Shown in pieces: positions 1-64,000 of a stretch of 64,000 nucleotides of DNA. The position numbers and the translations under genes were made by a program. The notes beneath the pieces are model-generated. The model saw only the letters and a list, made by a program, of their open reading frames with translations, did not search any database and was not told where the DNA came from. Numbering within the stretch: position 1 is the first letter of the stretch; every line of letters begins with the position of its first letter. The stretch is from positions 62,001 through 126,000 of the forward strand of contig NZ_VCBA01000005.1 of the NCBI RefSeq assembly GCF_007995245.1. Direction: 5' to 3'. This stretch comes from Tateyamaria sp. syn59. GTDB taxonomy: Bacteria; Pseudomonadota; Alphaproteobacteria; Rhodobacterales; Rhodobacteraceae.

Positions 1-376
1 TCGCGGCATAGATCGACCCAAACGCAATCGCGATGGGGGCAAAGATCAGACGACCCAGTGCCCGTTCGGTCCCAAGATGCAGGCCAAAGCGGACACCCCA
101 GGCCATCAGCACAATGGCGATGCCAAACACACCCCAGCCCCCGATCATGAACAGCGGCGCGGCAATGGATGCACCGGTCCGACCCAGCCAGTTCTGCACC
201 GGCGCGTCGGTCGAAGCCATCCAGTTCGGATCATCGGGGCTGTAGCTCAGCATCATCGCCGCCGCCATCAGGCCCGCGATCAACAGGCCGATGCCCACCA
301 ACTCGCGGCCACGCTTTTCAAGCGCCACCTGCATCCCCTGATCAAAAAGCGGATCCCGCCGTGTCTGATATGCCAT
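1..376 (-). CDS. ftsK: DNA translocase FtsK, N-terminal part (runs off window)
   Basis: Only the first 125 codons are inside the window; the reading frame is open to base 1. The visible part begins MAYQTRRDPLFDQG and holds three hydrophobic segments at about residues 27-45, 72-95 and 108-125. This is the arrangement of the membrane anchor of FtsK, which tethers the ATPase motor to the division septum for chromosome segregation. The motor and gamma domains are outside the window. The ATG at 376 has a GAGG ribosome site just upstream and lies 17 bases after the aminotransferase stop. The order amidase-aminotransferase-ftsK is, from memory, a common Rhodobacterales arrangement. The family call rests on the N-terminal anchor and this synteny. 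Confidence 0.8.
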   Translation of the reverse strand, partial: MAYQTRRDPLFDQGMQVALEKRGRELVGIGLLIAGLMAAAMMLSYSPDDPNWMASTDAPVQNWLGRTGASIAAPLFMIGGWGVFGIAIVLMAWGVRFGLHLGTERALGRLIFAPIAIAFGSIYAA

Positions 377-393
377 GCTCGCCTCGTCTTTTC

Positions 394-1575
394 TTATGTG
401 GCGTAAAGCACGTCGCGAATGGCCGTCAGACCCCGCTCCGTCTCTGCCTTTGGGGCCACCAGTGCGGCCCTGATAAACTCATGTCCGGGGTTCATCCCGT
501 CGATCTCTCGCGCCAGATAGGCGCCCGGCAGCACCCGCACGCCGGTTTCTGTCCACAGCTTCAGCGCCGCAGCTTCGCCGTCACCTACCGGCAGCCACAA
601 AAAGAACCCGGCCTCCGGCGACATATACCCCGGCACGTGGCCCAGAATACGGTCGGCCATCTCGTATTTCTCGTGATACTGCGCCCGGTTCTGGATGACG
701 TGTTCCTCATCCGCCCAAACCGCCGCCGCCGCGTGCTGCAAGGGCGTGGGCAAGGGCGTGCCCGCATAGGTCCGCAACTGCTTGGCCTCGCGGATCGTCG
801 CAGGACCACCGACAATGAACCCCGAGCGCAAGCCCGGAAGGTTCGACCGCTTCGACAGCGAGTGAAAGGCCACAACCCGTTCGGGATCCGCATCACCGAT
901 GCACTCCAACACACCCATGGGCGGCACATCGCGATAAATCTCGGAATAGCACTCATCGGCAAAGACCTGGAAATCATACCGCTCTGCCAGCGCGATCAAA
1001 TCCTGCCAATAGTCCTTGCCCGCCACAGCCCCCTGCGGGTTCGCGGGTGAACACATGTAACAGGCCACCGTCCGGTTCAAAATCGCCGGATCGACCGACG
1101 CATAGTCAGGCAAATGCCCCGTCTCAGCCGTCGCGGGCACCAACACAGGCTCAGCTCCCGCCGAAATCGCGGCCAGCATGTAAACTTGGTAAAACGGGTT
1201 TGGCATCAGCACGATCGGCTGTTGCCCATTCTTCACCTCGGGGCAAAGCGCCATGCCGGCATTGTACAACCCCTCGCGTGTCCCGTTCAGCGGCATCACA
1301 TTGTCATCAGCATCCATCGCCACGCCATAGCGGCGGCCCAGCCAGTCACAAAACGCCTGCCTCAGTTCCGGCAACCCTTCATTCGGCGGGTAGTTGTTGA
1401 ACCCGGCGGCGTGCTCCGTGATCACATCCGTGACCCACGCTGGAAAGGCATGTTTCGGCTCACCAATGGTCATATGCACCACATCGCCGCCCGGCTCGAG
1501 ATGGTCGAGCAACGCGCGCAGACGCGGAAACGCATAAGCCGGAAGGTTCGAAAACCGCTCGGGAAACTTCATCAA
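394..1575 (-). CDS. PLP-dependent class I/II aminotransferase (DapC-like)
   Basis: A 393-residue fold-type I aminotransferase. The PLP Schiff-base lysine is K242 in SLSKRSNLPG. Cofactor contacts are visible as N179 (SPANPQG), D207 and Y210 (FADECY), with R250 in LRSGF. The N terminus carries TIGEPKHAFP, usual for the substrate-binding arm. It resembles proteins annotated as N-succinyldiaminopimelate aminotransferase, which would place it in lysine/peptidoglycan precursor synthesis, but substrate cannot be fixed from sequence. The gene lies 17 bases upstream of ftsK and could be cotranscribed with it. The start is the first of two adjacent ATGs. Confidence 0.88.
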   Translation of the reverse strand: MMKFPERFSNLPAYAFPRLRALLDHLEPGGDVVHMTIGEPKHAFPAWVTDVITEHAAGFNNYPPNEGLPELRQAFCDWLGRRYGVAMDADDNVMPLNGTREGLYNAGMALCPEVKNGQQPIVLMPNPFYQVYMLAAISAGAEPVLVPATAETGHLPDYASVDPAILNRTVACYMCSPANPQGAVAGKDYWQDLIALAERYDFQVFADECYSEIYRDVPPMGVLECIGDADPERVVAFHSLSKRSNLPGLRSGFIVGGPATIREAKQLRTYAGTPLPTPLQHAAAAVWADEEHVIQNRAQYHEKYEMADRILGHVPGYMSPEAGFFLWLPVGDGEAAALKLWTETGVRVLPGAYLAREIDGMNPGHEFIRAALVAPKAETERGLTAIRDVLYAT

Positions 1576-1692
1576 ACTGCCTCAGGTTCGGGATCATTTG
1601 CGCCCCGTTTGGACCAAGGATACCCCAACCGCGACTCCCCCGTCCAGAGAAACCCGGCCAAACGACCAACTTGTGGCAATTCCGCCAATTAA

Positions 1693-1770
1693 CTCTTCTT
1701 CTGACCGTAAATACCATGGGGAGATCGAGGGGCAGCGCCCCTCGTCAGCAAAAATAAATCGTGTCGCCGC
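1693..1770 (+). repeat. Dispersed intergenic repeat, copy A
   Basis: Begins CTCTTCTTCTGACC, continues with an ATACC and GGGGAG core, then the hairpin GAGGGGC-AGC-GCCCCTC followed by an A-rich tail and AAATCG. Closely similar copies occur at 27899-27970 and 57970-58050, and a partial one at 48717-48760. It lies between the amidase stop and the aminotransferase start, both on the minus strand. Confidence 0.7.
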
Positions 1771-1785
1771 CAGGCGTCCTTCGGA

Positions 1786-3114
1786 TCAGCTCAACGCCTC
1801 TTCCGCCGCTGCGCCCAGGCGCAACAGCGCCTCTTCCCCGTCCCGAAATCCCATCAGCATAATTCCGCAACTCGGCACACCGGTGGGGAGGGTCAACGCA
1901 CAAATCCCCATCAAATTGCCCACCCTTGTATTGCGCAGGGCCAGCAGGTTCTCGGTTTTGTAGTACTCACTGTCACTGTTCAACCGATCCAGGTTCGGCG
2001 GCAAAATCGGCGCGGATGGCGCCAGCACCGCGTCGTAGGGCGCCACGGCCATATCCCAGGCCTGCCGCACCGCGTCCAACTTGGCCCAAGCCGCATTGTA
2101 GTCCGGCGCGCTGAACTCCTTACCCAACCGGAACCGCTGCAAAATCTCGGCATACATCGCCTCCGGCTCCGCCTCGATCACGTCACGCCACAAGCCATAA
2201 ACCTCACCCGGCATCAGCGGCCCGGCCTGCGCCATCGCCTCTTCAAGTTCCGGCACCTCCAACGGCTCCACCACCGCACCGGCGGCACACAGCCGCTCAA
2301 CGGCGCTGTCAAAGGCCGCCCGCGGCGCATCCCGGATGTCATCCAGCACGACCGTTTTCAGCACCGCAAACCGCCGCCCCTTCAGCGACGCGCCGCGCAA
2401 ATCACCGGAGACGCGCCCTTCCATCGCCGCCATCAGCAGCGCCGCATCCTCAACGGTCCGGGTCAAAGGCCCCACGGTATCAAACTTCAACGACAGCGGC
2501 ACGCACCCTTCCAACGACAGCCGCCCATGGGTCGTTTTCAAGCCAACCAAATCGTTCCAGGCCGAAGGAATACGCACAGACCCACCAGTATCCGACCCGA
2601 TGGCCGCAGGCGCCAATCCAAAGGCCACCGATGCCGCCGCGCCCGAAGAGGACCCACCCGGAACAGCATCCGCGTCATTCACACATGGCGGCGTTGCAGT
2701 CGACGGATTGTACCCCAGTCCCGAAAATGCCAGCTCACTCATATGGGTCTTGCCCAGGCACACCAGTCCCGCCGCCGTCGCATTCTGCACCACTACCGCA
2801 TCCCGATCAGGCACACGACCGGTCAGCAGCTTTGACCCGGCCTCCGTGCCATCACCAGCCGTATCGAACAGATCCTTCCAACTAATCGGCACCCCATCCA
2901 GAACGGACAGGCGCCGCCCCGCCTTCGCCCGTTCAGACGCAGCGCGCGCCTCGGCCATCGCCCGATCCTTGGTCAACCGGGCATAGACGCGATCCCGCAA
3001 CGCATGCCCTTCAATCCGCTCGAAAAACGCCTCGGCCAGATCAACCGGATTCACCTCACCCGCCCCAATGGCGCGGCCCAAATCCGCAGCGCTCTTGCCC
3101 AACCAGTCCTGCAT
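1786..3114 (-). CDS. Amidase signature-family hydrolase
   Basis: A 442-residue amidase-signature enzyme. The Ser-cisSer-Lys triad is visible as K80 (ISWKDLFD), S155 (PGGSSSGAA) and S179 (DTGGSVRIP); the 24-residue spacing between the two serines matches the family. Such enzymes hydrolyse carboxamides; GatA of the tRNA amidotransferase is related, but no gatB or gatC is nearby, so a stand-alone amidase is more likely. It is divergent from the ubiH-like gene, whose start is 83 bases away. A dispersed repeat with a hairpin follows its stop. Substrate unknown. Confidence 0.88.
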   Translation of the reverse strand: MQDWLGKSAADLGRAIGAGEVNPVDLAEAFFERIEGHALRDRVYARLTKDRAMAEARAASERAKAGRRLSVLDGVPISWKDLFDTAGDGTEAGSKLLTGRVPDRDAVVVQNATAAGLVCLGKTHMSELAFSGLGYNPSTATPPCVNDADAVPGGSSSGAAASVAFGLAPAAIGSDTGGSVRIPSAWNDLVGLKTTHGRLSLEGCVPLSLKFDTVGPLTRTVEDAALLMAAMEGRVSGDLRGASLKGRRFAVLKTVVLDDIRDAPRAAFDSAVERLCAAGAVVEPLEVPELEEAMAQAGPLMPGEVYGLWRDVIEAEPEAMYAEILQRFRLGKEFSAPDYNAAWAKLDAVRQAWDMAVAPYDAVLAPSAPILPPNLDRLNSDSEYYKTENLLALRNTRVGNLMGICALTLPTGVPSCGIMLMGFRDGEEALLRLGAAAEEALS

Positions 3115-3197
3115 ACCTGACCTCCGACCTGTTGCCCGAAACGGTAGCGACGTCGCAGCGCATGGACAATCCCACGCGCCCGGCCATATTGCGCCAC

Positions 3198-4424
3198 ATG
3201 ACCCATGACAGCGATATTCTGATTGTCGGCGGCGGGCTTTCCGGCCCGATCCTCGCCCTTGCCCTCGCCCAGACAGGGCACTCCGTCACGGTCATCGACG
3301 CGCTTAGCGAAAAAGTGCGCAAGAACGCCGCCTTCGACGGACGCAGCTACGCGGTCGCGCTGACCTCGCAACGCCTTCTCGAAGGGATCGGTGTCTGGAA
3401 CGACATCGCCGACCACAGCCAGCCTATGCTGGAGATCAAGGTGTCGGACGGGCGTGCGGGCGAAGGGCCATCGCCCTTTTTCATGCACTTCGACCATGCC
3501 GAGATCGAGGAAGGGCCGATGGGCTACATGGTCCAAGACCGGCATATCCGCCGCGCCCTGCTCGACGCCATGGAAGCGACCAAAGGCATCACGCATCTCG
3601 CGGGCGAAACGGTCACGACCCAAGACATCACGCCGGGCGCGGTTACGATCACGCTCGGCACCGACAAGGGCCTCACAGGCAAACTGCTGATCGGCGCCGA
3701 TGGACGCGGCAGCGGCACTGCAACCCGCGCCGGAATCAAGCGCACCGGCTGGGGCTACGGCCAGACCGCGCTGGTCTGCGCCATCGCGCATGAAAGGCCG
3801 CACCACAGCATCGCCCACCAGTTCTTCATGCCACCGGGTCCGCTGGCGATCCTGCCTCTGCCCGGCAATGTTTCTTCGATTGTCTGGAGCGAAACAGACG
3901 AGAACGCCAAACGGTTCAACGTGCTGTCCGACGACGATTACCTGACCATGCTCCGCCCGCGCTTCGGCGACTTTTTGGGCGATATCAGCCTCGCGGGCAA
4001 ACGGTTCACCTACCCACTGTCGCTGTCCCTTGCCCAAACCATCGCCGCCAACCGTTTGGCATTGATCGGCGATGCAGCACACGGCGTCCACCCCATCGCT
4101 GGTCAGGGCCTGAACGCAGGCATGCGCGACATCGCGGCGTTGGCAGAGGTGATCACCGACGCCACCCGCCGGGGCGAAGACATTGGCAGCATCGCTGTGC
4201 TCAAGCGCTACGAGGAATGGCGCCGCTTCGACAACACCGCACTCGCGATGGCGACCGACGGCTTCAACCGTCTGTTTTCAAACGATAACTCTCTGATCCG
4301 TGGCATACGGGATGTCGGCATGGGCGTCGTCAACGCTCTACCAGGCCTGCGCCGCAGCTTCATCCGCGAGGCTGCCGGCCTCACCGGCGATCTGCCACGG
4401 CTGATGCAGGGCCAACGCCTCTGA
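3198..4424 (+). CDS. UbiH/UbiF/Coq6-family FAD-dependent hydroxylase
   Basis: A 408-residue flavoprotein monooxygenase of the ubiquinone-biosynthesis hydroxylase family. The N-terminal dinucleotide fold reads DILIVGGGLSGPILALAL. The DG motif is LIGADGRGSG and the GD motif is LIGDAAHGVHPIAGQG, all in the expected order. These enzymes use FAD, NAD(P)H and O2 to hydroxylate the aromatic ring of ubiquinone intermediates at the membrane. I chose the ATG at 3198 because it places the Rossmann motif about seven residues in; an upstream in-frame ATG at 3132 would add 22 residues without family character. The ring position hydroxylated cannot be deduced. Confidence 0.88.
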   Translation: MTHDSDILIVGGGLSGPILALALAQTGHSVTVIDALSEKVRKNAAFDGRSYAVALTSQRLLEGIGVWNDIADHSQPMLEIKVSDGRAGEGPSPFFMHFDHAEIEEGPMGYMVQDRHIRRALLDAMEATKGITHLAGETVTTQDITPGAVTITLGTDKGLTGKLLIGADGRGSGTATRAGIKRTGWGYGQTALVCAIAHERPHHSIAHQFFMPPGPLAILPLPGNVSSIVWSETDENAKRFNVLSDDDYLTMLRPRFGDFLGDISLAGKRFTYPLSLSLAQTIAANRLALIGDAAHGVHPIAGQGLNAGMRDIAALAEVITDATRRGEDIGSIAVLKRYEEWRRFDNTALAMATDGFNRLFSNDNSLIRGIRDVGMGVVNALPGLRRSFIREAAGLTGDLPRLMQGQRL

Positions 4425-4432
4425 CGGACAAT

Positions 4433-4457
4433 CGTAAGGCGGAGGGGACCTCCGCTC
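4433..4457. repeat. Hairpin repeat GTAAGGCGGAGG, copy 1
   Basis: GTAAGGCGGAGG, loop GGA, then CCTCCGC gives a 7-bp perfect stem directly after the ubiH-like stop and before the convergent Trm112-family gene. The same unit, inverted, follows the HpaI-type aldolase at 49637-49660. It could act as a bidirectional transcription end, but there is no T tract. Confidence 0.55.
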
Positions 4458-4464
4458 CACGCCA

Positions 4465-4641
4465 TCAATCCAGCTTGCGCGCTTCGTCTTCCAGCATCAC
4501 GGGGATGCCATTGCGGATGGGGTAAGCAAGGTTGGCCGCCTCCGACACAAGCTCTTGCTTGTCAGCGTCATAGCGCAAGGTTGTCTGGGTCAGTGGGCAA
4601 ATCAGCGCCTCCAGCATGCGCCGATCAATTTCTACGCTCAT
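4465..4641 (-). CDS. Trm112 family small protein
   Basis: A 58-residue protein beginning [19 protein letters not shown] and containing [17 protein letters not shown] near its end. This is the usual bacterial Trm112-like (YcaR/UPF0434) pattern, in which the LICP and [11 protein letters not shown] motifs are conserved. Eukaryotic Trm112 activates methyltransferases; the role of the bacterial short form is not established. Its ATG overlaps the stop of the Lon-domain gene (ATGA, 4638-4641), so the two are probably translated together. Confidence 0.85.
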
Positions 4642-5279
4642 TGCATCAATTCCCCTTCGCCACCACGCAACGCGAACTCGATCAAAGTGACCAAAGTCTC
4701 GCGACGGGTACTCAGCGACGGGGCTTCAAGCAAGGCCTGTTTGTCCTCGGGGTCAAAGTCCAGCATCATCGACAGCGAGTTGATCAGCAACTCGTCATCC
4801 GCTTCCTTCAACGTGTCCCAATCCGCCGACAGTGACTGCGCAGCGAAGTAGCGACCCAGCAGGTCGAGGAACAATGGACGATCAAAGGTCGGGTCCTCCT
4901 CGGTCCGGCCCTGATCGCGATCAAATCCGCCCCAGGACACTTCGCAGCGGCGGTAAGGCGTGAATCCATCCACCTCGGTTTGCACACGAAAGCGGGAAAT
5001 GCCTGTAAGAGTGATCAGATACCGGTTGTCCTCGGTTTCCGAAAATTGCGTCACGCGCCCTGCGCAGCCGATGGTGTGCAGCCCGTTGCCCTTGCGACCC
5101 TCGACCTCGTTCGGTTGCACCATCCCGATCAGGCGACCGGGCGTTTTCAACGCATCGTCCAGCATCTGCAAATAGCGCGGCTCAAAGATGTGCAGCGGCA
5201 GCCGCGCACGCGGCAAAAGCAGCGCTCCCGGCAACGGAAAAACCGGGATCACTCCGGGAAGGTCAGCCACTTTGATCAT
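4638..5279 (-). CDS. Lon-type substrate-binding domain protein
   Basis: A 213-residue protein consisting of a stand-alone Lon N-terminal (substrate-binding) domain. The start region contains [20 protein letters not shown] and [10 protein letters not shown], the hallmark of this domain. No AAA+ or protease domain follows, so it is not Lon itself. It may act as a substrate adaptor or chaperone-like factor; its partner is unknown. It sits between a thioredoxin-TPR gene and a Trm112-like gene, a recurrent alphaproteobacterial cluster from memory. The stop overlaps the next start by four bases. Confidence 0.87.
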
Positions 5280-5306
5280 GCAGTGTCAGCTAGCCCGCAA
5301 AGCGGC

Positions 5307-6224
5307 TCAGGCAAATATCATCGACGACAGTTTGCGCCGCCCGTTCAGCACCACCGGATCGTTCGGTTTCAGCGCGTCGAAAATGGTGAAAAGCTGCTCT
5401 TTCGCAGCCCCATCGTTCCATTCCCGGTCGCGGCGGAAAATCTCCAGCAACTCGTTCACAGCACTTTCGGCATCACCGCTTGCATGCAGCGCCTGCGCCA
5501 GATCAAACCGGGCTTGCAGGTTGCCATCATCCGCCTCAACCGCGGCACGCAACTCTGCTACGGGGCCTGCATCCGCGGCCTGCCGGGCGAGTTGCAATTG
5601 AGCATGCGCGGCTTCCAATTCCGCGCTCTCGGAAATCTCAGCCGGTGCACCGTTCAGGATCGCCTCCGCCTGATCCAGATCTTCCATCGCAATATGCGCG
5701 CGGACAAGTCCACCATACGCACCTGCATGGTTCGGATCTTCACCCAAGATCGCTGCAAAGGTCTGCGCCGCATCCACAGCAGCACCTTCAGCCAACATTT
5801 CTTCGGCCGCGGCCACGGCATCGTTCAGCGTGTCGCCGGGCGCTTCGCCGCCCGCCGCCTTGATCACCCGTTCGATGAACGCCGTCAGTTCAGAGCCCGG
5901 CAACGCACCCTGAAACCCGTCCACCGGTTGCCCCTTGAAAAACGCATAGACGGTCGGGATAGACTGGATCTGCAACTGGCCCGCGATCATCTGAGCCTCG
6001 TCCACGTTGATCTTGATCATCTTGACCGCGCCCTTCGCGGCCTTCACTGCATCTTCGAGCATCGGACCAAGTGTTTTACATGGGCCGCACCACGGCGCCC
6101 AGAAGTCGACAATGATGGGAACGGTCTGCGACGCTTCGATCACATCCTGCGTGAAGGTCGCTTCGGATCCGTCCTTGATCAGGTCGGCATCGGCGGGTCC
6201 GGCGGACAGTCCCAAATCCATCAT
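5307..6224 (-). CDS. Thioredoxin-TPR protein, CnoX/YbbN type
   Basis: A 305-residue protein with an N-terminal thioredoxin fold and C-terminal tetratricopeptide region. The redox motif is intact (W45-C46-G-P-C49 in FWAPWCGPCK). From about residue 120 the sequence is Ala/Leu/Glu-rich helical repeat, e.g. AEAILNGAPAEISESAELE. This is the architecture of YbbN/CnoX, which in E. coli holds substrates and passes them to GroEL under oxidative stress. Many relatives lack CGPC; here it is complete, so redox activity is plausible. Cytoplasmic, no signal peptide. It lies 27 bases upstream of the Lon-domain gene on the same strand. Confidence 0.9.
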   Translation of the reverse strand: MMDLGLSAGPADADLIKDGSEATFTQDVIEASQTVPIIVDFWAPWCGPCKTLGPMLEDAVKAAKGAVKMIKINVDEAQMIAGQLQIQSIPTVYAFFKGQPVDGFQGALPGSELTAFIERVIKAAGGEAPGDTLNDAVAAAEEMLAEGAAVDAAQTFAAILGEDPNHAGAYGGLVRAHIAMEDLDQAEAILNGAPAEISESAELEAAHAQLQLARQAADAGPVAELRAAVEADDGNLQARFDLAQALHASGDAESAVNELLEIFRRDREWNDGAAKEQLFTIFDALKPNDPVVLNGRRKLSSMIFA

Positions 6225-6259
6225 ATCGGCATTCCTTTGGTGGGGCGGCAGATGGCGCT

Positions 6260-6736
6260 TTATATGGACCTCAATCCGCCCGGTGCCAAGTCACTAAGGT
6301 CAATCTGCATCAGCGGCAGCATGCGCCCCGCGATGGCCTCGGACAGCACGCAGCCAATCTCGTGCGCACCCATGCGTTGATAAAAAGGCACGGCGCCCGG
6401 ATCAGCCTCGATCTCTATCCGCATTGCGTCCTGGGCAAGTGCGGTTTCGATAGCCCATTGCACCAACGCACGGCCAACGCCCTTGCCCATGCCCTCGGGC
6501 GCGACAAAGAGCTTGTCGATCTCAGCAACCCCGCCATCCACGACCAGCTTGCAAAGACCTTGCGGCCCGTCCAAGTCAAAGACGACAAGCTGCCCGCTCT
6601 CGACATCTTCGGCGGACACTTGCAGCACCACACGCGCTGCGGCCATGAAATCCTCGTCATACCCCCACACCGCCTTCGACCGGTGCATCAGATCAGTGAG
6701 CAGACCAAGTTCATCAATCCGCGCGGATCGGATCAC
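6260..6736 (-). CDS. GNAT family N-acetyltransferase
   Basis: A 158-residue GNAT protein. The acetyl-CoA-binding motif A is visible as LFVAPEGMGKGVGRALVQWA (xxGxG/A pattern), followed by a VPFYQRMGA motif near the C terminus. The acceptor is unknown. Translation starts at a GTG (6736) that overlaps the xthA stop by four bases, so it is probably translationally coupled to xthA, which precedes it. Confidence 0.85.
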   Translation of the reverse strand: MIRSARIDELGLLTDLMHRSKAVWGYDEDFMAAARVVLQVSAEDVESGQLVVFDLDGPQGLCKLVVDGGVAEIDKLFVAPEGMGKGVGRALVQWAIETALAQDAMRIEIEADPGAVPFYQRMGAHEIGCVLSEAIAGRMLPLMQIDLSDLAPGGLRSI

Positions 6737-7521
6737 AGGTCAAAAGTCGCAAAGACAGGGGCATGATCGCTCGGCTTCTCCCAGCCCCGTGCATCCCTGA
6801 GGATACGGCTGGAATGCGCCGCGTTCGAGATGTCCGGCGTGGCCCACACATGATCGAGACGGCGGCCCTTGTCGGCAGCATCCCAATCCTTGGCCCTGTA
6901 GGACCACCAGCTGTAAAGCTGCCCCTCCGGAATATCGGCGCGGGTCACGTCAACCCAACCCCCCGCGTCCTGCGTCTCGGCCAGATGCTCAACCTCAATC
7001 GGTGTGTGGCTGACGACTTTCAGGAGTTGCTTGTGGGACCACACATCATCCTCACGCGGGGCAATGTTCAGGTCTCCAACGAGGACCGACTTCTCGGGCT
7101 TCTCCCCATGAAACCAGTCGCGCATGTCAGTGAGGTAGTCGAGCTTCTGCCCGAATTTCTCATTCTTCTCGCGGTCCGGCACATCGCCCCCCGCGGGGAC
7201 GTAGAAGTTGTGGACGGTGACGCCGTTCTCAAGCTGCCCCGCGATGTGGCGCGCGTGGCCCAGACCCGCAAAATCCTGCGCGCCCGCTTCGACCATGGGG
7301 ATCTTCGACAGGATCGCGACGCCGTTGTAGCCCTTGTCCCCGCGAGCGACCATGTGGGTGTATCCCAGCGCCTCGAACCCCTCGCGCGGGATCTTGTCAA
7401 CGGGGCTTTTGCACTCTTGCAGGCAGAGGACGTCGGGCGCTTCTTCCTGCAAAAGCTTGAGGACGATGGGTTCGCGGAGGCGGACGGAATTGATATTCCA
7501 CGTGGCGAGGGTGAAGGACAT
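6733..7521 (-). CDS. xthA: Exodeoxyribonuclease III / AP endonuclease
   Basis: A 262-residue enzyme of the exonuclease III family for base-excision repair at abasic sites. Conserved elements in order: TLATWNINSVRLR at the N terminus, LCLQECKSP carrying the metal-binding Glu, LVGDLNIAPREDDVW, and RLDHVWAT then SDHAPVFATF at the C terminus. The start at 7521 was chosen because the family begins directly at the ATWNINS motif; the frame stays open upstream to 7632 without conserved sequence. Its last bases overlap the GNAT gene. Confidence 0.93.
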   Translation of the reverse strand: MSFTLATWNINSVRLREPIVLKLLQEEAPDVLCLQECKSPVDKIPREGFEALGYTHMVARGDKGYNGVAILSKIPMVEAGAQDFAGLGHARHIAGQLENGVTVHNFYVPAGGDVPDREKNEKFGQKLDYLTDMRDWFHGEKPEKSVLVGDLNIAPREDDVWSHKQLLKVVSHTPIEVEHLAETQDAGGWVDVTRADIPEGQLYSWWSYRAKDWDAADKGRRLDHVWATPDISNAAHSSRILRDARGWEKPSDHAPVFATFDL

Positions 7522-7597
7522 GCGGGGACGCTCCGGCTCGGAAATTTGGAGCAGAGTAGACGTGTCCCGGCGTGGTCTCCACCCGGAAAATGCGATT

Positions 7598-7613
7598 TGT
7601 CCCCGCGGGGACA
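7598..7613. repeat. 16-bp perfect palindrome TGTCCCCGCGGGGACA, copy 1
   Basis: A perfect 16-bp inverted repeat 77 bases upstream of the xthA start, in a non-coding stretch (7522-7794). The identical 16-mer occurs again at 50292-50307 inside the DUF3095 gene. It may be an operator or a dispersed palindromic element. Confidence 0.45.
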
Positions 7614-7794
7614 CGCTGTTCGGCGGGGTCACGAATTATCAATGGAACTCTGAGTTTTCCGAGACATCAGTCGCTTAGGCCAACGCGCGGTACGGTATGC
7701 AGATTTTAACCGGTGCGGGGACAGACTGACACGCGAAGGGAGGCGGTCGGTTTCCAAGGGCAGTTTTCGCGCCCGGTGAAACGCCTTCAGACCC

Positions 7795-8736
7795 TTAGCG
7801 TTCACCCCTACGGTACGGCACCATGAGCGCGTCCGGCACGCGGGCGCGACGGGCGACAAGTATCAGTGCCCCGATGGACAGAACGTAGGGCGCCATCAGG
7901 AACAGCTGATAGGGCACATCCTCCACCACGGTTTGAAGACGCAACTGATAGGCGTCGAAAAAGGCAAATAAAAGCGCGCCCAGCAGCGCCTTGCCAGGAC
8001 GCCACGAGGCAAAGACCACGAGCGCGATACAGATCCACCCCCTGCCCTGCACCATCTCGGGAAAGAAGCTGTTGAAGGCCGCGGTGGTCAGGAACGTACC
8101 GCCCACGGCCATCAGCGCGGATCCCGCCACGACGGACCAGATGCGGATACGGATCGGGTTGAGCCCTTGCGCCTCGACCGCGTGGGGATTTTCGCCGGTC
8201 ATGCGGATCGCCAGGCCCAGCGGCGTGCGCGCCAGCGTATAGGCCATGACGACGACGGCGAGCAGCGCCAGATAGGTCGGGAGGGTCTGTGAAAACAGGA
8301 TCGGACCCAGAACCGGCACCTGTGAAAGGATCGGAATGCTGAGCGGGGCAAAAGGTTCGATGGTTGGCGGCAGATCTCCTACCACCACGATCAGGCGGTA
8401 GAGGTAGTAGGACAGCGCCGACGCAAAAAGCGTGATGCCCAGCCCCGACACATGCTGCGACAGGCCAAGCGGCACAGTGAGCATGGCGTGCAAGAGGCCC
8501 ATCACGCTGCCGCTGAGTGCGGCAACCAATAGACCAGCCCACAGATCACCCCCCAGATAGACCGTCAGCCAGCCCGTCATGGCACCCATTGTCATGATCC
8601 CCTCGATCCCGAGGTTCAGAACACCCGACCGCTCGCACAGCAGCGCGCCAAGCACGCCGAAGATGAGCGGCGTGGCGATCCGCAAGACCGCCGCCCAGAG
8701 GCTGGTGTTCAGGAGCAGGTCCAGGGCTTCGGTCAT
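7795..8736 (-). CDS. ABC transporter permease, nucleoside type (second subunit)
   Basis: A 313-residue polytopic permease of the branched-chain amino acid/ribose/nucleoside superfamily. The start region has ATPLIFGVLGALLCERSG and NLGIEGIMTMGAM, typical of the partner permease of BMP-dependent nucleoside importers (NupQ/YufQ type). At least eight hydrophobic segments are visible. The ATG at 8736 overlaps the preceding permease stop (ATGA), so an earlier in-frame ATG at 8790 is unlikely. It is the last gene of the transporter operon; the 273 bases after it up to xthA hold no gene I can support. Confidence 0.88.
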   Translation of the reverse strand: MTEALDLLLNTSLWAAVLRIATPLIFGVLGALLCERSGVLNLGIEGIMTMGAMTGWLTVYLGGDLWAGLLVAALSGSVMGLLHAMLTVPLGLSQHVSGLGITLFASALSYYLYRLIVVVGDLPPTIEPFAPLSIPILSQVPVLGPILFSQTLPTYLALLAVVVMAYTLARTPLGLAIRMTGENPHAVEAQGLNPIRIRIWSVVAGSALMAVGGTFLTTAAFNSFFPEMVQGRGWICIALVVFASWRPGKALLGALLFAFFDAYQLRLQTVVEDVPYQLFLMAPYVLSIGALILVARRARVPDALMVPYRRGER

Positions 8737-9776
8737 CGGCGTACCCGGTATGTCGTGACCATAAGGGCCACCAGCATGGTCAGAAGGCACATCGCAACGA
8801 TGACATCCGCAATAAAGCTGGGCACACCCGTCGCGCGGCTCATCGCGTCGGCACCGACAAAGACCGTGGCGACAAAGATCGCGGCGGCCACCACGCCCGC
8901 AGGATGCAGCGCCGCCAGCATGGCCACGACGATGCCTGCGTAACCAAAGCCGGGTGACATTGTGGTGGTGACGGCGGCGGTGACGCCCAGAACCTCGACC
9001 GCGCCTGCGAGCCCGGCAAGCGCACCGGACAGCAGCGCCACGCCCATCAAGGTACGCGGCAGTGAAATGCCGGCGAAGGTTGCGGCCTGTGCGTTCAGAC
9101 CGGCAGCCCGCGTTTCCGCGCCGAAGACGGTGCGCGCGAGGATCACCCAGACAATCGTGGCAGCCGCCAGTGCAAACAAGAACCCGATGTGAAGCCGCGT
9201 GCGGGGCACAAGGTCCGGCAGTCGGAAATCGCCGTCGACCGGGACCGAGGACGGCCAGCCGAAGGCCATCGGATCGCGGAGCGGGCCCTCGACCATCATA
9301 CCGACGAAGAGGATCACGATGAAGTTCAACAAAAGCGTCGTTACGACCTCATCCACGCTGAAGCGCAAGCGGAAATAGGCGGGCACGGCCAGCAACAGCG
9401 CTCCAGCGGCCATTCCTGCCGCCATCAGGATGGGGATGCCAATGGGCCCCGGCACGGCGAGCGCGTGCCCGATCCAGGCTGTGACCAGTGCGCCGATGAA
9501 AAACTGCCCCTCGCCGCCAATGTTCCACAGACGCGCGCGGAAGGCGACGGCGGCGGCGAGGCCCGTCAGGATCAGAGGCGTAGCGCGGGTCAGCATCTCG
9601 GTCACAGACCGGCGCGAGCCGAGCGCGCCTGTCAGCATCTCGACATAGGCGCTGAGCGGGTTGACGCCCGCCGCGGCGATCAGCCCCCCGGCGAGACACA
9701 GCGCAACCGCCACGGCGGCGAGCGGCGCGGTGAGGGCAAGGTGCAGCGGCACATGGGCGCGCCGTTCAAGCCGCAT
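8733..9776 (-). CDS. ABC transporter permease, nucleoside type (first subunit)
   Basis: A 347-residue inner-membrane permease. Motifs such as RARLWNIGGEGQFFIGAL and VDEVVTTLLLNFI identify the NupP/YufP-type permease that works with BMP-family binding proteins. Ten or so hydrophobic stretches are present. It overlaps the ATP-binding gene upstream by 11 bases and the second permease downstream by 4, so all three are translated as one unit. Confidence 0.88.
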   Translation of the reverse strand: MRLERRAHVPLHLALTAPLAAVAVALCLAGGLIAAAGVNPLSAYVEMLTGALGSRRSVTEMLTRATPLILTGLAAAVAFRARLWNIGGEGQFFIGALVTAWIGHALAVPGPIGIPILMAAGMAAGALLLAVPAYFRLRFSVDEVVTTLLLNFIVILFVGMMVEGPLRDPMAFGWPSSVPVDGDFRLPDLVPRTRLHIGFLFALAAATIVWVILARTVFGAETRAAGLNAQAATFAGISLPRTLMGVALLSGALAGLAGAVEVLGVTAAVTTTMSPGFGYAGIVVAMLAALHPAGVVAAAIFVATVFVGADAMSRATGVPSFIADVIVAMCLLTMLVALMVTTYRVRR

Positions 9777-11286
9777 CGGCGTCCTCCTCCCAGACGCCAG
9801 CCATCATCAGGCCGAGCTTGCGCGCATCAGCGTCTTCGGCGGCCACGGGGTCTGACAACCGCCCCTTTACGATGGCCTGGATGCGGTCGGACAGGGCGAC
9901 CGCCTCTTCCAGTTCTTCGGAAATCAGCAGGATGGCCGCCCCCTTGGCGCGGGCATCGAGCAGTTCGGCATGGACGGCGGCAATGGCGCCTTCGTCGAGG
10001 CCGCGTGTCGGTTGATTGGCGAGCACGAATTTTGGCCCGGTCGACAGGCAGCGGCCGAGGATCAGCTTTTGCATGTTGCCCCCGGACAGCAGGCGAGTGC
10101 GCGTGTCGGGTGTGGCCCCGCGGATGTCGAAGCGTTCGATCAGGTCAGCGGTGTAGGATTTGCACGTGGCTTTGCGCACAAAGCCGTGGCTGGAGAAGGC
10201 CGGGGTGCGCAGCCGTTCCAGCACGGCGTTTTCCCAGACGGCCAGTTCTCCAACCGCCCCTTCGGCGTGCCGATCCTCGGGCACGCGGGCTGCGCCTGCG
10301 CGGATCATACCGCGCGGGCCCAGCGGGGTGAGGTCCTGCCCGGCGAGCGTCAGGCTGCCGGATGTCGGCGTGACCAGTCCTGAGAGCAGCGCGCCGAGTG
10401 CCGCTTGTCCGTTGCCCGACACGCCGACGATGCCCAGCACCTCGCCCTCGCGCACGGTGAAGGATACTTCGTCGAGATGGGTTTCACCCTTGTCTTCGAC
10501 CCGTACCTTGTTTGCGATCACGACGGGGCTGCCGATCTGGTGGTCCTGACGGGTGGGCCGCGCAACCTTGCGCCCGACCATCAGTTCGGCGAGTTCGTCT
10601 GGGGTTGTGCGAGATGTTTCGCGTTCCGCCACCAATTGCCCTGCCCGCAGGACCGCCACCCGGTCGGAGGCGGCCATGACCTCGTGCAGCTTGTGGCTGA
10701 TGAAGATCAGCGACAGTCCTTCGCGCGTCATCTCACGCAGGGTTTCGAACAGACGCTGCGCTTCGGGTCGGGCGAGGACGGCGGTGGGCTCGTCGAGGAT
10801 CAGGATGCGGGCATCGCGGTAGAGCGCCTTGAGGATTTCGACCCGCTGGCGTTCGCCAACAGAAAGCTGGTTGACCCGCGCGTCGGGCGATACGGGCAAG
10901 CCGAAGCGTTCCGCGATCTGCAGCAGTTTTTGCCGGGCAGCGGCGCGGGCCGAGCGCAGGGAGAGCAGGCTTTCGGAGCCGAGCATGACGTTGTCGAGCA
11001 CCGTGAGGTTGCCTGCCAGTGTGAAATGCTGGTGGACCATTCCGACGCCAGCGTCGATGGCTGCGCGCGGTTGGCCTGGGGGCAGGTCCTGTCCAAAGAC
11101 GCGCACGGTGCCCTGATCGGCGGCGTAGTGGCCGAAGAGGATGTTCATCAGCGTCGTCTTGCCCGCGCCGTTTTCACCCAGAAGGGCGAGGATTTCGCCC
11201 TGGGCGAGGGACAGGGTGACGTTGTCATTGGCGGTGAGAGCGCCGAAGCGCTTGGTGATGCCATTGAGTTCGAGTGCGGGGGTCAT
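9766..11286 (-). CDS. ABC transporter ATP-binding protein, duplicated domain
   Basis: A 506-residue double ATPase of the ribose/nucleoside import class. Domain 1 has an intact Walker A (LLGENGAGKTTLMN) and a signature and Walker B in LSVGERQRVEILKAL and ILILDEPTAVL. Domain 2 has a modified P loop (GVSGNGQAALGALLSG, no GKS/T) and LLSGGNMQKLILGRCL. That degenerate second site is usual for this class. It energises uptake through the two permeases encoded downstream. Its start overlaps the amidase stop by four bases. Confidence 0.9.
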   Translation of the reverse strand: MTPALELNGITKRFGALTANDNVTLSLAQGEILALLGENGAGKTTLMNILFGHYAADQGTVRVFGQDLPPGQPRAAIDAGVGMVHQHFTLAGNLTVLDNVMLGSESLLSLRSARAAARQKLLQIAERFGLPVSPDARVNQLSVGERQRVEILKALYRDARILILDEPTAVLARPEAQRLFETLREMTREGLSLIFISHKLHEVMAASDRVAVLRAGQLVAERETSRTTPDELAELMVGRKVARPTRQDHQIGSPVVIANKVRVEDKGETHLDEVSFTVREGEVLGIVGVSGNGQAALGALLSGLVTPTSGSLTLAGQDLTPLGPRGMIRAGAARVPEDRHAEGAVGELAVWENAVLERLRTPAFSSHGFVRKATCKSYTADLIERFDIRGATPDTRTRLLSGGNMQKLILGRCLSTGPKFVLANQPTRGLDEGAIAAVHAELLDARAKGAAILLISEELEEAVALSDRIQAIVKGRLSDPVAAEDADARKLGLMMAGVWEEDADAA

Positions 11287-12641
11287 GTGGGCAGGCCCGC
11301 AATGGGATGGGGGTAGGCGAGCTTTGGGGCGCGTTGTTCGATCTGTGCTGCGAGATGGCAGAGCGTTCGGTCGCTTCCGCGTGGACCCAAGAGTTGCACG
11401 CCGACGGGGAGGTCGCCTTGCATCCCGAAGGGCAGGGCCAGTGCGGGCAGGCCTGCGACGTTGGCAAGGGCGGCGTTCGGGGCGAACGCCTCCATCTTGG
11501 CAAAGTGGGCGTCGGTGTCGGTGTGGCCCAGGTCAAAGGCGCCGACTGTTGGGGGCGTCGTGGACAGGACCGGGCAGAGCACGGCGTCAACGGTGGCGAA
11601 GAGAGTGGCAGCGTCGTTTGTTATCCGCGCCATGTTGCGGGTCACGCCGAAGAGGTCGGTGGCGGACATGGCGCGGCCTTCGGCTGCAACAGCGGCGATG
11701 AGGGGTGGGACTTCGTCGTCAGGTATTTTGAGTGCCGTGAGCCAGTCGGCGAGGGACACCGACAAGACGGTTCGTGCGATGGCGTGGGCTTGCGCGCCCA
11801 TGTCGTCGGGGGCGGGGATCTCCTCAACCTCGTATCCGGCGTCGGTCAGGGCGGATGCGGCAGAGCGTGCGGCCGCGATCTGTGCGGCGTCGCAGCGGGC
11901 GGGAAGGGCCAGGGCGATGCGGTTGCGGGCCTTGTGCGCGAGGGTTGCCACAGGGCTTTGGACCGCGTCAAAGATCGCGACCACGTCTCGGACGGAGCGC
12001 GCGAGGACCAGTTCAGATACGATGCCCATCAGATGATTGTTGTATTCGGGGCCCGCGACGACCGCGCCCCGCGAAGGCTTCAGACCGACCAAGCCGCAAC
12101 AGGCGGCTGGAACGCGGATCGACCCTGCGGCGTCGGTTGCATGTGCGAGGGCCACGATCCCGGCGGCGACGGCCGCTGCCGCGCCGCCAGAGGATCCGCC
12201 CGGTGACAGCGACGTGTTCCACGGGTTGCGTGCGGGCGGCAACCCTTCAGGCGCGCTATCGAGAGCCAAACCGAATGGCGGCACGGCAGTCAGGCCAAAC
12301 GGCAGAAGGCCAGCGCCGCGAAACGCGGAGAACAGATTGCTGTCAGCCGCCGGTCGCACAGGGCGGGCCCGAAGGGCTGCAGCGCCTGCCGCGATGGGCC
12401 ATCCCACGGCCTCTGACCCCAAGTCTTTGCCTAAAAATGGCACCCCGTGGAACGGGCCACGACGCGCTGTAAGCCCGGCGTCGACCTCAACTGCGCCCGC
12501 ACGCCCGCCTTCTGCGTCCAGAAAAACCACAGCACCCAGGTCCGCGTGCGTTTCACATGCGGCCAGGCTCGCCTCCATCACGTCGCGGGCATTGGTGCGC
12601 CCGTCGGCGATGGCGGCCGCAAGTGCTGTGGCATCAGGCAT
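11283..12641 (-). CDS. Amidase signature-family hydrolase in nucleoside-type operon
   Basis: A 452-residue amidase-signature enzyme with the triad K72 (FLGKDLGSE), S150 (PGGSSGGAA) and S174 (DAAGSIRVP), correctly spaced by 24 residues. It lies between the binding-protein gene (13 bases upstream) and the ATPase gene (4-base overlap), so it belongs to the uptake operon and probably acts on the imported compound or a product of the linked deaminase. Related enzymes include allophanate and carboxybiuret hydrolases, but I see nothing that fixes the substrate. Not a close match to the amidase at 1786-3114. Confidence 0.87.
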   Translation of the reverse strand: MPDATALAAAIADGRTNARDVMEASLAACETHADLGAVVFLDAEGGRAGAVEVDAGLTARRGPFHGVPFLGKDLGSEAVGWPIAAGAAALRARPVRPAADSNLFSAFRGAGLLPFGLTAVPPFGLALDSAPEGLPPARNPWNTSLSPGGSSGGAAAAVAAGIVALAHATDAAGSIRVPAACCGLVGLKPSRGAVVAGPEYNNHLMGIVSELVLARSVRDVVAIFDAVQSPVATLAHKARNRIALALPARCDAAQIAAARSAASALTDAGYEVEEIPAPDDMGAQAHAIARTVLSVSLADWLTALKIPDDEVPPLIAAVAAEGRAMSATDLFGVTRNMARITNDAATLFATVDAVLCPVLSTTPPTVGAFDLGHTDTDAHFAKMEAFAPNAALANVAGLPALALPFGMQGDLPVGVQLLGPRGSDRTLCHLAAQIEQRAPKLAYPHPIAGLPT

Positions 12642-12654
12642 GGATCACCCTTTG

Positions 12655-13638
12655 TCAGGCGGGTTCATCATTGTCGATGGGCACGTCCCACTCGCCTGCA
12701 GTGATGGCGGCTTGCTTGGCCTCCATCGCCGGGATGGCATCGGCGGGCACCTCATCGGCGACATAGATCAACTCATTCCCGCCGTAGGCCATGAACGAAT
12801 ACTCGGTGTAATCACGTCCGACTGGATTGCCTGCCTGAATATCGGCCACGATGGCTTCGATGGTCGGGCCATAGTTCCAAATCGCGTTGGCAAAGACGGT
12901 GCCCGGATAACGCGGCGTATAGTCGATGAGCGAGCCAATGGCCTTGATCCCGCGTTCCTGCGCGGCATCGGCGGTGCCGATCCGTTCCCCAAAAAGGATG
13001 TCGGCCCCGGCGTCGATCTGCGCCATGGCCGCCTCTTTCGCGCGGGCGGGGTCGAACCAGGCACCGATAAAGCCGTTGAGGAAGGTCGCGTCGGGGTTCA
13101 CTTCGGTCACGCCCATGCGGAAGGCGTTGATGAGCAGGTTGACCTCGGGGATCGGATAGCCGCCGACAGAGCCAAAGACGTTACTTTCAGACATCTTGCC
13201 CGCCAGCATCCCGGCGAGATAAGCGGCCTCGTGGTTGCGGGTGCCGAAGACGCCGAAATTGTCGCCCTCCGGCCCGCCGGAAGAGCCCATCAGGAAGGCC
13301 GTGTCGGGAAAGTCTGCAGCCACTTCGCGCGCCTCCCGCTCCACCGCATAGGCTTCGCCCCAGACCAGTTGCGCACGGCCTTCGGCATATTCCGCTATGG
13401 CGCGGGGATAGTCAGTGGGCGCGACCCCTTCGGAGAACTCGTATTCGATCTGGCCGGCGGCGGCCGCCTCTTGCAAGGCCAGGTGAATCCGGCTGTTCCA
13501 TGCGTTTTCGACGGGCGACATGTGGACGCCCGCGACGCGGGTGACGCCCTGCGCATGCGTACGGCGGATATAAGACGGCAGCGCCAGTGTGGCAGCGGCC
13601 CCGACAAGAAGCTGGCGACGGCTTGGTGTGAGTTTCAT
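12655..13638 (-). CDS. BMP-family ABC substrate-binding protein
   Basis: A 327-residue periplasmic binding protein of the BmpA/Med/PnrA family, whose known members bind purine nucleosides or nucleobases. The N terminus MKLTPSRRQLLVGAAATLAL has a twin-arginine-like pair before a hydrophobic stretch, followed by a likely THAQ cleavage site near residue 30. VFGTRNHEAAYLAGMLAGKM and VFGSVGGYPIPEVN are typical of the family. The ATG at 13638 fits the signal peptide; the frame continues upstream without character. It lies 31 bases after the deaminase-like gene and feeds the downstream ABC transporter. Confidence 0.9.
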   Translation of the reverse strand: MKLTPSRRQLLVGAAATLALPSYIRRTHAQGVTRVAGVHMSPVENAWNSRIHLALQEAAAAGQIEYEFSEGVAPTDYPRAIAEYAEGRAQLVWGEAYAVEREAREVAADFPDTAFLMGSSGGPEGDNFGVFGTRNHEAAYLAGMLAGKMSESNVFGSVGGYPIPEVNLLINAFRMGVTEVNPDATFLNGFIGAWFDPARAKEAAMAQIDAGADILFGERIGTADAAQERGIKAIGSLIDYTPRYPGTVFANAIWNYGPTIEAIVADIQAGNPVGRDYTEYSFMAYGGNELIYVADEVPADAIPAMEAKQAAITAGEWDVPIDNDEPA

Positions 13639-13669
13639 TGGAAAAATCCTCTCTCGTGCTGGCAGAAAT

Positions 13670-14995
13670 TCAAATGTCTTTTTCGTCCATCGCCGGGGCG
13701 TAGTCGGCGGGGTCAATCGCGGTCGGGCGACCGGGCAGGTCAAGGGTAGCAACGCGCGGCGCGGTGCGCGCCAGAACCTTGCCGTGTTTGATCACTGCCA
13801 GCCGGGTTGCTTTTAGCCTGACGGCTTCGATTGGGTCACTCGCTTGCAGCACTACCATGTTGGCGGGCCCGCCCTCGCGCAGCGTAGGATCCGGTAGGCC
13901 CATTGCACGGGCGCCGTTTTGCGTGACCGAGGTAAAGGCCCATTCCATAGCCTCGCGTGACGTCATTGGCACGGCGTGCACGCCCATATGCGCAACCTCG
14001 AGCATGTCGGCAGACCCGAGCGAGTACCACGGGTCCATGGTGCAATCCTGCCCGAAGGCCACGTTGACGCCCGCCGCGCGCAATTCCGGCACACGGGTCA
14101 GACCACGGCGCCGCGGATAGGTGTCGGACCGGCCCTGCAGCGTGATGTTGATCAGCGGATTCGGGATAACGTTCATGCCGCTTTCGGCAATCAGCGGGAT
14201 CAGCTTGCTGGCATAGTAATTGTCGTAGGAGTGCATCGCGGTGACGTGGCTGGCCGACACGCGCCCTCCGAGACCGAGGCGTGTTGTTTCGGCCGCAAGC
14301 GTTTCGACATGGCGCGACATTGGGTCATCGCTTTCGTCGCAATGCAGATCGAGCATCAGGTCACGATCAGCCGCAATCTCGCACAGGCGAGTGACGGACC
14401 GCGCGCCATCCGCCCTCGTACGTTCAAAATGCGGGATGCCACCTACAACATCCACGCCCATGTCCAGCGCCCGCAGCAGGTTCTGCTCCGCCGTAGCCGA
14501 GCGGTAGAGCCCGTCCTGTGGGAAGGCAACCAGCTGCAAGTCGATATAGGGTGCAACACGCTTGCGCACTTCGATCAGCGCCTCGACGGCCGTAAGTTTG
14601 TCGTCGCAAACATCCACATGCGTACGGATCGACAGCAACCCCTGCGCCACCGCCAGATCGCAGTAGCGCAAGGCGCGTTCCATGACCGCCTCGACCGTAA
14701 GCATCGGCTTCAACTCACCCCAGAGCGCGATGCCTTCGAGCAAGGTGCCCGACAAGTTCAGCCGGGGAAGGCCGAGGCTGAGCGTCGCATCCATATGGAA
14801 ATGCGGATCGGTAAAGGGGGGCGCCACCAGCCGCCCGTCCGCATCAATGATGTCCTGCGCTTCGGCGTCGACCTGAGGGGCGATCGTCGCGATCTTGTCC
14901 CCTTTGATGCCGATATCGTGCTGCCCGCTGCGATCCGGCAAGCGGGCATTTTTTATGATTAAGTCCAGAATCCCCCGACTCCTTCTTTTGATCAT
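13670..14995 (-). CDS. Amidohydrolase, cytosine deaminase (CodA)-like
   Basis: A 441-residue metal-dependent deaminase. Metal and catalytic residues are H65 and H67 (DPHFHMD), H218 and E221 (LHCDES), H250 (SASH) and D317 (FGQDCTMDPWY). From memory the E. coli cytosine deaminase residues are H61, H63, H214, E217, H246 and D313, a uniform offset of four; the substrate glutamine (E. coli Q156) matches Q160 in AFPQDG. The residue after the catalytic Asp is Cys318 where E. coli has Asp314, a specificity position, so cytosine may not be the true substrate. It is the first gene of the operon with the BMP protein, amidase and ABC transporter, and a hairpin terminator separates it from the operon upstream. 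Confidence 0.83.
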   Translation of the reverse strand: MIKRRSRGILDLIIKNARLPDRSGQHDIGIKGDKIATIAPQVDAEAQDIIDADGRLVAPPFTDPHFHMDATLSLGLPRLNLSGTLLEGIALWGELKPMLTVEAVMERALRYCDLAVAQGLLSIRTHVDVCDDKLTAVEALIEVRKRVAPYIDLQLVAFPQDGLYRSATAEQNLLRALDMGVDVVGGIPHFERTRADGARSVTRLCEIAADRDLMLDLHCDESDDPMSRHVETLAAETTRLGLGGRVSASHVTAMHSYDNYYASKLIPLIAESGMNVIPNPLINITLQGRSDTYPRRRGLTRVPELRAAGVNVAFGQDCTMDPWYSLGSADMLEVAHMGVHAVPMTSREAMEWAFTSVTQNGARAMGLPDPTLREGGPANMVVLQASDPIEAVRLKATRLAVIKHGKVLARTAPRVATLDLPGRPTAIDPADYAPAMDEKDI

Positions 14996-15032
14996 ACGGT
15001 AAATAAAATTGCCGCGAGCGCCTAAGGATTTC

Positions 15033-15062
15033 GAAGAAAACGCTCAGCAAATGCGCTGAGGA
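15033..15062 (-). terminator. Rho-independent terminator closing the guanidine operon
   Basis: Read on the minus strand: CTCAGC, loop GCATTT, GCTGAG, then CGTTTTCTTC. The 6-bp stem with a T-rich tail lies between the stop of the His-rich protein gene (15140) and the start of the deaminase-like gene (14995), so the two operons are probably separate transcripts. The stem is short, so some read-through is possible. Confidence 0.6.
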
Positions 15063-15139
15063 CCAGTTTTTAGGCAGATCAGGCGCGGCCCCGGTCGGCG
15101 CCGCACGGACAGATGCAACTCTTGGTTGGTTTCCGAACG

Positions 15140-15550
15140 CTACTGAGCTTTTTCCGCCAGAAACTGCCTCAGATCCAATTCCTCGCGCCGTAGTGCAGAC
15201 ACATAGACAAAGGCCATGTTGATCCGTTCGGAGATCATATCGCCGGGAAACGGGAGGTAGCTGAGCTCTCGAGAGCCGAAGGAAGGGGACGCCGTGCCGA
15301 CCTGCCATTCTGACGTGACGGAGACGTCCACGAGTTTCAGCGCCGGGCCACCCTCGGTGCAGGGGATTTCGAGGGGGATGTTTGCGATATTGAGGTAGGC
15401 GGCCTTGTCCTTGGCGTCACGGAAGCCGTCGATGAATTGGGTGCAAAGCACCTGCAGGTCAGCCGCCTCATCCTCGGGCTTGAGGTGCGAATGCAGGTGG
15501 TCTGCGGCGTAGTTGTGGCCGATATGGCCGTTGACGATGTCATGTGGCAT
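15140..15550 (-). CDS. Uncharacterised His-rich 136-aa protein, guanidine operon
   Basis: I do not recognise this family. The 136-residue product has no signal peptide or membrane segment. Its first 22 residues hold six histidines (positions 3, 9, 12, 18, 20, 22), including HLHSH; the rest is a soluble mixed alpha/beta-looking chain ending LRREELDLRQFLAEKAQ, with a single Cys pair far apart. The start at 15550 lies four bases after the ureohydrolase stop, so it is the last gene of the riboswitch-led operon and is followed by a terminator. A metal-delivery or accessory role for the ureohydrolase is my inference from the His-rich start and position only. An in-frame extension to 15604 would overlap the ureohydrolase and looks unconserved. 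Confidence 0.8.
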   Translation of the reverse strand: MPHDIVNGHIGHNYAADHLHSHLKPEDEAADLQVLCTQFIDGFRDAKDKAAYLNIANIPLEIPCTEGGPALKLVDVSVTSEWQVGTASPSFGSRELSYLPFPGDMISERINMAFVYVSALRREELDLRQFLAEKAQ

Positions 15551-15554
15551 GGCG

Positions 15555-16820
15555 TCAACCTTTCTTGTGCGGTGTGGACCAGCGGGCGCCGTCGCGGTCC
15601 GCATCGTAGTCGCCCATGGGCAGGCTCACCGGCTTGTCGATGTGCTTGCGATGGTCGCCCATCTTGCCTGAAGACACGAGCGAGCCCAGCACATCCACGA
15701 TCACGCGGGTGCCCATCAGGGCGGTGATTTCGGACTGGTCATAGGGCGGCGACACCTCGACCAGTTCCATGCCGCAGATACCTTCGGCCGCGACTTTGGA
15801 GGCGAGCGCCAGCGCCTCGCGCGGCAGGAAGCCGCCCGGTTCGGGCCAGCCGGTGCCAGGGACAAAGCCGCAATCAATGCTGTCGATATCAAAGGACATA
15901 TACACCATGTCCACCCCGTCCCAGGCCATCTCGAGTGCCATCTCGGCCGTCTTGTCGACGCCCATCTTTTCCATGTCGCCCATGGTGATGATGTTGGTTT
16001 CACGCTCGCGCGCGACCTTCACCGCCTCGCGCGGGACCTGCCAGCCGCCGATGCCAACCTGCACGAGGTTCTTGGCGGGCACGTTCGGAAGGTTGGTGGA
16101 GTGGAACCACGGGGTCGTGTGCATCCGTTCGTCCAGATCCTTTTCCTGAATGTCGGCGTGCCGGTCGAAGTGGACGATGCCGATTTTCTTGGACGTACAT
16201 TCGGCGATGCCGCGCACGCAAGGAAAGCCGATGGAGTGGTCGCCGCCGATGATGATGGGCAGTGATCCGGACGAGAACACGTGGCTGACGGCGCGGCTGA
16301 TCTGGTCGAACGTCTTTTCGATGTTGCCAGGGATGGTAAAGATGTCGCCCGCATCGCAGAGCGACATCTGTTCGCGCAGGTCGATCCCCATTTCGTAGTT
16401 GTAGGGCGTGTAGAGCGCGCTGATCTTGCGGACGCCTTGCGGCCCGAACCGCGTGCCGGGGCGGTAGGTTGTCCCGCCATCAAAGGGCGCGCCGAGGACG
16501 CAGGCGTCGTAGTTGCCGACCTCGGTCACATCCTCGGTGTAGGGCGCTTTGAGAAAGGTGTTGATGCCGGCGTAGTGGGGCAATTCCCCACGGGCGAAGG
16601 TGGGGATGGACCGGTCTTCTATACTGTCGGCGGCGGTCAAACCCATGCGCAGCGCCCATGCCTTTTCCTTGTCCCACTCGCCTTCGGGGATGTCAGCCTC
16701 GGCCTGCATCGACTTCCAGCCTTGCAGCTTGGTCAGGTCGGGGTGGTGCGCGCGGCGGTCAGGGATCTGGCGATCATCTGGCCGGTGCAAGCGGCTACGA
16801 TCCTGCGGGGTCCAGAACAT
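15555..16820 (-). CDS. Ureohydrolase (arginase/agmatinase fold), probable guanidine hydrolase
   Basis: A 421-residue ureohydrolase, longer than typical agmatinases (about 300-320). Binuclear metal ligands are visible: H195 (GGDHS), D219, H221 and D223 (HFDRHADIQ), D311 and D313 (SFDIDSID). The segment DLDERMHTTPWFHSTN and the long N-terminal extension resemble, from memory, the nickel-dependent guanidine hydrolase GdmH (Synechocystis Sll1077) rather than agmatinase. The upstream guanidine-I riboswitch and ABC importer fit guanidine as substrate, giving urea and ammonia. The start at 16820 has a perfect AAGGAGG eight bases before it and overlaps the ATPase gene by 26 bases. Agmatinase or guanidinoalkanoate hydrolase are the alternatives. 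Confidence 0.85.
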   Translation of the reverse strand: MFWTPQDRSRLHRPDDRQIPDRRAHHPDLTKLQGWKSMQAEADIPEGEWDKEKAWALRMGLTAADSIEDRSIPTFARGELPHYAGINTFLKAPYTEDVTEVGNYDACVLGAPFDGGTTYRPGTRFGPQGVRKISALYTPYNYEMGIDLREQMSLCDAGDIFTIPGNIEKTFDQISRAVSHVFSSGSLPIIIGGDHSIGFPCVRGIAECTSKKIGIVHFDRHADIQEKDLDERMHTTPWFHSTNLPNVPAKNLVQVGIGGWQVPREAVKVARERETNIITMGDMEKMGVDKTAEMALEMAWDGVDMVYMSFDIDSIDCGFVPGTGWPEPGGFLPREALALASKVAAEGICGMELVEVSPPYDQSEITALMGTRVIVDVLGSLVSSGKMGDHRKHIDKPVSLPMGDYDADRDGARWSTPHKKG

Positions 16821-17574
16821 AGGTGTCCTCCTTGAGTATCTGATAGGGTATCCCGCCATCGCGGGCGTCAAAGTCGTAAGTGATGGTGGCGCCATAGGCG
16901 TCGGGGAACTGTGGGTCCCACCGCACCTTGTCGAAGGCGAGGACCCGGTCGCCCAGCTTGAACGCCTCGCTCAGGTCGTGGGTGACCATGAAGACGGTCA
17001 TGTTTGTCTCGGCCCGCAGGTCCTGCAGAAAGTCGTGCATGCGTTCGCGCGTGCCGGGATCGAGCGCACCGAAAGGTTCATCCAAGAGCAGGATGCGGGG
17101 TTTAGCGGCAAGCGCCTGCGCGATGGCCAGCCGCTGCTGCATGCCGCCTGACAGGGTTGCGGGATACTGATCAGCAACGTGCGCCAGCCCTATACGTTCA
17201 AGCGCGGCGTTGGCGCGGGCGCGGGCAGATTGGCGCCGGGCGCGGGGCAGAATACCGAGCAGATTTGCGCCCAACCCCTCTGCGGCCACCAGATTGTCGC
17301 GCACGGTCATGTGCGGAAAGGTCGAATAGCGTTGAAAGACGATACCCCTGCTGCGGTTCGGCTCGCCCTGCAGAGGGATGCCGTCCACCCGGATTTCGCC
17401 GCGCGTCGGACGCTCCTGATCCAGAAGCAGGCGCAGGAAGGTGGATTTGCCACAGCCCGATGCACCGACGATGGAGATGAACGCGCCCTCGGCAACCTCA
17501 AGCGAGACGTTGTCGAGGATCGGGCGCTTCCCATATTTCTGAGACACGTGTTCGACGGTGACAAAGCCCATCAT
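16795..17574 (-). CDS. ABC transporter ATP-binding protein, NitT/TauT type (guanidine)
   Basis: A 259-residue single-domain importer ATPase. Walker A is VGASGCGKSTFLRLL, the signature is TLSGGMQQRLAIAQAL, Walker B is ILLLDEPFGALDP and the switch His is in FMVTHDLSEA. It is of the nitrate/taurine/sulfonate class. The start at 17574 overlaps the permease stop by four bases (ATGA), and the 3' end overlaps the ureohydrolase start by 26 bases, so the complex and the hydrolase are expressed together. Confidence 0.9.
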   Translation of the reverse strand: MMGFVTVEHVSQKYGKRPILDNVSLEVAEGAFISIVGASGCGKSTFLRLLLDQERPTRGEIRVDGIPLQGEPNRSRGIVFQRYSTFPHMTVRDNLVAAEGLGANLLGILPRARRQSARARANAALERIGLAHVADQYPATLSGGMQQRLAIAQALAAKPRILLLDEPFGALDPGTRERMHDFLQDLRAETNMTVFMVTHDLSEAFKLGDRVLAFDKVRWDPQFPDAYGATITYDFDARDGGIPYQILKEDTYVLDPAGS

Positions 17575-18380
17575 GCGGCCTCTGCCCAGGGAAAGAGGCG
17601 GCGAGACAGTCGCGCGAGGCACCAGTCGAGGACAAAGGCGATTAGGGTGATCCATGCGACGTAGGTCAGGATCACATCCATGGCGAGGTATCGGCGCACG
17701 AGGAAGATGCGATAGCCCAGCCCGTCCTCGCTTGCGATGGCTTCGGCGGCGATCAGGAACAGCCAGGCCGGACCAAGGGACAGCCGCACTGCCTGAATGA
17801 GGCGCGGCAGGATTTGCGGTAACGCAACCCGCAACGCGATGGCCAGAGACGACGCCCCCAGCGTCTGCGCCTTGATGATCTGTTCTGAGGGCAACTCGGC
17901 TGTGCGTGCGGACAGGTCGCGGATCAGGAAAGGCGTGATGCCGATGGTGATCAGGGCAACCTTGGACAGCTCGCCCAACCCAAACACAATGAACAGGATG
18001 GGCAGGATCGCCAGGGGCGGCACCATCGAGATCACGGCAACAAAACTGTTCAACCCGGCATGCGCCACGGGCAAAAGCCCGATCAACAACCCGAAGGCCA
18101 GCCCCAAGCTGGCCGCCAGGCCGACACCAATGGCCAGACGGCGCAGGCTGGAGGCGGTGTCTTTCCAAAACAGGATCTCGCCCGAGCGCCGGTCGGGTTC
18201 AGAGACAAGCCGTGCTGCCGTGTCGACCAATTGCGATGGCGGCGGCAATAGCTTGTCCGCCGGGTTCGCGGCGCGGCGCGCATCCGATCCCATGGCGTAG
18301 ATGATCATCAGCAGCACAAAAGGCAGAACCGTCAGGAACAGCGCAAAGGGCCGTCCGGGGGTTTTATTGATCCAGCGCAT
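17571..18380 (-). CDS. ABC transporter permease, NitT/TauT type (guanidine)
   Basis: A 269-residue inner-membrane permease with about six hydrophobic segments. The coupling region lies around SSLAIALRVALPQILPRLIQ, close to the EAA-loop pattern of the SsuC/TauC class. It begins 42 bases after the binding-protein stop and overlaps the ATPase gene. In the riboswitch-controlled context it most likely moves guanidine across the inner membrane. Confidence 0.88.
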   Translation of the reverse strand: MRWINKTPGRPFALFLTVLPFVLLMIIYAMGSDARRAANPADKLLPPPSQLVDTAARLVSEPDRRSGEILFWKDTASSLRRLAIGVGLAASLGLAFGLLIGLLPVAHAGLNSFVAVISMVPPLAILPILFIVFGLGELSKVALITIGITPFLIRDLSARTAELPSEQIIKAQTLGASSLAIALRVALPQILPRLIQAVRLSLGPAWLFLIAAEAIASEDGLGYRIFLVRRYLAMDVILTYVAWITLIAFVLDWCLARLSRRLFPWAEAA

Positions 18381-18422
18381 CGGTCGCGTTCCGCACGATC
18401 AAGCCGCGCGGAAAGCCTGTGC

Positions 18423-19472
18423 TCAGAGCGCGCCGTCGGCGGCCATCTGCATGTAAGTCGTGTCATAGCGCATCATGACATTCCCCGCGTCGCCGGTGGT
18501 TGTGCCATCTGGGTATTCCACACCCACGAAATCTGCGCTTGGCGCGCCTTCGCCCAAGATGCCCTTGTCGAAGAGGAATTCGGCCACGTTGACCATTGTT
18601 GCTTTCAAAGCGTCAGCTTCGGTGAAGGCGACCGCATCGGCAGGGTCATAAAACATCTCGGTCGAGGCAAGCTGCGCTTTGTAGCCCGCAAGGTCGGTGC
18701 CCGATGCCTCTGCCATCGCGGTCAGCGCGCCTTCGTTCCCAGCAGCCATCAAGGCCATCAACTCGTACCATGCACCTGTCAGTGCCTTGCCGAAATTCGG
18801 GTTGGCGGCCAGCGTTTCGGTGTTCACCCACATGATGTCGATGATCTCTCCGGGGATGTCCGAGCTGTCGTAGACTTTCGTGGCGTCGGGCTGTTCGAGG
18901 ATGGTCGACACGAGTGGATTCCAGGTCACGACCGCCTCGACATCCGGGATCGAATAGGCGGCAATCATGTCGGCGTCGGATGTGTTGATGACCGAGGCGA
19001 GATCCCGTTCCGCCAAGCCAACGCTGTCGAGCCCCCGCGCCAGCAGGTAATGCGAGACGGACAGCTCAACGAGGTTGACTGGTTTGCCCGCAAGATCGGC
19101 CAGACCGCCCTCGCCCTTGAGGATGATCGCGTCGTTGCCGTTGGAATAGTCGCCGACGATCAGTGCAGTCGTGTCCACGCCGCCCCCGGACGAGATGGAC
19201 AGCGTGTCCATGTTGGTGGCTGTCACACCGTCAAATTCGCCCGCCGTGTATTGAATGATGGATTCGACGTAATCGTTAATTTGCACAATCTCGACGTCGA
19301 TCTCGTACTTGTCAGCCCATTTGTCCATGATCCCGCTGTCTTCGAGATAGCCCCACGGCATCCAGCCTACGTAGATCGACCACGCCACCTTGAATTCGGT
19401 TTTTTCCTGCGCGGCGGCGCCGAATGTCGTGAGTGTCAGTGCCAGAGCGGCCAAAACAGTTGAACGGATCAT
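18423..19472 (-). CDS. ABC substrate-binding protein, guanidine/'urea carboxylase'-associated type
   Basis: A 349-residue periplasmic binding protein with a clear signal peptide (hydrophobic residues 4-20, cleavage near AAA-Q at 21-22). The mature start VAWSIYVGWMPWGYLEDSG, then FDGVTATNMDTLSISSGGGV and IVGDYSNGNDAIIL, match from memory the binding proteins found beside urea (now guanidine) carboxylase genes and under guanidine-I riboswitches. The ATG at 19472 follows GGAGGATG, an ideal ribosome site. It is the first gene after the riboswitch; 65 bases separate aptamer and start codon. Confidence 0.9.
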   Translation of the reverse strand: MIRSTVLAALALTLTTFGAAAQEKTEFKVAWSIYVGWMPWGYLEDSGIMDKWADKYEIDVEIVQINDYVESIIQYTAGEFDGVTATNMDTLSISSGGGVDTTALIVGDYSNGNDAIILKGEGGLADLAGKPVNLVELSVSHYLLARGLDSVGLAERDLASVINTSDADMIAAYSIPDVEAVVTWNPLVSTILEQPDATKVYDSSDIPGEIIDIMWVNTETLAANPNFGKALTGAWYELMALMAAGNEGALTAMAEASGTDLAGYKAQLASTEMFYDPADAVAFTEADALKATMVNVAEFLFDKGILGEGAPSADFVGVEYPDGTTTGDAGNVMMRYDTTYMQMAADGAL

Positions 19473-19537
19473 ATCATCCTCCAGGTCCAATCAAAACATA
19501 CGACCGAAGGTTATAGTGAGAGACGCGGCCGAACCGT

Positions 19538-19653
19538 CGCAGTGCTCTCCCGGGATTTTGCCCCGCCGTGTACCGTCCGGAATTTGCCGGACCGGCGGCA
19601 CCTCTCGGACCAGCCCTGTCGTGGATGACAAGCGGAACCCTAGGTACCCTGCG
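19538..19653 (-). ncRNA. Guanidine-I (ykkC) riboswitch
   Basis: Read on the minus strand the aptamer has all hallmark blocks in order: CTAGGGTTCCGC (19643-19632), GGTCCGAGAGGTG (from 19611), an ACACGGCGGGGCAAAAT segment, then CCCGGGAGAG (19554-19545). The ends CGCAG (19653-19649) and CTGCG (19542-19538) pair to close the P1 stem. This is the consensus of the guanidine-sensing ykkC class I aptamer. It stands directly upstream of the importer-ureohydrolase operon. A CTCTC at 19522-19518 could pair with the GAGAG of the aptamer end and may be part of the expression switch; that part is inference. Confidence 0.93.
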
Positions 19654-19812
19654 CGTGTGACGGTACGTGGTGGATTAGGTGCGCACCAAAATCGGATTGA
19701 CCGGATCGGGTTTTGTCGGGAAATACGCACAGTTTTGCAGCGGTTTTTGGGCGATATGCGCGACTATTGGGCAGTCAGCAGTTGACCAAGTGCCTTTGAG
19801 GCTAGAACGCGA

Positions 19813-19843
19813 GCAAAAAAAACCCGGGCACTCAGGCCCGGGC
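19813..19843 (-). terminator. Rho-independent terminator of the response-regulator gene
   Basis: On the minus strand CCCGGG, loop of eight bases, CCCGGG, then a run of eight T. It closes the response-regulator gene ending at 19954 and isolates it from the riboswitch promoter region downstream. The stretch 19473-19812 holds the riboswitch and its presumed promoter; no gene is visible in it. Confidence 0.85.
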
Positions 19844-19953
19844 AAGTCCAACAGGGAGGTGCATGTTTCGCCGCGAGGCGGCCCCGACATGCGCGGGCTT
19901 CGTGCAGTTAACATGCGTCTTAGCGAAAGGTTCCGCTTTGACCCACGTCAATG

Positions 19954-20640
19954 TCAGGCCATGAGACGATATCCGCCGCTTTCGGTCACAAGAAGGCGCG
20001 CATTTGACGGATCCGGTTCGATTTTCTGGCGCAAACGATAGATATGCGTTTCCAGCGTGTGGGTCGTGACACCTGCGTTGTAGCCCCAGACCTCGTGCAA
20101 CAGCACGTCGCGGGCCACCACGCCTTCGGTCGAGCGGTAGAGGAATTTGAGGATGTTCGTCTCTTTCTCGGTCAGGCGAATCTTGCGGTCATCCTCGGTC
20201 ACCAGCATCTTGACGCTCGGCTTGAAGGTGTAGGGCCCGAGGGTGAAAACGGCGTCCTCGGACTGTTCATGCTGGCGCAATTGGGCGCGAATGCGGGCCA
20301 GCAGAACCGGGAACTTGAACGGCTTGGACACGTAGTCGTTGGCACCAGCATCGAGGCCGAGGATCGTGTCGGCGTCCGTATCGTGGCCTGTGAGCATCAC
20401 GATGGGCGACTTGACCCCCTGCTTGCGCATCACGCGGCACAGTTCACGCCCGTCGGTATCCGGCAGGCCCACGTCGAGGATCACGAGGTCGTAGATCGCC
20501 TCCTTGGCCTTGACCAGAGCGTCCTGGCCGTTGCCCGCCTCGAACACGTCGAAATCTTCGGTCATGACAAGCTGTTCGCTCAACGCTTCGCGCAGGTCCT
20601 CATCATCATCGACCAGAAGGATTTTCTTCAATTGTGCCAT
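19954..20640 (-). CDS. OmpR-family response regulator
   Basis: A 228-residue two-component regulator. The receiver domain has the acidic pocket DDDED at residues 10-14, a phosphoacceptor Asp in LVILDVGLPDTDG and the conserved Lys in DYVSKPFKF. The C-terminal winged helix is recognisable by RLTEKETNILKFL and VTTHTLETHIYRLRQKIE, ending ESGGYRLMA. No histidine kinase is adjacent, so it is an orphan in this window. Its size and C-terminal sequence resemble CenR-type essential regulators of alphaproteobacteria, but that name is tentative. The start at 20640 begins MAQLKKILLVDDD. Divergent from ribA. Confidence 0.9.
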   Translation of the reverse strand: MAQLKKILLVDDDEDLREALSEQLVMTEDFDVFEAGNGQDALVKAKEAIYDLVILDVGLPDTDGRELCRVMRKQGVKSPIVMLTGHDTDADTILGLDAGANDYVSKPFKFPVLLARIRAQLRQHEQSEDAVFTLGPYTFKPSVKMLVTEDDRKIRLTEKETNILKFLYRSTEGVVARDVLLHEVWGYNAGVTTHTLETHIYRLRQKIEPDPSNARLLVTESGGYRLMA

Positions 20641-20703
20641 GGGTCTCGTCTCCCTTGATGTTGGAGGATAGATGCGGTCGCGCAGGGGTTTCAGCAAGTT
20701 GTG

Positions 20704-20750
20704 GGCCAAATGTTTCACGCCCATGTGTCAGCGAGCGGCCAAATGTTTCA
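20704..20750. repeat. Direct repeat GGCCAAATGTTTCA x2 between cenR-like gene and ribA
   Basis: The 14-mer GGCCAAATGTTTCA occurs at 20704-20717 and 20737-20750, start to start 33 bases (about three helical turns). It lies in the divergent intergenic region 20641-20802 and may be a regulator site. Confidence 0.4.
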
Positions 20751-20802
20751 ATTCCGGCGCGATTTGCTTATGTCGAGCGGGACGAAGGCGAGGATTTGTT
20801 AC

Positions 20803-21891
20803 ATGGGTCTGGGCCCGGATATCGTGGAGATGCTGGCGCGGGCGCGCGCCGATCTGCGCATGGGCGTGCCCATTGTGGTTCTGGGCGAGGTGTCTGTGCT
20901 TGCCGTTGCGGTCGAGGCGATGTCGCCCGACAGGCTCGTGGCGTTTCGGGCTCTGGGCGCACCACTGGAAATGGCCCTGACCGGCTGGCGCGCTGAAACG
21001 CTAAAGGCGCGGGTCTATGATGGCGACGTGGCAAGAATTGCGGTCCCGGAGGCGGCCGCGTTGGGCTGGTTGCAATCGCTGGCAGACCCTGCAGACGATC
21101 TAGCGACCCCAATGAAAGGGCCCCTGCGGTCGCTTCGCGATGGCGATGCGGCCGCGCATCGAATTGCGATCCAGCTGTGCAAAGCCGCGCGCCTGCTGCC
21201 CGCCGCCCTGTGTGCGCAGGTTCAGGACGGTTTGAAATTCGCTGTGTCCCATAGCTTGACCGCGATTCCGCTAGCATTGGCGGAACCATTGATGGCCAAG
21301 TCCAGCCTGCTGCATCCCGTTGTGCAGGCGCGTCTACCGGTGGAAGCCTCGGAGGCGGGGCGGCTGCATGTCTTCCGCCCAGAGGATGGGGGCGAAGAGC
21401 ATTACGCATTCGAGATCGGGCGCCCGGATCGCAGCAAACCCGTCCTGGCCCGTCTGCATTCTGCCTGCTTCACCGGCGATGTTATGGGCAGTCTGAAATG
21501 CGATTGCGGGCCGCAGCTGCGCGGTGCCCTTGCGCAGATGGGGACGGAAGGGGCGGGCGTGCTCCTTTATATGAACCAGGAAGGGCGCGGGATTGGCCTG
21601 GCCAACAAGATGCGCGCCTATGCCTTGCAGGACCAGGGATTTGACACCGTTGATGCCAATCACCGGCTTGGGTTCGAAGATGACGAGCGTGATTTTCGGC
21701 TGGGGTCGGATATTCTGAAATCCATGGGATTTTCGTCAGTGCGCCTTTTGACCAACAACCCTGCCAAAGTGGCGATGATGGAGACCAGCGGGATCGCAGT
21801 GACTGAGCGCGTGCCTCTGAAAGTGGGCGAAAACCGGTTCAACCGGGACTACCTGGCGACCAAGGCCGCGAAGTCAGGACATCTGCTGTGA
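20803..21891 (+). CDS. ribA: GTP cyclohydrolase II
   Basis: A 362-residue protein whose C-terminal two thirds is GTP cyclohydrolase II, first step of riboflavin synthesis. Zinc ligands are visible in ACFTGDVMGSLKCDCGPQL (C-x10-C-x-C). The GTP-binding segment LLYMNQEGRGIGLANKMRAY follows, then HRLGFEDDERDF and LLTNNPAKV. The N-terminal ~150 residues do not show the RibB (DHBP synthase) signature, as is usual for this RibA subtype in Rhodobacterales. I placed the start at 20803 (MGLGPDIVEMLARA), preceded by GAGGA; in-frame ATGs at 20770 and 20701 are possible. Confidence 0.92.
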   Translation: MGLGPDIVEMLARARADLRMGVPIVVLGEVSVLAVAVEAMSPDRLVAFRALGAPLEMALTGWRAETLKARVYDGDVARIAVPEAAALGWLQSLADPADDLATPMKGPLRSLRDGDAAAHRIAIQLCKAARLLPAALCAQVQDGLKFAVSHSLTAIPLALAEPLMAKSSLLHPVVQARLPVEASEAGRLHVFRPEDGGEEHYAFEIGRPDRSKPVLARLHSACFTGDVMGSLKCDCGPQLRGALAQMGTEGAGVLLYMNQEGRGIGLANKMRAYALQDQGFDTVDANHRLGFEDDERDFRLGSDILKSMGFSSVRLLTNNPAKVAMMETSGIAVTERVPLKVGENRFNRDYLATKAAKSGHLL

Positions 21892-22403
21892 CACCGTTGG
21901 ATATGGTGGTCACGCGGCGCGGGCTCCGTTTTGGTGGCCGCATCTTTCCCTGCACCGTTGGACGGGGCGGCATCACAAGTAGAAAGCGTGAGGGGGATGG
22001 GGCAACGCCCTGCGGCACGCATAGGCTGGTTGGGATGCTGTACCGGCCTGACCGCATGGCAGCACCAGCGGACTGGGCGGTGCCGATCCGGCCCGGCGAT
22101 CTGTGGTCAGATGATGTGGAAGATGAAGACTACAATCATATGGCCCGCGCCCCATATGCCCCCAGCCACGAGGTGCTGCGGCGGGCGGATCCGCTATATG
22201 ATCTGGTGATCTTGACGGACTGGAACTGGCCCTATGCCGTACCGGGACGGGGATCTGCCATTTTTATCCACCGCTGGCGGAGGCCCGGCTATTCGACAGA
22301 GGGCTGTATCGGGCTGCGCCCCGATCATCTCGCTTGGATCGCGCCACGCATTCGGTTCGAGACGCGGTTGATCGTCTTGGGCAACGCCAGCCGGAAAGAT
22401 TAA
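21888..22403 (+). CDS. L,D-transpeptidase family (YkuD-like) protein
   Basis: A 171-residue protein with the L,D-transpeptidase catalytic pattern: FIHRW followed by STEGCIGL, which places the His and the nucleophilic Cys in the SxGC arrangement. Enzymes of this family crosslink peptidoglycan or attach proteins to it. No signal peptide is evident, and the short form lacking one is common near ribA in this order. The GTG start at 21888 overlaps the ribA stop by four bases; the ATG at 21903 is an alternative. Confidence 0.85.
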   Translation: MTPLDMVVTRRGLRFGGRIFPCTVGRGGITSRKREGDGATPCGTHRLVGMLYRPDRMAAPADWAVPIRPGDLWSDDVEDEDYNHMARAPYAPSHEVLRRADPLYDLVILTDWNWPYAVPGRGSAIFIHRWRRPGYSTEGCIGLRPDHLAWIAPRIRFETRLIVLGNASRKD

Positions 22404-22420
22404 CGGCACAAGCCGTTTTG
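22402..22420 (+). terminator. Short hairpin terminator after ribA-L,D-transpeptidase
   Basis: AACGGC, loop ACAA, GCCGTT, then TTG. The stem begins inside the TAA stop codon. Short T run, so confidence is moderate. Confidence 0.45.
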
Positions 22421-22449
22421 ACGCTTGGCATCCTAGGTCTGTCCCAGCA

Positions 22450-23103
22450 CTAACCCGTTACTCTGTCGCCAAAGATGGCTGAGCCCACGCGCACATGCGT
22501 GGCGCCAAGCGCAATGGCCCTTTCAAAATCACCGCTCATACCCATGGAGAGACCCGTCAGACCGTTGCGTTCGGCGATCTTGGCCAACAGGGCGAAGTGC
22601 AATGACGGCTCTTCATCCACCGGCGGGATGCACATGAGGCCCTGGACCGGCAGATCCAGGTCGCGACACTCGGCGACGAAAGCATCCGCCTCTGTTGGCA
22701 GCACGCCTGCCTTCTGCGGCTCCTCGCCGGTGTTGATCTGAAGAAAGATGTCAGGGCAGGTCCCAAGCTCTTGCGCAAGGCGGGCGATGGCGTTGGCCAG
22801 TTTGGGCCGGTCCACGGAATGGATCGCCTGAAACAGCTGCATGGCCTGCCGTGCCTTATTGCTTTGCAGGGGGCCGATCAGATGCACATCAACGGACCCG
22901 TATTGCTTGCGCAGGTCCGGCCATTTGCCATCCGCTTCCTGCACGCGGTTTTCACCAAAGAGGCGGTGCCCCTCGTCTAGTACAGCGGTGACACGATCCA
23001 GTGGCTGTAATTTGCTGACGGCGATCAAGTGAACGGACGCGGGATCACGACCGGCTGCCTGACACGCAGCGTCAATACGGGTGGTTATGTCTGAAAGGGA
23101 CAT
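22450..23103 (-). CDS. YggS/PLPBP family pyridoxal phosphate homeostasis protein
   Basis: A 217-residue single-domain PLP-binding protein. The PLP lysine is in LIAVSKLQP; FGENRVQEA, HLIGPLQSNKA and IHSVDRPKLA follow in the family order; the phosphate site is at the C-terminal SMGMSGDFERAIALGATHVR. These proteins buffer free PLP and are not enzymes. The start at 23103 fits the usual N terminus (MSLSDITTRIDAAC). Convergent with the L,D-transpeptidase gene. Confidence 0.93.
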   Translation of the reverse strand: MSLSDITTRIDAACQAAGRDPASVHLIAVSKLQPLDRVTAVLDEGHRLFGENRVQEADGKWPDLRKQYGSVDVHLIGPLQSNKARQAMQLFQAIHSVDRPKLANAIARLAQELGTCPDIFLQINTGEEPQKAGVLPTEADAFVAECRDLDLPVQGLMCIPPVDEEPSLHFALLAKIAERNGLTGLSMGMSGDFERAIALGATHVRVGSAIFGDRVTG

Positions 23104-23169
23104 GTTTGACCTCTGGTCTGATGCGCTTGGAAGCACAAACCATGGTCGCCGCTGAAATGCAAAGGGCAG

Positions 23170-23203
23170 AAATGAAAAGGGGCAGACCAATGGCCTGCCC
23201 CAA
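23170..23203 (-). terminator. Rho-independent terminator of the porin gene
   Basis: Minus strand GGGGCAG, loop, CTGCCCC, then TTTTCATTTC. It lies 20 bases after the porin stop. Confidence 0.8.
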
Positions 23204-23223
23204 ATCTTCAGATGTTGCTGGAC

Positions 23224-24189
23224 TTAGAAGTCGAAGCGAACACCCAGGTCTGCTTGGGTCAGGTCGGCAGTTGTTTGGCCGATACCACCGCGCAGCACAA
23301 CGCCGCCGCCCAGGTTGTGGCGGAAGCCGATACCGTAGGCTTCTTCTTGCGTGTCGATGCCGCCGTCTGCGTAGACGAAGCGGATGTCGGTTGCTGCGCC
23401 GATGTCGTACTTGGCAGTCAGCGAAAAGCCAACGTCGTCTTGGACGTCCGAGTCGTAAACCAGTGCGTTGAATGCGAACGCGCCGAGTTCACCGCCGAAG
23501 CCGATGACATAGAAGTCGTTGTCCGAACCAGGTGCAACGCCATCTTCGGAGCTGCCGTAGGCTGCGCCGATGGAGTAGTTGCCGAAGTTGTAGCCAACAC
23601 CGATCTGGAACTCGTTACCGCCAGCTGCGTTGTTGGTTGCAACAACGTCGTCGGTGTACGAGATCGACGCTGTCAGGTCGCCTGCGGTGTAACGCAGCTT
23701 GACGGTCGGTGCGATGGTGTCGTCATCGCCGCTTGTGCCGAAGCCGGAAGCGGGGATGCCAGCTGCGCCGGTCGAGTTGCCGATGAAGTCTTCAACACCG
23801 ATTTCGTAGCCGAAGAAGTCCAGAACGTCGCCGGAGTCAACAACGTCGGACACGTGACCGACGTCCAGACGCCATGCGCCGGTCGACACGGCAAAGCCAG
23901 CTGCCGAACGCTGGGCGACGTTGGATGCGCCTGCTGCGTTTTCGTCTGTTTGGAAACGGATACGGCCTTCGAACTCAACGCCGTTGTCTGTTGTCGTTGT
24001 ACCGGTCACGGTGAAACGCAGACGCTGGATGACGCGGGTTTCGTCCGCGCCGGGTGTATTGTTTTCCAGGTAGCCCAGGCCGAAACGGCCGTAACCACCG
24101 ATGCTAACTTCCTGCGCTTTGGCCATGTCGGCGCTGACGATCAGGCCGGCGGCACCAAGTGCGGTCGTCGCGAAGAGAAATTTTTTCAT
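23224..24189 (-). CDS. Outer membrane porin, Rhodobacter type
   Basis: A 321-residue outer-membrane beta-barrel protein. The signal peptide is MKKFLFATTALGAAGLIVSA with cleavage after KAQ near residue 26. The mature chain shows alternating hydrophobic strands and Gly/Asp-rich turns, VSIGGYGRFGLGY at the first strand, and the terminal phenylalanine (GVRFDF) needed for Bam recognition. It probably forms a general diffusion trimer. The ATG at 24189 was chosen for the signal peptide. Codon choice is strongly biased, as expected for an abundant protein, and a strong terminator follows. Confidence 0.92.
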   Translation of the reverse strand: MKKFLFATTALGAAGLIVSADMAKAQEVSIGGYGRFGLGYLENNTPGADETRVIQRLRFTVTGTTTTDNGVEFEGRIRFQTDENAAGASNVAQRSAAGFAVSTGAWRLDVGHVSDVVDSGDVLDFFGYEIGVEDFIGNSTGAAGIPASGFGTSGDDDTIAPTVKLRYTAGDLTASISYTDDVVATNNAAGGNEFQIGVGYNFGNYSIGAAYGSSEDGVAPGSDNDFYVIGFGGELGAFAFNALVYDSDVQDDVGFSLTAKYDIGAATDIRFVYADGGIDTQEEAYGIGFRHNLGGGVVLRGGIGQTTADLTQADLGVRFDF

Positions 24190-24441
24190 GATGTTCCCTC
24201 GGTTTTCAGTCACACGCCCTAACCGGGGAATCCGGCGAGGGGATGATCGGTGTGTCACTTATTTGACTTTACACCTCAAGCTGTCAGCGCGGCGGCGGTC
24301 AAATTCGCATCATGCATGGTGCAGCTTTGCCACAGTGCAATCAGTAGCCTGCGCCATCGGTCCATGCCGTTCGACCTTGCGACGCCACACCGACTTGGAT
24401 ATGAGTGCCAAAGGTTTGAACGGTCGAGCACAAGGCACTCC

Positions 24442-24930
24442 ATGACGAAACCCTATTCCGTGTGGGCAGGCGTACTTCTGCTGTCGATGGCGCTCACGTC
24501 ATGTGGAGCGACTTTTGTACCGCCAAACCCGGATTCAGACGTGTTTGATGACGGGGAAAGCCAGAAAGAGCGGAATGCTCGGACTGGGACCACGTTGGGT
24601 GATGCACTGCGCGCGCGGCGCAATCAGGAGTCCATCGTACGCGTCAACAAATACATCTGGTCGGCATCGCTGCAGGTCCTGGATTTCCTGCCCATTCAAT
24701 CGGTTGACCCGTTCACGGGCGTGATCGTCACAGGATTTGGCGCGCCGCCCGGCGGCGGCCGCGCCTATCGTGCGACGGTGTTGATTGCCGATCCAGCCCT
24801 GGACGCCCGATCGTTGAACGTCGCCCTGCAGACTCGCAACGGCCCGGCCAGCGCCGCAACCGTGCGCGCCATCGAAGACGCGATCCTAACGCGCGCCCGT
24901 CAGCTACGGGTGGCCGACAACCGGCTATAG
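24442..24930 (+). CDS. DUF3576 lipoprotein
   Basis: A 162-residue protein with a type II signal: MTKPYSVWAGVLLLSMALTS followed by Cys21, so it is a lipoprotein. The body contains VNKYIWSASLQVLDFLPIQS, characteristic of DUF3576 proteins. In most Rhodobacterales genomes I recall this gene is followed by leuS, lptE and holA; here leuS is decayed. Function is unknown; its place near lptE suggests an envelope role. Divergent from the porin. Confidence 0.87.
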   Translation: MTKPYSVWAGVLLLSMALTSCGATFVPPNPDSDVFDDGESQKERNARTGTTLGDALRARRNQESIVRVNKYIWSASLQVLDFLPIQSVDPFTGVIVTGFGAPPGGGRAYRATVLIADPALDARSLNVALQTRNGPASAATVRAIEDAILTRARQLRVADNRL

Positions 24931-24967
24931 GCCCTTTCCGCGCATCACTTTCCGCTTTATCACACGC

Positions 24968-24989
24968 GCCGGGCACCACGCCCGGCGTT
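24968..24989 (+). terminator. Hairpin after DUF3576 gene
   Basis: GCCGGGC, loop ACCAC, GCCCGGC, then GTTTGC. Strong stem but a weak T tract. Confidence 0.5.
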
Positions 24990-25015
24990 TGCACATTCAG
25001 GACCAGATCAAAGAA

Positions 25016-26415
25016 CCTTACACCCCATACGAAATTGAAGCCTGCTGTCAAACCGCATCGGCGCGGGCCACTGTTTTTACAACCAAGCACAAGTATTGTG
25101 TGCTCGAAGTGTTCCCTTATCCTTCGGGCAGCATTCGCATTGCGTAATTACCTAACCAAGCGGTGAGCGACGTCATTGCCCGCTGCAAGATATCGACCGG
25201 CCACGACGCGCTGCATCAAAGGTCCTGGACGCCATTGGTGGACATCAGAGGACGTGAGACTTTACCCACATCGCTGCTGACATGCGCCGTGGGATGGAAG
25301 TCAGCTTCCACCGGACAGATGGCAGGGCACGGCCAACTGCTATTCGGCCCGCTCTGATGCGATGCGTGCTAAGCGGCTGTTGCCGTGGTCCCGGACCATT
25401 CGGTGGCGAAGGTGCCAGAACCAGCTCGCCTTGACCGTGCCGCTCTTTTCGACAAATGCCGCCGGGGCAACACCATTGAAATAACGATAGAGAAGAAGGC
25501 GAATACGCGCCTCCGCATAAAGCACTCGGTATTTGCGGACCGCAAGCAACCTCGTGTGGATCGGTAACTTGGCGTTGACGTCCACAGCAGTGACGCCCTC
25601 TTTGGCAGTCCGGCACATGACCAGCGGGACATATATTTTGCGCACAGATACAAATTGCCCGTTCAAAATGCGTTCATGTACCGGGCAATGATGCCAAAGT
25701 CGGCGAATGAGATACATGTTTCAGCCATGACAGAATCGGATGTTTGTATCGACCATTTCCCCGGCATCGTGACCAAAACGTGCGAGGAAGGTATCAACAC
25801 CACCTTCTTCTGTTTCGAACAGCATGACATCGGCAAATTGCAAACCCATTAAAACCTGCGGGATTGGGCCTTGAGCAGTCGGCGATATTTGCGCTGCATT
25901 GCGATGTCACCTTTCACATTCCGGGCGACCCACTCGACTAACACCCAACCGGGCGCAAGGTGCCTTGCCGTTATTGCGGCAAACTGCGAAGTGCTAGACG
26001 GACACGTTCGTCGATTGGTCTTGGCGCTTTGCGCACTTTGTGGACCCGCGGCCAGCGGGACCGACACTGACATCATCCCTTCGGCTTCAACTTGGGTTCA
26101 TCGAGTATCATGCTTCCACGCCCACTCCACAGCGGTCCCAGGCAAGCCAAGACGCCCAAATGCGGGCAGTGATGACGCTGATTCATCAACGCCCCTTGGC
26201 GCATTGCGGATAAGACGATGCTGTTGTTCGATACAGTAATCCTGCCCATCCAGATCAACAGCAAACGGCGCGACGAAATGACCTTGGCAGCCGATCTGTC
26301 CAAAGCCGAGGTTGAAAAACAGTCGCTGGCAAACGAAGCTGTGCAAAAGGCGCGGGATAGCGATGCACCCAGGAAGGTGTTCGCACGTCCGGGCCGAATC
26401 GTTAACGTGGTGGTC
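25016..26415 (+). pseudogene. leuS: Decayed leucyl-tRNA synthetase gene
   Basis: Three segments align with LeuS in order. Segment 1 (25016-about 25330) reads PYTPYEIEACCQTA, KYCVLEVFPYPSGSIRI, then a TAA, then SDVIARCKISTGHDALH; intact LeuS has YTPxEIE, KYYVLEMFPYPSGRIHMGH and GDVIARYKISTGHNVLH. Segment 2 (25903-26070) reads DVTFHIPGDPLD, a TAA, HPTGRKVPC, then after a frameshift DTFVDWSWRFAHFVDPR. Segment 3 (about 26190-26415) reads [20 protein letters not shown], then NSKRRDEM and ends [14 protein letters not shown], the LeuS C terminus. About 1.4 kb remains of the usual 2.5 kb. The catalytic HIGH region is broken by a stop and the KMSKS region is missing, so it cannot encode a synthetase. 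Confidence 0.9.
25340..25717 (-). other. Unrecognised open frame inside the leuS pseudogene
   Basis: A 125-codon open frame on the opposite strand, beginning MYLIRRLWHHCPVHERILNG. A second short frame (25855 down to about 25727, beginning MGLQFADVMLFETEEGG) lies just upstream of it and ends at a stop, as if the two were one interrupted gene. I do not recognise either. The stretch 25340-25860 has no LeuS similarity on either strand, so it may be inserted DNA or a decayed neighbour. It is unlikely to be a working gene. Confidence 0.3.
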
Positions 26416-26424
26416 TTACACAAC

Positions 26425-26892
26425 ATGCGCCTCCTTGCGGCCCTCGCACTCGCACTCGCCGTCGCCGCCTGCGGCTTTGAACCGGTCTATGGCCCCGGTG
26501 GCACGGGCACCAAGCTGCAAAACCGGGTGCTGGTCGACCCGCCACGCGACCGCGAAGGCTTCCTGCTGGTGCGTCAGCTTGAAGAGCGGTTGGGACGTGC
26601 GGGCGATCCAACATACAAGCTGGCCATTGACCTGTCTGTTGCCGAAGAAGCGAGGGCCATCGACCCCGATGGCGACATCCGCCGCTATCACATGATCGGG
26701 TCCGCCGCCTTTACGCTATCGGACGCTGACACGGGGGCTGTCATCATGACGGACCTTGTGGATAACTTCGTGGGTTATTCCGCGACGGGCACAACCGTAG
26801 CGACTCTGTCGGCCCAGCGCGATGCGACGGAGCGGCTGATGACAATCCTCGCGGACGAGATTGTGCTGCAATTACAGGTCTCTGATCTGTGA
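26425..26892 (+). CDS. lptE: LPS assembly lipoprotein LptE
   Basis: A 155-residue lipoprotein. The signal is [15 protein letters not shown] then Cys16, followed by [10 protein letters not shown], the standard LptE start. LptE plugs the LptD barrel in the outer membrane for lipopolysaccharide export. Its frame is continuous with the decayed leuS 3' end because the ancestral leuS stop is lost; the ATG at 26425 remains the natural start. It overlaps holA by four bases. Confidence 0.9.
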
Positions 26893-27890
26893 AACTGAAC
26901 ACCGGCCAGGCGGCAGCGTATTTTTCCAAACCGGACCTGGATGCGGCGGGGCTGTTGATATACGGTGCCGACGGGATGCGGATCGCCCTGAAACGACAGC
27001 AAGTCGTCGCCGCCCTGATCGGGCCGCAGGGCGAAGAGGAAATGCGCCTGACACGCATCGCTGCGGGTGATCTGCGCAAGGAACCCGCGCTGCTGCTGGA
27101 CGCGGCCAAGGCCATCGGTTTTTTCCCCGGCCCGCGCGTGGTACTGGTCGAGGATGCCAACGAGAACAGTGGCCCGACCATCACCGACGCGCTGTCGGAC
27201 TGGGCGCCGGGCGACGCGCAGATCGTGGTCACCGCTGGCGCGCTCAAACCCACGTCTAAGCTGCGCAAAGCGTTCGAGGCACACACCAAAGCCTATGCCG
27301 TGGGGATCTACGATAACCCGCCCACACGGGACGAGATCGAACGCGACCTCGCGGCCGCGGGCCTCCCAAACCCGCCCCAAGAGGCGATGCACTTGCTGAT
27401 GGACCTGGCCAAGCAACTAGAGCCGGGGGATTTTCGCCAGACGCTGGAAAAGGTCGGGCTGTATAAGCTGAACGATCCCACACCGCTGAGCGCCGACGAT
27501 ATCACCGCCTGCGCACCCGCTTCGATCGAGGCGGAGGTGGACGACGTGCTGCTGGTCGTCGGTGATGGCAACGCTGCGGCCATCGGGCCGGTGATGCAAC
27601 GCCTGCAGGCGCAAGGGGTCAACGCCGTGGCCCTCTGCATCGGCGCCATGCGCCACTTCCGCTCGCTTCACCGTGCGGCAAGCGACACGTCGGGCCGTCC
27701 CCAGATCTGGGGGCCGAACCGCGACAAGATGCTGGCGCAAGCACGCAACTGGGGTGCCCCCAAGCTGGAACTGGCGTTGACTGAACTGACCGACACGGAC
27801 CTAAAGCTCCGGTCGGCGGGCCAAAATGCACCGGCCCTTGCCCTCGTTGAGCGTTGCTTCATCCGGCTCGCGATGCTCGCGCGCAGATAG
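26889..27890 (+). CDS. holA: DNA polymerase III subunit delta
   Basis: A 333-residue clamp-loader delta subunit. The start [16 protein letters not shown] (GTG codon) and [20 protein letters not shown] fit the alphaproteobacterial HolA N terminus; the C-terminal part has [15 protein letters not shown] and a helical collar. It overlaps lptE by four bases, the usual arrangement. In relatives it is commonly followed by parB and parA; here a dispersed repeat and an unrelated convergent gene follow, so synteny breaks at this point. Confidence 0.92.
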
Positions 27891-27898
27891 GGTCCAAC

Positions 27899-27970
27899 AC
27901 TCTTCTTCTCTTTGAAAATACGGTGGGGAGTTTGAGGGGCAGCGCCCCGCATTCATAAAAATGAATCGCG
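27899..27970 (+). repeat. Dispersed intergenic repeat, copy B
   Basis: CTCTTCTTCTCTTTGAAAATAC, then GGTGGGGAG, GAGGGGCAGCGCCCC hairpin, and an A-rich tail ending AATCGCG. It sits between convergent holA and the GFA gene and may end transcription from either side. Confidence 0.7.
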
Positions 27971-27989
27971 TCGCGCAGCGGCCTTTGGA

Positions 27990-28433
27990 TCACGCCTGCT
28001 CCGGGGGAGGGGCGGCGAACATCGCTTCCATCTCGGCTTGGGTCATGACGTGCCGTCCTTCACCCGCAAAGGCATAGCCATCCGGCTTGCGGTCGATATA
28101 AATCTCACCGGTCAGCTTAATGCCGGACGGGTCGTCGAAACTGCCCATGCCCACGTGCATTTGTCCGTTCAGCGGACCGGGAGCTGTGACCCGGTAGAAC
28201 AGGGACGAGCCGCAGGTCATGCAAAACACCCGCTCGGCCCAAGGGGATGAGGTGTAGATGCCCAGGTTCTCTTCGCCCTCGATTATCATGCCACCCTTAG
28301 GCACTTCGATGCCCAGAAACACACCACCGGACCATTTGCGGCACATGCCGCAGTGACATGCCCCTGTTTCGGTGACCGGTTCTGTGACGGTGAATTTGAC
28401 CGCGCCGCAGACGCAGGACCCTGTATGTGCCAT
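27990..28433 (-). CDS. GFA (glutathione-dependent formaldehyde-activating) family protein
   Basis: A 147-residue zinc protein. Cys motifs GSCVCGAVKF, ACHCGMCRKWSGG and FCMTCGSSLFYR are the zinc-binding set of the GFA/CENP-V fold. Members include S-(hydroxymethyl)glutathione synthase, but many have other or unknown roles; no formaldehyde pathway genes are adjacent. The start MAHTGSCVCG at 28433 fits the family; upstream in-frame codons add nothing conserved. Confidence 0.9.
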   Translation of the reverse strand: MAHTGSCVCGAVKFTVTEPVTETGACHCGMCRKWSGGVFLGIEVPKGGMIIEGEENLGIYTSSPWAERVFCMTCGSSLFYRVTAPGPLNGQMHVGMGSFDDPSGIKLTGEIYIDRKPDGYAFAGEGRHVMTQAEMEAMFAAPPPEQA

Positions 28434-28555
28434 TGAAATCTCCTTGGGGATGAACGTTGGGGATACTCTAGCTGGACGCTGCGACAATTTCTGACAGTAG
28501 GGTTGTGGCCCTGCCCCTGTCCTGCAATCGTGCGCATCAAAGGGAGGGTCTGTCC

Positions 28556-29146
28556 ATGTATCGCGTCATCGGAACCGTCAAAAGCCGCGCTTTCCGTGTG
28601 CTGTGGATGCTGGAAGAGTTGGGCCAGAGTTACGAGTTAGTCGAGGCTGGCCCGCGTTCGGATGTAGCGCGCAAATTCAATCCGCTGGGCAAGATCCCGG
28701 CGCTGGTGGATGGCGATGCGGTGTTGACCGACAGTGTGGCCATCATGACATACCTCGCCGACAAGCATGGTGGTCTGACCGCCCCCGCTGGCACGCCGGA
28801 ACGCGCTAGGCAGGATGCCATGACCCTGTGGCTGATCGACGAGATGGACGCGCTTTTGTGGACCGCCAGCAAGCACGCCTTTGTCCTGCCTGAAAAGCTG
28901 CGCGTGCCGGAGGTCGTGCCGACGTTGCACAAGGAGTTTGCGCGGAACGCAGACGCCCTGGCCGGGATGTTGCAGCAATCCGGTGACTTTCTGATGGGCG
29001 ACGCGATCACGCTGCCCGATCTGTTGGCCGTGCATTGCCTTGGCTGGGCCTTTGGCGCGGAGTTCCCGCCGCTGCCCGAGCCGGTCAAGGCCTATAGCAA
29101 GCACTTGCGCGCGCGCCCGGCCTTTCGCGCGGCCGCCGCCGCTTAA
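28556..29146 (+). CDS. Glutathione S-transferase family protein
   Basis: A 196-residue protein with an N-terminal thioredoxin-fold GST domain (YRVIGTVKSRAFRVLWML, NPLGKIPALVDGDAVLTDSV with the cis-Pro and the Ser of the glutathione site) and a C-terminal helical domain ending RARPAFRAAAAA. Substrate unknown. The ATG at 28556 follows GGGAGGG. Convergent and overlapping by four bases with the flavoprotein gene. Confidence 0.88.
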   Translation: MYRVIGTVKSRAFRVLWMLEELGQSYELVEAGPRSDVARKFNPLGKIPALVDGDAVLTDSVAIMTYLADKHGGLTAPAGTPERARQDAMTLWLIDEMDALLWTASKHAFVLPEKLRVPEVVPTLHKEFARNADALAGMLQQSGDFLMGDAITLPDLLAVHCLGWAFGAEFPPLPEPVKAYSKHLRARPAFRAAAAA

Positions 29147-30315
29147 CCGTTCAGGTAGCGCACCACGCCCTGCCCCGCCCATCGCCCGGTGGCGAGGCAA
29201 GCGGTGAGTAGGTAGCCGCCCGTGGGCGCCTCCCAATCCAGCATTTCGCCTGCGCAGAAGACGCCGGGTCTCGCCCGCAGCATGAGTGCGTCGTCCAGCG
29301 CCGTGGCGGCTACACCGCCAGCGGTCGAGATCGCCTCGTCCATGGGGCGTAGGCCGTCATGCGCCACGCGCAGTTTCTTGAGCCGTCGCGCGATGCGCAG
29401 GGCGTCGTCGGGCCAGGGGCGGCCCCATTCCTGTGCCAGCGCGATTTTCAGAGGGGTGAGTTTCAGCGTCTTGCGCAGATGGTTCGCAAAGCTCGCCTTG
29501 CCCCGTGGGCGGGCGAGCCGGTCTGCGACCTCGTCGACGCTGAGGTCGGGCAAGAGGTCGATATAGAGGTCATGCCCCTCGCGCACGCCGCGCGAGACGG
29601 AATAGATGCCGCCGCCCTCAAGCCCGCGTTTGGAGGCGACCGCTTCGCCGCGTGATCGGTGTGGGCCTGCGCGCCAGGCGACGCCCTTGATCGGGTGGCC
29701 CATGTGTTTGTCCATGTGCGGGGACCACGGCATGGAGATGGCGGCGTTGGAGGCGGCGAAGGGGGCGGTGTCGAGGCCGATCCAGTGTGTCCACGCGCCG
29801 TCGGAGCCGAGCCTTGCCCAGCTTGCGCCGCCGCAGGCGAGGAGTACTGCGTCTGCTTCGATGGATGCGGAAGTGCCATCGGGGTCAGTGATGCGTGGCG
29901 AACCATCGTCCCAGCCGGTCCAGCGGTGGCGGGTGCGGATTGTGACGCCCAATGCGTCCAGCCGGGCGAGCCATGCGCGCAGGAGGGGGGAGGCTTTCAT
30001 GGCCTTTGGAAAGACGCGGCCGGTGGAGCCTGTGAAAATCTCTTGGCCCAAGCCTTCGGCCCAAGCCACGATTGCGTCGGCGTCCCAGGCGTTCAGGGCG
30101 GGGGCGAGCCAGGGGGCGGCTTCGGTGTAGAGGGGCAGCATCGCCTTCACGTCCTCGGCCTTGGTCAGGTTCAGGCCCGACTTGCCCGCCATCAGGAACT
30201 TGCGGGCGACCGTCGGCTTCGCCTCGTAGATCGTGACCGACAGACCGGCCTCGGCCATCACCTCTGCCGCCGCCAAACCGGCGGGGCCGCCGCCGATGAC
30301 GGCGACGCGGGTCAC
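29143..30315 (-). CDS. BaiN-like NAD(P)/FAD-dependent oxidoreductase (TIGR03862 type)
   Basis: A 390-residue flavoprotein of the HI0933/BaiN family. The FAD Rossmann motif is VAVIGGGPAGLAAAEVMAEA at the very N terminus, followed by KFLMAGKSGLNLT, and ending GVFCAGEMLDWEAPTGGYLL, which are family signatures. Its substrate is unknown. The GTG start at 30315 overlaps the mscS stop (GTGA); a longer frame to 30513 would run inside mscS and is rejected. Confidence 0.9.
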   Translation of the reverse strand: MTRVAVIGGGPAGLAAAEVMAEAGLSVTIYEAKPTVARKFLMAGKSGLNLTKAEDVKAMLPLYTEAAPWLAPALNAWDADAIVAWAEGLGQEIFTGSTGRVFPKAMKASPLLRAWLARLDALGVTIRTRHRWTGWDDGSPRITDPDGTSASIEADAVLLACGGASWARLGSDGAWTHWIGLDTAPFAASNAAISMPWSPHMDKHMGHPIKGVAWRAGPHRSRGEAVASKRGLEGGGIYSVSRGVREGHDLYIDLLPDLSVDEVADRLARPRGKASFANHLRKTLKLTPLKIALAQEWGRPWPDDALRIARRLKKLRVAHDGLRPMDEAISTAGGVAATALDDALMLRARPGVFCAGEMLDWEAPTGGYLLTACLATGRWAGQGVVRYLNG

Positions 30316-31658
30316 TCGGACACAGTCCGCAACTCGCCCTTCATCTCGACCACGCGGTGCGGATAGGGGATTTCGATGTCGTGCTCTTTCAGCGCGTTCC
30401 AGATCGCGAAGAGGACGTGGCTCTTGTACTTGTTCTTGCCGTCGTCGATGCCGTTCACCCAGTATTCGACGGCAAAGTCGATGCCGCTGTCGCCGAAACC
30501 GACAAGCTCGCAATCCGGCCCCTCTGGAACGGCGAGGACAAAATCCAGTTTGGACACCGCCGCGTTGATGATGTCCGGCACGGCGTTGATGTCCGTGTTG
30601 TAGCTGACAGAAAACGGCGCCTCATAGCGGTTGGCGGAGCCGCTGTCGGAGTAGTTGACGACGCGGGTGGTGATGAAATCCTCGTTCGGGACAACGATCC
30701 AGCGGCCATCGTAGGTTTCGAGGATCGCGGCGCGGGCGGTCATCTTGACGATTGTGCCCGCCTCGCCCCCGTCCAACTCGACATAGTCGCCGACGGTCGC
30801 CTGCCCTTCGACCAGAAGTATCACGCCAGAAATGAAGTTCGACGCGATCTTTTGCAGGCCGAATCCGAGGCCGACGCCGATGGCACCGCCCAGCACGGCA
30901 AGCGCCGACAGGTTGATGCCCATGATGTTCATCAGCACAAGGAACGCGACGCCGAAGATCAGGAACTCCACCGACTTCGCCACCAGTTGGCGGAGGGAGG
31001 GGCGCATTTCCTCCTGCTTCTGGATGAAGGTGGTGGATTGGCTGTTGGACCACTGGCCAAGCCAGAAGATCACGCCGCCCACGGCGACGAATTGCAGAAG
31101 CCACAACAGGTTGAAGGACAGGTTGCCGAGCGGCACAACCGTCTCTTCGAGCCGGGTCGCGACCGGTCCTAGCAGGTTCAGCGCATAAAGCGCGGCAATG
31201 GGCACAAGCACGTAGCGGCCCAGCAACTTGAGGAACGGATCGGAGATGATGTCGCGCACCAGCGCGCGCACGGCAAGGAACAGGAAGACCCGCTTGCCAA
31301 AGGCGATCACCGCGCCGCTGTCAAAAATCGAACGCACGACGCCCTCGCCGATGCCGGTCAGGACATAGGCCATCAGCGGCAACAGCAGCGGCAGGAATTG
31401 CGCCACAAAGCGGCGCGATTTGGCGACGACGGTGTCGCTGTCGCCGGGATCAAGCAGGCGCGCCAGCATCGGGCGCAGGCGCCGCGTGATGACAACAGCA
31501 GCGAGGTAGGCGACGATCAGCAGCGCGAATTGCGACCACGCCGCCGGGCTGAGCAGCCATGTCAGCGCCAGATCCCACCCTTGCAGCGCATAGCCTGCGA
31601 TGGTCTGCACAATCTCGGGCTGGCTTTCGAGATCAAACTCCCAAAGATTAGACTCCAC
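30312..31658 (-). CDS. MscS-family mechanosensitive ion channel
   Basis: A 448-residue membrane protein. Several N-terminal hydrophobic segments precede a MscS core: LGGAIGVGLGFGLQKIASNF is the pore-lining TM3 with its Gly/Ala pattern, followed by the beta domain FISGVILLVEGQATVGDYVE and IVPNEDFITTRVVNYS. It would release solutes on hypo-osmotic shock. A GTG at 31658 follows AAGAGGTG with good spacing and is preferred to an upstream TTG at 31694. Four-base overlap with the flavoprotein gene. Confidence 0.9.
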   Translation of the reverse strand: MESNLWEFDLESQPEIVQTIAGYALQGWDLALTWLLSPAAWSQFALLIVAYLAAVVITRRLRPMLARLLDPGDSDTVVAKSRRFVAQFLPLLLPLMAYVLTGIGEGVVRSIFDSGAVIAFGKRVFLFLAVRALVRDIISDPFLKLLGRYVLVPIAALYALNLLGPVATRLEETVVPLGNLSFNLLWLLQFVAVGGVIFWLGQWSNSQSTTFIQKQEEMRPSLRQLVAKSVEFLIFGVAFLVLMNIMGINLSALAVLGGAIGVGLGFGLQKIASNFISGVILLVEGQATVGDYVELDGGEAGTIVKMTARAAILETYDGRWIVVPNEDFITTRVVNYSDSGSANRYEAPFSVSYNTDINAVPDIINAAVSKLDFVLAVPEGPDCELVGFGDSGIDFAVEYWVNGIDDGKNKYKSHVLFAIWNALKEHDIEIPYPHRVVEMKGELRTVSE

Positions 31659-31727
31659 GGGCGCACCTCTTGCCTCGTCCTCACACCGCGCCAATTGTCA
31701 CGTACGTCCCCGCCAGTGCAAGGAAAC

Positions 31728-32027
31728 ATGGCCTTGTCAGACCCGATCTGCCCCTTATGTGGCCGTCCCATCCCACCTGATGTGCCGCAAAGCCTGCATC
31801 ACCTGATCCCGAAGCTGAAAGGGGGTAAGGGCGGGCCGGTCGTGCTGCTGCACCATATCTGCCACCGGGAAATCCACGCGACGCTGACCGAGGCGGAGCT
31901 GGCCCGCGACTTCAATACGACAGAGGCGCTGCGGGTGCATCCGCGGCTGGCGAAGTTTTATAAATGGGTGGCAAAACGACCGCCCGGCTTTGCATCGAAA
32001 GTGCCGGGCGCGCGGCGCAAGCGCTAG
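31728..32027 (+). CDS. HNH endonuclease family protein
   Basis: A 99-residue protein with a zinc knuckle CPLCGRPIP and the HNH-type core LHHLIPKLKGG then HHICHREIH. Small stand-alone HNH proteins of this size are common in this order; the cellular substrate is unknown. The ATG at 31728 is divergent from mscS. Its stop overlaps the end of the small minus-strand gene by three bases. Confidence 0.85.
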   Translation: MALSDPICPLCGRPIPPDVPQSLHHLIPKLKGGKGGPVVLLHHICHREIHATLTEAELARDFNTTEALRVHPRLAKFYKWVAKRPPGFASKVPGARRKR

Positions 32028-32197
32028 CGTTTGCGGGATGACGGGTCCTTGACCTGCTTTTCCTCGATCCGCGCGCTGACTTTGGTGAGCACGTCTGTGA
32101 CCAGGAGTTGCACACGATCCGACGTCGTAAGCACCCGCTCGGTCTTGGCGGGGCGGAGATCGCGTTTAGCGCGCTCTATCCGGTTGTCACGGGCCAT
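32024..32197 (-). CDS. Small hypothetical protein, 57 aa
   Basis: A 57-residue charged, helical protein (starts MARDNRIERAKRDLRPAKTE and ends KDPSSRKR) with no signal or membrane segment. I do not recognise it. It is convergent with the HNH gene. Upstream lies a 16-bp palindrome (32209-32224) that may control it. Coding is likely because of the AT-rich promoter-like region before it, but no homologue is known to me. Confidence 0.5.
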   Translation of the reverse strand: MARDNRIERAKRDLRPAKTERVLTTSDRVQLLVTDVLTKVSARIEEKQVKDPSSRKR

Positions 32198-32208
32198 TGG
32201 GCCAACCC

Positions 32209-32224
32209 TACATTATGTAATGTA
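32209..32224. promoter_or_regulatory. Operator-like palindrome TACATTA-TG-TAATGTA
   Basis: Seven-bp perfect arms around a TG centre, 12 bases upstream of the small minus-strand gene. Further TTTACAT elements flank it at 32222-32257. A transcription-factor site is inferred. Confidence 0.45.
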
Positions 32225-32263
32225 AAGTTGACAACTGTTGCATTGAAATACTTTACATCTGAC

Positions 32264-32869
32264 CTAACAGAGCGCCTTGATCGCGCGCGCCGTTTCGGGT
32301 GTGGCAGCTGCGATGTCGGTGCACAGCGCGCGCGCCCGTTCGGTCACATCGCCACCTTCCACCAGTTCATCGACAAGGCCGAAGGACAGCGCCTGATCCG
32401 CCGTGATCTTTTGTCCGGCGAGAAAGATCATCTTGGTCCGTGCGGGGCCGATCAGGGCGGCCATGCGCACCGGATCGCTGGGCTGCGGCAGGTAGCCGAG
32501 TTTCATGACCGGGTAGAAGAACTTGGCCGACGGAACCGCGAGGCGCAGATCGCAGGCAAGCACCATGCCAGTGGCCCCACCCGCGACGGTGCCGTTCAGC
32601 GCGGCGATGGTCAGGCCGGGCAGGTCGGCAATGGCGCCTGACAGCTTTTCCCATAGTGGCGAGGTGGCAAGGCCCGCGCGCGCGGCATCGAGGTCGGCGC
32701 CAGCGCTGAAGACCTTACCCGTGCCGGTCAGGATCAGGGCCGCTGCGTCTTGAGCATCCCGCACTGCGTCGCGCAGGTCGGTCAGCATTTGTTCGGTCAG
32801 CGCGCCTGCCTTGTCGGGGCGGTTGATGGTCAGCGTCCAGATCGGGCCTGTACGGTCGACGTCGATCAT
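32264..32869 (-). CDS. Enoyl-CoA hydratase/isomerase family protein (short)
   Basis: A 201-residue crotonase-fold protein, shorter than the usual 255-265. The acyl-CoA pocket is present: VFSAGADLDAAR and the oxyanion-hole segment NGTVAGGATGMVLACDLRLA. The catalytic glutamates of hydratases at about 144/164 are not evident, and the C-terminal trimerisation helices are cut short, ending ETARAIKALC. It may be an isomerase or a variant hydrolase. It overlaps the SDR stop by four bases, suggesting a joint acyl-CoA pathway. Confidence 0.83.
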   Translation of the reverse strand: MIDVDRTGPIWTLTINRPDKAGALTEQMLTDLRDAVRDAQDAAALILTGTGKVFSAGADLDAARAGLATSPLWEKLSGAIADLPGLTIAALNGTVAGGATGMVLACDLRLAVPSAKFFYPVMKLGYLPQPSDPVRMAALIGPARTKMIFLAGQKITADQALSFGLVDELVEGGDVTERARALCTDIAAATPETARAIKALC

Positions 32870-33618
32870 GTCAGGCCCACCCGTGTGCGGATGTCGGGGT
32901 CGCGTAGGGAAATCTCCTGCCCGATCCAATCGTCGGCGCCGGGGGAGCACATCCAAAGGAGCGCCTTGGCTGGCCAGTCCGCCGGGATGTGCTCGGACCA
33001 GTCCAGTTGGCTGACGGGGTTGATGCCGCTTGCCTTGATCTCGCGCTGCATTTGGGTCGCGACGGTGCCGGGCGCCAGCCCCATGGCGCGGATGCCTGCG
33101 GGGCCGTTTTCCTTGTCCACGCAGCGGGTGAGCATGGCGGCCCCCGCCTTGGATGCGCAGTAGTGCGACCATGCCTCGACCGGACCGTGTGCGGCACCCG
33201 AACTGATGGTCAGGATGGTCCCTGCGCCCGCCTTGAGCATCACGGGCAAGGCCGCGCGCATGCCGTAAAAGACGCCCTTGAGGTTGATGTCGATGACATG
33301 GCCCCAATCGTCCGGGTCTGCGGTGGCAAGGTGCGAGATGGGTTCGATGGCGCCTGCATTGCCGATCAGCACGTCGAGGCTGCCGAACTTGGCAGCAGTC
33401 TGATTAACCGCATCGCTCATAGCCGAAAAGTCACTGACGTCGCAGGGCAGCGCGATGGCCTGAGACCCGATTTCATCTGCAAGTGAACTGATGGCATCCG
33501 CCCCGCGCGCAACAAGAGCCACGTTGGCGCCCGCTTGGGCAAAAACGCGGGCCGTATCGGCCCCAATGCCCCGGCTGGCCCCGGTAATCAGAACCGTTTT
33601 TCCGCTCATATCGTGCAT
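32866..33618 (-). CDS. SDR family oxidoreductase
   Basis: A 250-residue short-chain dehydrogenase. The cofactor motif is VLITGASRGIGADTARVF, the NAG motif is VLIGNAGAIE, and the catalytic Ser, Tyr and Lys are in TISSGAAHG and YCASKAGAAML. A D at the end of beta 2 is not seen (ARGADAI), so NADP(H) is possible. The ATG at 33618 follows GGAGG with 6-base spacing. Coupled to the enoyl-CoA hydratase-like gene. Confidence 0.9.
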   Translation of the reverse strand: MHDMSGKTVLITGASRGIGADTARVFAQAGANVALVARGADAISSLADEIGSQAIALPCDVSDFSAMSDAVNQTAAKFGSLDVLIGNAGAIEPISHLATADPDDWGHVIDINLKGVFYGMRAALPVMLKAGAGTILTISSGAAHGPVEAWSHYCASKAGAAMLTRCVDKENGPAGIRAMGLAPGTVATQMQREIKASGINPVSQLDWSEHIPADWPAKALLWMCSPGADDWIGQEISLRDPDIRTRVGLT

Positions 33619-33746
33619 TACACCCTCCGCCGTGTCGTGTTGGTCTTGTGGTACGGTGATGCGCCGCATAGGTCCACCCTGTGGCCTTGACGCATTCCGC
33701 GCCGTCCCGGACGATATGGCCAACTGATCATTCTAAGGATTCCATC

Positions 33747-35282
33747 ATGTTTCGTATTTCGCATCTTGTTTCCAGCACCGCAGTGGCATTGTGCCTGCCT
33801 GCGTCAGCCGCTCTGGCCGACCTGACGGCGGACCAGGTCTGGTCTGACCTGCAATCCTACATGGAAAGCTCGGGCTACACCGTCACCGCGTCCGAGGCCG
33901 CCCGGTCCGGGGCGGTCGATATCTCAGACATGACGCTGAGCATGGAGATGGACGAAGACGCCGGTGGAGGCGCCTTCAAGGTTGAGCTTGAAAGCATCAA
34001 CTTTGTCGAACAGGGCGACGGCACCGTCGCAATCGAGCTGCCCGACCTCACGAAAATGAACATGACGTTCCAGCCCGAAACGGGTGAGAACGTGACCGTC
34101 GCCATCGACTTTACCCAGACCGCCCAGACCATGGTGGCGGCGGGTGATCCGGGCGATCTGACTTATACCTATGCGGCCGATGCTGCGGCCATGGCCCTGC
34201 AAAGCGTGACCATCGACGGTGTGTCCGTGGGCCCCGAGATCGCGAAGGTCGATATCCGCATGACGGACCTCGCGCAGACGGTGCAAACCTCGGTCGCGGA
34301 GTTGCGCAAGATGACGCAAGACATGACCGTGGCGAAAGTTGACTACGACATGGCCTTCAATGAGCCGGGCGGCGATGACACGTTCAAGCTGAAGGGCACG
34401 ATGAACGGACTGACGCTGACCGGCACGGGTGACCTGCCCCTGAACACGGACGTTCAGGACATGAACGCCATGTTGAATGACGGGTTCAAAGCAGTTGCCG
34501 CATTCACCACGACAGGCGGCAATTACGACCTGTCCTTCAGCAGCGAAACCGACGGCAGCGGCACGGCCAATGCCACATCAACGGGCGCCGCGTTTGACGT
34601 ATCTTTTGGGCCCGAGGGACTGCTTTACGATATCGCGCAGACCGGTGTTGAGATGAACATGCTGCTCACCGAATTGCCTTTGCCCCTGTCTTTTTCCGCT
34701 GCCGAGATCGGCACGCGGTTCCTGATGCCCCTGCAAAAGTCCAATGAAGAGCAGGATTTCGGCGTTGCCGTCACGTTGAATGAGTTTTCGATGTCGGAAA
34801 TGATCTGGAGCCTGTTTGACCCGACCTCGCAATTGCCGCGCGATCCGGCGACGCTGCAAGTTGACCTGAGCGGCAAGGCCAAGGTGCTGTTCGACTTCCT
34901 TGACCCGACCCAGGCGGCAGTACTGGAAGAGGCAGACACAGTGCCCGGTGAACTCAACGCCCTGACGATCAACAAGATCGAACTGGACGCGGTGGGCGCC
35001 AAGCTGACAGGCGCGGGCGACTTCGTGTTCGACAACAACGACCTGCAAACATTTGACGGGATGCCCCGGCCCGAAGGCGCGGTGGATCTGACGCTGGTGG
35101 GCGGCAACGGGCTGCTCGACAAGCTGGTTGAAATGGGTCTGCTGCCCGAGGATCAGGCAATGGGTGCTCGCATGATGATGGGCCTGTTCGCCGTTCCGGG
35201 AGAGGGTGAAGACACCCTGAACTCCAAGATCGAAGTGAACGATCAGGGCCACGTTCTGGCCAACGGTCAGCGCATCCGCTGA
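33747..35282 (+). CDS. DUF2125 domain secreted protein
   Basis: A 511-residue exported protein. The signal peptide MFRISHLVSSTAVALCLPAS ends near ALA at residue 24. The rest is rich in alternating polar strands (e.g. VSIDGVSVG-like repeats, DLTLVGGNGLLDKLVEMGLL) consistent with a DUF2125 beta-rich periplasmic protein. Function unknown. An AAGGA site precedes the ATG at 33747. No operon partner is obvious; pmbA follows after 89 bases. Confidence 0.85.
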   Translation: MFRISHLVSSTAVALCLPASAALADLTADQVWSDLQSYMESSGYTVTASEAARSGAVDISDMTLSMEMDEDAGGGAFKVELESINFVEQGDGTVAIELPDLTKMNMTFQPETGENVTVAIDFTQTAQTMVAAGDPGDLTYTYAADAAAMALQSVTIDGVSVGPEIAKVDIRMTDLAQTVQTSVAELRKMTQDMTVAKVDYDMAFNEPGGDDTFKLKGTMNGLTLTGTGDLPLNTDVQDMNAMLNDGFKAVAAFTTTGGNYDLSFSSETDGSGTANATSTGAAFDVSFGPEGLLYDIAQTGVEMNMLLTELPLPLSFSAAEIGTRFLMPLQKSNEEQDFGVAVTLNEFSMSEMIWSLFDPTSQLPRDPATLQVDLSGKAKVLFDFLDPTQAAVLEEADTVPGELNALTINKIELDAVGAKLTGAGDFVFDNNDLQTFDGMPRPEGAVDLTLVGGNGLLDKLVEMGLLPEDQAMGARMMMGLFAVPGEGEDTLNSKIEVNDQGHVLANGQRIR

Positions 35283-35371
35283 TGTCGTGACAACGGGGCG
35301 GCGCAGGTCGCCGCCCTTGCACACCACCCCCTGCCCCGCTACCTGATGGCGCATCCAAGCGGAGCAGACCC

Positions 35372-36721
35372 ATGACCCCATCCGACCTGTCACACCTGAC
35401 CGAACAGCTGCTTGCCGCTGCTAGGTCCGCAGGCGCGGACGCCGCCGACACCATCGCGGTGCAGGGCACATCGGTCTCGGTTGATGTGCGTGCTGGCGCG
35501 CTGGAACAGGCGGAACGGTCGGAATCCATCGACATCGGCCTGCGCGTATTTGTCGGTCAGAAGCAGGCAAACGTCTCGGCCTCTGACATCAGCGACCGGA
35601 CCATTGAGGAAATGGCGATGCGCGCCGTGGCCATGGCGGGCGAAGCACCCGAAGACCCCAATGCGGGTCTTGCCGACCCTGATCAGCTGACGAATGGCTG
35701 GGACATCGACACGCTTGAACTGAACGACCCGACACCGGAACCCGCCGCTGACGTCTTGCAGGCAGATGCGCTGGCGGCCGAAGCGGCGGCGATGGCGGTC
35801 AAGGGCGTGAGCCAGGTCCAGCAAGCCTCGGCCGGGTATGGGGCCCGCGACGTCTGGCTTGGGGCGAGCAACGGCTTTTCCGGCGGCTACCGCCGCACCG
35901 ACCGCGCGCTGAGCTGCGTCGCCATTGCAGGCACCGGCAAAGGGATGGAGCGGGACTACAGCGGGGACAGCCGCATTTTCCAATCCGACCTGCGCAGCGC
36001 CGAAGAGATCGGGACCGAGGCGGGCCATCGCACCGTCGAACGGCTGGACACGCGCAAACCGCCCACCGGCGCTTTCCCGGTGCTGTTTGACGAGCGTATT
36101 TCATCGACCCTGATCGGGCACCTGTTGGCAGCCGCCAACGGGTCGAGCGTGGCGCGCGGATCCTCTTGGCTGCGCGAGAAGTTGGGGCAGCAGGTGCTGC
36201 CCGATGGCCTGAACCTGGTCGAAGACCCGCACCGCCCGCGCACCTCGGGCTCACGCCCCTTTGATGCCGAGGGCCTCGCCACCAAGCGCCGTGTGATTGT
36301 CGAGGATGGCGTGTTGACGGGCTGGACGTTGGATCTGGCCACGGCGCGCAAATTGGGCATGTCCTCTACCGGCAACGCGGCGCGTGGCACATCCGCCCCG
36401 CCCAGCCCATCGAACTGGAACGTCACGCTGGATGCGGGGACTGCCACGCGCGATGACTTGATCCGCGACATGGGCACCGGGCTGCTGGTGACGTCGATGA
36501 TCGGGTCGACCATCAACCCGAACACCGGCGACTATTCCCGTGGGGCCGCAGGCATGTGGGTCGAGAATGGCGAGATCACCTATCCCGTCAACGAATGCAC
36601 CATCGCTGGCAATCTGATCGACATGCTGCGCGCAATCGTGCCCGCCAATGATGCGCGCGCGCATCTGAGCCGTGTGGTGCCGTCGCTGTTGGTTTCCGGA
36701 ATGACCCTTGCCGGCAACTGA
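35372..36721 (+). CDS. pmbA: TldD/PmbA family metalloprotease (PmbA)
   Basis: A 449-residue protein of the modulator-of-gyrase family. It begins with the usual Leu/Ala-rich helix, then VSVDVRAGALEQAERSES; near the C terminus are MGTGLLVTSMIG and GDYSRGAAGMWVENGEI, family signatures. In the TldD/TldE pair PmbA (TldE) is the partner lacking the HExxxH of TldD, which agrees with its absence here. The pair processes modified peptides in other bacteria; no tldD is in the window. Confidence 0.9.
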   Translation: MTPSDLSHLTEQLLAAARSAGADAADTIAVQGTSVSVDVRAGALEQAERSESIDIGLRVFVGQKQANVSASDISDRTIEEMAMRAVAMAGEAPEDPNAGLADPDQLTNGWDIDTLELNDPTPEPAADVLQADALAAEAAAMAVKGVSQVQQASAGYGARDVWLGASNGFSGGYRRTDRALSCVAIAGTGKGMERDYSGDSRIFQSDLRSAEEIGTEAGHRTVERLDTRKPPTGAFPVLFDERISSTLIGHLLAAANGSSVARGSSWLREKLGQQVLPDGLNLVEDPHRPRTSGSRPFDAEGLATKRRVIVEDGVLTGWTLDLATARKLGMSSTGNAARGTSAPPSPSNWNVTLDAGTATRDDLIRDMGTGLLVTSMIGSTINPNTGDYSRGAAGMWVENGEITYPVNECTIAGNLIDMLRAIVPANDARAHLSRVVPSLLVSGMTLAGN

Positions 36722-37496
36722 TCTGCCCTTGCTGATTGATGCGGCCCGTGTTGCGGGCCGTGTGGCGACCAGCTTTGCTGGCCCCACCGCCGCGCGCTGG
36801 GACAAGCCCGGCGATGCGGGGCCCGTGACCGAGGCCGATCTGGCCGTGAACGAGGTGCTGGAACGGACCCTGCGTCTGGCCCGGCCCGACTATGGCTGGC
36901 TGTCCGAAGAGACCGAGGATGACGCCGCCCGGCTGAGCGCCGATACCGTGTTCATCATCGACCCGATCGACGGCACCCGCAGCTTTGTCGAAGGCGGGCG
37001 GACCTGGGCCATTTCCATCGGTGTGGCGCATCAGGGCATCGTGACGGCGGCGGCGATCTACCTGCCACTGCGCGACAAGCTTTATGCCGCGGGCACGGGC
37101 CTGGGCGCGACGCTGAACGGCGCGACGCTGCTGGCAACCCAGGGCGCGATGACGCCGGGCAGCAAGGTGCTGGCCGCGCGCCCGACATTCGACAGCAAGC
37201 ATTGGCGCGACACCGCGCCATCGGTCGAACGGCACTACCGCCCCTCGCTGGCGTACCGGTTGTCGCTGGTGGGCGAGGGCAAGTTCGACGGCATGCTGAC
37301 CCTGCGCCCCACATGGGAGTGGGACATTGCCGCCGGATCCCTGATCGTGGCCGAAGCGGGCGGTACCATTACGGACCGCACGGGCGCGCCGCTACGCTTT
37401 AACAATGCGCATCCGGCCCTGAACGGTGTGGTGGCGGGTGGGCCCGGTCTGCACCGTGCGCTTGTGGGGGAATTGGGCTCGGATCAAGGCACCTGA
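36708..37496 (+). CDS. Inositol monophosphatase superfamily phosphatase, CysQ-like
   Basis: A 262-residue Mg-dependent phosphatase. Metal ligands are visible: LSEETEDD, FIIDPIDGTRSFVEG (the DPIDGT motif) and WEWDIAAGSLIVAEAGG. The family covers 3'(2'),5'-bisphosphate nucleotidase (CysQ) and inositol monophosphatase; the sequence does not settle which. The start appears to be a TTG at 36708, overlapping pmbA by 14 bases, because no ATG or GTG stands before the conserved N-terminal helix. Confidence 0.87.
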   Translation: MPATDLPLLIDAARVAGRVATSFAGPTAARWDKPGDAGPVTEADLAVNEVLERTLRLARPDYGWLSEETEDDAARLSADTVFIIDPIDGTRSFVEGGRTWAISIGVAHQGIVTAAAIYLPLRDKLYAAGTGLGATLNGATLLATQGAMTPGSKVLAARPTFDSKHWRDTAPSVERHYRPSLAYRLSLVGEGKFDGMLTLRPTWEWDIAAGSLIVAEAGGTITDRTGAPLRFNNAHPALNGVVAGGPGLHRALVGELGSDQGT

Positions 37497-37570
37497 TCGC
37501 CTTGACCCCAGGGGGCATATGCGCAAACTGCCGAGAGGCATGCCCAAGCCCACTATCGAAGGAAAATACG

Positions 37571-37813
37571 ATGACACAGCGCCTGCACCTCGTCTTTGGC
37601 GGCGAACTGGTCGACCCGTCGAAAAACGTGTTCAAGGATGTGAACGACCTGCATATCGTTGGGATATTCCCCAACTATCAGGCCGCCTACGACGCCTGGA
37701 AATCCGAAGCGCAGCGCACCGTAGACAACGCCCATATGCGCTACTACATCGCGCACCTGCACCGTCTGAGGGACGAGGAAAACGCGGCCGCGACGACCGA
37801 AGAGCTGGGCTGA
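37571..37813 (+). CDS. DUF4170 small protein
   Basis: An 80-residue protein starting MTQRLHLVFGGELVDPSKNV with IVGIFPNYQAAYDAWKSEAQ, the DUF4170 pattern. This family regularly precedes waaA in alphaproteobacteria, as here (7 bases upstream of the waaA GTG). A role in lipid A-Kdo assembly is suggested only by context. GGAAAA lies before its ATG. Confidence 0.88.
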   Translation: MTQRLHLVFGGELVDPSKNVFKDVNDLHIVGIFPNYQAAYDAWKSEAQRTVDNAHMRYYIAHLHRLRDEENAAATTEELG

Positions 37814-37820
37814 CCTACAC

Positions 37821-39041
37821 GTGCGCGGCTCGCTGGGGCTTACGGCTTATCGCACGCTGTCGGGGCGGCGCAAACCGCCCGACTTTGCACCGGCCCGGGA
37901 CCGGCCTGAGGGCGAGCTTGTGTGGATCCACGCTGCAGAGCCCGGCAACAACCGCGCCCTGAACGACCTGGCCCACCGGCTTGTCTTTATGCGCCCTGGC
38001 TGCCACGTGATGCTGACCGCTGCCCATGATGATTTTGGCGACCGAGGGGTCGATGAAGTCTGGCAGGACCTGACACCGCCCGACCACCCCGATGTCACAG
38101 ACGCCTTTGTTGCACATTGGGCGCCAGACGTGCTGATCTGGACATGGGGCGATCTTCTGCCCAACCTGATCCTGTCCACTGCGGAAAGCGGCGCGCACAT
38201 GATGCTTGTCGATGCCGATGTCGACGGGTTCGACGGGCGCCGCGACCGGTGGTTGCCCGAGGTCCCGCGCGCCCTGCTTGCACAATTCAACCACGTCACA
38301 GCGCGAAATCAGCACACCCATTCCAAGCTGGCCCAGATGGGCCGCCCCGTCGGCGCCATGGAACTGGCCGAGCCCCTGCACCCTTTTGGCAAGATGCTGA
38401 CCGTCATCGACAGTGATCTTGCTGACCTGACCGCCGCGCTTGCCGGGCGGCCCTCATGGTTGTCGGCGCGCACCTCGCCAAAGGAGTGCGGAACAATCCT
38501 GGCGGCGCACAAGCTGGCGCTGAAGTCTTCGCACCGGCTGCTGCTGATCTTGCACTTTTCCGACCCGGACGAAGCGCTTCAGGCCGAAGAGGCCGCGCGC
38601 GCGCAGTCGCTGCTGGTCGCCAACTGGAGCGATGGCGCCTTTCCAGAAGACAACACCCAGGTGCTCATTGCCGACGACGATGCAGAGCTGGGCCTGTGGT
38701 TGCGCGTGGCGACAGTGACATTCCTGGGTGGCTCTATGCAAGCCGGAGTAGACATCTGTGATCCTTATTCAGTCGCCGCGCACGGGTCGGCCATCGTATA
38801 TGGCCCGAATGTCGGCGAGCATGTTGATGCGTTCACCCGCCTCATGAATGCCGGTGCAGCACGGATCGTGAACGACACGCCGTCGCTTGGCCGCGCGATC
38901 AGCCAGATGATCGCGCCCGATCACGCGGCCCATATGGCCACGGCGGGCTGGGACGTGGTCACGCGCGGGGCCGACAGCCTTGACCGGATCATCTCACTGA
39001 CCCAGACCCGCCTCGATTCCCGCAGATCGGAGAAGCGGTGA
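37821..39041 (+). CDS. waaA: 3-deoxy-D-manno-octulosonic acid transferase
   Basis: A 406-residue glycosyltransferase (GT30) that adds Kdo to lipid A precursor at the inner membrane. Recognisable elements are LVWIHAAEPGNNRALNDLAH near the N terminus, a region LIWTWGDLLPNLIL, and the donor-site part FLGGSMQAGVDICDPYSVAA near the C terminus. The N-terminal membrane anchor is less clear than in E. coli. GTG start. The stop overlaps the lpxK start, consistent with a lipid A operon DUF4170-waaA-lpxK. Confidence 0.88.
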   Translation: MRGSLGLTAYRTLSGRRKPPDFAPARDRPEGELVWIHAAEPGNNRALNDLAHRLVFMRPGCHVMLTAAHDDFGDRGVDEVWQDLTPPDHPDVTDAFVAHWAPDVLIWTWGDLLPNLILSTAESGAHMMLVDADVDGFDGRRDRWLPEVPRALLAQFNHVTARNQHTHSKLAQMGRPVGAMELAEPLHPFGKMLTVIDSDLADLTAALAGRPSWLSARTSPKECGTILAAHKLALKSSHRLLLILHFSDPDEALQAEEAARAQSLLVANWSDGAFPEDNTQVLIADDDAELGLWLRVATVTFLGGSMQAGVDICDPYSVAAHGSAIVYGPNVGEHVDAFTRLMNAGAARIVNDTPSLGRAISQMIAPDHAAHMATAGWDVVTRGADSLDRIISLTQTRLDSRRSEKR

Positions 39042-40039
39042 TGCGTGCACCGGGCTTCTGGTCACGGCCCAAACCCGACTGGCGCGCCCGCCTCCTGTCC
39101 CCGCTGGGTGCCCTTTATGCCAAAGGCACGGCCCGGCGCCTGGCGCGTGGCACGCCTCAAAAGATGCCAGTGCCGGTCATTTGCGTCGGCAACATCAACG
39201 CGGGCGGAACGGGAAAAACCCCGACTGTCATCGCCGTGGCTGAGCGACTCCGTGATGCCTTCCATGCACCGCACATCGTCAGCCGAGGCTATGGCGGCAC
39301 CGAGACGGGGCCGCTTGAGGTCAACCCGACCAGCCACAGTGCCGCCCGCGTCGGCGACGAACCCCTGCTGCTGAGCGCCTTTGCAAGAATGTGGGTCGCG
39401 CGCGACCGGGCCGCCGGTGCAAGGGCGGCGATTGAAGCCGGAGCGACGGCAATCATTCTGGACGATGGGTTTCAGAACCCAAGCCTGGCCTATGATCTGT
39501 CCATCGTCGTGGTGGATGCGGAAACAGGGTTCGGGAACGGCTTGTGCCTGCCCGCCGGTCCCTTGCGCGAACCGGCCGCCGTGGGTCTTGCCCGTGCCGA
39601 TCTGTTGCTGAGCATTGGTGATGACGCCGCGCAGGCACGGTTCAATGATACGCCACTGCCAAACAGGTTGACCCACCTGCGCGCACGGCTTGAGCCGCTA
39701 CAGACCGGGATGCCCTGGGCCGGAATGAACGTCATTGCCTTCGCCGGGATCGGACGGCCTGAGAAGTTCTTCGACACGTTGCGAGGGCTTGGTGTGAACC
39801 TGATGCGGACCGAAGCTTTGGGTGATCATGAAAAGCTAAGCACCGCCTTCCTGACCCGGCTGGAACGTGACGCGCGCGCCATGGGTGCTCAGCTTGTCAC
39901 CACGGAAAAGGACGCCGCGCGGCTGCCTGCCGCGTTCAGGTCAAAGGTGACCACGCTGCCCGTGCGGCTGCAGTTTGAGGACGCGACAGCGCTCGACACG
40001 GCGCTTGCCGCATTGCCTGACACCAAGCAAGCGACCTGA
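39041..40039 (+). CDS. lpxK: Tetraacyldisaccharide 4'-kinase
   Basis: A 332-residue membrane-associated kinase that phosphorylates lipid A precursor at the 4' position. The P loop is NINAGGTGKTPTVIAVAERL, with VPVICVGN before it; a later FAGIGRPEKFFDTL and TTEKDAARLP are family signatures. The ATG at 39041 overlaps the waaA stop by one base; a GTG one codon earlier is the alternative. The operon ends here; a hairpin follows. Confidence 0.93.
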   Translation: MRAPGFWSRPKPDWRARLLSPLGALYAKGTARRLARGTPQKMPVPVICVGNINAGGTGKTPTVIAVAERLRDAFHAPHIVSRGYGGTETGPLEVNPTSHSAARVGDEPLLLSAFARMWVARDRAAGARAAIEAGATAIILDDGFQNPSLAYDLSIVVVDAETGFGNGLCLPAGPLREPAAVGLARADLLLSIGDDAAQARFNDTPLPNRLTHLRARLEPLQTGMPWAGMNVIAFAGIGRPEKFFDTLRGLGVNLMRTEALGDHEKLSTAFLTRLERDARAMGAQLVTTEKDAARLPAAFRSKVTTLPVRLQFEDATALDTALAALPDTKQAT

Positions 40040-40044
40040 CACCC

Positions 40045-40079
40045 GAAAACAAAAACGCCCGACCAATGGCCGGGCGTTG
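40045..40079 (-). terminator. Rho-independent terminator of dsbA-like gene
   Basis: AACGCCCG/CGGGCGTT stem (40054-40061 with 40071-40078). On the minus strand it is followed by TTTTTGTTTT, so it mainly ends the DsbA operon and may also end lpxK transcription. Confidence 0.8.
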
Positions 40080-40099
40080 CATGCTGTATCGGACGTGGC

Positions 40100-40798
40100 T
40101 TAGCTGCCAGCCGCTTCGTCGATCAGACCCGCCATCTCGGAATAGGCCATGTTGTTGTACGTGGTCCCGTTGATGACAAAGCTGGGGGTCGAGTTGATCC
40201 CGTCCTCTGCTGCGTTCTGCTGATACCACGCGACCAGCGTGCGCAGGTTGTCAGCATCGGTCAGGCATCCCTCAAGCATATCGCCGTCCAGCCCGGCCAA
40301 ACGACCGATCTTGCGCAACTCGTCCGCGATCTGGGCCGGGTCGCCTCCGCCTGCACGCGCCCATTCAGCCTGACCGGCATAGAGCATTTCGGTGATGCCA
40401 AAGAATGTCTCAGGCGTACCGGCACAGCGGGCAATGGCCGAGGCCCAGAGACCGAAACGGTCAAAGTAAACCTCGCGGTAGATGAAGTTGATCTTGCCCG
40501 TGTCGATGTAATCGGCCTTGAGCTGCTTGTACGGACCCGTGTGGAAGGTCGCGCAATGCGGGCAGGTGTAGCTGGCATATTCGATGACAGTCACGGGGGC
40601 ATCGGGATTGCCCAGCTGCATTTCGACCACGGTCGAGGTGTCGATATCGCTTGAGGCTTCCTGCGCATTGGCCGCGCCCAGTAACCGTTCGGCTTGCGCC
40701 TGTTCCTGGGCGGACGGGCCGCTCGATTGCATCGAGCTATACAGGAAATAGCCACCGACGCCGACGATCACGGCGATAAGGGCAACGATACGGTTCAT
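40100..40798 (-). CDS. DsbA family thiol-disulfide oxidoreductase
   Basis: A 232-residue periplasmic protein. An N-terminal hydrophobic anchor or signal (residues 3-20) is followed by a thioredoxin fold with active site C79-P-H-C82 (YASYTCPHCATFHTG) and a cis-Pro region INSTPSFVINGT. CPHC is the DsbA motif, so it oxidises exported proteins. It overlaps the DUF721 stop by four bases. Confidence 0.9.
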   Translation of the reverse strand: MNRIVALIAVIVGVGGYFLYSSMQSSGPSAQEQAQAERLLGAANAQEASSDIDTSTVVEMQLGNPDAPVTVIEYASYTCPHCATFHTGPYKQLKADYIDTGKINFIYREVYFDRFGLWASAIARCAGTPETFFGITEMLYAGQAEWARAGGGDPAQIADELRKIGRLAGLDGDMLEGCLTDADNLRTLVAWYQQNAAEDGINSTPSFVINGTTYNNMAYSEMAGLIDEAAGS

Positions 40799-41316
40799 GT
40801 GCGTGTTCCTTGTTTTTGTTTTGTCAGGATATGCGCGCCCAGTTTCTCGAGGGCATCGCGCAATGTGTCGTCCTGGACCGGCGCCACCATCTGGCTGGAC
40901 GCAGCGGTCATTTCAGGAGCCGGGGCTTTGGGCTCGTCTTCCTTGCGGCGGTGTTCAAAGGCAACCTGGCCATCCTCGAACCCGGTCGCGGCGGTCTGTG
41001 TGATGCGAATGCGCGCGATGGCGTTGTAGCCGTAGACAGCATTGACCCGCTCGCGCAGCTGATCCTTCTGCATCTCAAGCATGGGCGCCTGCGCACCGGT
41101 TGTCAGCAGGGTCAGCGTCGCACCCATGCCACCCCGGCCATAGCTGACCTCGACCGGCCGGGCGATGGCGGCCACGTCGGCGCCCGCAACCTCGGCCCAG
41201 TCCGTCAGCAGACGACTTTGCGCGAACCCACGGCTTTCGCTGGCCTTCCGAATCCGCCCGGTCAGCAGCGATGCTGTCCGCTTGAACCCTTTTGTACTGG
41301 CACGGCGCGCGACCAT
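40795..41316 (-). CDS. DUF721 domain protein
   Basis: A 173-residue protein starting MVARRASTKGFKRTASLLTG with WAEVAGADVAAIARPVEVSY and a C-terminal QLRERVNAVYGYNAIARIRI, typical of DUF721 (DciA-like). Some relatives load the replicative helicase; whether this one does is not known. The start at 41316 removes an unconserved upstream extension. It is coupled to the dsbA-like gene and divergent from mutY. Confidence 0.86.
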   Translation of the reverse strand: MVARRASTKGFKRTASLLTGRIRKASESRGFAQSRLLTDWAEVAGADVAAIARPVEVSYGRGGMGATLTLLTTGAQAPMLEMQKDQLRERVNAVYGYNAIARIRITQTAATGFEDGQVAFEHRRKEDEPKAPAPEMTAASSQMVAPVQDDTLRDALEKLGAHILTKQKQGTRT

Positions 41317-41398
41317 GGCTATGTTCCCTCTCACTCGGGCGTGATCATAGCGGATGAAAGCGTGATCACCAGACATCTCAAGTGGGAAAGCATAAATC

Positions 41399-42442
41399 TT
41401 GCGTGACCTCAGCCGTGAGCTTCTGGACTGGTACGACATACATGCGCGCGCGATGCCGTGGCGTGTGGGGCCCGCGGACAAGCTGGCGGGGGTGCGTCCG
41501 GACCCCTATGCCGTGTGGATGTCCGAGATCATGTTGCAGCAGACAACAGTCGCGGCGGTCACCGAATACTTCAAACGGTTCATTGCGCGTTGGCCCACCG
41601 TTGCTGATCTGGCAGCGGCGGAAGATGCCGAGGTCATGGGCGAATGGGCGGGCCTTGGCTATTACGCCCGCGCCCGCAACCTGTTGAAATGCGCCCGCGC
41701 GGTGGTGGCCGACCATGGCGGTGCGTTCCCGGCGGATCATGCAGCTTTGCTGAAGCTGCCGGGCATCGGGCCCTATACGGCGGCGGCCATCGCCTCGATC
41801 GCGTTTGATTTGCGCCATGTGGTGGTGGACGGGAATGTCGAGCGGGTCATGGCCCGCATGTTCGATGAACACACGCCCTTGCCTGCGGCGAAGCCCATCC
41901 TGACCGAACATGCTGACCGGCTGACGCCCAGCGCGCGGCCTGGCGATCATGCACAAGCGGTCATGGATCTGGGTGCCACGATCTGCACACCGAAATCCCC
42001 TGCATGCGGCATTTGCCCATGGCGCGACCCATGCAAGGCGCGGGCTGAGGGGACAGCGCCTGAGTTGCCCAAGAAGACCCCCAAGAAAGCCAAACCGATC
42101 CGTCACGGCACCGTCTACCTCGCCCAGCGCAGTGATGGCGCGTGGCTGGTGGAGACACGGCCCGACAAGGGCCTGCTCGGCGGCATGATGGGCTGGCCCG
42201 GCAGCGATTGGGTGGATGTGTCAGAGCCGCGCCCCGTCGCCGTGCCCATGATTGCGGAATGGACAAAATTGAACGGAGAAGTGCGGCACACGTTTACGCA
42301 TTTCCACCTCATTCTCGACGTTATGGTCGCGCAGGTTGCGGGCACTGAACCGGATCGAGGATACTTTCTGCCCCGAGACCAATTCCGCCCATCGGACCTG
42401 CCCACGGTGATGCGCAAAGCCTTCGATCTGGCGCAGTCGTGA
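41399..42442 (+). CDS. mutY: A/G-specific adenine glycosylase
   Basis: A 347-residue base-excision repair enzyme that removes adenine opposite 8-oxoguanine. The helix-hairpin-helix LPGIGPYTAAAIASIAF is followed by the catalytic Asp region VVVDGNVERV; the iron-sulfur cluster motif is C-x6-C-x2-C-x5-C in CTPKSPACGICPWRDPC. A C-terminal NUDIX-like 8-oxoG recognition domain follows (from about 235). The start is a TTG at 41399, preceded by GGGAAAG; no ATG lies at a sensible distance. Divergent from DUF721. Confidence 0.92.
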   Translation: MRDLSRELLDWYDIHARAMPWRVGPADKLAGVRPDPYAVWMSEIMLQQTTVAAVTEYFKRFIARWPTVADLAAAEDAEVMGEWAGLGYYARARNLLKCARAVVADHGGAFPADHAALLKLPGIGPYTAAAIASIAFDLRHVVVDGNVERVMARMFDEHTPLPAAKPILTEHADRLTPSARPGDHAQAVMDLGATICTPKSPACGICPWRDPCKARAEGTAPELPKKTPKKAKPIRHGTVYLAQRSDGAWLVETRPDKGLLGGMMGWPGSDWVDVSEPRPVAVPMIAEWTKLNGEVRHTFTHFHLILDVMVAQVAGTEPDRGYFLPRDQFRPSDLPTVMRKAFDLAQS

Positions 42443-42525
42443 CCAACGCGGCGTAGCGTCACGCTTGGCAGGTCCACGCACCTGTGCCTAGACTTTGGCG
42501 CGCGCAACCAAAGGATCGCATACGC

Positions 42526-43662
42526 ATGACCTTGCCCCCGGAAACCGTCGCCAAAGTGCAGAACGCCCTGCCTTTTGCCATGTCTTTCCTTCTGATACCA
42601 TTGGCGATCATCACCGCGATCTACGGTGGCTGGACCGTGGTCCTTTTGCCGGTTGTCACGTGGTACATGTTCTCGATCCTCGACCTCGCCGTCGGGTTGA
42701 ACACGGACAATGCGGACCTGGAGGCCACAGAGGATGATCTCTTCTGGTACCGCGCCATCACCACCGCCTGGGTGCCTGCGCAATTCCTGCTGCTCTTCGG
42801 CATGATCGCCTATGTTGCGCCCGCCGATCACCTGAACACCTTGGAAAAGCTGGCGATCTTCTTCGGCGTCGGCGTGATCACCGGCACCGTGGGGATCAAC
42901 TACAGCCACGAACTCATGCACCAGAAAAACAAGCTGGAGCGCTGGCTGGCTGATGCTCTGCTTGCCATGGTGCTCTATTCCCACTTCCGGTCCGAACACC
43001 TGCTGGTGCACCACCGCTATGTCGCCACCCCGCGCGACCCAGTCACGGCGCGCATGGGCGAAAGCTTTTACCGCTTCTATCCGCGCGTGCTGAAACAGTG
43101 CTTCCTGTCCGCCTGGAACGCGGAAAAGGCGATGCTGGCGCGCAAGAACCTGCCCGCGACGGACAGCTCAAACCCGTTCTGGAAATACGCCTACCTGCAA
43201 CTGATCTGCTTTCTGCTGGCCTTTGCCCTTGGCGGCTGGGCAGGCGTCGGCCTGTTCCTCCTGCAAGCGGGCGTTGCGATCTGGCAGCTCGAATTAGTGA
43301 ACTACATTGAACATTACGGGCTGACCCGGAAACATCTGGGCGACGGCAAGTACGAACACGTCCAGCCGCGCCATTCCTGGAACGCGGCGCACAAGGCATC
43401 AAACTGGCTGCTGATCAACCTGCAACGGCACTCCGACCACCACTACAAACCCGACCGGCGTTTTCCCGTCCTGCAAAACTACACCGAGGCGGACGCCCCC
43501 CAACTGCCCTATGGCTACCCGGTGATGACCATCGCCGCGATGATGCCCAAGGTCTGGAAACGGGTGATGAACCCGCGCGTGCAGAAGTGGCGGGACATGT
43601 ACTATCCCGAGATCACGGACTGGACAGCCTACAACAAAGCCGCCAACCCGCTTCCGCGCTAG
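42526..43662 (+). CDS. alkB: Alkane 1-monooxygenase
   Basis: A 378-residue integral membrane di-iron hydroxylase. The histidine boxes are H128-E-L-M-H132, E157-H158-LLV-H162-H163 (with VATPRDP) and LQRHSDHH (H302, H305, H306); NYIEHYGL (259-266) is the AlkB-specific motif. Six hydrophobic segments flank them. It hydroxylates n-alkanes at the terminal carbon and needs rubredoxin and its reductase, which are not nearby. The second box has VHH where many AlkBs have GHH. The start at 42526 gives the usual N terminus. Confidence 0.9.
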   Translation: MTLPPETVAKVQNALPFAMSFLLIPLAIITAIYGGWTVVLLPVVTWYMFSILDLAVGLNTDNADLEATEDDLFWYRAITTAWVPAQFLLLFGMIAYVAPADHLNTLEKLAIFFGVGVITGTVGINYSHELMHQKNKLERWLADALLAMVLYSHFRSEHLLVHHRYVATPRDPVTARMGESFYRFYPRVLKQCFLSAWNAEKAMLARKNLPATDSSNPFWKYAYLQLICFLLAFALGGWAGVGLFLLQAGVAIWQLELVNYIEHYGLTRKHLGDGKYEHVQPRHSWNAAHKASNWLLINLQRHSDHHYKPDRRFPVLQNYTEADAPQLPYGYPVMTIAAMMPKVWKRVMNPRVQKWRDMYYPEITDWTAYNKAANPLPR

Positions 43663-45011
43663 TCCAGCACCCAAACAGCCAACGGTTCGGCCACACCGCG
43701 TACCACCTGATCCGGGGCGCGGCGGAAGCCCTCCGGTGAACCTGCTGCGGCCATGGTCGCATCACTGACAAGCGCACGCACACCCACGGTGCGGGTCATA
43801 GCCTCAAGCCGGTTGGCGACATTGACCGTGTCGCCAAGCACCGCGAATTCCAACCGGTTTGCACCGATGTCACCCAGAACGACAGGGCCGAAATGCAAAC
43901 CAAAACGAGCGTCGATCTCGGGCAGCCCATCGGCCCTCCGGTCCGCGTTCAAGGCGTCCATCCGGTCCGCCATGCTAAGCACGCAGGCCACGGCGCGCGC
44001 TGCATCATCCTCCAGCGGCAAGGGCGTGCCAAAGGTCGCCATCAGCCCGTCGCCCAGATACTTGTCGAGCGTGCCGCCATGGGCAAACACCTCGCTCTCC
44101 ATCCGGGCATGAAAGGCGCGCAAGGTCTGGATCACCTCTTGCGGAGGACGCCCATCGGCATAAGCGGTAAAGCCTGCAATATCGACAAACAGCACGGCGG
44201 CATCGTGGCTGCGGATCTGGCCCAGCGGCTCGTCCTTGGTCGACAATTCCTCGACCATCGACGGCGAGAAGTAACGCGCCAGATTTGTTCGCTCGCGCGC
44301 CATCTCAGCACTGTCGAGGACAAGCATCTGATAGCGGCGCACGGCCACAGCCAGGATCAGGGCCACGACCAGAAACACCACAACCTGCTGAAACCGCAAA
44401 TCCCAATTGACGTCATTGGGATCAAACACCTTGGCCAGATCGGGATAGTTCGGGAACATCGCATTGGCGGCTTCGGTCAATTCCGGATACGTCCGACCAA
44501 ACCACCACACGCACGACGTCCCCGTCAGCCACATCGCCATGGTCCAATTGCCTATGGCAATGATCGTACGCCAGGAATAGGTCAGCACGCCCGCTGCAAG
44601 GATGATAAAGAAGTACTGAAAAACCTCGAAACTGTAGATCAACGCCGTGGGCATCGGCGCATCCTGCAAAGGATTTGGCACGAGCAGGGCCGTGGTCATC
44701 AGCAAAAGATCCGCAAACAGCAGTGCCAACTCGGCCCGCGACTGCCCGACACGGCCCACGCGGCGCTGCGCAAGACCCACCAAAACCAGGCAAAACAGCA
44801 GAAACAGATACCAGATCACATCCCAATTCGGGTTCAAAAACACCAGCATGACCGCTGTCACCGACAGCGCGCCGATACGGGCCTTTACTGCCAGGTCCAT
44901 CCCCTCGCGCTTGTTGCGAGCCAGCGCCTCTTGCGCGTGCCGATGTGCGGGAATGACCTCGTCCCGATCTCTGCGTCGCGAGACCGGCAACGCGCTGCTT
45001 GCATCCACCAT
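43659..45011 (-). CDS. Membrane adenylate/guanylate cyclase
   Basis: A 450-residue class III cyclase. Six or so hydrophobic segments span residues ~45-225, then the catalytic domain follows: AVLFVDIAGFTAYADG with the metal Asp, DKYLGDGLMATFG with the second Asp, and LEFAVLGDTVNVANRLEAM carrying the transition-state residues. The substrate residues were not resolved, so cAMP is assumed. Convergent with alkB by four bases. No ligand-binding domain is recognised in the membrane part. Confidence 0.9.
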   Translation of the reverse strand: MVDASSALPVSRRRDRDEVIPAHRHAQEALARNKREGMDLAVKARIGALSVTAVMLVFLNPNWDVIWYLFLLFCLVLVGLAQRRVGRVGQSRAELALLFADLLLMTTALLVPNPLQDAPMPTALIYSFEVFQYFFIILAAGVLTYSWRTIIAIGNWTMAMWLTGTSCVWWFGRTYPELTEAANAMFPNYPDLAKVFDPNDVNWDLRFQQVVVFLVVALILAVAVRRYQMLVLDSAEMARERTNLARYFSPSMVEELSTKDEPLGQIRSHDAAVLFVDIAGFTAYADGRPPQEVIQTLRAFHARMESEVFAHGGTLDKYLGDGLMATFGTPLPLEDDAARAVACVLSMADRMDALNADRRADGLPEIDARFGLHFGPVVLGDIGANRLEFAVLGDTVNVANRLEAMTRTVGVRALVSDATMAAAGSPEGFRRAPDQVVRGVAEPLAVWVLD

Positions 45012-45055
45012 GCTCTTTGCCCTTTTGGCTTCTCCCTCCCAATGTAAACACTCTT

Positions 45056-45086
45056 AACAAAAAAGCCCCGCCAAAAAGGCGGGGCA
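45056..45086 (-). terminator. Rho-independent terminator of ccrM
   Basis: GCCCCGCC, loop AAAAA, GGCGGGGC; on the minus strand it is followed by TTTTTTG. It lies 65 bases after the ccrM stop and just before the cyclase start. Confidence 0.85.
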
Positions 45087-45149
45087 TAGGTGCAGTGCCA
45101 CTTATGGGCCTTGGGTAAGGCCGCAGGCACCTGGCGGTGTCTCGTGAAA

Positions 45150-46340
<1,191 letters not shown>

Positions 46341-46362
46341 AACAACTTAAGAAAATCTCTTG

Positions 46363-46953
46363 TCACAACATCTTGTGGACGGGTTTGAAGGTTCGTCTAT
46401 GGTGTGGGGTCACCCCAAGATTTTCCAACGCCAACCTGTGGCTTTTTGACGGATATCCCATGTTCGTCTCCCAGCCATATCCGGGATGCTGTTGCGCCAA
46501 ATCCACCATGATCCGATCGCGACATATTTTGGCCACAATTGAGGCCGCCGCGATGCTCAACGACCGCGCATCGCCGCGCACAACAGGGGTTGCAGGCAGG
46601 GTCAGATCACGCGGCAACATCGTCCCATCAATCAACGCATGATCGGGACGCATGCGCAGCCCATCGAGCGCACGGATCATCGCCAGATGCGAGGCACGCA
46701 AAATGTTCAGTTCCTCGATCTCACGCACCGATGCATGGGCAACGGACACATCCGCAGTCTCAAGGATCGCGCCCCACACCGCCTCGCGCTTGCGGGCGGT
46801 CAATTTCTTCGAATCGTCCAGTCCCTCGGGAATGGCGTCCGGGTCCAACACAACCGCCGCCGCCGTCACCGGCCCCGCGAGCGGCCCGCGCCCCACTTCA
46901 TCAACGCCAGCCACACGGCCCCCAATCCGCGCTTCGATCTCAAAGTCAGGCAC
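46363..46953 (-). CDS. rnhB: Ribonuclease HII
   Basis: A 196-residue RNase HII that cleaves RNA in RNA-DNA hybrids. The catalytic D18 and E19 are in VAGVDEVGRGPLAGPV; ALIDG and VAKICRDRIM follow in family order; the C terminus is GYPSKSHRLALENLG. The GTG start at 46953 has a GAGGACGG ribosome site and fits the usual N terminus. The frame stays open far upstream but without conserved sequence. Rhodobacterales genomes often pair rnhB with ccrM, as here. Confidence 0.92.
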   Translation of the reverse strand: MPDFEIEARIGGRVAGVDEVGRGPLAGPVTAAAVVLDPDAIPEGLDDSKKLTARKREAVWGAILETADVSVAHASVREIEELNILRASHLAMIRALDGLRMRPDHALIDGTMLPRDLTLPATPVVRGDARSLSIAAASIVAKICRDRIMVDLAQQHPGYGWETNMGYPSKSHRLALENLGVTPHHRRTFKPVHKML

Positions 46954-47056
46954 AAACCGTCCTCTTCCCTGTTTCCAAAAAATCCCCGCCGGAGGCACAA
47001 AACGCACTTTCCAGCGGAAAGTGCAAACATCACGTGTCGCCGCCCCGGCGACGCAA

Positions 47057-47088
47057 TGAAAAAGGGGCGGTGCCCGAACACCACCCCT
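47057..47088 (-). terminator. Rho-independent terminator of the secreted repeat protein gene
   Basis: Minus strand GGGGTGGT, loop, ACCGCCCC (one G-C mismatch region in the middle), then TTTTTC. Confidence 0.75.
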
Positions 47089-47128
47089 GCCAAGGTGGGC
47101 CGCGCAACCGCGGCCCATCCGCCCGCTC

Positions 47129-47578
47129 TTACCGACGGGCCAACTGGTATCCATGACGATCCAAGCAGCGCGCACCGTATCCACGACGCCAGCCACGATC
47201 CGTGTAGAACTCGCGATGGCACGCCGCTGGCAGGCTGTGAACATACTTGTAGTTGTTGTGCAGACACCGCTGGCCAAAGACGCGCCGGTGTCCACGATCC
47301 GTGTTGAAGCTGCGCAGGCACTGCTGCGGCAAAAGCTTGCGGTTCACCCGCTTGGGCAGCGGCTTGGGATGCACGGGCGTGTGCACCGTATGGCGCTTTT
47401 TCTTGTCCTTGTTCCGGTCGTGAATGACAGCGCCGACAATCGCCAACCCCAACAGCGCGGCGAGGGCCGCACCAACCTCATCATCCCCCGCACGGGCCGG
47501 GGCAGCAGAGAAACCGGTGATGGCAATGGCAGCAGCAGCAACTGCGCCGATGAACTGGCGGTGAATACGAAGTGTCAT
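47129..47578 (-). CDS. Secreted protein with duplicated Cys motif
   Basis: A 149-residue exported protein with signal peptide MTLRIHRQFIGAVAAAAIAI and cleavage near ARA at residue 30. After a hydrophobic segment (LAALLGLAIVGAVI) and a basic linker, two tandem copies of a motif follow: LPQQCLRSFNTDRGHRR then FGQRCLHNNY, and LPAACHREFYTDRGWRR then YGARCLDRHGY. Each copy has two Cys about 17 apart, possibly a disulfide. Conserved family in this order from memory; function unknown. No partner gene. Confidence 0.72.
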   Translation of the reverse strand: MTLRIHRQFIGAVAAAAIAITGFSAAPARAGDDEVGAALAALLGLAIVGAVIHDRNKDKKKRHTVHTPVHPKPLPKRVNRKLLPQQCLRSFNTDRGHRRVFGQRCLHNNYKYVHSLPAACHREFYTDRGWRRGYGARCLDRHGYQLARR

Positions 47579-47754
47579 GAGGCGTCCTTTCCAGAGGGTA
47601 CAGATACGAGGCAGACCAGGCGTATGCCGGTGCTGTCCTCAACCTCGGGTACGCCCAGCAAGACAGGCAATAACGCCCCCCTGTTATCGAATAACGCGGG
47701 CCCCACGCCCCTGTCGTTATTGAATATCCCGCCCACCCGGCGCAGGTTGGGACC

Positions 47755-48036
47755 ATGAAACAGATCGCCGTCTCCCTCCTCCTGTCGCTGGCGCTTGCCG
47801 GGACCGCACATGCCCAGTGCTACGCGGACTATAAGGCCAAACAGGACAACCCCCTGCGCCTGCACTATGGTGTCGCGCAGGTGTCCGGCGCCTGCTCGGC
47901 AGGCAATGCAACCGCACAACTCCGATCACGGCTTGCGGCGCAAGGCTGGACTTTGCTGCAGGTTCAGTCCGTGTTTGGTCCCGAAGGCCTCGATCAAAGG
48001 AAAGACAGTGCAGGACAATTCTACCTCCGCTTCTGA
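47755..48036 (+). CDS. Small secreted hypothetical protein
   Basis: A 93-residue protein with signal peptide MKQIAVSLLLSLALAGTAHA and cleavage before Q21. The mature part has two Cys (CYADY and GACSAG) and ends SAGQFYLRF. No family recognised. It overlaps the start of the next gene, so the two may be coexpressed; the neighbour is a membrane protein with a winged-helix-like tail. Confidence 0.72.
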   Translation: MKQIAVSLLLSLALAGTAHAQCYADYKAKQDNPLRLHYGVAQVSGACSAGNATAQLRSRLAAQGWTLLQVQSVFGPEGLDQRKDSAGQFYLRF

Positions 48037-48712
48037 AATGCGGCGCACCGGCGGGCGGCTCGTGATCCTCGGGATCGCAGGCATCGTGCTGCTCCTGATC
48101 CTGGCCGCCGCCCTCCTCTTTTTCACCCTCCCCGATGCAGGCGCTTTTGATGCCCGCGTCGAGCGGATGTTCATCGAGAACGCCGACCTCACCAGCCAGG
48201 CCGAGATCAAGCTTCTGGAAATCCTCGCCCAATCCGGCACCGCCTTTGCCGACACGCTGGCGAGCTATCGCTTGGTGATCTTCGTCCTGCTGGTCTTCGC
48301 GACGGGCATGATGATCGCCGCCCTCGTCTTTCTCGTCCTACTCGTGGGCTTCAACCGCCGCATGGCGCAGATCGAACGGGCAGGCATACAGGTGAACTCC
48401 CTGCTCATCAGCCGCGAGGAAAACACGGTCTACCTCAACAACCTCGGCTTCAAACTCACCGACGCCGCCATGGAAACCATGTCCATCCTGGCCGAAGCGC
48501 GCATGGACGACGACGTTCTGTCCGGCTCCGAAATCGAAGGGATGATCTCCGGCCGCTCCGCCGCCGACTGCGAAGAGGCCGCAGGCGCCACCCGCATCAA
48601 ACGCCTGCGCGACACGCTCGGCAACCAGATCGTCAGCGAGCTTTTAGTCAAAAACATCGCCAGACGCGGCTACATGCTGGCCGTGGAAAAGGATGTCATC
48701 AAAGTCCTCTGA
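48008..48712 (+). CDS. Two-pass membrane protein with C-terminal winged-helix-like domain
   Basis: A 234-residue protein. Hydrophobic segments are at about 17-40 and 88-114. The cytoplasmic C-terminal region (131-230) contains LLISREENTVYLNNLGFKLT, TRIKRLRDTLGNQIVSELLV and ARRGYMLAV, which follows the layout of OmpR-type winged helices (second-beta strand, recognition helix LRxxLG, GY[RM]L wing). A membrane-tethered transcription factor is my inference; no kinase or sensor is nearby. I chose the GTG at 48008 because it follows AAAGGAAAGACA; the ATG at 48038 has no ribosome site. Confidence 0.7.
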   Translation: MQDNSTSASEMRRTGGRLVILGIAGIVLLLILAAALLFFTLPDAGAFDARVERMFIENADLTSQAEIKLLEILAQSGTAFADTLASYRLVIFVLLVFATGMMIAALVFLVLLVGFNRRMAQIERAGIQVNSLLISREENTVYLNNLGFKLTDAAMETMSILAEARMDDDVLSGSEIEGMISGRSAADCEEAAGATRIKRLRDTLGNQIVSELLVKNIARRGYMLAVEKDVIKVL

Positions 48713-48716
48713 CCGC

Positions 48717-48760
48717 ATCTTCTTCTGACTGAAAATACGACCGCCGGAGGCAAAACTCAT
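48717..48760 (+). repeat. Dispersed intergenic repeat, copy D (partial)
   Basis: CATCTTCTTCTGACTGAAAATAC then GACCGCCGGAGGC. It shares the 5' half of copies A to C but not the GGGGC hairpin; the CCGCCGGAGGC part resembles an ending also seen near 46984-46994. Confidence 0.5.
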
Positions 48761-48869
48761 CTGCTGGAAGCAGATGTCTAAAATCGCGTGGCGCGCACGC
48801 GCCTCATTTCGGCAGTAGCCACCGGCGCAACCACGGGTCTAGGGTGCGACCAGACAAAGGAGACCGCCC

Positions 48870-49637
48870 ATGCCCGCCCCCACCAACCCGTTCAAGGCCG
48901 CCATCAAAAACGGCGAGACCGTCATCGGCTGCTGGCTGTCACTCGGCGACCCGCTCGCGACGGAAATCGCGGGCACGGCAGGGTTCGATTGGCTGCTGAT
49001 CGATGGCGAACACACGCCCTACGACATCTCACGCGTGCGGATGCAGCTCATGGCGCTGGAAGCCTCCGACAGCCATGCCGCCGTGCGGGTGCCGGTGGGC
49101 GAGACATGGATCATCAAACAGGTGCTCGACGCGGGCGCGCAAACGGTGCTGGTGCCGATGGTCGAAACGGCGGAACAGGCGCAGCAACTGGTCCATGACG
49201 TCCGCTACCCGCCCATCGGAGGGCGCGGCGTCGGCTATTCCGGCGCACGGTGCAGCCGGTTCGGCGCCATTACCGACTACGGCCCCACGGCAGACGACCA
49301 GATCTGCCTGCTCATCCAGGTCGAAAACCGCGCAGGCATCGCCAATCTCGACGACATCCTCGCCGTGGAAGGCATCGACGGCGTCTTCATCGGCCCGGCG
49401 GACCTCTCCGCAGACATGGGTTACATGGGCCAACTCACGCACCCAGAGGTACAGGCCACGATCAAGGGCGCCATAGCCCGCATCGAAGCCGCAGGCAAAG
49501 CGCCCGGCATCCTCGCCACAACGCCCGAGTTCACCCAAGACGCGCTCGACTGGGGCGCCCGCTTCGTGGCGACCGGGCTGGACCTGCTGATCCTCGCCAA
49601 AAGCCTGCGCGAACTGGCGCAGAGGTGGGTGAAATAG
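48870..49637 (+). CDS. HpcH/HpaI family aldolase
   Basis: A 255-residue class II pyruvate-type aldolase. It starts NPFKAAIKNGETVIGCWLSL, with LLIDGEHTPYD carrying the metal Glu/His region, LVPMVETAEQA, VGYSGARCSRFG and a VFIGPADLSADMG motif. The family cleaves 4-hydroxy-2-oxo acids such as 4-hydroxy-2-oxoheptanedioate; substrate is not fixed. A GGAG site precedes the ATG. Followed by a hairpin repeat. Confidence 0.9.
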   Translation: MPAPTNPFKAAIKNGETVIGCWLSLGDPLATEIAGTAGFDWLLIDGEHTPYDISRVRMQLMALEASDSHAAVRVPVGETWIIKQVLDAGAQTVLVPMVETAEQAQQLVHDVRYPPIGGRGVGYSGARCSRFGAITDYGPTADDQICLLIQVENRAGIANLDDILAVEGIDGVFIGPADLSADMGYMGQLTHPEVQATIKGAIARIEAAGKAPGILATTPEFTQDALDWGARFVATGLDLLILAKSLRELAQRWVK

Positions 49638-49660
49638 GCGGAGGACACCTCCGCCTTACG
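49637..49660. repeat. Hairpin repeat GTAAGGCGGAGG, copy 2 (inverted)
   Basis: GGCGGAGG, loop ACA, CCTCCGCC, TTACG; reading the minus strand gives CGTAAGGCGGAGG as at 4433. It lies between convergent HpaI and DUF3095 genes. Confidence 0.6.
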
Positions 49661-49670
49661 GGCCCGCGCG

Positions 49671-50798
49671 CTATCCGGACTTCAGCCCAACAGAGGCCTG
49701 CGTATACCCACCCGCAGCACCATCAATGAAATGCACATGCGTGTCGTCCATGATCGACGGCACAATACAGGTCATCATTGCCTCATCCTGCGTGTGCATG
49801 CCATAGCGGGCCACACCCTCGGCGCGCGCCTTGTCGAGCACGGCCCGGAGGCGCGACACCGTGCCTGCATCGCAATCCACCGTCATCTTCAACCCGTCAT
49901 CGAATTTCCGAAAATCAGCATTGTCGCCAACCGTCTTGCGGTAATGCGTGGGATCAAACCCGCCCAGCTTGATCCCGGTCTTGATCAGCACCCACGCGAT
50001 CAACGTCTCGAACAGCACCTGCCGTTTACGGGCCTTCACCCCTTTGCCGCCATGGCTGGCATGCGCCTCCAGCGTTGCACCCACCGGGGGCCAGCCCGTA
50101 CCCGGCCCCTCCGGTGGTGCAGGGTGTCCACCCCGCTCCAAATGCGCTACCTCGGCCAGCACCGCTTCGACCACCGCACCAAAACGTGCAGTATCAGCAC
50201 CCTCCTCCGGCGATAGCAACAACGACAAGATCGTCCCGTTCCGCGCCTTCATATGGCTCCAGCGACAACTTAGCCCCGTCAGGTCCGGCTGTGTCCCCGC
50301 GGGGACAGGCGGCACCGTCTCGGCCCCGGCCTTCATCTGCGCCTCAGCCCAGCTGACGCCACCGCCCGCGAACATGGCATAGTCCACGCCGTCCGACACA
50401 GCGTAGCGCGCAACGGCCACCTCCGGCCCGGCGGCACGAATGTCAGCGACAGAGTAAAGGCCCACACGCAGGCCCATATCAAACTCTTCCTGCGCCCAAG
50501 CCTGCACAGCCCCAAGCGCCTGCGCAGCCTCTGCCGCAAATTCCGGCGGATGGGCAAAGGCGGCCCCGTCACCGCCAAACACATAGGGAAAGGCCCGCCC
50601 CGCAGCCGCATTGATCTGGGCCGAGATCACCGCTGCCCCGATCATGTTCACCGTCTTGTATTTGCCCGCCGCGACCGCATCGGTGGACCCCACGATGTCG
50701 GACACACCAACCACCCAATCATCCGGCAAAGGCGTGTAACGGCTCAAATCTGCCACATCCCCAAAGGCCGTCAATCGCGGCAGGTCGTCATAAAACAT
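49671..50798 (-). CDS. DUF3095 protein with cyclase-like core
   Basis: A 375-residue cytoplasmic protein of family DUF3095. The N-terminal half contains WVVGVSDIVGSTDAV and FGGDGAAFAHP, which resemble the metal-binding Asp and GGD/GDG segments of class III nucleotide cyclases. The function of the family is unknown, so cyclase activity is inference. Start: ATG at 50798, preceded by AAGAGGT; an in-frame ATG at 50813 is an alternative. The gene contains the palindrome TGTCCCCGCGGGGACA (50292). Confidence 0.85.
   Translation of the reverse strand: MFYDDLPRLTAFGDVADLSRYTPLPDDWVVGVSDIVGSTDAVAAGKYKTVNMIGAAVISAQINAAAGRAFPYVFGGDGAAFAHPPEFAAEAAQALGAVQAWAQEEFDMGLRVGLYSVADIRAAGPEVAVARYAVSDGVDYAMFAGGGVSWAEAQMKAGAETVPPVPAGTQPDLTGLSCRWSHMKARNGTILSLLLSPEEGADTARFGAVVEAVLAEVAHLERGGHPAPPEGPGTGWPPVGATLEAHASHGGKGVKARKRQVLFETLIAWVLIKTGIKLGGFDPTHYRKTVGDNADFRKFDDGLKMTVDCDAGTVSRLRAVLDKARAEGVARYGMHTQDEAMMTCIVPSIMDDTHVHFIDGAAGGYTQASVGLKSG
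50292..50307. repeat. 16-bp palindrome TGTCCCCGCGGGGACA, copy 2
   Basis: Same perfect 16-mer as at 7598-7613; here inside the DUF3095 coding region, where it encodes a Pro/Ala-rich loop. Confidence 0.5.
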
Positions 50799-50901
50799 CT
50801 TGTACCTCTTCATCCCGACCCTAGCACGGGCCCGCCCCATCACAATGCGCCTTGCACCTCCCCAGCGCTCATGCCACGCAAGCGACAGGAGTGAGGACCC
50901 C

Positions 50902-52074
50902 ATGCAAATCGGATTGATCCTGCTGGCGCTGGCCTACGTGCTAAGCCAGTTCTTTCGTGCCTTCCTGGCCGTTCTGACCGGCCCGCTTGAGGCGGAACTG
51001 GGCGTCACACCCGACGTGCTCGCCACAGCCTCCGGCTACTGGTTCCTTGCCTTCGCGTTGATGCAACTGCCCGTGGGCAAGGCGCTCGACACGCTCGGCC
51101 CCCGCCGCACGGGCGGCTGGCTGTTCCTCATCGGAGGCGCCGGGGGTGCAGCCCTCTTCGCCGTGGCCCAAGGCCCCATCTACATCCACGCCGCCATGGC
51201 CCTGATCGGCATCGGCTGCTCGCCCGTCCTGATGGCCAGCTTCTACATCTTCGCGCGCGAGTTTGACCCGGCACGCTTTGCCACGCTGGCGGCGCTGATG
51301 ATCGGTATCGGCACCATCGGCAACCTGATCTCCAGCTACCCCACCGCCTTCGCCGTCGACACCATCGGCTGGCGCAACACAATGTGGGCGCTCTCGGCAG
51401 TCTCAGCCACCGTCGCCCTAGGCGTCCTGCTCTCCGTCCGGGACCCGGCCAAGGCGGAGAAGGCGGGCAAAGGCTCCCTCTTCGACCTCCTGCGCATGCC
51501 GGTCCTGTGGTTTATCATCCCGATCATGTTCGTGAACTACGCCCCGGTCGCAGCGGTACGCGGCCTCTGGATCGGGCCATACTTGCGCGACGTCTTCGAC
51601 CAGACCACCGCCCAGATCGGCATCGCCACGCTGGTGATGAGCCTCGCCATGATCCTCGGCACAATCGCCTATGGCCCGCTCGACCGGATCTTCGGCACCC
51701 GCAAATGGGTCGTGTTCACCGGTAACGCACTCACCATCGCCATGCTGACCCTCGTCATCTTCTGGATCGACGCAGGCCCCTGGACCTCTATCGCGCTTTT
51801 CGCCGCCATCGGCGCACTCGGCGCATCCTTCCCGGTCATCATCGCCCACGCGCGCAGCTTCTTTCCCCCGCACCTCACCGGGCGGGGCGTGACGCTGATG
51901 AATCTCTTTGGAATCGGCGGCGTGGGGGTCATGCAAACCATCTCGGGCCGCATCCACACTGCGACCGCAGGCGGCGATCCGACAGCCCCATACATCGCGA
52001 TCTTCAGCTTTTTCTCCATTGCCCTCGCAATAGGTGTGGCCATCTATGCACTTAGCCGTGATGCCACCGACTGA
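50902..52074 (+). CDS. MFS transporter
   Basis: A 390-residue major facilitator with about twelve hydrophobic segments. The loop between TM2 and TM3 carries GKALDTLGPRRTGG, the motif A equivalent, and the second half has a similar GPLDRIFGTRKW. Substrate unknown; no linked metabolic gene. The ATG at 50902 follows AGGAGTGAGG. Divergent from DUF3095. Confidence 0.9.
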   Translation: MQIGLILLALAYVLSQFFRAFLAVLTGPLEAELGVTPDVLATASGYWFLAFALMQLPVGKALDTLGPRRTGGWLFLIGGAGGAALFAVAQGPIYIHAAMALIGIGCSPVLMASFYIFAREFDPARFATLAALMIGIGTIGNLISSYPTAFAVDTIGWRNTMWALSAVSATVALGVLLSVRDPAKAEKAGKGSLFDLLRMPVLWFIIPIMFVNYAPVAAVRGLWIGPYLRDVFDQTTAQIGIATLVMSLAMILGTIAYGPLDRIFGTRKWVVFTGNALTIAMLTLVIFWIDAGPWTSIALFAAIGALGASFPVIIAHARSFFPPHLTGRGVTLMNLFGIGGVGVMQTISGRIHTATAGGDPTAPYIAIFSFFSIALAIGVAIYALSRDATD

Positions 52075-52137
52075 CGCCCTTTCCCCCAGCAGACATTGGG
52101 TGTAAGGGCCACGCACCTACCCGAAAAGGAGTCTATT

Positions 52138-53160
52138 ATGGGGTATCGTGTCGTCGTCGCAGGCGCCACCGGCAATGTGGGCCGCGAAATGCTGAACATC
52201 CTGGCCGAGCGCCAGTTTCCCGTGGACGAGCTGGCCGTTCTGGCAAGCCGCCGTTCCTTGGGCACGGAAGTGTCCTTTGGGGATCAGACACTGACGACAA
52301 AGGACCTCGACACATTCGACTTCACGGGCTGGGACATGGCGCTGTTCGCCATCGGCTCCGATGCCACCAAGAAATACGCGCCAAAGGCGGCCGCCGCAGG
52401 CTGCGTGGTCATCGACAACTCGTCGCTCTACCGCTACGACCCCGATGTGCCGCTGATCGTGCCCGAAGTGAACGCCGACGCGATCGAAGGGTATGCGAAG
52501 AAGAACATCATCGCCAACCCCAACTGCTCGACCGCGCAAATGGTCGTGGCGCTGAAGCCGCTGCACGACCGGGCCAAGATCAAGCGCGTGGTCGTCTCGA
52601 CCTACCAATCCGTGTCCGGCGCGGGCAAGGAGGGGATGGACGAGCTCTGGGACCAGACCAAGGCGGTCTACAACCCCACATCCGAGGTTGAGCCCAAGAA
52701 GTTCCAGAAGCAGATCGCCTTCAACGTGATCCCGCATATCGACGTCTTCATGGACGATGGCTCGACCAAGGAAGAGTGGAAGATGGTCGCTGAGACGAAG
52801 AAAATCGTCGATCCGTCGATCAAGGTCACGGCCACATGCGTGCGCGTGCCGGTCTTCGTCGGCCACTCGGAATCGATCAATATCGAGACCGAAGACTTCC
52901 TGGACGAAGACGAAGCCCGCGACATCCTGCGCGAAGCGCCGGGCATCATGGTGATCGACAAGCGCGAAGACGGCGGCTACGTCACGCCGATCGAATGCGT
53001 GGGCGACTTTGCCACGTTCATCAGCCGCATCCGGCAGGACAGCACGATCGACAACGGCCTGAACTTCTGGTGCGTGTCGGACAACCTGCGCAAAGGCGCC
53101 GCCCTGAACGCCGTGCAGATTGCCGAAGTTCTGGGCCAGCGCGTGCTGAAAAAGGGCTAG
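52138..53160 (+). CDS. asd: Aspartate-semialdehyde dehydrogenase
   Basis: A 340-residue NADP-dependent enzyme for lysine, threonine and methionine synthesis. The Rossmann motif is VVVAGATGNVGREML, the catalytic C130 is in IIANPNCSTAQM, and VSGAGKEGMDELW plus CVRVPVFVGHSESINIET carry the substrate Arg and His. AAAAGGAG precedes the ATG. It ends against a short reverse frame described below. Confidence 0.95.
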   Translation: MGYRVVVAGATGNVGREMLNILAERQFPVDELAVLASRRSLGTEVSFGDQTLTTKDLDTFDFTGWDMALFAIGSDATKKYAPKAAAAGCVVIDNSSLYRYDPDVPLIVPEVNADAIEGYAKKNIIANPNCSTAQMVVALKPLHDRAKIKRVVVSTYQSVSGAGKEGMDELWDQTKAVYNPTSEVEPKKFQKQIAFNVIPHIDVFMDDGSTKEEWKMVAETKKIVDPSIKVTATCVRVPVFVGHSESINIETEDFLDEDEARDILREAPGIMVIDKREDGGYVTPIECVGDFATFISRIRQDSTIDNGLNFWCVSDNLRKGAALNAVQIAEVLGQRVLKKG

Positions 53161-53249
53161 AAGGACTCGATCACACCAAAATCGTCGGGTTCGGCCTTTG
53201 TGGTCGGGCCCGCAAGCAGGTGGGCCATCCGATACGGGTAGTCCGGCAT
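53157..53249 (-). pseudogene. Possible 3' gene fragment after asd
   Basis: Read on the minus strand, a frame of about 39 codons after a stop ends LLAGPTTKAEPDDFGVIESF at a TAG that overlaps the asd stop. The Pro/Asp-rich, protein-like ending resembles the C terminus of a longer gene whose 5' part is gone. The preceding 500 bases are AT-rich. I do not recognise it. Confidence 0.3.
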
Positions 53250-53805
53250 TGCAGCGTCAAAAAGCTTGACCAAATATCATAGATAAAACGTGGTCCGAAG
53301 CCGTTAAGCAATCATTACGCCCAACAGCATCCCAGTTTGCGGAGAGCAAAGAGCCACCAGAGCAAACCATAAAATGCAGCTTAATTAGAATTGTAAGCAC
53401 TTGGACATACAGCATATCTCTCTGAAATCTTGAGAAAAAATACAGATCCGATGTATTCGTTAAACCTAGCCGCTTCAACGCAAGACATTGGTAACATGAT
53501 CCTGTCATACCCGAAGCTACCGGTCGGATCTCACAGCACACGCTGATCCGACCAACAGGACGCCACGACAGTGCACGCGTCCAACATACGGCAGAATGCC
53601 AACTTCCATCTAGCGACGCAGCGCGCCCCGACCATGGGGTGGTTTGATCAGGTGCGCCTGAAAAAAACGCAGATGGAACATCGGCATCACGCCAGACATA
53701 TCCGCGCGCAGAAGGAACCAGTGAATGGGGTGAGTGGCGTGCGGATCAGTGGGGTAACGAGTGGTCAGGGCGGCGCATCCGGTGGGAGGCGTCGCCCATT
53801 TCCTG
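53250..53805. other. AT-rich gap without a gene I can support
   Basis: About 560 bases. The part 53270-53520 is clearly richer in A+T than the surroundings and holds only short frames. A 9-bp inverted repeat GGTCGGATC/GATCCGACC (53522-53530 with 53545-53553) lacks a T tract. Possible remnant of a deleted or transferred segment. Confidence 0.5.
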
Positions 53806-54117
53806 TCAGAACCTTTCGGCCCGCAGCACCTCGCAATCGCTCACGGTGACAATCCCGATATGCCGCTCGACCACGGCAAAGGCGGCGTCCAGCAGCCCAT
53901 CCAACCGCTCGGGCCGGATCACGCACAGCACCTGCACCATGCCGGTGCCCCGGCTGACCTGACCCTCACGGCTCCAGGTCCCCGAATCGCCGGATCCGCC
54001 CAGCACAGGCAAGACAGTCCACCCGGTCACGCCGGCCTTCTCCATCGCGTCGGTCAACCGGCTCTGCATCACCTGTTCGATGATGATGGCGACACGTTTG
54101 GCCTTGTGTGTTTGCAT
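53806..54117 (-). CDS. sbtB: SbtB-like PII-family protein
   Basis: A 103-residue PII-superfamily protein lying just after the sbtA gene. The N terminus KAKRVAIIIEQVMQSRLTDA and the body VTGWTVLPVLGG, then VVERHIGIVTVSDCEVL at the C terminus, follow the SbtB (carbon-sensing PII-like) layout. SbtB binds adenine nucleotides and controls SbtA. Start MQTHKAK at 54117; its start lies 4 bases after the sbtA stop. Confidence 0.85.
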   Translation of the reverse strand: MQTHKAKRVAIIIEQVMQSRLTDAMEKAGVTGWTVLPVLGGSGDSGTWSREGQVSRGTGMVQVLCVIRPERLDGLLDAAFAVVERHIGIVTVSDCEVLRAERF

Positions 54118-54121
54118 CCGC

Positions 54122-55099
54122 TTATCCCCCGGTCAGCGCGCTGGCGACGGCGACATAGATTGGAATGCCGAGCGTCAGATTGAATGGAAAAGTCACCCCG
54201 AGCGACAAGGTCAGATAGATCGACGGGTTGGCCTCAGGCAACGCAACCCGCATGGCCGCAGGCACCGCAATATAGCTGGCCGAGGCCGACAGCACCATGA
54301 ACAAAGCCACACCGCCCGTGCTGACGCCCAAGAGCAGGCCAGCGACACAGCCAAACATGGCCCCGACCAGCGGCATCACGACACCAAAGGTCAGCACACC
54401 GGGTTTCAACACACCCGATCCACCGCGCAGGCCCCGGCCCGCCACCAGCCCCATATCCAGCAGGAACAGGCACAAAACACCCTGAAACGGCGACACGATA
54501 AAGGCTTCGATCTTGGCCAGCCCCTCGTTCCCCGTGATCCAACCGATGAAAAAGCTGCCCACCAGCAACACGATGGAGCCGTTCAGCATGATTTCTCTCA
54601 GCAATTCGGGATCCATCCTCCGGCTGTCCCCGCCCCGCGAAATCAACCAAAGCGCCGACAGAATCGCAGGTGCCTCCATCGCGGCAGCAACGGCCACCAT
54701 ATAACCCTCGGACGCGATGCCACTGCTGCTCAGAACTGATGTCGCAGCCACAAAGGTCACGATGGAAATCGACCCGTAGTGCGCCGCCACCGCCGCTGCA
54801 TCCAACCGGCTCAGGTTCCCCATCACCTGCAAGAGGCCAAAGGCCACGATAGGCAAGGCGGCAGACAACACGATCCCGGCCAGAAGGGATGCCGCAAGCG
54901 TCCCGTCAATGCCATGATCCGCCACGCTCACCCCGCCTTTGAAACCAATGGCGAACAGAAGGTAAATCGACATGCCCTTGGCCACAGCCTCGGGAATGTT
55001 CAGGTCGGACCGGGCCAGCGACGCAGCCACACCAAGGGCAAAACTCAGGATGATGGGCGACAGCAGGTTTGTCGCCGCAAGGCTCAGGATTTGATCCAA
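54122..55099 (-). CDS. sbtA: SbtA-type sodium-dependent bicarbonate transporter
   Basis: A 325-residue inner-membrane protein with about ten hydrophobic segments. NLLSPIILSFALGVAASLAR, SIYLLFAIGFKGGV, LDAAAVAAHYGSISIVTF and the C-terminal LSLGVTFPFNLTLGIPIYVA are the SbtA (DUF897) pattern. It couples bicarbonate uptake to sodium. The sbtB gene follows within 4 bases. A 16-bp palindrome is upstream. Rubisco is not in the window; the role in this bacterium may be anaplerotic carbon or another anion. Confidence 0.9.
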   Translation of the reverse strand: MDQILSLAATNLLSPIILSFALGVAASLARSDLNIPEAVAKGMSIYLLFAIGFKGGVSVADHGIDGTLAASLLAGIVLSAALPIVAFGLLQVMGNLSRLDAAAVAAHYGSISIVTFVAATSVLSSSGIASEGYMVAVAAAMEAPAILSALWLISRGGDSRRMDPELLREIMLNGSIVLLVGSFFIGWITGNEGLAKIEAFIVSPFQGVLCLFLLDMGLVAGRGLRGGSGVLKPGVLTFGVVMPLVGAMFGCVAGLLLGVSTGGVALFMVLSASASYIAVPAAMRVALPEANPSIYLTLSLGVTFPFNLTLGIPIYVAVASALTGG

Positions 55100-55145
55100 C
55101 TCTGTCCCCTTTGATGCCCGGTCTTACACCGGTTGCAAATCAAGT

Positions 55146-55161
55146 GTTTCGCGCGCGAAAC
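55146..55161. promoter_or_regulatory. Perfect palindrome GTTTCGCGCGCGAAAC upstream of sbtA
   Basis: 16-bp perfect inverted repeat, 47 bases before the sbtA start codon. A regulator-binding site is inferred. Confidence 0.5.
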
Positions 55162-55378
55162 GTGTCATCGGGCCGGACGACGAGAGCACAGGCAAGCGCT
55201 TGCGTCGGTCCGGGCCCAATAGGACTGCCCCGCACATATTGAGGGCGGTGGTTATCCCGATTTCGCGACAAATTCGAGCGAAAAGACAGGTCCGGCATAA
55301 CGATTTGGGAAGGCTCTTTGACCTATGCATGTCGCAGCCGTGGGGGCGGACGACTTTTGGGTGAGAAGAGGTGACGTT

Positions 55379-55759
55379 TTGTCAACAGTAACACAAATTC
55401 AACTGCACGAATCCGTGCAGGTCAATCATGACCGCTTGCACGCGCTTTACGGCGAGATGGACCCGGCAAACGCCGAGGATGTCGTGTGCCGCGCGATGGA
55501 GGAACTAGCCCTGCGCATGGCCCATTGCGACCGGCTTTATCGCAAGGGCGAGCTGGAAGAATTGCGTCGTTCGGCCAAATCGCTGATCGCCATTGCCGAC
55601 CAGATCGGAATGGATGTGCTGGCCAGTGTGGCCAAGGATGTAGTGACCTGTACCGAGGCGCGCGACCAGGTTGCGCTTGCTGCCACGCTCGGCCGCCTGC
55701 TGCGCACGGGCGAAGGGTCGCTCACGGCGATCTGGGACCTGCAAGACATTCAAATCTAG
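55379..55759 (+). CDS. Hypothetical helical protein, conserved in Rhodobacterales
   Basis: A 126-residue, mainly helical protein with RLHALYGEMDPANAEDVVCR, EELALRMAHCDRLYRKGEL and the ending RTGEGSLTAIWDLQDIQI. I recall similar proteins beside the M17 peptidase gene in this order; function unknown (Hpt-like helix bundle is a guess). A TTG start at 55379 has AAGAGGTG with good spacing; an ATG at 55325 would add 18 residues. The peptidase gene follows after 69 bases. Confidence 0.7.
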   Translation: MSTVTQIQLHESVQVNHDRLHALYGEMDPANAEDVVCRAMEELALRMAHCDRLYRKGELEELRRSAKSLIAIADQIGMDVLASVAKDVVTCTEARDQVALAATLGRLLRTGEGSLTAIWDLQDIQI

Positions 55760-55828
55760 GGCACTCTTGCGACGCAGCCCAAACAGGCTAGGGTTTGCTT
55801 CGATTAGACTTGCAGGACCCGCACCGCC

Positions 55829-57199
55829 ATGACGCTCAGCTTTGCCACGCCGGATGACACCACCCGGTCTGTTCACCTTTTGGCAGAAAGCGCCGTACCG
55901 GATTGGCGAGCCACGCAATCAGATGCGGTGCAGGAGTGGATCGACGCGCACGGCTTTACCGGTGCCATTGGGCAGGCTCTGTTGCTGCCCGGTGGCACAC
56001 AGGCGGTGATCGGCTACGGCAACGAAAGCTCTCGTGCGCGCGGCCGTTTCCACGTTGCAGCGGCCGCGGCCCAGCTGCCGAAAGGAACCTACCAGCTTGT
56101 CACCGACTTGCCGACGGATCAGCTACGGACAGAAGCGCTGGGTTGGCTGCTCGCCAGCTACCGGTTTGACCGGTACAAGGATCAATCCTCGTTTCCGGCC
56201 CGGTTGGTCGCACCGGACGGTATCGACGCCGCGCGGACCGAAGCAATTGCCGCGGGCGAGGCGCTGACACGCACGCTGATCAACACACCCGCCGCTGATA
56301 TGGGCCCACCCGATCTGGAACAGGCCGCCCGCGATCTGGCCGAAACCCATGGCGCAGCCATCACGGTCATCACGGGCGACGACCTGCTGGCGCAGAACTT
56401 CCCGATGATCCACACAGTGGGCCGCGCCGCCGACCGCGCGCCCCGGCTGATCGACATGACATGGGGCGAAACGGGTCCGAAACTCACGCTGGTGGGCAAG
56501 GGGGTCTGCTTTGACACCGGTGGCCTCAACCTCAAACCCGGCGCCTCCATGGGCCTGATGAAAAAGGACATGGGCGGATCCGCCGCTGTCCTCGGCCTCG
56601 CCCACATGATCATGGCAACCGGACTGCCCGTCCAACTGCGCGTTCTGATCCCGGCGGTCGAAAACAGCGTCTCGGGCAACGCCTTCCGGCCTCAGGACAT
56701 CCTGACCAGCCGCAAGGGGCTGACGGTCGAGATTAACAACACCGACGCCGAAGGGCGTCTGGTGCTGGCCGACGCACTGGCCCTCGCGGACGAGGACGCG
56801 CCGGACCTCATCATCTCCATGGCCACGCTCACCGGGGCGGCCCGTGTGGCCGTCGGCCCCGACCTCGCCCCCTACTACACTGATGAGATGCCGCTTTCAG
56901 CGGCACTCGAAGAGGCAGCGACCACAACCGCCGACCCGGTCTGGCGCATGCCCTTCCACGCGCCCTACGAATCCATGATCGAACCCGGCATCGCTGACCT
57001 CGACAACGCGCCCAAGGGCGGCTTCGCGGGCTCCATCACCGCCGCCCTTTTCCTGCGCCGCTTCGTGGGCAGCGCCCCCTACATTCATTTCGACATCTAC
57101 GGCTGGCAACCCAGCAGCGCCCCCGCGCGGCCCAAGGGCGGCGTCGGCCAGGGCACCCGCGCCCTGCTCGACGCACTGCCAAAGATACTCAAGCTGTGA
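55829..57199 (+). CDS. M17 leucyl aminopeptidase family protein
   Basis: A 456-residue dinuclear zinc aminopeptidase. Metal and catalytic residues are visible in GKGVCFDTGGLNLKPGASM, LMKKDMGGSAAVLG and NNTDAEGRLVLADAL (the NTDAEGRL signature), with a catalytic Arg in the last. An N-terminal domain of ~150 residues precedes them. Cytoplasmic peptide turnover. It overlaps the NlpC/P60 gene start by four bases. Confidence 0.92.
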   Translation: MTLSFATPDDTTRSVHLLAESAVPDWRATQSDAVQEWIDAHGFTGAIGQALLLPGGTQAVIGYGNESSRARGRFHVAAAAAQLPKGTYQLVTDLPTDQLRTEALGWLLASYRFDRYKDQSSFPARLVAPDGIDAARTEAIAAGEALTRTLINTPAADMGPPDLEQAARDLAETHGAAITVITGDDLLAQNFPMIHTVGRAADRAPRLIDMTWGETGPKLTLVGKGVCFDTGGLNLKPGASMGLMKKDMGGSAAVLGLAHMIMATGLPVQLRVLIPAVENSVSGNAFRPQDILTSRKGLTVEINNTDAEGRLVLADALALADEDAPDLIISMATLTGAARVAVGPDLAPYYTDEMPLSAALEEAATTTADPVWRMPFHAPYESMIEPGIADLDNAPKGGFAGSITAALFLRRFVGSAPYIHFDIYGWQPSSAPARPKGGVGQGTRALLDALPKILKL

Positions 57200-57966
57200 C
57201 AGACCGCCGAACCACCCCCGACCCGCATCTGGTCGACGGCACAGCCCCCGGCCAGATCACTGTCCCCTTCGTTGACCTGCTCCGCGCCCCAAACGGCCCC
57301 CGCGACAGGCAACTCATCGCAGGGGCGCGTGTGACAGTACTCGGCCAAACCGACGGCCACGCCTATATCCGCGCCGACCTCGACGGCTATATCGGTTTTG
57401 TCCCGTCCAACGCCATCGGCCCGGTGACGGAACCGACCCACATGGTCACAACCCCGGCCGCACATAGCTACGACCACGCGACTTTTAAATCACCGGACAC
57501 AGCGACCCTCACCTTCGGCACCAAACTGACCGCCCTGTCTGAGACAGCGGACTACATCCAAACCCATTTCGGCCACGTGCCCAAGCCCAACCTGTCGCCC
57601 CTCCCCTACAGCGCAAACCCGATCGACACAGCCCGCCTCTTCCTCGGCACGCCCTACCTCTGGGGCGGCAACACACGCGCCGGCATCGACTGTTCCGGCC
57701 TCGCCCAAATCGCGCTCACGACGGCGGGCTTCTCCTGCCCCGGCGACAGCGACCAACAGGAAGCCGCGTTCAGCGACGCCACCGGCCCGTACCAACCGGG
57801 CGACCTCCTCTTCTGGAAGGGACACGTCGCCCTCGTCACCAGCCCCACCCACATGATCCACGCCAACGCCACCCACATGGCCGTGGTCGAAGAACCCATC
57901 GCCCCCGCCACAAAACGGATCAAGGCCAATGGCGACGGCGAGATCACCAGCCACAAACGGCCATAA
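57196..57966 (+). CDS. NlpC/P60 family (C40) peptidase with SH3-like N terminus
   Basis: A 256-residue protein. Residues ~15-110 form a tandem SH3-like region (e.g. LIAGARVTVLGQTDGHAYIR). The peptidase domain has the Cys in YLWGGNTRAGIDCSGLAQ and the His in FWKGHVALVTS. It would cut the peptide of peptidoglycan (D-Glu-diamino acid). No signal peptide is seen, so it probably acts on recycled muropeptides in the cytoplasm. GTG start, overlapping the aminopeptidase gene. Confidence 0.9.
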   Translation: MTDRRTTPDPHLVDGTAPGQITVPFVDLLRAPNGPRDRQLIAGARVTVLGQTDGHAYIRADLDGYIGFVPSNAIGPVTEPTHMVTTPAAHSYDHATFKSPDTATLTFGTKLTALSETADYIQTHFGHVPKPNLSPLPYSANPIDTARLFLGTPYLWGGNTRAGIDCSGLAQIALTTAGFSCPGDSDQQEAAFSDATGPYQPGDLLFWKGHVALVTSPTHMIHANATHMAVVEEPIAPATKRIKANGDGEITSHKRP

Positions 57967-57969
57967 ACG

Positions 57970-58050
57970 CCTTCTTCTCTTTCCAAATACGGTCGGGGGA
58001 GCTCGAGGGGGCAGACAGCCCCCTCGTCAGAAAAAATAGATCGCGCCCGC
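57970..58050 (+). repeat. Dispersed intergenic repeat, copy C
   Basis: CCTTCTTCTCTTTCCAAATAC, then GGGGGAG, the 8-bp stem GAGGGGGC/GCCCCCTC with loop AGACA, and AAAAAATAGATCGCG. The longer stem keeps base pairing although it differs from copies A and B. Between convergent genes. Confidence 0.7.
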
Positions 58051-58063
58051 GTCAGCGGACAAT

Positions 58064-58411
58064 TCACTCAACGGCCCGGATCAGCTTCCGCTCAAGCACC
58101 CGCAGCACGGTCTTCAGATCCTGCCCCCGGCGCAGCACCTGCCCGTCCATGCCAATGACAGCATACATCCCCTGCTTACCGCGCAGCTTGGGCCGCTTTT
58201 CAATGCGGTACATCGGGTTCTCCGCCGTCCGCCGAAACACCGAAAACACCGCCACATCACGCAAACAGGAAATCCCGTAATCCCGCCATTCCCCTGCCGC
58301 GACCATGCGCCCATAAAGCGACAGGATCACGGACAGCTCGGTTCTGTGAAAAGCCACCTGCGGGCTCGGCATTTCGCGAAGATTGGACGGGGGTGGCGTC
58401 TGAAGCGTCAT
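58064..58411 (-). CDS. DUF2794 domain protein
   Basis: A 115-residue protein with FHRTELSVILSLYGRMVAAG, WRDYGISCLRDVAVFSVFRR and AENPMYRIEKRPKLRGKQGM, typical of DUF2794. Function unknown. The start at 58411 gives the usual N terminus; a longer frame to 58534 has no family character. Divergent from paaI. Confidence 0.88.
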   Translation of the reverse strand: MTLQTPPPSNLREMPSPQVAFHRTELSVILSLYGRMVAAGEWRDYGISCLRDVAVFSVFRRTAENPMYRIEKRPKLRGKQGMYAVIGMDGQVLRRGQDLKTVLRVLERKLIRAVE

Positions 58412-58527
58412 GGCACCACACTTGCGCGGCCCGCTCACAAATTCAAGAGCCGTGCCAACATGCTTGAAAGCGTTACAAAATGACGGCAAAGTTGGACAAG
58501 TCTGAAACGCATAGGGGAGGATGCCGG

Positions 58528-58962
58528 ATGACACCCGAAGAGCGCGCCCAGCGCTGCGCGGACGCCATGTGGGCCACGGACGATGCCAGCCAGGCCCTCG
58601 GCATGCGGATCGAAAACGTCGGCCCCGGCACGGCGACCCTGACGATGCAGGTACGCAAACACATGCTCAACGGCCACGGCATCTGTCACGGCGGCATGAT
58701 CTTTACCCTGGCAGACAGCGCCTTTGCCTTCGCCTGCAACAGCTACAACCGGCTCACCGTCGCGCAATCGAACCAGATCACCTACCTTGCCCCCGGCCAG
58801 TTGGACGAGGTGCTGACCGCCACCGCGACGGAGGTCGCACGCGAGGGCCGCTCCGGCACCTATGACGTCACCGTCACCGGCGCAGACACCCGCCAGATCG
58901 CCCTCTTCCGCGGCCTCTCCCGCGAAATCTCCGGCACGCATTTCGAGGAGAACACGGAATGA
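58528..58962 (+). CDS. paaI: Hydroxyphenylacetyl-CoA thioesterase PaaI
   Basis: A 144-residue hot-dog fold thioesterase. The catalytic region is NGHGICHGGMIFTLADSAF with the Asp, and VAQSNQITYLAPG follows. PaaI removes dead-end CoA esters in phenylacetate breakdown. GGGGAGG precedes the ATG. Its stop overlaps the paaK start, so the two form an operon; the paaABCDE genes are not in the window. Confidence 0.9.
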   Translation: MTPEERAQRCADAMWATDDASQALGMRIENVGPGTATLTMQVRKHMLNGHGICHGGMIFTLADSAFAFACNSYNRLTVAQSNQITYLAPGQLDEVLTATATEVAREGRSGTYDVTVTGADTRQIALFRGLSREISGTHFEENTE

Positions 58963-60248
58963 AAGACCTTACCCCCGCCAAAGACACCCTCGATCCCATC
59001 GAAATCGCCAGCCGGGACGAGATCGCGGCGCTGCAACTCGACCGTCTGAAATGGTCACTGAACCACGCCTACCAGAACGTGCCGCACTACAAGGCCGCCT
59101 TCGACGCCGCTGGCATCCACCCTGATGACCTCACCGCGCTTAGCGACCTCTCCAAATTCCCCTTCACCACCAAACAGGACCTGCGCGCCAACTACCCGTT
59201 CGGCATGTTTGCGGTTCCCCGTACGGACGTGAAACGCATCCACGCCTCCTCCGGCACCACCGGGCAACCCACGGTCGTCGGCTACACCGAAAACGACCTC
59301 AAGAACTGGGGCAACGTGGTCGCACGCTCCCTGCGCGCCGCGGGCCTGCAACCGGGTGACCTTTTGCACAACGCCTATGGCTACGGCCTCTTCACCGGCG
59401 GGCTCGGCATCCACCTCGGCGCCGACGCGCTTGGGCTCACCACGATCCCCATCTCCGGCGGCATGACCCCCCGCCAGGTCCGCCTGATCGAAGACTTCAA
59501 ACCCAAGGGGATCACGGTCACGCCGTCCTACGCCCTCTCGGTCCTCGACGAATTCAACGAGCAGGGCCTCGACCCCCGCGCCTCCTCGCTCGAAGTTGGC
59601 ATCTTCGGCGCCGAACCCTGGACCAACGCCATGCGCACGGAAATCGAACAGGCCTTCGACATGCACGCCGTTGACATCTACGGCCTGTCGGAAGTCATCG
59701 GCCCCGGCGTCTCAATGGAATGCGTGGAAACCAAAGACGGCCTGCACATCTGGGAAGACCACTTCTTCCCCGAAATCATCGACCCGAACACGGGGCAACC
59801 CGTCGAAGACGGCGAAATGGGCGAACTTGTCTTCACCTCGCTGACCAAGGAAGCGTTCCCGATCATCCGCTACCGCACCCGCGACCTCACCCGGCTTTTG
59901 CCCGGCACCGCCCGCTCCATGCGGCGCATGGAAAAGGTCACCGGACGCAGCGACGACATGATCATCCTGCGCGGCGTCAACGTCTTCCCCACCCAGATCG
60001 AGGAATGCCTGATGGCCACCCCCGGCCTCGCCCCGCATTTCCAGATCGAACTGACCAAACCCGACCGCATGGACCAGATGCGCGTGCTGTGCGAGGCGAC
60101 CAATGGGGGCGACAGCACCGACGCCGCCCGCGCACTGGCGTCACGGATCAAGCAAACCATCGGGATCAGCGTCAAAGTCGACGTGTCCGATCCTGGCAGC
60201 ATAGAGCGGTCACAGGGCAAGGCGGTCAGGATCGTGGACAAGCGGTAG
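58959..60248 (+). CDS. paaK: Phenylacetate--CoA ligase
   Basis: A 429-residue acyl-CoA ligase of the ANL superfamily. The P loop is HASSGTTGQPTVVGYT; YGLSEVIGPGVSMEC and IRYRTRDLTRLLPG follow, with the hinge near GRSDDMIILRGVNVFP and the C-terminal domain to KAVRIVDK. It activates phenylacetate. Overlaps paaI by four bases. No other paa gene is adjacent. Confidence 0.92.
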   Translation: MKDLTPAKDTLDPIEIASRDEIAALQLDRLKWSLNHAYQNVPHYKAAFDAAGIHPDDLTALSDLSKFPFTTKQDLRANYPFGMFAVPRTDVKRIHASSGTTGQPTVVGYTENDLKNWGNVVARSLRAAGLQPGDLLHNAYGYGLFTGGLGIHLGADALGLTTIPISGGMTPRQVRLIEDFKPKGITVTPSYALSVLDEFNEQGLDPRASSLEVGIFGAEPWTNAMRTEIEQAFDMHAVDIYGLSEVIGPGVSMECVETKDGLHIWEDHFFPEIIDPNTGQPVEDGEMGELVFTSLTKEAFPIIRYRTRDLTRLLPGTARSMRRMEKVTGRSDDMIILRGVNVFPTQIEECLMATPGLAPHFQIELTKPDRMDQMRVLCEATNGGDSTDAARALASRIKQTIGISVKVDVSDPGSIERSQGKAVRIVDKR

Positions 60249-60269
60249 GGCGCACAGCCACCCCAACGG

Positions 60270-60632
60270 TCACGACAACCGATCCAACAGCGCCACCTTC
60301 AACGCCTCGTATTCGCGCTCCGGAATGCCGTCCATCGCAGCGTCACGATCCGTCAGCGCATCCTGATAGGGATCAGGCGCAGCAAAACGCGCACCCGGCC
60401 GGACAAACTGACTGTCGGTCAGATCACAACGCTGACCATCAATACGGTTGTAGTAATGCCAGACGCCCGCACACGGCGTCCGCAAAACCTGCCCACCAAA
60501 CAAATCATGGATCACGGCGCTGGTGACATTGCATTGCCCATTGGCCGGGTTCTCCTTGGACCATTGCTGCGCCGTGTCCAGCGACCATGCGGTCTCAAGC
60601 GCGGCGCGCACCCGGTCCTCATCAAACGCCAT
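60270..60632 (-). CDS. YunG-like hypothetical protein
   Basis: A 120-residue protein beginning MAFDEDRVRAALETAWSLDT. It has NGQCNVTSAVIHDLFGGQVL and WHYYNRIDGQRCDLTDSQF, a pattern seen in proteins named YunG. Function unknown. The 5' extension of the frame (to 60920) lacks conserved sequence. Convergent with paaK and divergent from bioY. The 220 bases 60633-60852 upstream show no gene. Confidence 0.75.
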   Translation of the reverse strand: MAFDEDRVRAALETAWSLDTAQQWSKENPANGQCNVTSAVIHDLFGGQVLRTPCAGVWHYYNRIDGQRCDLTDSQFVRPGARFAAPDPYQDALTDRDAAMDGIPEREYEALKVALLDRLS

Positions 60633-60852
60633 ATGCGCATCCCTCCCAAACCGATCATGGATGTGTCGGCATACCTGCCCTCCGCACCCGGTCCAAGAAC
60701 CAACCGCTGATGCAAAGGCCCAGCGCCCTCTGCCAGAGCCACAACTGCCCTTGAAACACCCCCATGCTTTCGGCAAGTAACAGCCGACGCAGCATGTCGC
60801 CCGCTTTCCAACAGAATTTCCTTCGACCACAGTACCTTGGTCACACGCACCC

Positions 60853-61467
60853 GTGATCGCAGTCCAACAAAAAAGAGCCAAACCCTTGTCCACATCCACA
60901 CATACCGTCGGCAGTCCCATCGGGATCGGTCAAATGTCCTCTCTTTGGAAGGTCACATTTGTGATCTGCGGCACGCTGTTCCTCGCGCTGTCCTCCTATA
61001 TCGAGGTGCCGATGGTGCCCGTCCCGGTGACGATGCAAACCTTTGCGGTAACGCTGGTCGGCGCGCTCTACGGATGGCGGCTGGGCGGTGCGACCATCAT
61101 CGCCTGGCTTGGTCAGGGGGCCCTTGGCCTTCCCGTCCTCGCAGGCGGCGCTGCCGGGGCGCATCACTTCATCGGCCCGACCGGCGGCTACCTCTTCGCC
61201 TTCATCCTCGCGGGTGCGCTGACCGGCTGGCTCGTGGAACGCGGCTGGAACGGCCACCGCCTTGGCCTCGCCTTTGCCGCGATGCTGGCGGGCAATGCGC
61301 TCTGCCTCGTCGTGGGTGCCGCATGGCTGGCAGTTCTGATCGGTGTCGAAGCTGCAATCACAGGCGGCGTGCTGCCCTTCATCGTCGGGGGCGTGCTGAA
61401 ATCGGCACTTGGCGCAATGATCCTGCTCGGTCTGGCCAAACGGGCCAAGCGCGCGCCCGGTTCGTGA
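60853..61467 (+). CDS. bioY: Biotin transporter BioY
   Basis: A 204-residue membrane protein, the S component of an energy-coupling biotin transporter. Six hydrophobic segments include IEVPMVPVPVTMQTFAVTLV and YLFAFILAGALTGWLVERG, with GQGALGLPVLAGGAAG between; these are BioY signatures. No bioMN ATPase genes are nearby, so it works with shared modules or alone. GTG start at 60853, the only start before the family motif with sensible spacing. Its stop overlaps the DUF1284 gene by three bases. Confidence 0.9.
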   Translation: MIAVQQKRAKPLSTSTHTVGSPIGIGQMSSLWKVTFVICGTLFLALSSYIEVPMVPVPVTMQTFAVTLVGALYGWRLGGATIIAWLGQGALGLPVLAGGAAGAHHFIGPTGGYLFAFILAGALTGWLVERGWNGHRLGLAFAAMLAGNALCLVVGAAWLAVLIGVEAAITGGVLPFIVGGVLKSALGAMILLGLAKRAKRAPGS

Positions 61468-61919
61468 CGGTCCGCTTGCGCGCACACCATCTGCTGTGCG
61501 TGCTGACCTACGTGGGCAAAGGCTACACCCCGGCCTTTGTCGCCAACCTCGATAGGATGGCCGCCCGTCTCAGCGACGGCGAAGACATGCTGATCGTCGA
61601 GGGACCCGATGATATCTGCGCACCCCTTCTGGAAGGGGGCGACGGACACTGCCACACGGCCAGTGTCAGGCGGCGCGACCAGATCGCGCTGGCAGAGGTC
61701 GCATCCTCCCTTCAACGTGATCTTGTGGCTGGCGACAGGCTGACGCTTGGCGCCGCACAGCTCGCCAACCTGCGCGGCTCATATGCCGCCGAACAGGTGC
61801 ACGGCGCGTGTGGTGGCTGTCAATGGAAACCGCTCTGCGGGTCCGTAGCGGCCAGCGGCTACCGCGACACCCGGCTACAGGCCAGATCGTCGCCGCACCC
61901 ACAAAGCCAAGAAGCGTAG
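61464..61919 (+). CDS. DUF1284 domain protein
   Basis: A 151-residue protein starting RLRAHHLLCVLTYVGKGYTP, with DICAPLLEGGDGHCHTASV and a C-terminal Cys cluster (CGGCQWKPLCGS). These match DUF1284; the Cys may bind iron-sulfur or zinc. GTG start at 61464 overlaps the bioY stop. Probably cotranscribed with bioY. Confidence 0.83.
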   Translation: MTVRLRAHHLLCVLTYVGKGYTPAFVANLDRMAARLSDGEDMLIVEGPDDICAPLLEGGDGHCHTASVRRRDQIALAEVASSLQRDLVAGDRLTLGAAQLANLRGSYAAEQVHGACGGCQWKPLCGSVAASGYRDTRLQARSSPHPQSQEA

Positions 61920-62227
61920 CGCGTCCTTGATCGCCGCCACCTGCCAAAAGGACCGTTTTGTCTGGTCTGTAAGCGGGCAAAGCCCGCCCGAAATTCACCG
62001 GATATTTACCAAGGTTAACGCGATATCGCACCTTACCGAATGGTTAACCGGTGCCCTGTGATCGTCAGGGACTAAAACACGCAGTTTGACGCGGAAAATG
62101 TGCAGTTTCCGCAAAACGGCCCGATTTCGCCCCTGTTTGGCCTGCCCAAATATCGCAGTTTTCATTCGAAACTTCGCAGTTTCGCGCGCTCGGCCCCACC
62201 GCACGCTGCGTTAACCCCACCGTACGG
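61920..62227. other. Intergenic region with paired GCAGTTT repeats
   Basis: 308 bases between convergent genes. GCAGTTT occurs at 62081, 62102, 62155 and 62176: two pairs, each exactly 21 bases apart. Each pair can form a hairpin (GCGGAAA/TTTCCGC at 62091-62112; CGAAAC/GTTTCG at 62167-62184). No open frame is supported. Confidence 0.6.
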
Positions 62228-63886
62228 TCAGGCAAAGGATCCGTGACAAAACCACCCCGCCGACATCGCGCCGCCATGGGCATAGAACAGCCACAGCCGC
62301 TGCCCGTCCGTCGTGTCCGTCACCCAATAATCCCGCGTGCCCGACCGCCAGTTCGGATCGTCCAGCCACCATTCCGGCGCGATCCGCTCGGGGCCGATGG
62401 CGCGGTGCCGGGTCAGGTCCATGCCCCGCCAGCGGAAAACCTTCGGCATCTTGGGGGTCGCCGGGGCGTGCACAGGCTCGGGGTGCCACAGCAACAAGGG
62501 GCGCGGATTTGTAGGTTTGGGCCACGGCCCTTGATGCGGTTCCGACCACGCAGCAGACATGACCTTGTGAGATTTTTCAGGGATATGGCTGTCCGCCGGT
62601 TCAAAGCGCCGGATGGAATCCAGCCCCACCCGCGCGCCCAGCCGCCCGATCAGATCGTCCATCGCGTTGGCGCTGTTCAGCCGTGCCTGCACGGCGGCCC
62701 CTGCCTCGCGGTGACCCACGGGCATCACGTCGTGAACCGGCTCAACCTGCGTAGCCAACACGCGGATCATGTCGATGCCAAAGCCTGCGTCGATCTCCTC
62801 GATCTTCATCTCCAACAGCGGTCGGATGCGGTGCGGATCATGCGTGGGACGGGCCAACCCCACCTCGACCACCTCAATGGCATGATCGCTGCGATGGGCT
62901 TGCAGCATCACCCGCCGCGCGCCTTTTCCCTTGTCTTCCAGCATCTTGCAGAGCCGGGGCAGAGTCCGGTCAATGGCAGCCATCACATCCTCGGCCAGCC
63001 CGATTGGGTCGGGCAAGGTCATGCGGACGGCAAAGTGATCAGGCGGCTTTGCGGGAGACACAGGCTCGGGCGCGCTGCCCATCGCCTGGTCCAGCCGCAT
63101 GACCAACCCGCGCCCGAACCGACGCGCCAATCCGGCCCGTGGCTGGCCCAGTAGATCCCCCACCCGGCGCAGCCCCAGGCGGCCCAGCTGCGCCGTCATA
63201 TCCGCGTCCAGGCGCAGGGCGGCAATGGGCAGGGGCGACAGCGCACCATAGGTCTGGCCGGGCGGCGCAATCCGTTTGATATCGGAGACCTGCATGGTGA
63301 CACCGGGGGCCGCACCCCCCTTGGTCCAATGCCGCCGCTTGCCCGCGCGGGACCGCGTGGCGCGCGCCTCTTGATCAATGGAATCGCCCGACCGATCCGA
63401 CCCCGCCGCGCGTCCCGCATACCGGGCCAGGGCCCAAGCCGCCCCGCGCGTGTCGGCCAGCCCCATCAAAACGCTTAGGCCCAAATCGGTGCAGTCATCC
63501 TGCACCACCTGCATCAACTGCGCCTCGCCTCCGAACAGATGCGCACAGCCCGTCAGATCAACGACCAGCGCGTCCCCATCCTCGGGCGCGACCCAGGGCG
63601 AAAACTTGCCCGCCCAACGCTGCAACGCCTCAAGAAACCGCTGTTCTCCTTGCGGGCTGCGCGGAAAGGTCAAAAGCCCCGGACACATCGCATGGGCATC
63701 GCGCACGGGCTGTCCCACCTGCAGACCCGCCGCCTGCGCCACCCCGTTCAGGGCGGTGATCACCTGCATGTTCTGTTGTTCGCACGCGACAGCTACAGGC
63801 TGATCCGCCAGTACGGGCTGACGCCTGATCAGGCGCTCAACCCCAAGCCTGGGAAACCAGATGGACAGGATACGACGGTTGGGCAT
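62228..63886 (-). CDS. imuB: ImuB, Y-family DNA polymerase-like protein
   Basis: A 552-residue Y-family polymerase relative. The N terminus RRILSIWFPRLGVERLIRR replaces the catalytic Asp residues of true polymerases, and DALVVDLTGCAHLFGGEAQL is the ImuB signature. The C-terminal tail (PKMPKVFRWRGMDLTRHRAI and SGTRDYWVTDTTDG) is the conserved ImuB tail. With ImuA and DnaE2 it mediates SOS mutagenesis. The ATG at 63886 has a LexA box just upstream. imuA and dnaE2 are not seen adjacent. Confidence 0.92.
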   Translation of the reverse strand: MPNRRILSIWFPRLGVERLIRRQPVLADQPVAVACEQQNMQVITALNGVAQAAGLQVGQPVRDAHAMCPGLLTFPRSPQGEQRFLEALQRWAGKFSPWVAPEDGDALVVDLTGCAHLFGGEAQLMQVVQDDCTDLGLSVLMGLADTRGAAWALARYAGRAAGSDRSGDSIDQEARATRSRAGKRRHWTKGGAAPGVTMQVSDIKRIAPPGQTYGALSPLPIAALRLDADMTAQLGRLGLRRVGDLLGQPRAGLARRFGRGLVMRLDQAMGSAPEPVSPAKPPDHFAVRMTLPDPIGLAEDVMAAIDRTLPRLCKMLEDKGKGARRVMLQAHRSDHAIEVVEVGLARPTHDPHRIRPLLEMKIEEIDAGFGIDMIRVLATQVEPVHDVMPVGHREAGAAVQARLNSANAMDDLIGRLGARVGLDSIRRFEPADSHIPEKSHKVMSAAWSEPHQGPWPKPTNPRPLLLWHPEPVHAPATPKMPKVFRWRGMDLTRHRAIGPERIAPEWWLDDPNWRSGTRDYWVTDTTDGQRLWLFYAHGGAMSAGWFCHGSFA

Positions 63887-63894
63887 GCACAAAT

Positions 63895-63909
63895 GTTCTT
63901 AATTTGTTC
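63895..63909. promoter_or_regulatory. LexA (SOS) box upstream of imuB
   Basis: GTTC-N7-GTTC (GTTCTTAATTTGTTC on the plus strand), the alphaproteobacterial LexA site, 8 bases upstream of the imuB start codon. Confidence 0.8.
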
Positions 63910-63964
63910 TCATGCCAAACTAGGCTGAGTCGGGTCCTTGAGTCGAGTCAGCCCACCTGCGACA

Positions 63965-64000
63965 TCACGCGCCGTAGCGGGCCAGGAACGTCTTGACGGC
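63965..64000 (-). CDS. 3' end of an unidentified gene (runs off window)
   Basis: The last eleven codons of a minus-strand frame ending KTFLARYGA then TGA. Only the tail is visible, so the product cannot be named. It is not clearly ImuA. Confidence 0.35.
   Translation of the reverse strand, partial: AVKTFLARYGA

Follow-up and report, generated by a model that had tools for sequence, protein, structure and literature searches.

In the window, by which we mean the whole 64,000-nt stretch of DNA that was analysed, a guanidine-I aptamer precedes five genes on the minus strand, which encode a binding protein, a permease and an ATPase of an ABC transporter, a GdmH-type guanidinase and a small protein of 136 residues (Table 1). 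The ATPase gene overlaps the permease gene by 4 nt, the ureohydrolase gene overlaps the ATPase gene by 26 nt, and the ureohydrolase and small-protein genes are 4 nt apart; the five genes are presumably co-transcribed. Among 42 relatives, which were retrieved by way of the small protein, 39 keep all five genes in this order and 38 carry the riboswitch (as do 7 of 7 further loci in Rfam scans), and the arrangement is therefore more than chance.

Table 1. Features of the operon, listed in the direction of transcription
Feature	Position	Strand	Basis
Guanidine-I riboswitch aptamer	19545-19654	-	cmscan RF00442, 78 bits, E 3.5e-12
Candidate switching hairpin, reuses aptamer 3' GGGAG, no U-run after	19515-19551	-	MFE of 45-nt piece -13.5 kcal/mol
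ABC substrate-binding protein, putative guanidine binder	18423-19472	-	TIGR03427
ABC permease	17571-18380	-	PF00528, 65.9 bits
ABC ATPase	16795-17574	-	PF00005, 125 bits
GdmH-type guanidinase (ureohydrolase)	15555-16820	-	best PDB matches 7esr/7oi1, 9fek
Small partner protein, 136 aa, histidine-rich N-terminal tail, candidate nickel deliverer	15140-15550	-	pairs with gdmH
Terminator-like hairpin 3' of operon	15043-15060	-	pattern scan

The first-pass annotation had described a riboswitch followed by five genes in one direction with overlaps or short gaps, closed by a terminator. The Rfam scan and the gene calls confirm the riboswitch and the gene arrangement. Of the terminator, the hairpin itself is present, its stem running from 15060 to 15043 and being followed by CGTTTTCTTC; a terminator at this position is plausible but not significant alone, because the 5.1 kb contain 9 terminator-like sites against 4.3 (sd 2.0) in shuffles.

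Riboswitch and leader

The RF00442 match spans the full length of the model (1-107 of 107) and lies above its gathering score (78 against 63 bits). It is the only such match in the 4.57 Mb genome, and a single one of 14 control genomes (B. subtilis) has a match. This covariance-model scan was among the checks proposed with the original aptamer call at 19538-19653 (minus strand), which proves essentially right. Across genomes, the riboswitch exceeds the cut-off in 25 of the 30 that carry both gdmH and the small-protein gene, and in 26 of all 34 searched.

Pairing like that of the candidate switching hairpin is found in the other 20 leaders folded, as judged by folding and not by covariation, and the 182-nt leader of the window folds no better than its shuffles (z 0.19). 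A classical terminator platform was rejected, as a simple test for a terminator-like hairpin within 80 nt past the aptamer was positive in just 1 of 46 leaders, the window leader not being among them. Sequence analysis supports control by guanidine via the riboswitch, whose ligand, going by the aptamer class, would be guanidine, and binding of guanidine would turn the operon on.

Importer and guanidinase

The binding protein scores 516.4 bits against TIGR03427, for which the curated cut-off is 333.9 (the query, 18423-19475, was one codon too long), and its start, judged by eye, resembles a signal peptide. For the permease, the nearest NCBIfam model is TauC, with 116 bits and thus under the cut-off of 342. 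ABC import of guanidine is supported, with uptake as the presumed direction of transport.

The ureohydrolase matches PF00491 with 256.7 bits. In a PDB search the two solved guanidinases, 7esr/7oi1 (E 2.9e-165; 67% identity) and 9fek (E 1.9e-164; 64% identity), lead the other entries by more than 100 orders of magnitude in E-value, the next entry having an E-value of 5.1e-51. The alignment reveals that T118, H234, W325 and E355 are conserved and correspond, with an essentially constant numbering offset, to Thr105, His222, Trp313 and Glu344 of the Nitrospira inopinata enzyme. H195, D219, H221, D223, D311 and D313, which we take to be the metal ligands, are the same in the window enzyme and in 7esr. 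The enzyme belongs to the GdmH-type guanidinases and is predicted to be of the nickel type and to hydrolyse guanidine, which would yield ammonium and urea. The riboswitch, the closest PDB relatives and the conserved residues lend sequence-based support to guanidine hydrolysis as originally proposed, and we regard it as highly probable that the operon serves guanidine uptake and hydrolysis, the activity being a prediction.

It is very improbable that the operon is meant for a different guanidino compound, such as agmatine or methylguanidine, and not for free guanidine. The ligand of the binding protein is only predicted and public records name the enzyme “agmatinase family protein”, yet the aptamer is guanidine-I, both closest solved relatives are guanidinases at a wide distance from the next entry, the residues linked to the substrate are conserved, and agmatinase models stay under their cut-offs. 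On the last three of these grounds we rejected an agmatinase.

Breakdown of the urea would be completed by a urease encoded elsewhere. In fact, urease and its accessory genes, which include a histidine-tailed UreE and UreG, lie on another contig of the genome (G000:C4), and urease alpha is present in 30 of 32 gdmH genomes. The module had also been called self-contained; since the expected urea needs this urease, that description is not supported.

A small protein that pairs with gdmH

Riboswitch, ABC importer and guanidinase are already known together from cyanobacteria; the small protein is the unusual and new part of the operon. The first-pass annotation listed it among the genes and otherwise passed over it. 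The window protein has no match in Pfam, NCBIfam or the PDB (the PDB search being among the few that used 15140-15574 as the query), and none to the UreE, HypA or HypB families in Pfam and NCBIfam. Searches with 34 members hit only four stray families, by one member each (E 0.019-0.093). Weak NCBIfam matches of single members to efflux proteins for nickel or cobalt (E 0.019; E 0.056) are probably due to histidine runs and are not taken as evidence. Matches of a profile to solved structures, none better than E 0.049, begin at chain residues 2-5 and may be matches to His-tags. A fold search with a model of the protein gave no usable match, and we make no claim that a known fold is absent.

Conservation sits in the core, at about residues 25-136, in which the member alignment contains no invariant histidine or cysteine. 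The window tail comprises 38 residues with 6 histidines, the fewest of 43 (tied with L018). At least 6 tail histidines occur in 33 of 37 aligned members, and the other four (L131, L134, L135 and L136) have 1-5, with one in L135. L031 and the remnant L126 have histidine-rich tails at the C-terminus.

Among 120 genomes of the family, the small protein is found in exactly the 15 with gdmH, own genome included. Of 385 genomes of the class, 11 have both genes, 2 have only gdmH and 2 only the small protein, so that 11 of 13 gdmH genomes have it; the window's own and the G395 sequences belong to the search profile, and these two match by construction. In the phylum sample it is likewise present in each of the 6 remaining genomes with gdmH. 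Fisher tests of the pairing return p-values of 2e-19 and 1e-17, which ignore phylogeny. As to the four class genomes with one partner, gdmH is matched without the small protein on a 3.3 kb contig of a genome that is 68% complete (G567), and in G579 at 55% identity, with neither urease nor riboswitch. In the converse cases the small protein is an N-terminally cut remnant (G620), or accompanies a riboswitch and a piece of the binding protein at a locus whose middle is missing or misassembled (G838).

Conservation and the pairing with gdmH rule out an incidental small open reading frame. The tie is moreover to the enzyme and not to the importer or the riboswitch, because the small protein stays next to gdmH where the 20 kb surveyed contain no importer (L077), at loci with no match to the binding protein (L009 and L027), and where the riboswitch is lacking and the binding protein is at 43% (L032). 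Distances of the small protein and of GdmH correlate (r 0.68, 41 sequences), which we do not use as evidence because shared ancestry gives the same. It is likely that the small protein acts on GdmH.

Nickel supply and known systems

According to the excerpts consulted, nickel ureohydrolases come with HypA/HypB (PMC11399263, PMC11271267, PMC8390497, PMC10119275). In the five window genes no hypA/hypB-like chaperone gene was found with Pfam and NCBIfam. A HypA profile has no match in 69 related loci, a search with a weak control, both controls being among the profile's five sequences. In the own genome, two weak HypA matches score 16.7 and 13.7 bits against a cut-off of 28.9, extend over just 34 positions and were rejected; across gdmH genomes, 15 of 21 have no HypA over the cut-off and 6 have one. 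The three strong G3E GTPases of the own genome were likewise rejected as HypB. One is UreG, whose score with the hypB model is 70.6 bits against a cut-off of 121, one is CobW, and the third is ZigA-like, with 579 bits where the cut-off is 600; three further cobW matches are weak (17-24 bits). A HupE/UreJ-type gene lies directly 3' of the small-protein gene in 2 of 69 loci (L079 and L098), one of them from Sinorhizobium fredii NGR234.

UreE, HypB, SlyD and others combine a variable histidine-rich tail with a conserved core in a nickel-enzyme setting. The small protein resembles them in this plan, and may work alike, without a sequence match to those families. Histidine tails can also bind zinc, cobalt or copper. 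In the mechanism that we propose, the histidine-rich tail would bind nickel and the core would dock on GdmH and load the metal, doing the job of GhaA/GhaB (HypA/HypB-like) in Synechocystis; the ligand, the nickel and the docking are what we infer. For delivery of nickel to GdmH by the small protein, we judge the case evenly balanced. The histidine-rich tails of most members, the pairing with gdmH, the HupE/UreJ neighbours and the lack of HypA matches at the 69 loci speak for it; the four members with few tail histidines, the low count in the window's own tail and the core devoid of an invariant histidine or cysteine speak against it, as do the 6 genomes with HypA. The explanation as a whole, guanidine-induced import and hydrolysis with the small protein loading GdmH with nickel, is slightly favoured. 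Somewhat more tentatively, with the balance tipping a little the other way, the small protein may represent a new family of dedicated guanidinase nickel metallochaperones, in which one protein takes the place of HypA/HypB and no GTPase is involved. Guanidine would induce it along with the enzyme that it serves, and the family would extend across Rhodobacteraceae, Sinorhizobium fredii and a number of other families in the class. Such a loader is not a general requirement: four actinobacterial gdmH loci have neither the small protein nor HypA nearby, two class genomes have a gdmH relative but no small protein, and in the excerpted account the guanidinase of N. inopinata is active in the absence of chaperones. 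How that enzyme is loaded with nickel is called “unclear” (PMC11410670). One study, seen in excerpt, describes the metal chaperones MetAB as dispensable in extracts; a metAB knockout failed to grow on metformin (PMC11271267).

The small protein could instead assemble, stabilise or inhibit GdmH, a structural or regulatory role in which it would handle no metal and its tail would be of secondary importance. The core without invariant histidine or cysteine, members with almost no tail histidines and the close pairing with gdmH are consistent with such a role, which we nevertheless consider unlikely in view of the histidine-rich tails of most members, their recurrence at the C-terminus in L031 and L126, and the adjoining HupE/UreJ gene at two loci. 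Less probable still is a role limited to storing or buffering a metal, be it nickel or another, with UreE/UreG or free metal loading GdmH. The own genome's UreE and UreG could serve, most gdmH genomes have urease alpha, and the N. inopinata enzyme, as noted, is reported to be active with no chaperones. A general nickel store would, however, be expected also in urease genomes without gdmH, yet among the 120 family genomes, which were scored for gdmH and the small protein, only those with gdmH have the small protein.

If nickel delivery by the small protein is true, this would strengthen the view that marine-type alphaproteobacteria can draw nitrogen from guanidine, and the small protein could help make fully active guanidinase. 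With a conserved, mostly histidine-rich partner that is encoded beside the enzyme and tracks it over several families of the class, guanidinase nickel supply can be put to a direct test; the plant symbiont S. fredii NGR234 is one suitable organism.

Similarly to the window, Synechocystis PCC 6803 (sll1077-sll1082) and a marine picocyanobacterial cluster, as excerpted, unite a guanidine-I (ykkC) riboswitch, an ABC importer and a guanidinase (PMC12186494, PMC10119275, PMC8390497). Synechocystis GdmH shares 234 of 351 aligned residues with the window enzyme. Whereas the Synechocystis operon comprises GdmH, HypA/HypB-like proteins and the importer, here no hypA/hypB was found, a small protein follows gdmH, and the importer genes precede it. 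The N. inopinata locus (9FEK; 228 of 356 aligned residues identical) likewise has a guanidine-I riboswitch and a GdmH-type enzyme, with no nickel chaperones nearby in the excerpted account, which gives it an APC permease and reports no small partner, in contrast to the ABC importer and small protein here. The metformin/dimethylguanidine hydrolase operons (MefH, DmgH; MetCaCb) also encode a nickel ureohydrolase and, as far as the excerpts describe them, adjoin nickel accessory genes including HupE; they hold HypA/HypB (MetAB) and two ureohydrolase subunits, whereas the window has one ureohydrolase and the small protein.

A probable guanidinase operon and its switch

We call the window ureohydrolase, on sequence grounds, a GdmH-type guanidinase. 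Its best solved relatives are the guanidinases of Synechocystis (7esr/7oi1; E-value 2.9e-165, 234 of 351 aligned residues identical) and Nitrospira inopinata (9fek; 1.9e-164, 228 of 356), against an E-value of 5.1e-51 for the next PDB entry. Excerpts of the N. inopinata study describe Thr105, His222, Trp313 and Glu344 as possibly important for guanidine catalysis (PMC11410670). With chain numbering shifted throughout by 2, these correspond to window T118, H234, W325 and E355, which are invariant across 15 aligned sequences, the window's among them.

The first-pass annotation had placed a guanidine-I aptamer before five same-strand genes, and both the Rfam covariance-model scan and the gene calls bear this out, with positions agreeing to within a few bases. 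The own genome holds one such match, and among 14 control genomes a match occurs only in B. subtilis. Of the five bases in the aptamer's 3′ GGGAG, three or more are predicted to pair with downstream sequence in 21 leaders, folded as 45-nt pieces. A hairpin followed by a T-rich run within 80 nt is found in only 1 of 46 leaders, and we therefore consider intrinsic termination and Rho-dependent or translational control equally likely.

Features of the guanidine operon, its surroundings and related loci (window positions unless a locus or genome is named)
Feature	Position	Strand	Remark
Guanidine-I aptamer	19545-19654	-	Rfam, full-length, 78 bits (gathering score 63)
Binding-protein gene	18423-19472	-	
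Permease gene	17571-18380	-	
ATPase gene	16795-17574	-	
Ureohydrolase gene	15555-16820	-	
Small-protein gene	15140-15550	-	
Terminator-like hairpin	15060-15043		3′ side of the minus-strand operon
OmpR-type response-regulator gene	19954-20724		
SorX small RNA (RF02784)	19816-19899	-	65 bits (gathering score 46.6)
Downstream gene set	9766-14995	-	
Second guanidine-I match, genome G065	C11:33894-34002	-	70.4 bits
Apparently broken gdmH, locus L022	6025-6951		
Divergent GdmH relative, L128 (genome G579)	9028-10428		55% identity
HupE/UreJ-type gene, L098 (S. fredii NGR234)	8713-9297		PF04955, directly after small His-rich gene
HupE/UreJ-type gene, L079 (same class as S. fredii NGR234)	11286-11894		PF04955, directly after small His-rich gene

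The binding protein exceeds the cut-off of TIGR03427 (516 vs 334 bits), a model titled 'putative urea ABC transporter substrate-binding protein'. Such 'urea' ABC systems near urea-carboxylase-like genes are now regarded as guanidine systems. The nearest NCBIfam model to the permease is TauC, yet under its cut-off, and the ATPase stays under the cut-off of each of the 25 models listed for it; the substrate of the importer, putatively guanidine, is thus inferred from context.

Several observations concern the surroundings. SorX, a stress sRNA of Rhodobacter derived from a 3′-UTR, is matched between the response-regulator gene and the guanidine-I leader. Downstream of the operon lies an apparent further nitrogen-scavenging set, comprising a cytosine-deaminase-like amidohydrolase, a BMP-type binding protein, an amidase and, as judged by eye, an ABC ATPase. 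G065, which has its guanidine operon elsewhere, carries a second guanidine-I match.

Pairing of gdmH with the small protein

In the family sample (120 genomes, own included), gdmH and the small protein occur in the identical 15 genomes, within 0.6 kb of each other in 14; in the remaining one, G098, the two sit at separate contig ends. The phylum sample (398 genomes) has gdmH in seven, own included, and the small protein in all six others. In the class sample (385 genomes) each is found in 13 and both in 11, the exceptions being gdmH without the small protein in G567 and G579 and small-protein remnants without gdmH in G620 and G838. Fisher values for this pairing (2e-19 and 1e-17) are not true probabilities, because the samples overlap and share descent. 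Seven of 11 plasmid gdmH records were inspected, and at the four actinobacterial loci among them no small-protein match turned up within some 7 kb.

The exceptional genomes differ in content. In G838 (L126), the small-protein core carries a His tail at its C-terminus and lies next to the riboswitch and a binding-protein fragment. G620 (L125) retains just the C-terminal portion of the small protein, as an orphan. The G579 gene is a divergent GdmH relative that may act on another substrate; the preceding ORF resembles a binding protein by eye, and this genome gave no match for the guanidine-I riboswitch, the small protein or urease alpha.

For the window's small protein, searches of Pfam, NCBIfam and the PDB gave no match, and across 34 members the family searches returned just four stray families, each with a single member (E-values 0.019-0.093). 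Searching genome contigs with the protein yielded 42 loci; their record titles give Rhodobacteraceae or genera taken here as members of that group. In 41 of the loci gdmH lies upstream on the same strand (L006 starts at a contig edge). With starts as chosen here, gdmH and the small-protein gene share 11 nt in 28 of these 41 pairs. All five genes are matched in order in 39 loci, counting L022, where gdmH is apparently broken beside an open small-protein gene, and L032, with a binding protein of only 43% identity; the other three are L006, which is cut, and L009 and L027, with no binding-protein match at the locus. Rfam detects the riboswitch at 38 of these 42 loci, the remainder being L002 and L006, cut by contig ends, and L022 and L032, without an Rfam match. 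The same five genes occur in plasmid entries from Limimaricola variabilis and Rhodobacteraceae bacterium SC52, where the fourth and fifth bear the annotations 'agmatinase family protein' and 'hypothetical protein'.

A possible role in nickel supply

In the mechanism we propose, guanidine would switch the operon on and be taken up by the importer, nickel-bearing GdmH would cleave it, urease would finish nitrogen release, and the small protein would provide newly made GdmH with nickel. This last step is the least supported and also the most interesting.

Between 6 and 17 histidines precede the core in the first 43 sequences (6 in the window's own), and up to 25 in other members; L031 has an additional His-rich tail at its C-terminus. 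At least six tail histidines are present in 33 of 37 alignment rows, the others having four (L131), five (L134), one (L135) and three (L136). The core, approximately residues 25-136, is modelled as helices followed by strands (mean pLDDT 75.6); its alignments contain no invariant His or Cys, and a fold search with the model gave no usable match. The low-His members speak for a core that carries the essential function (docking or stabilising) and for a nickel-collecting tail that has been reduced in some lineages.

According to excerpts of the respective papers, HypA/HypB-like proteins accompany the Synechocystis and picocyanobacterial guanidinases (PMC12186494, PMC10119275, PMC8390497), whereas the window's operon has the small partner protein and none of these. 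Such proteins also accompany metformin or dimethylguanidine hydrolase, and HupE adjoins metformin hydrolase (PMC11399263, in part). Partial texts further report that nickel chaperones had no significant influence in cell extracts, yet were required for growth (PMC11271267), and that nickel loading of the N. inopinata guanidinase is unclear (PMC11410670); the small partner is not mentioned in the excerpts of these six papers. Literature searches on guanidinase with nickel and histidine-rich, and on guanidine riboswitches in Rhodobacteraceae or with a nickel chaperone, returned no report within a coverage that leaves out most subscription literature; guanidine riboswitch with roseobacter matched solely a paper on a SAM/SAH riboswitch. 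The combination of riboswitch, importer and guanidinase is of an already known kind, and these searches gave us no description of the variant without HypA/HypB and with the small partner.

A HypA profile search of 69 loci found nothing; it recovered both controls, but these were among the profile's five source sequences, so the test is limited. In the own genome no HypA match exceeds the cut-off, and the three strong G3E GTPases there correspond to UreG, CobW and a ZigA-like protein. Urease alpha exceeds its cut-off in 30 of the 32 gdmH genomes known in this analysis, and the two without it, G567 and G579, likewise have no small protein. Of the 21 gdmH genomes searched for HypA, 6 have a match above its cut-off, and a HupE/UreJ gene immediately follows the small protein in 2 of the 69 loci, L079 and L098.
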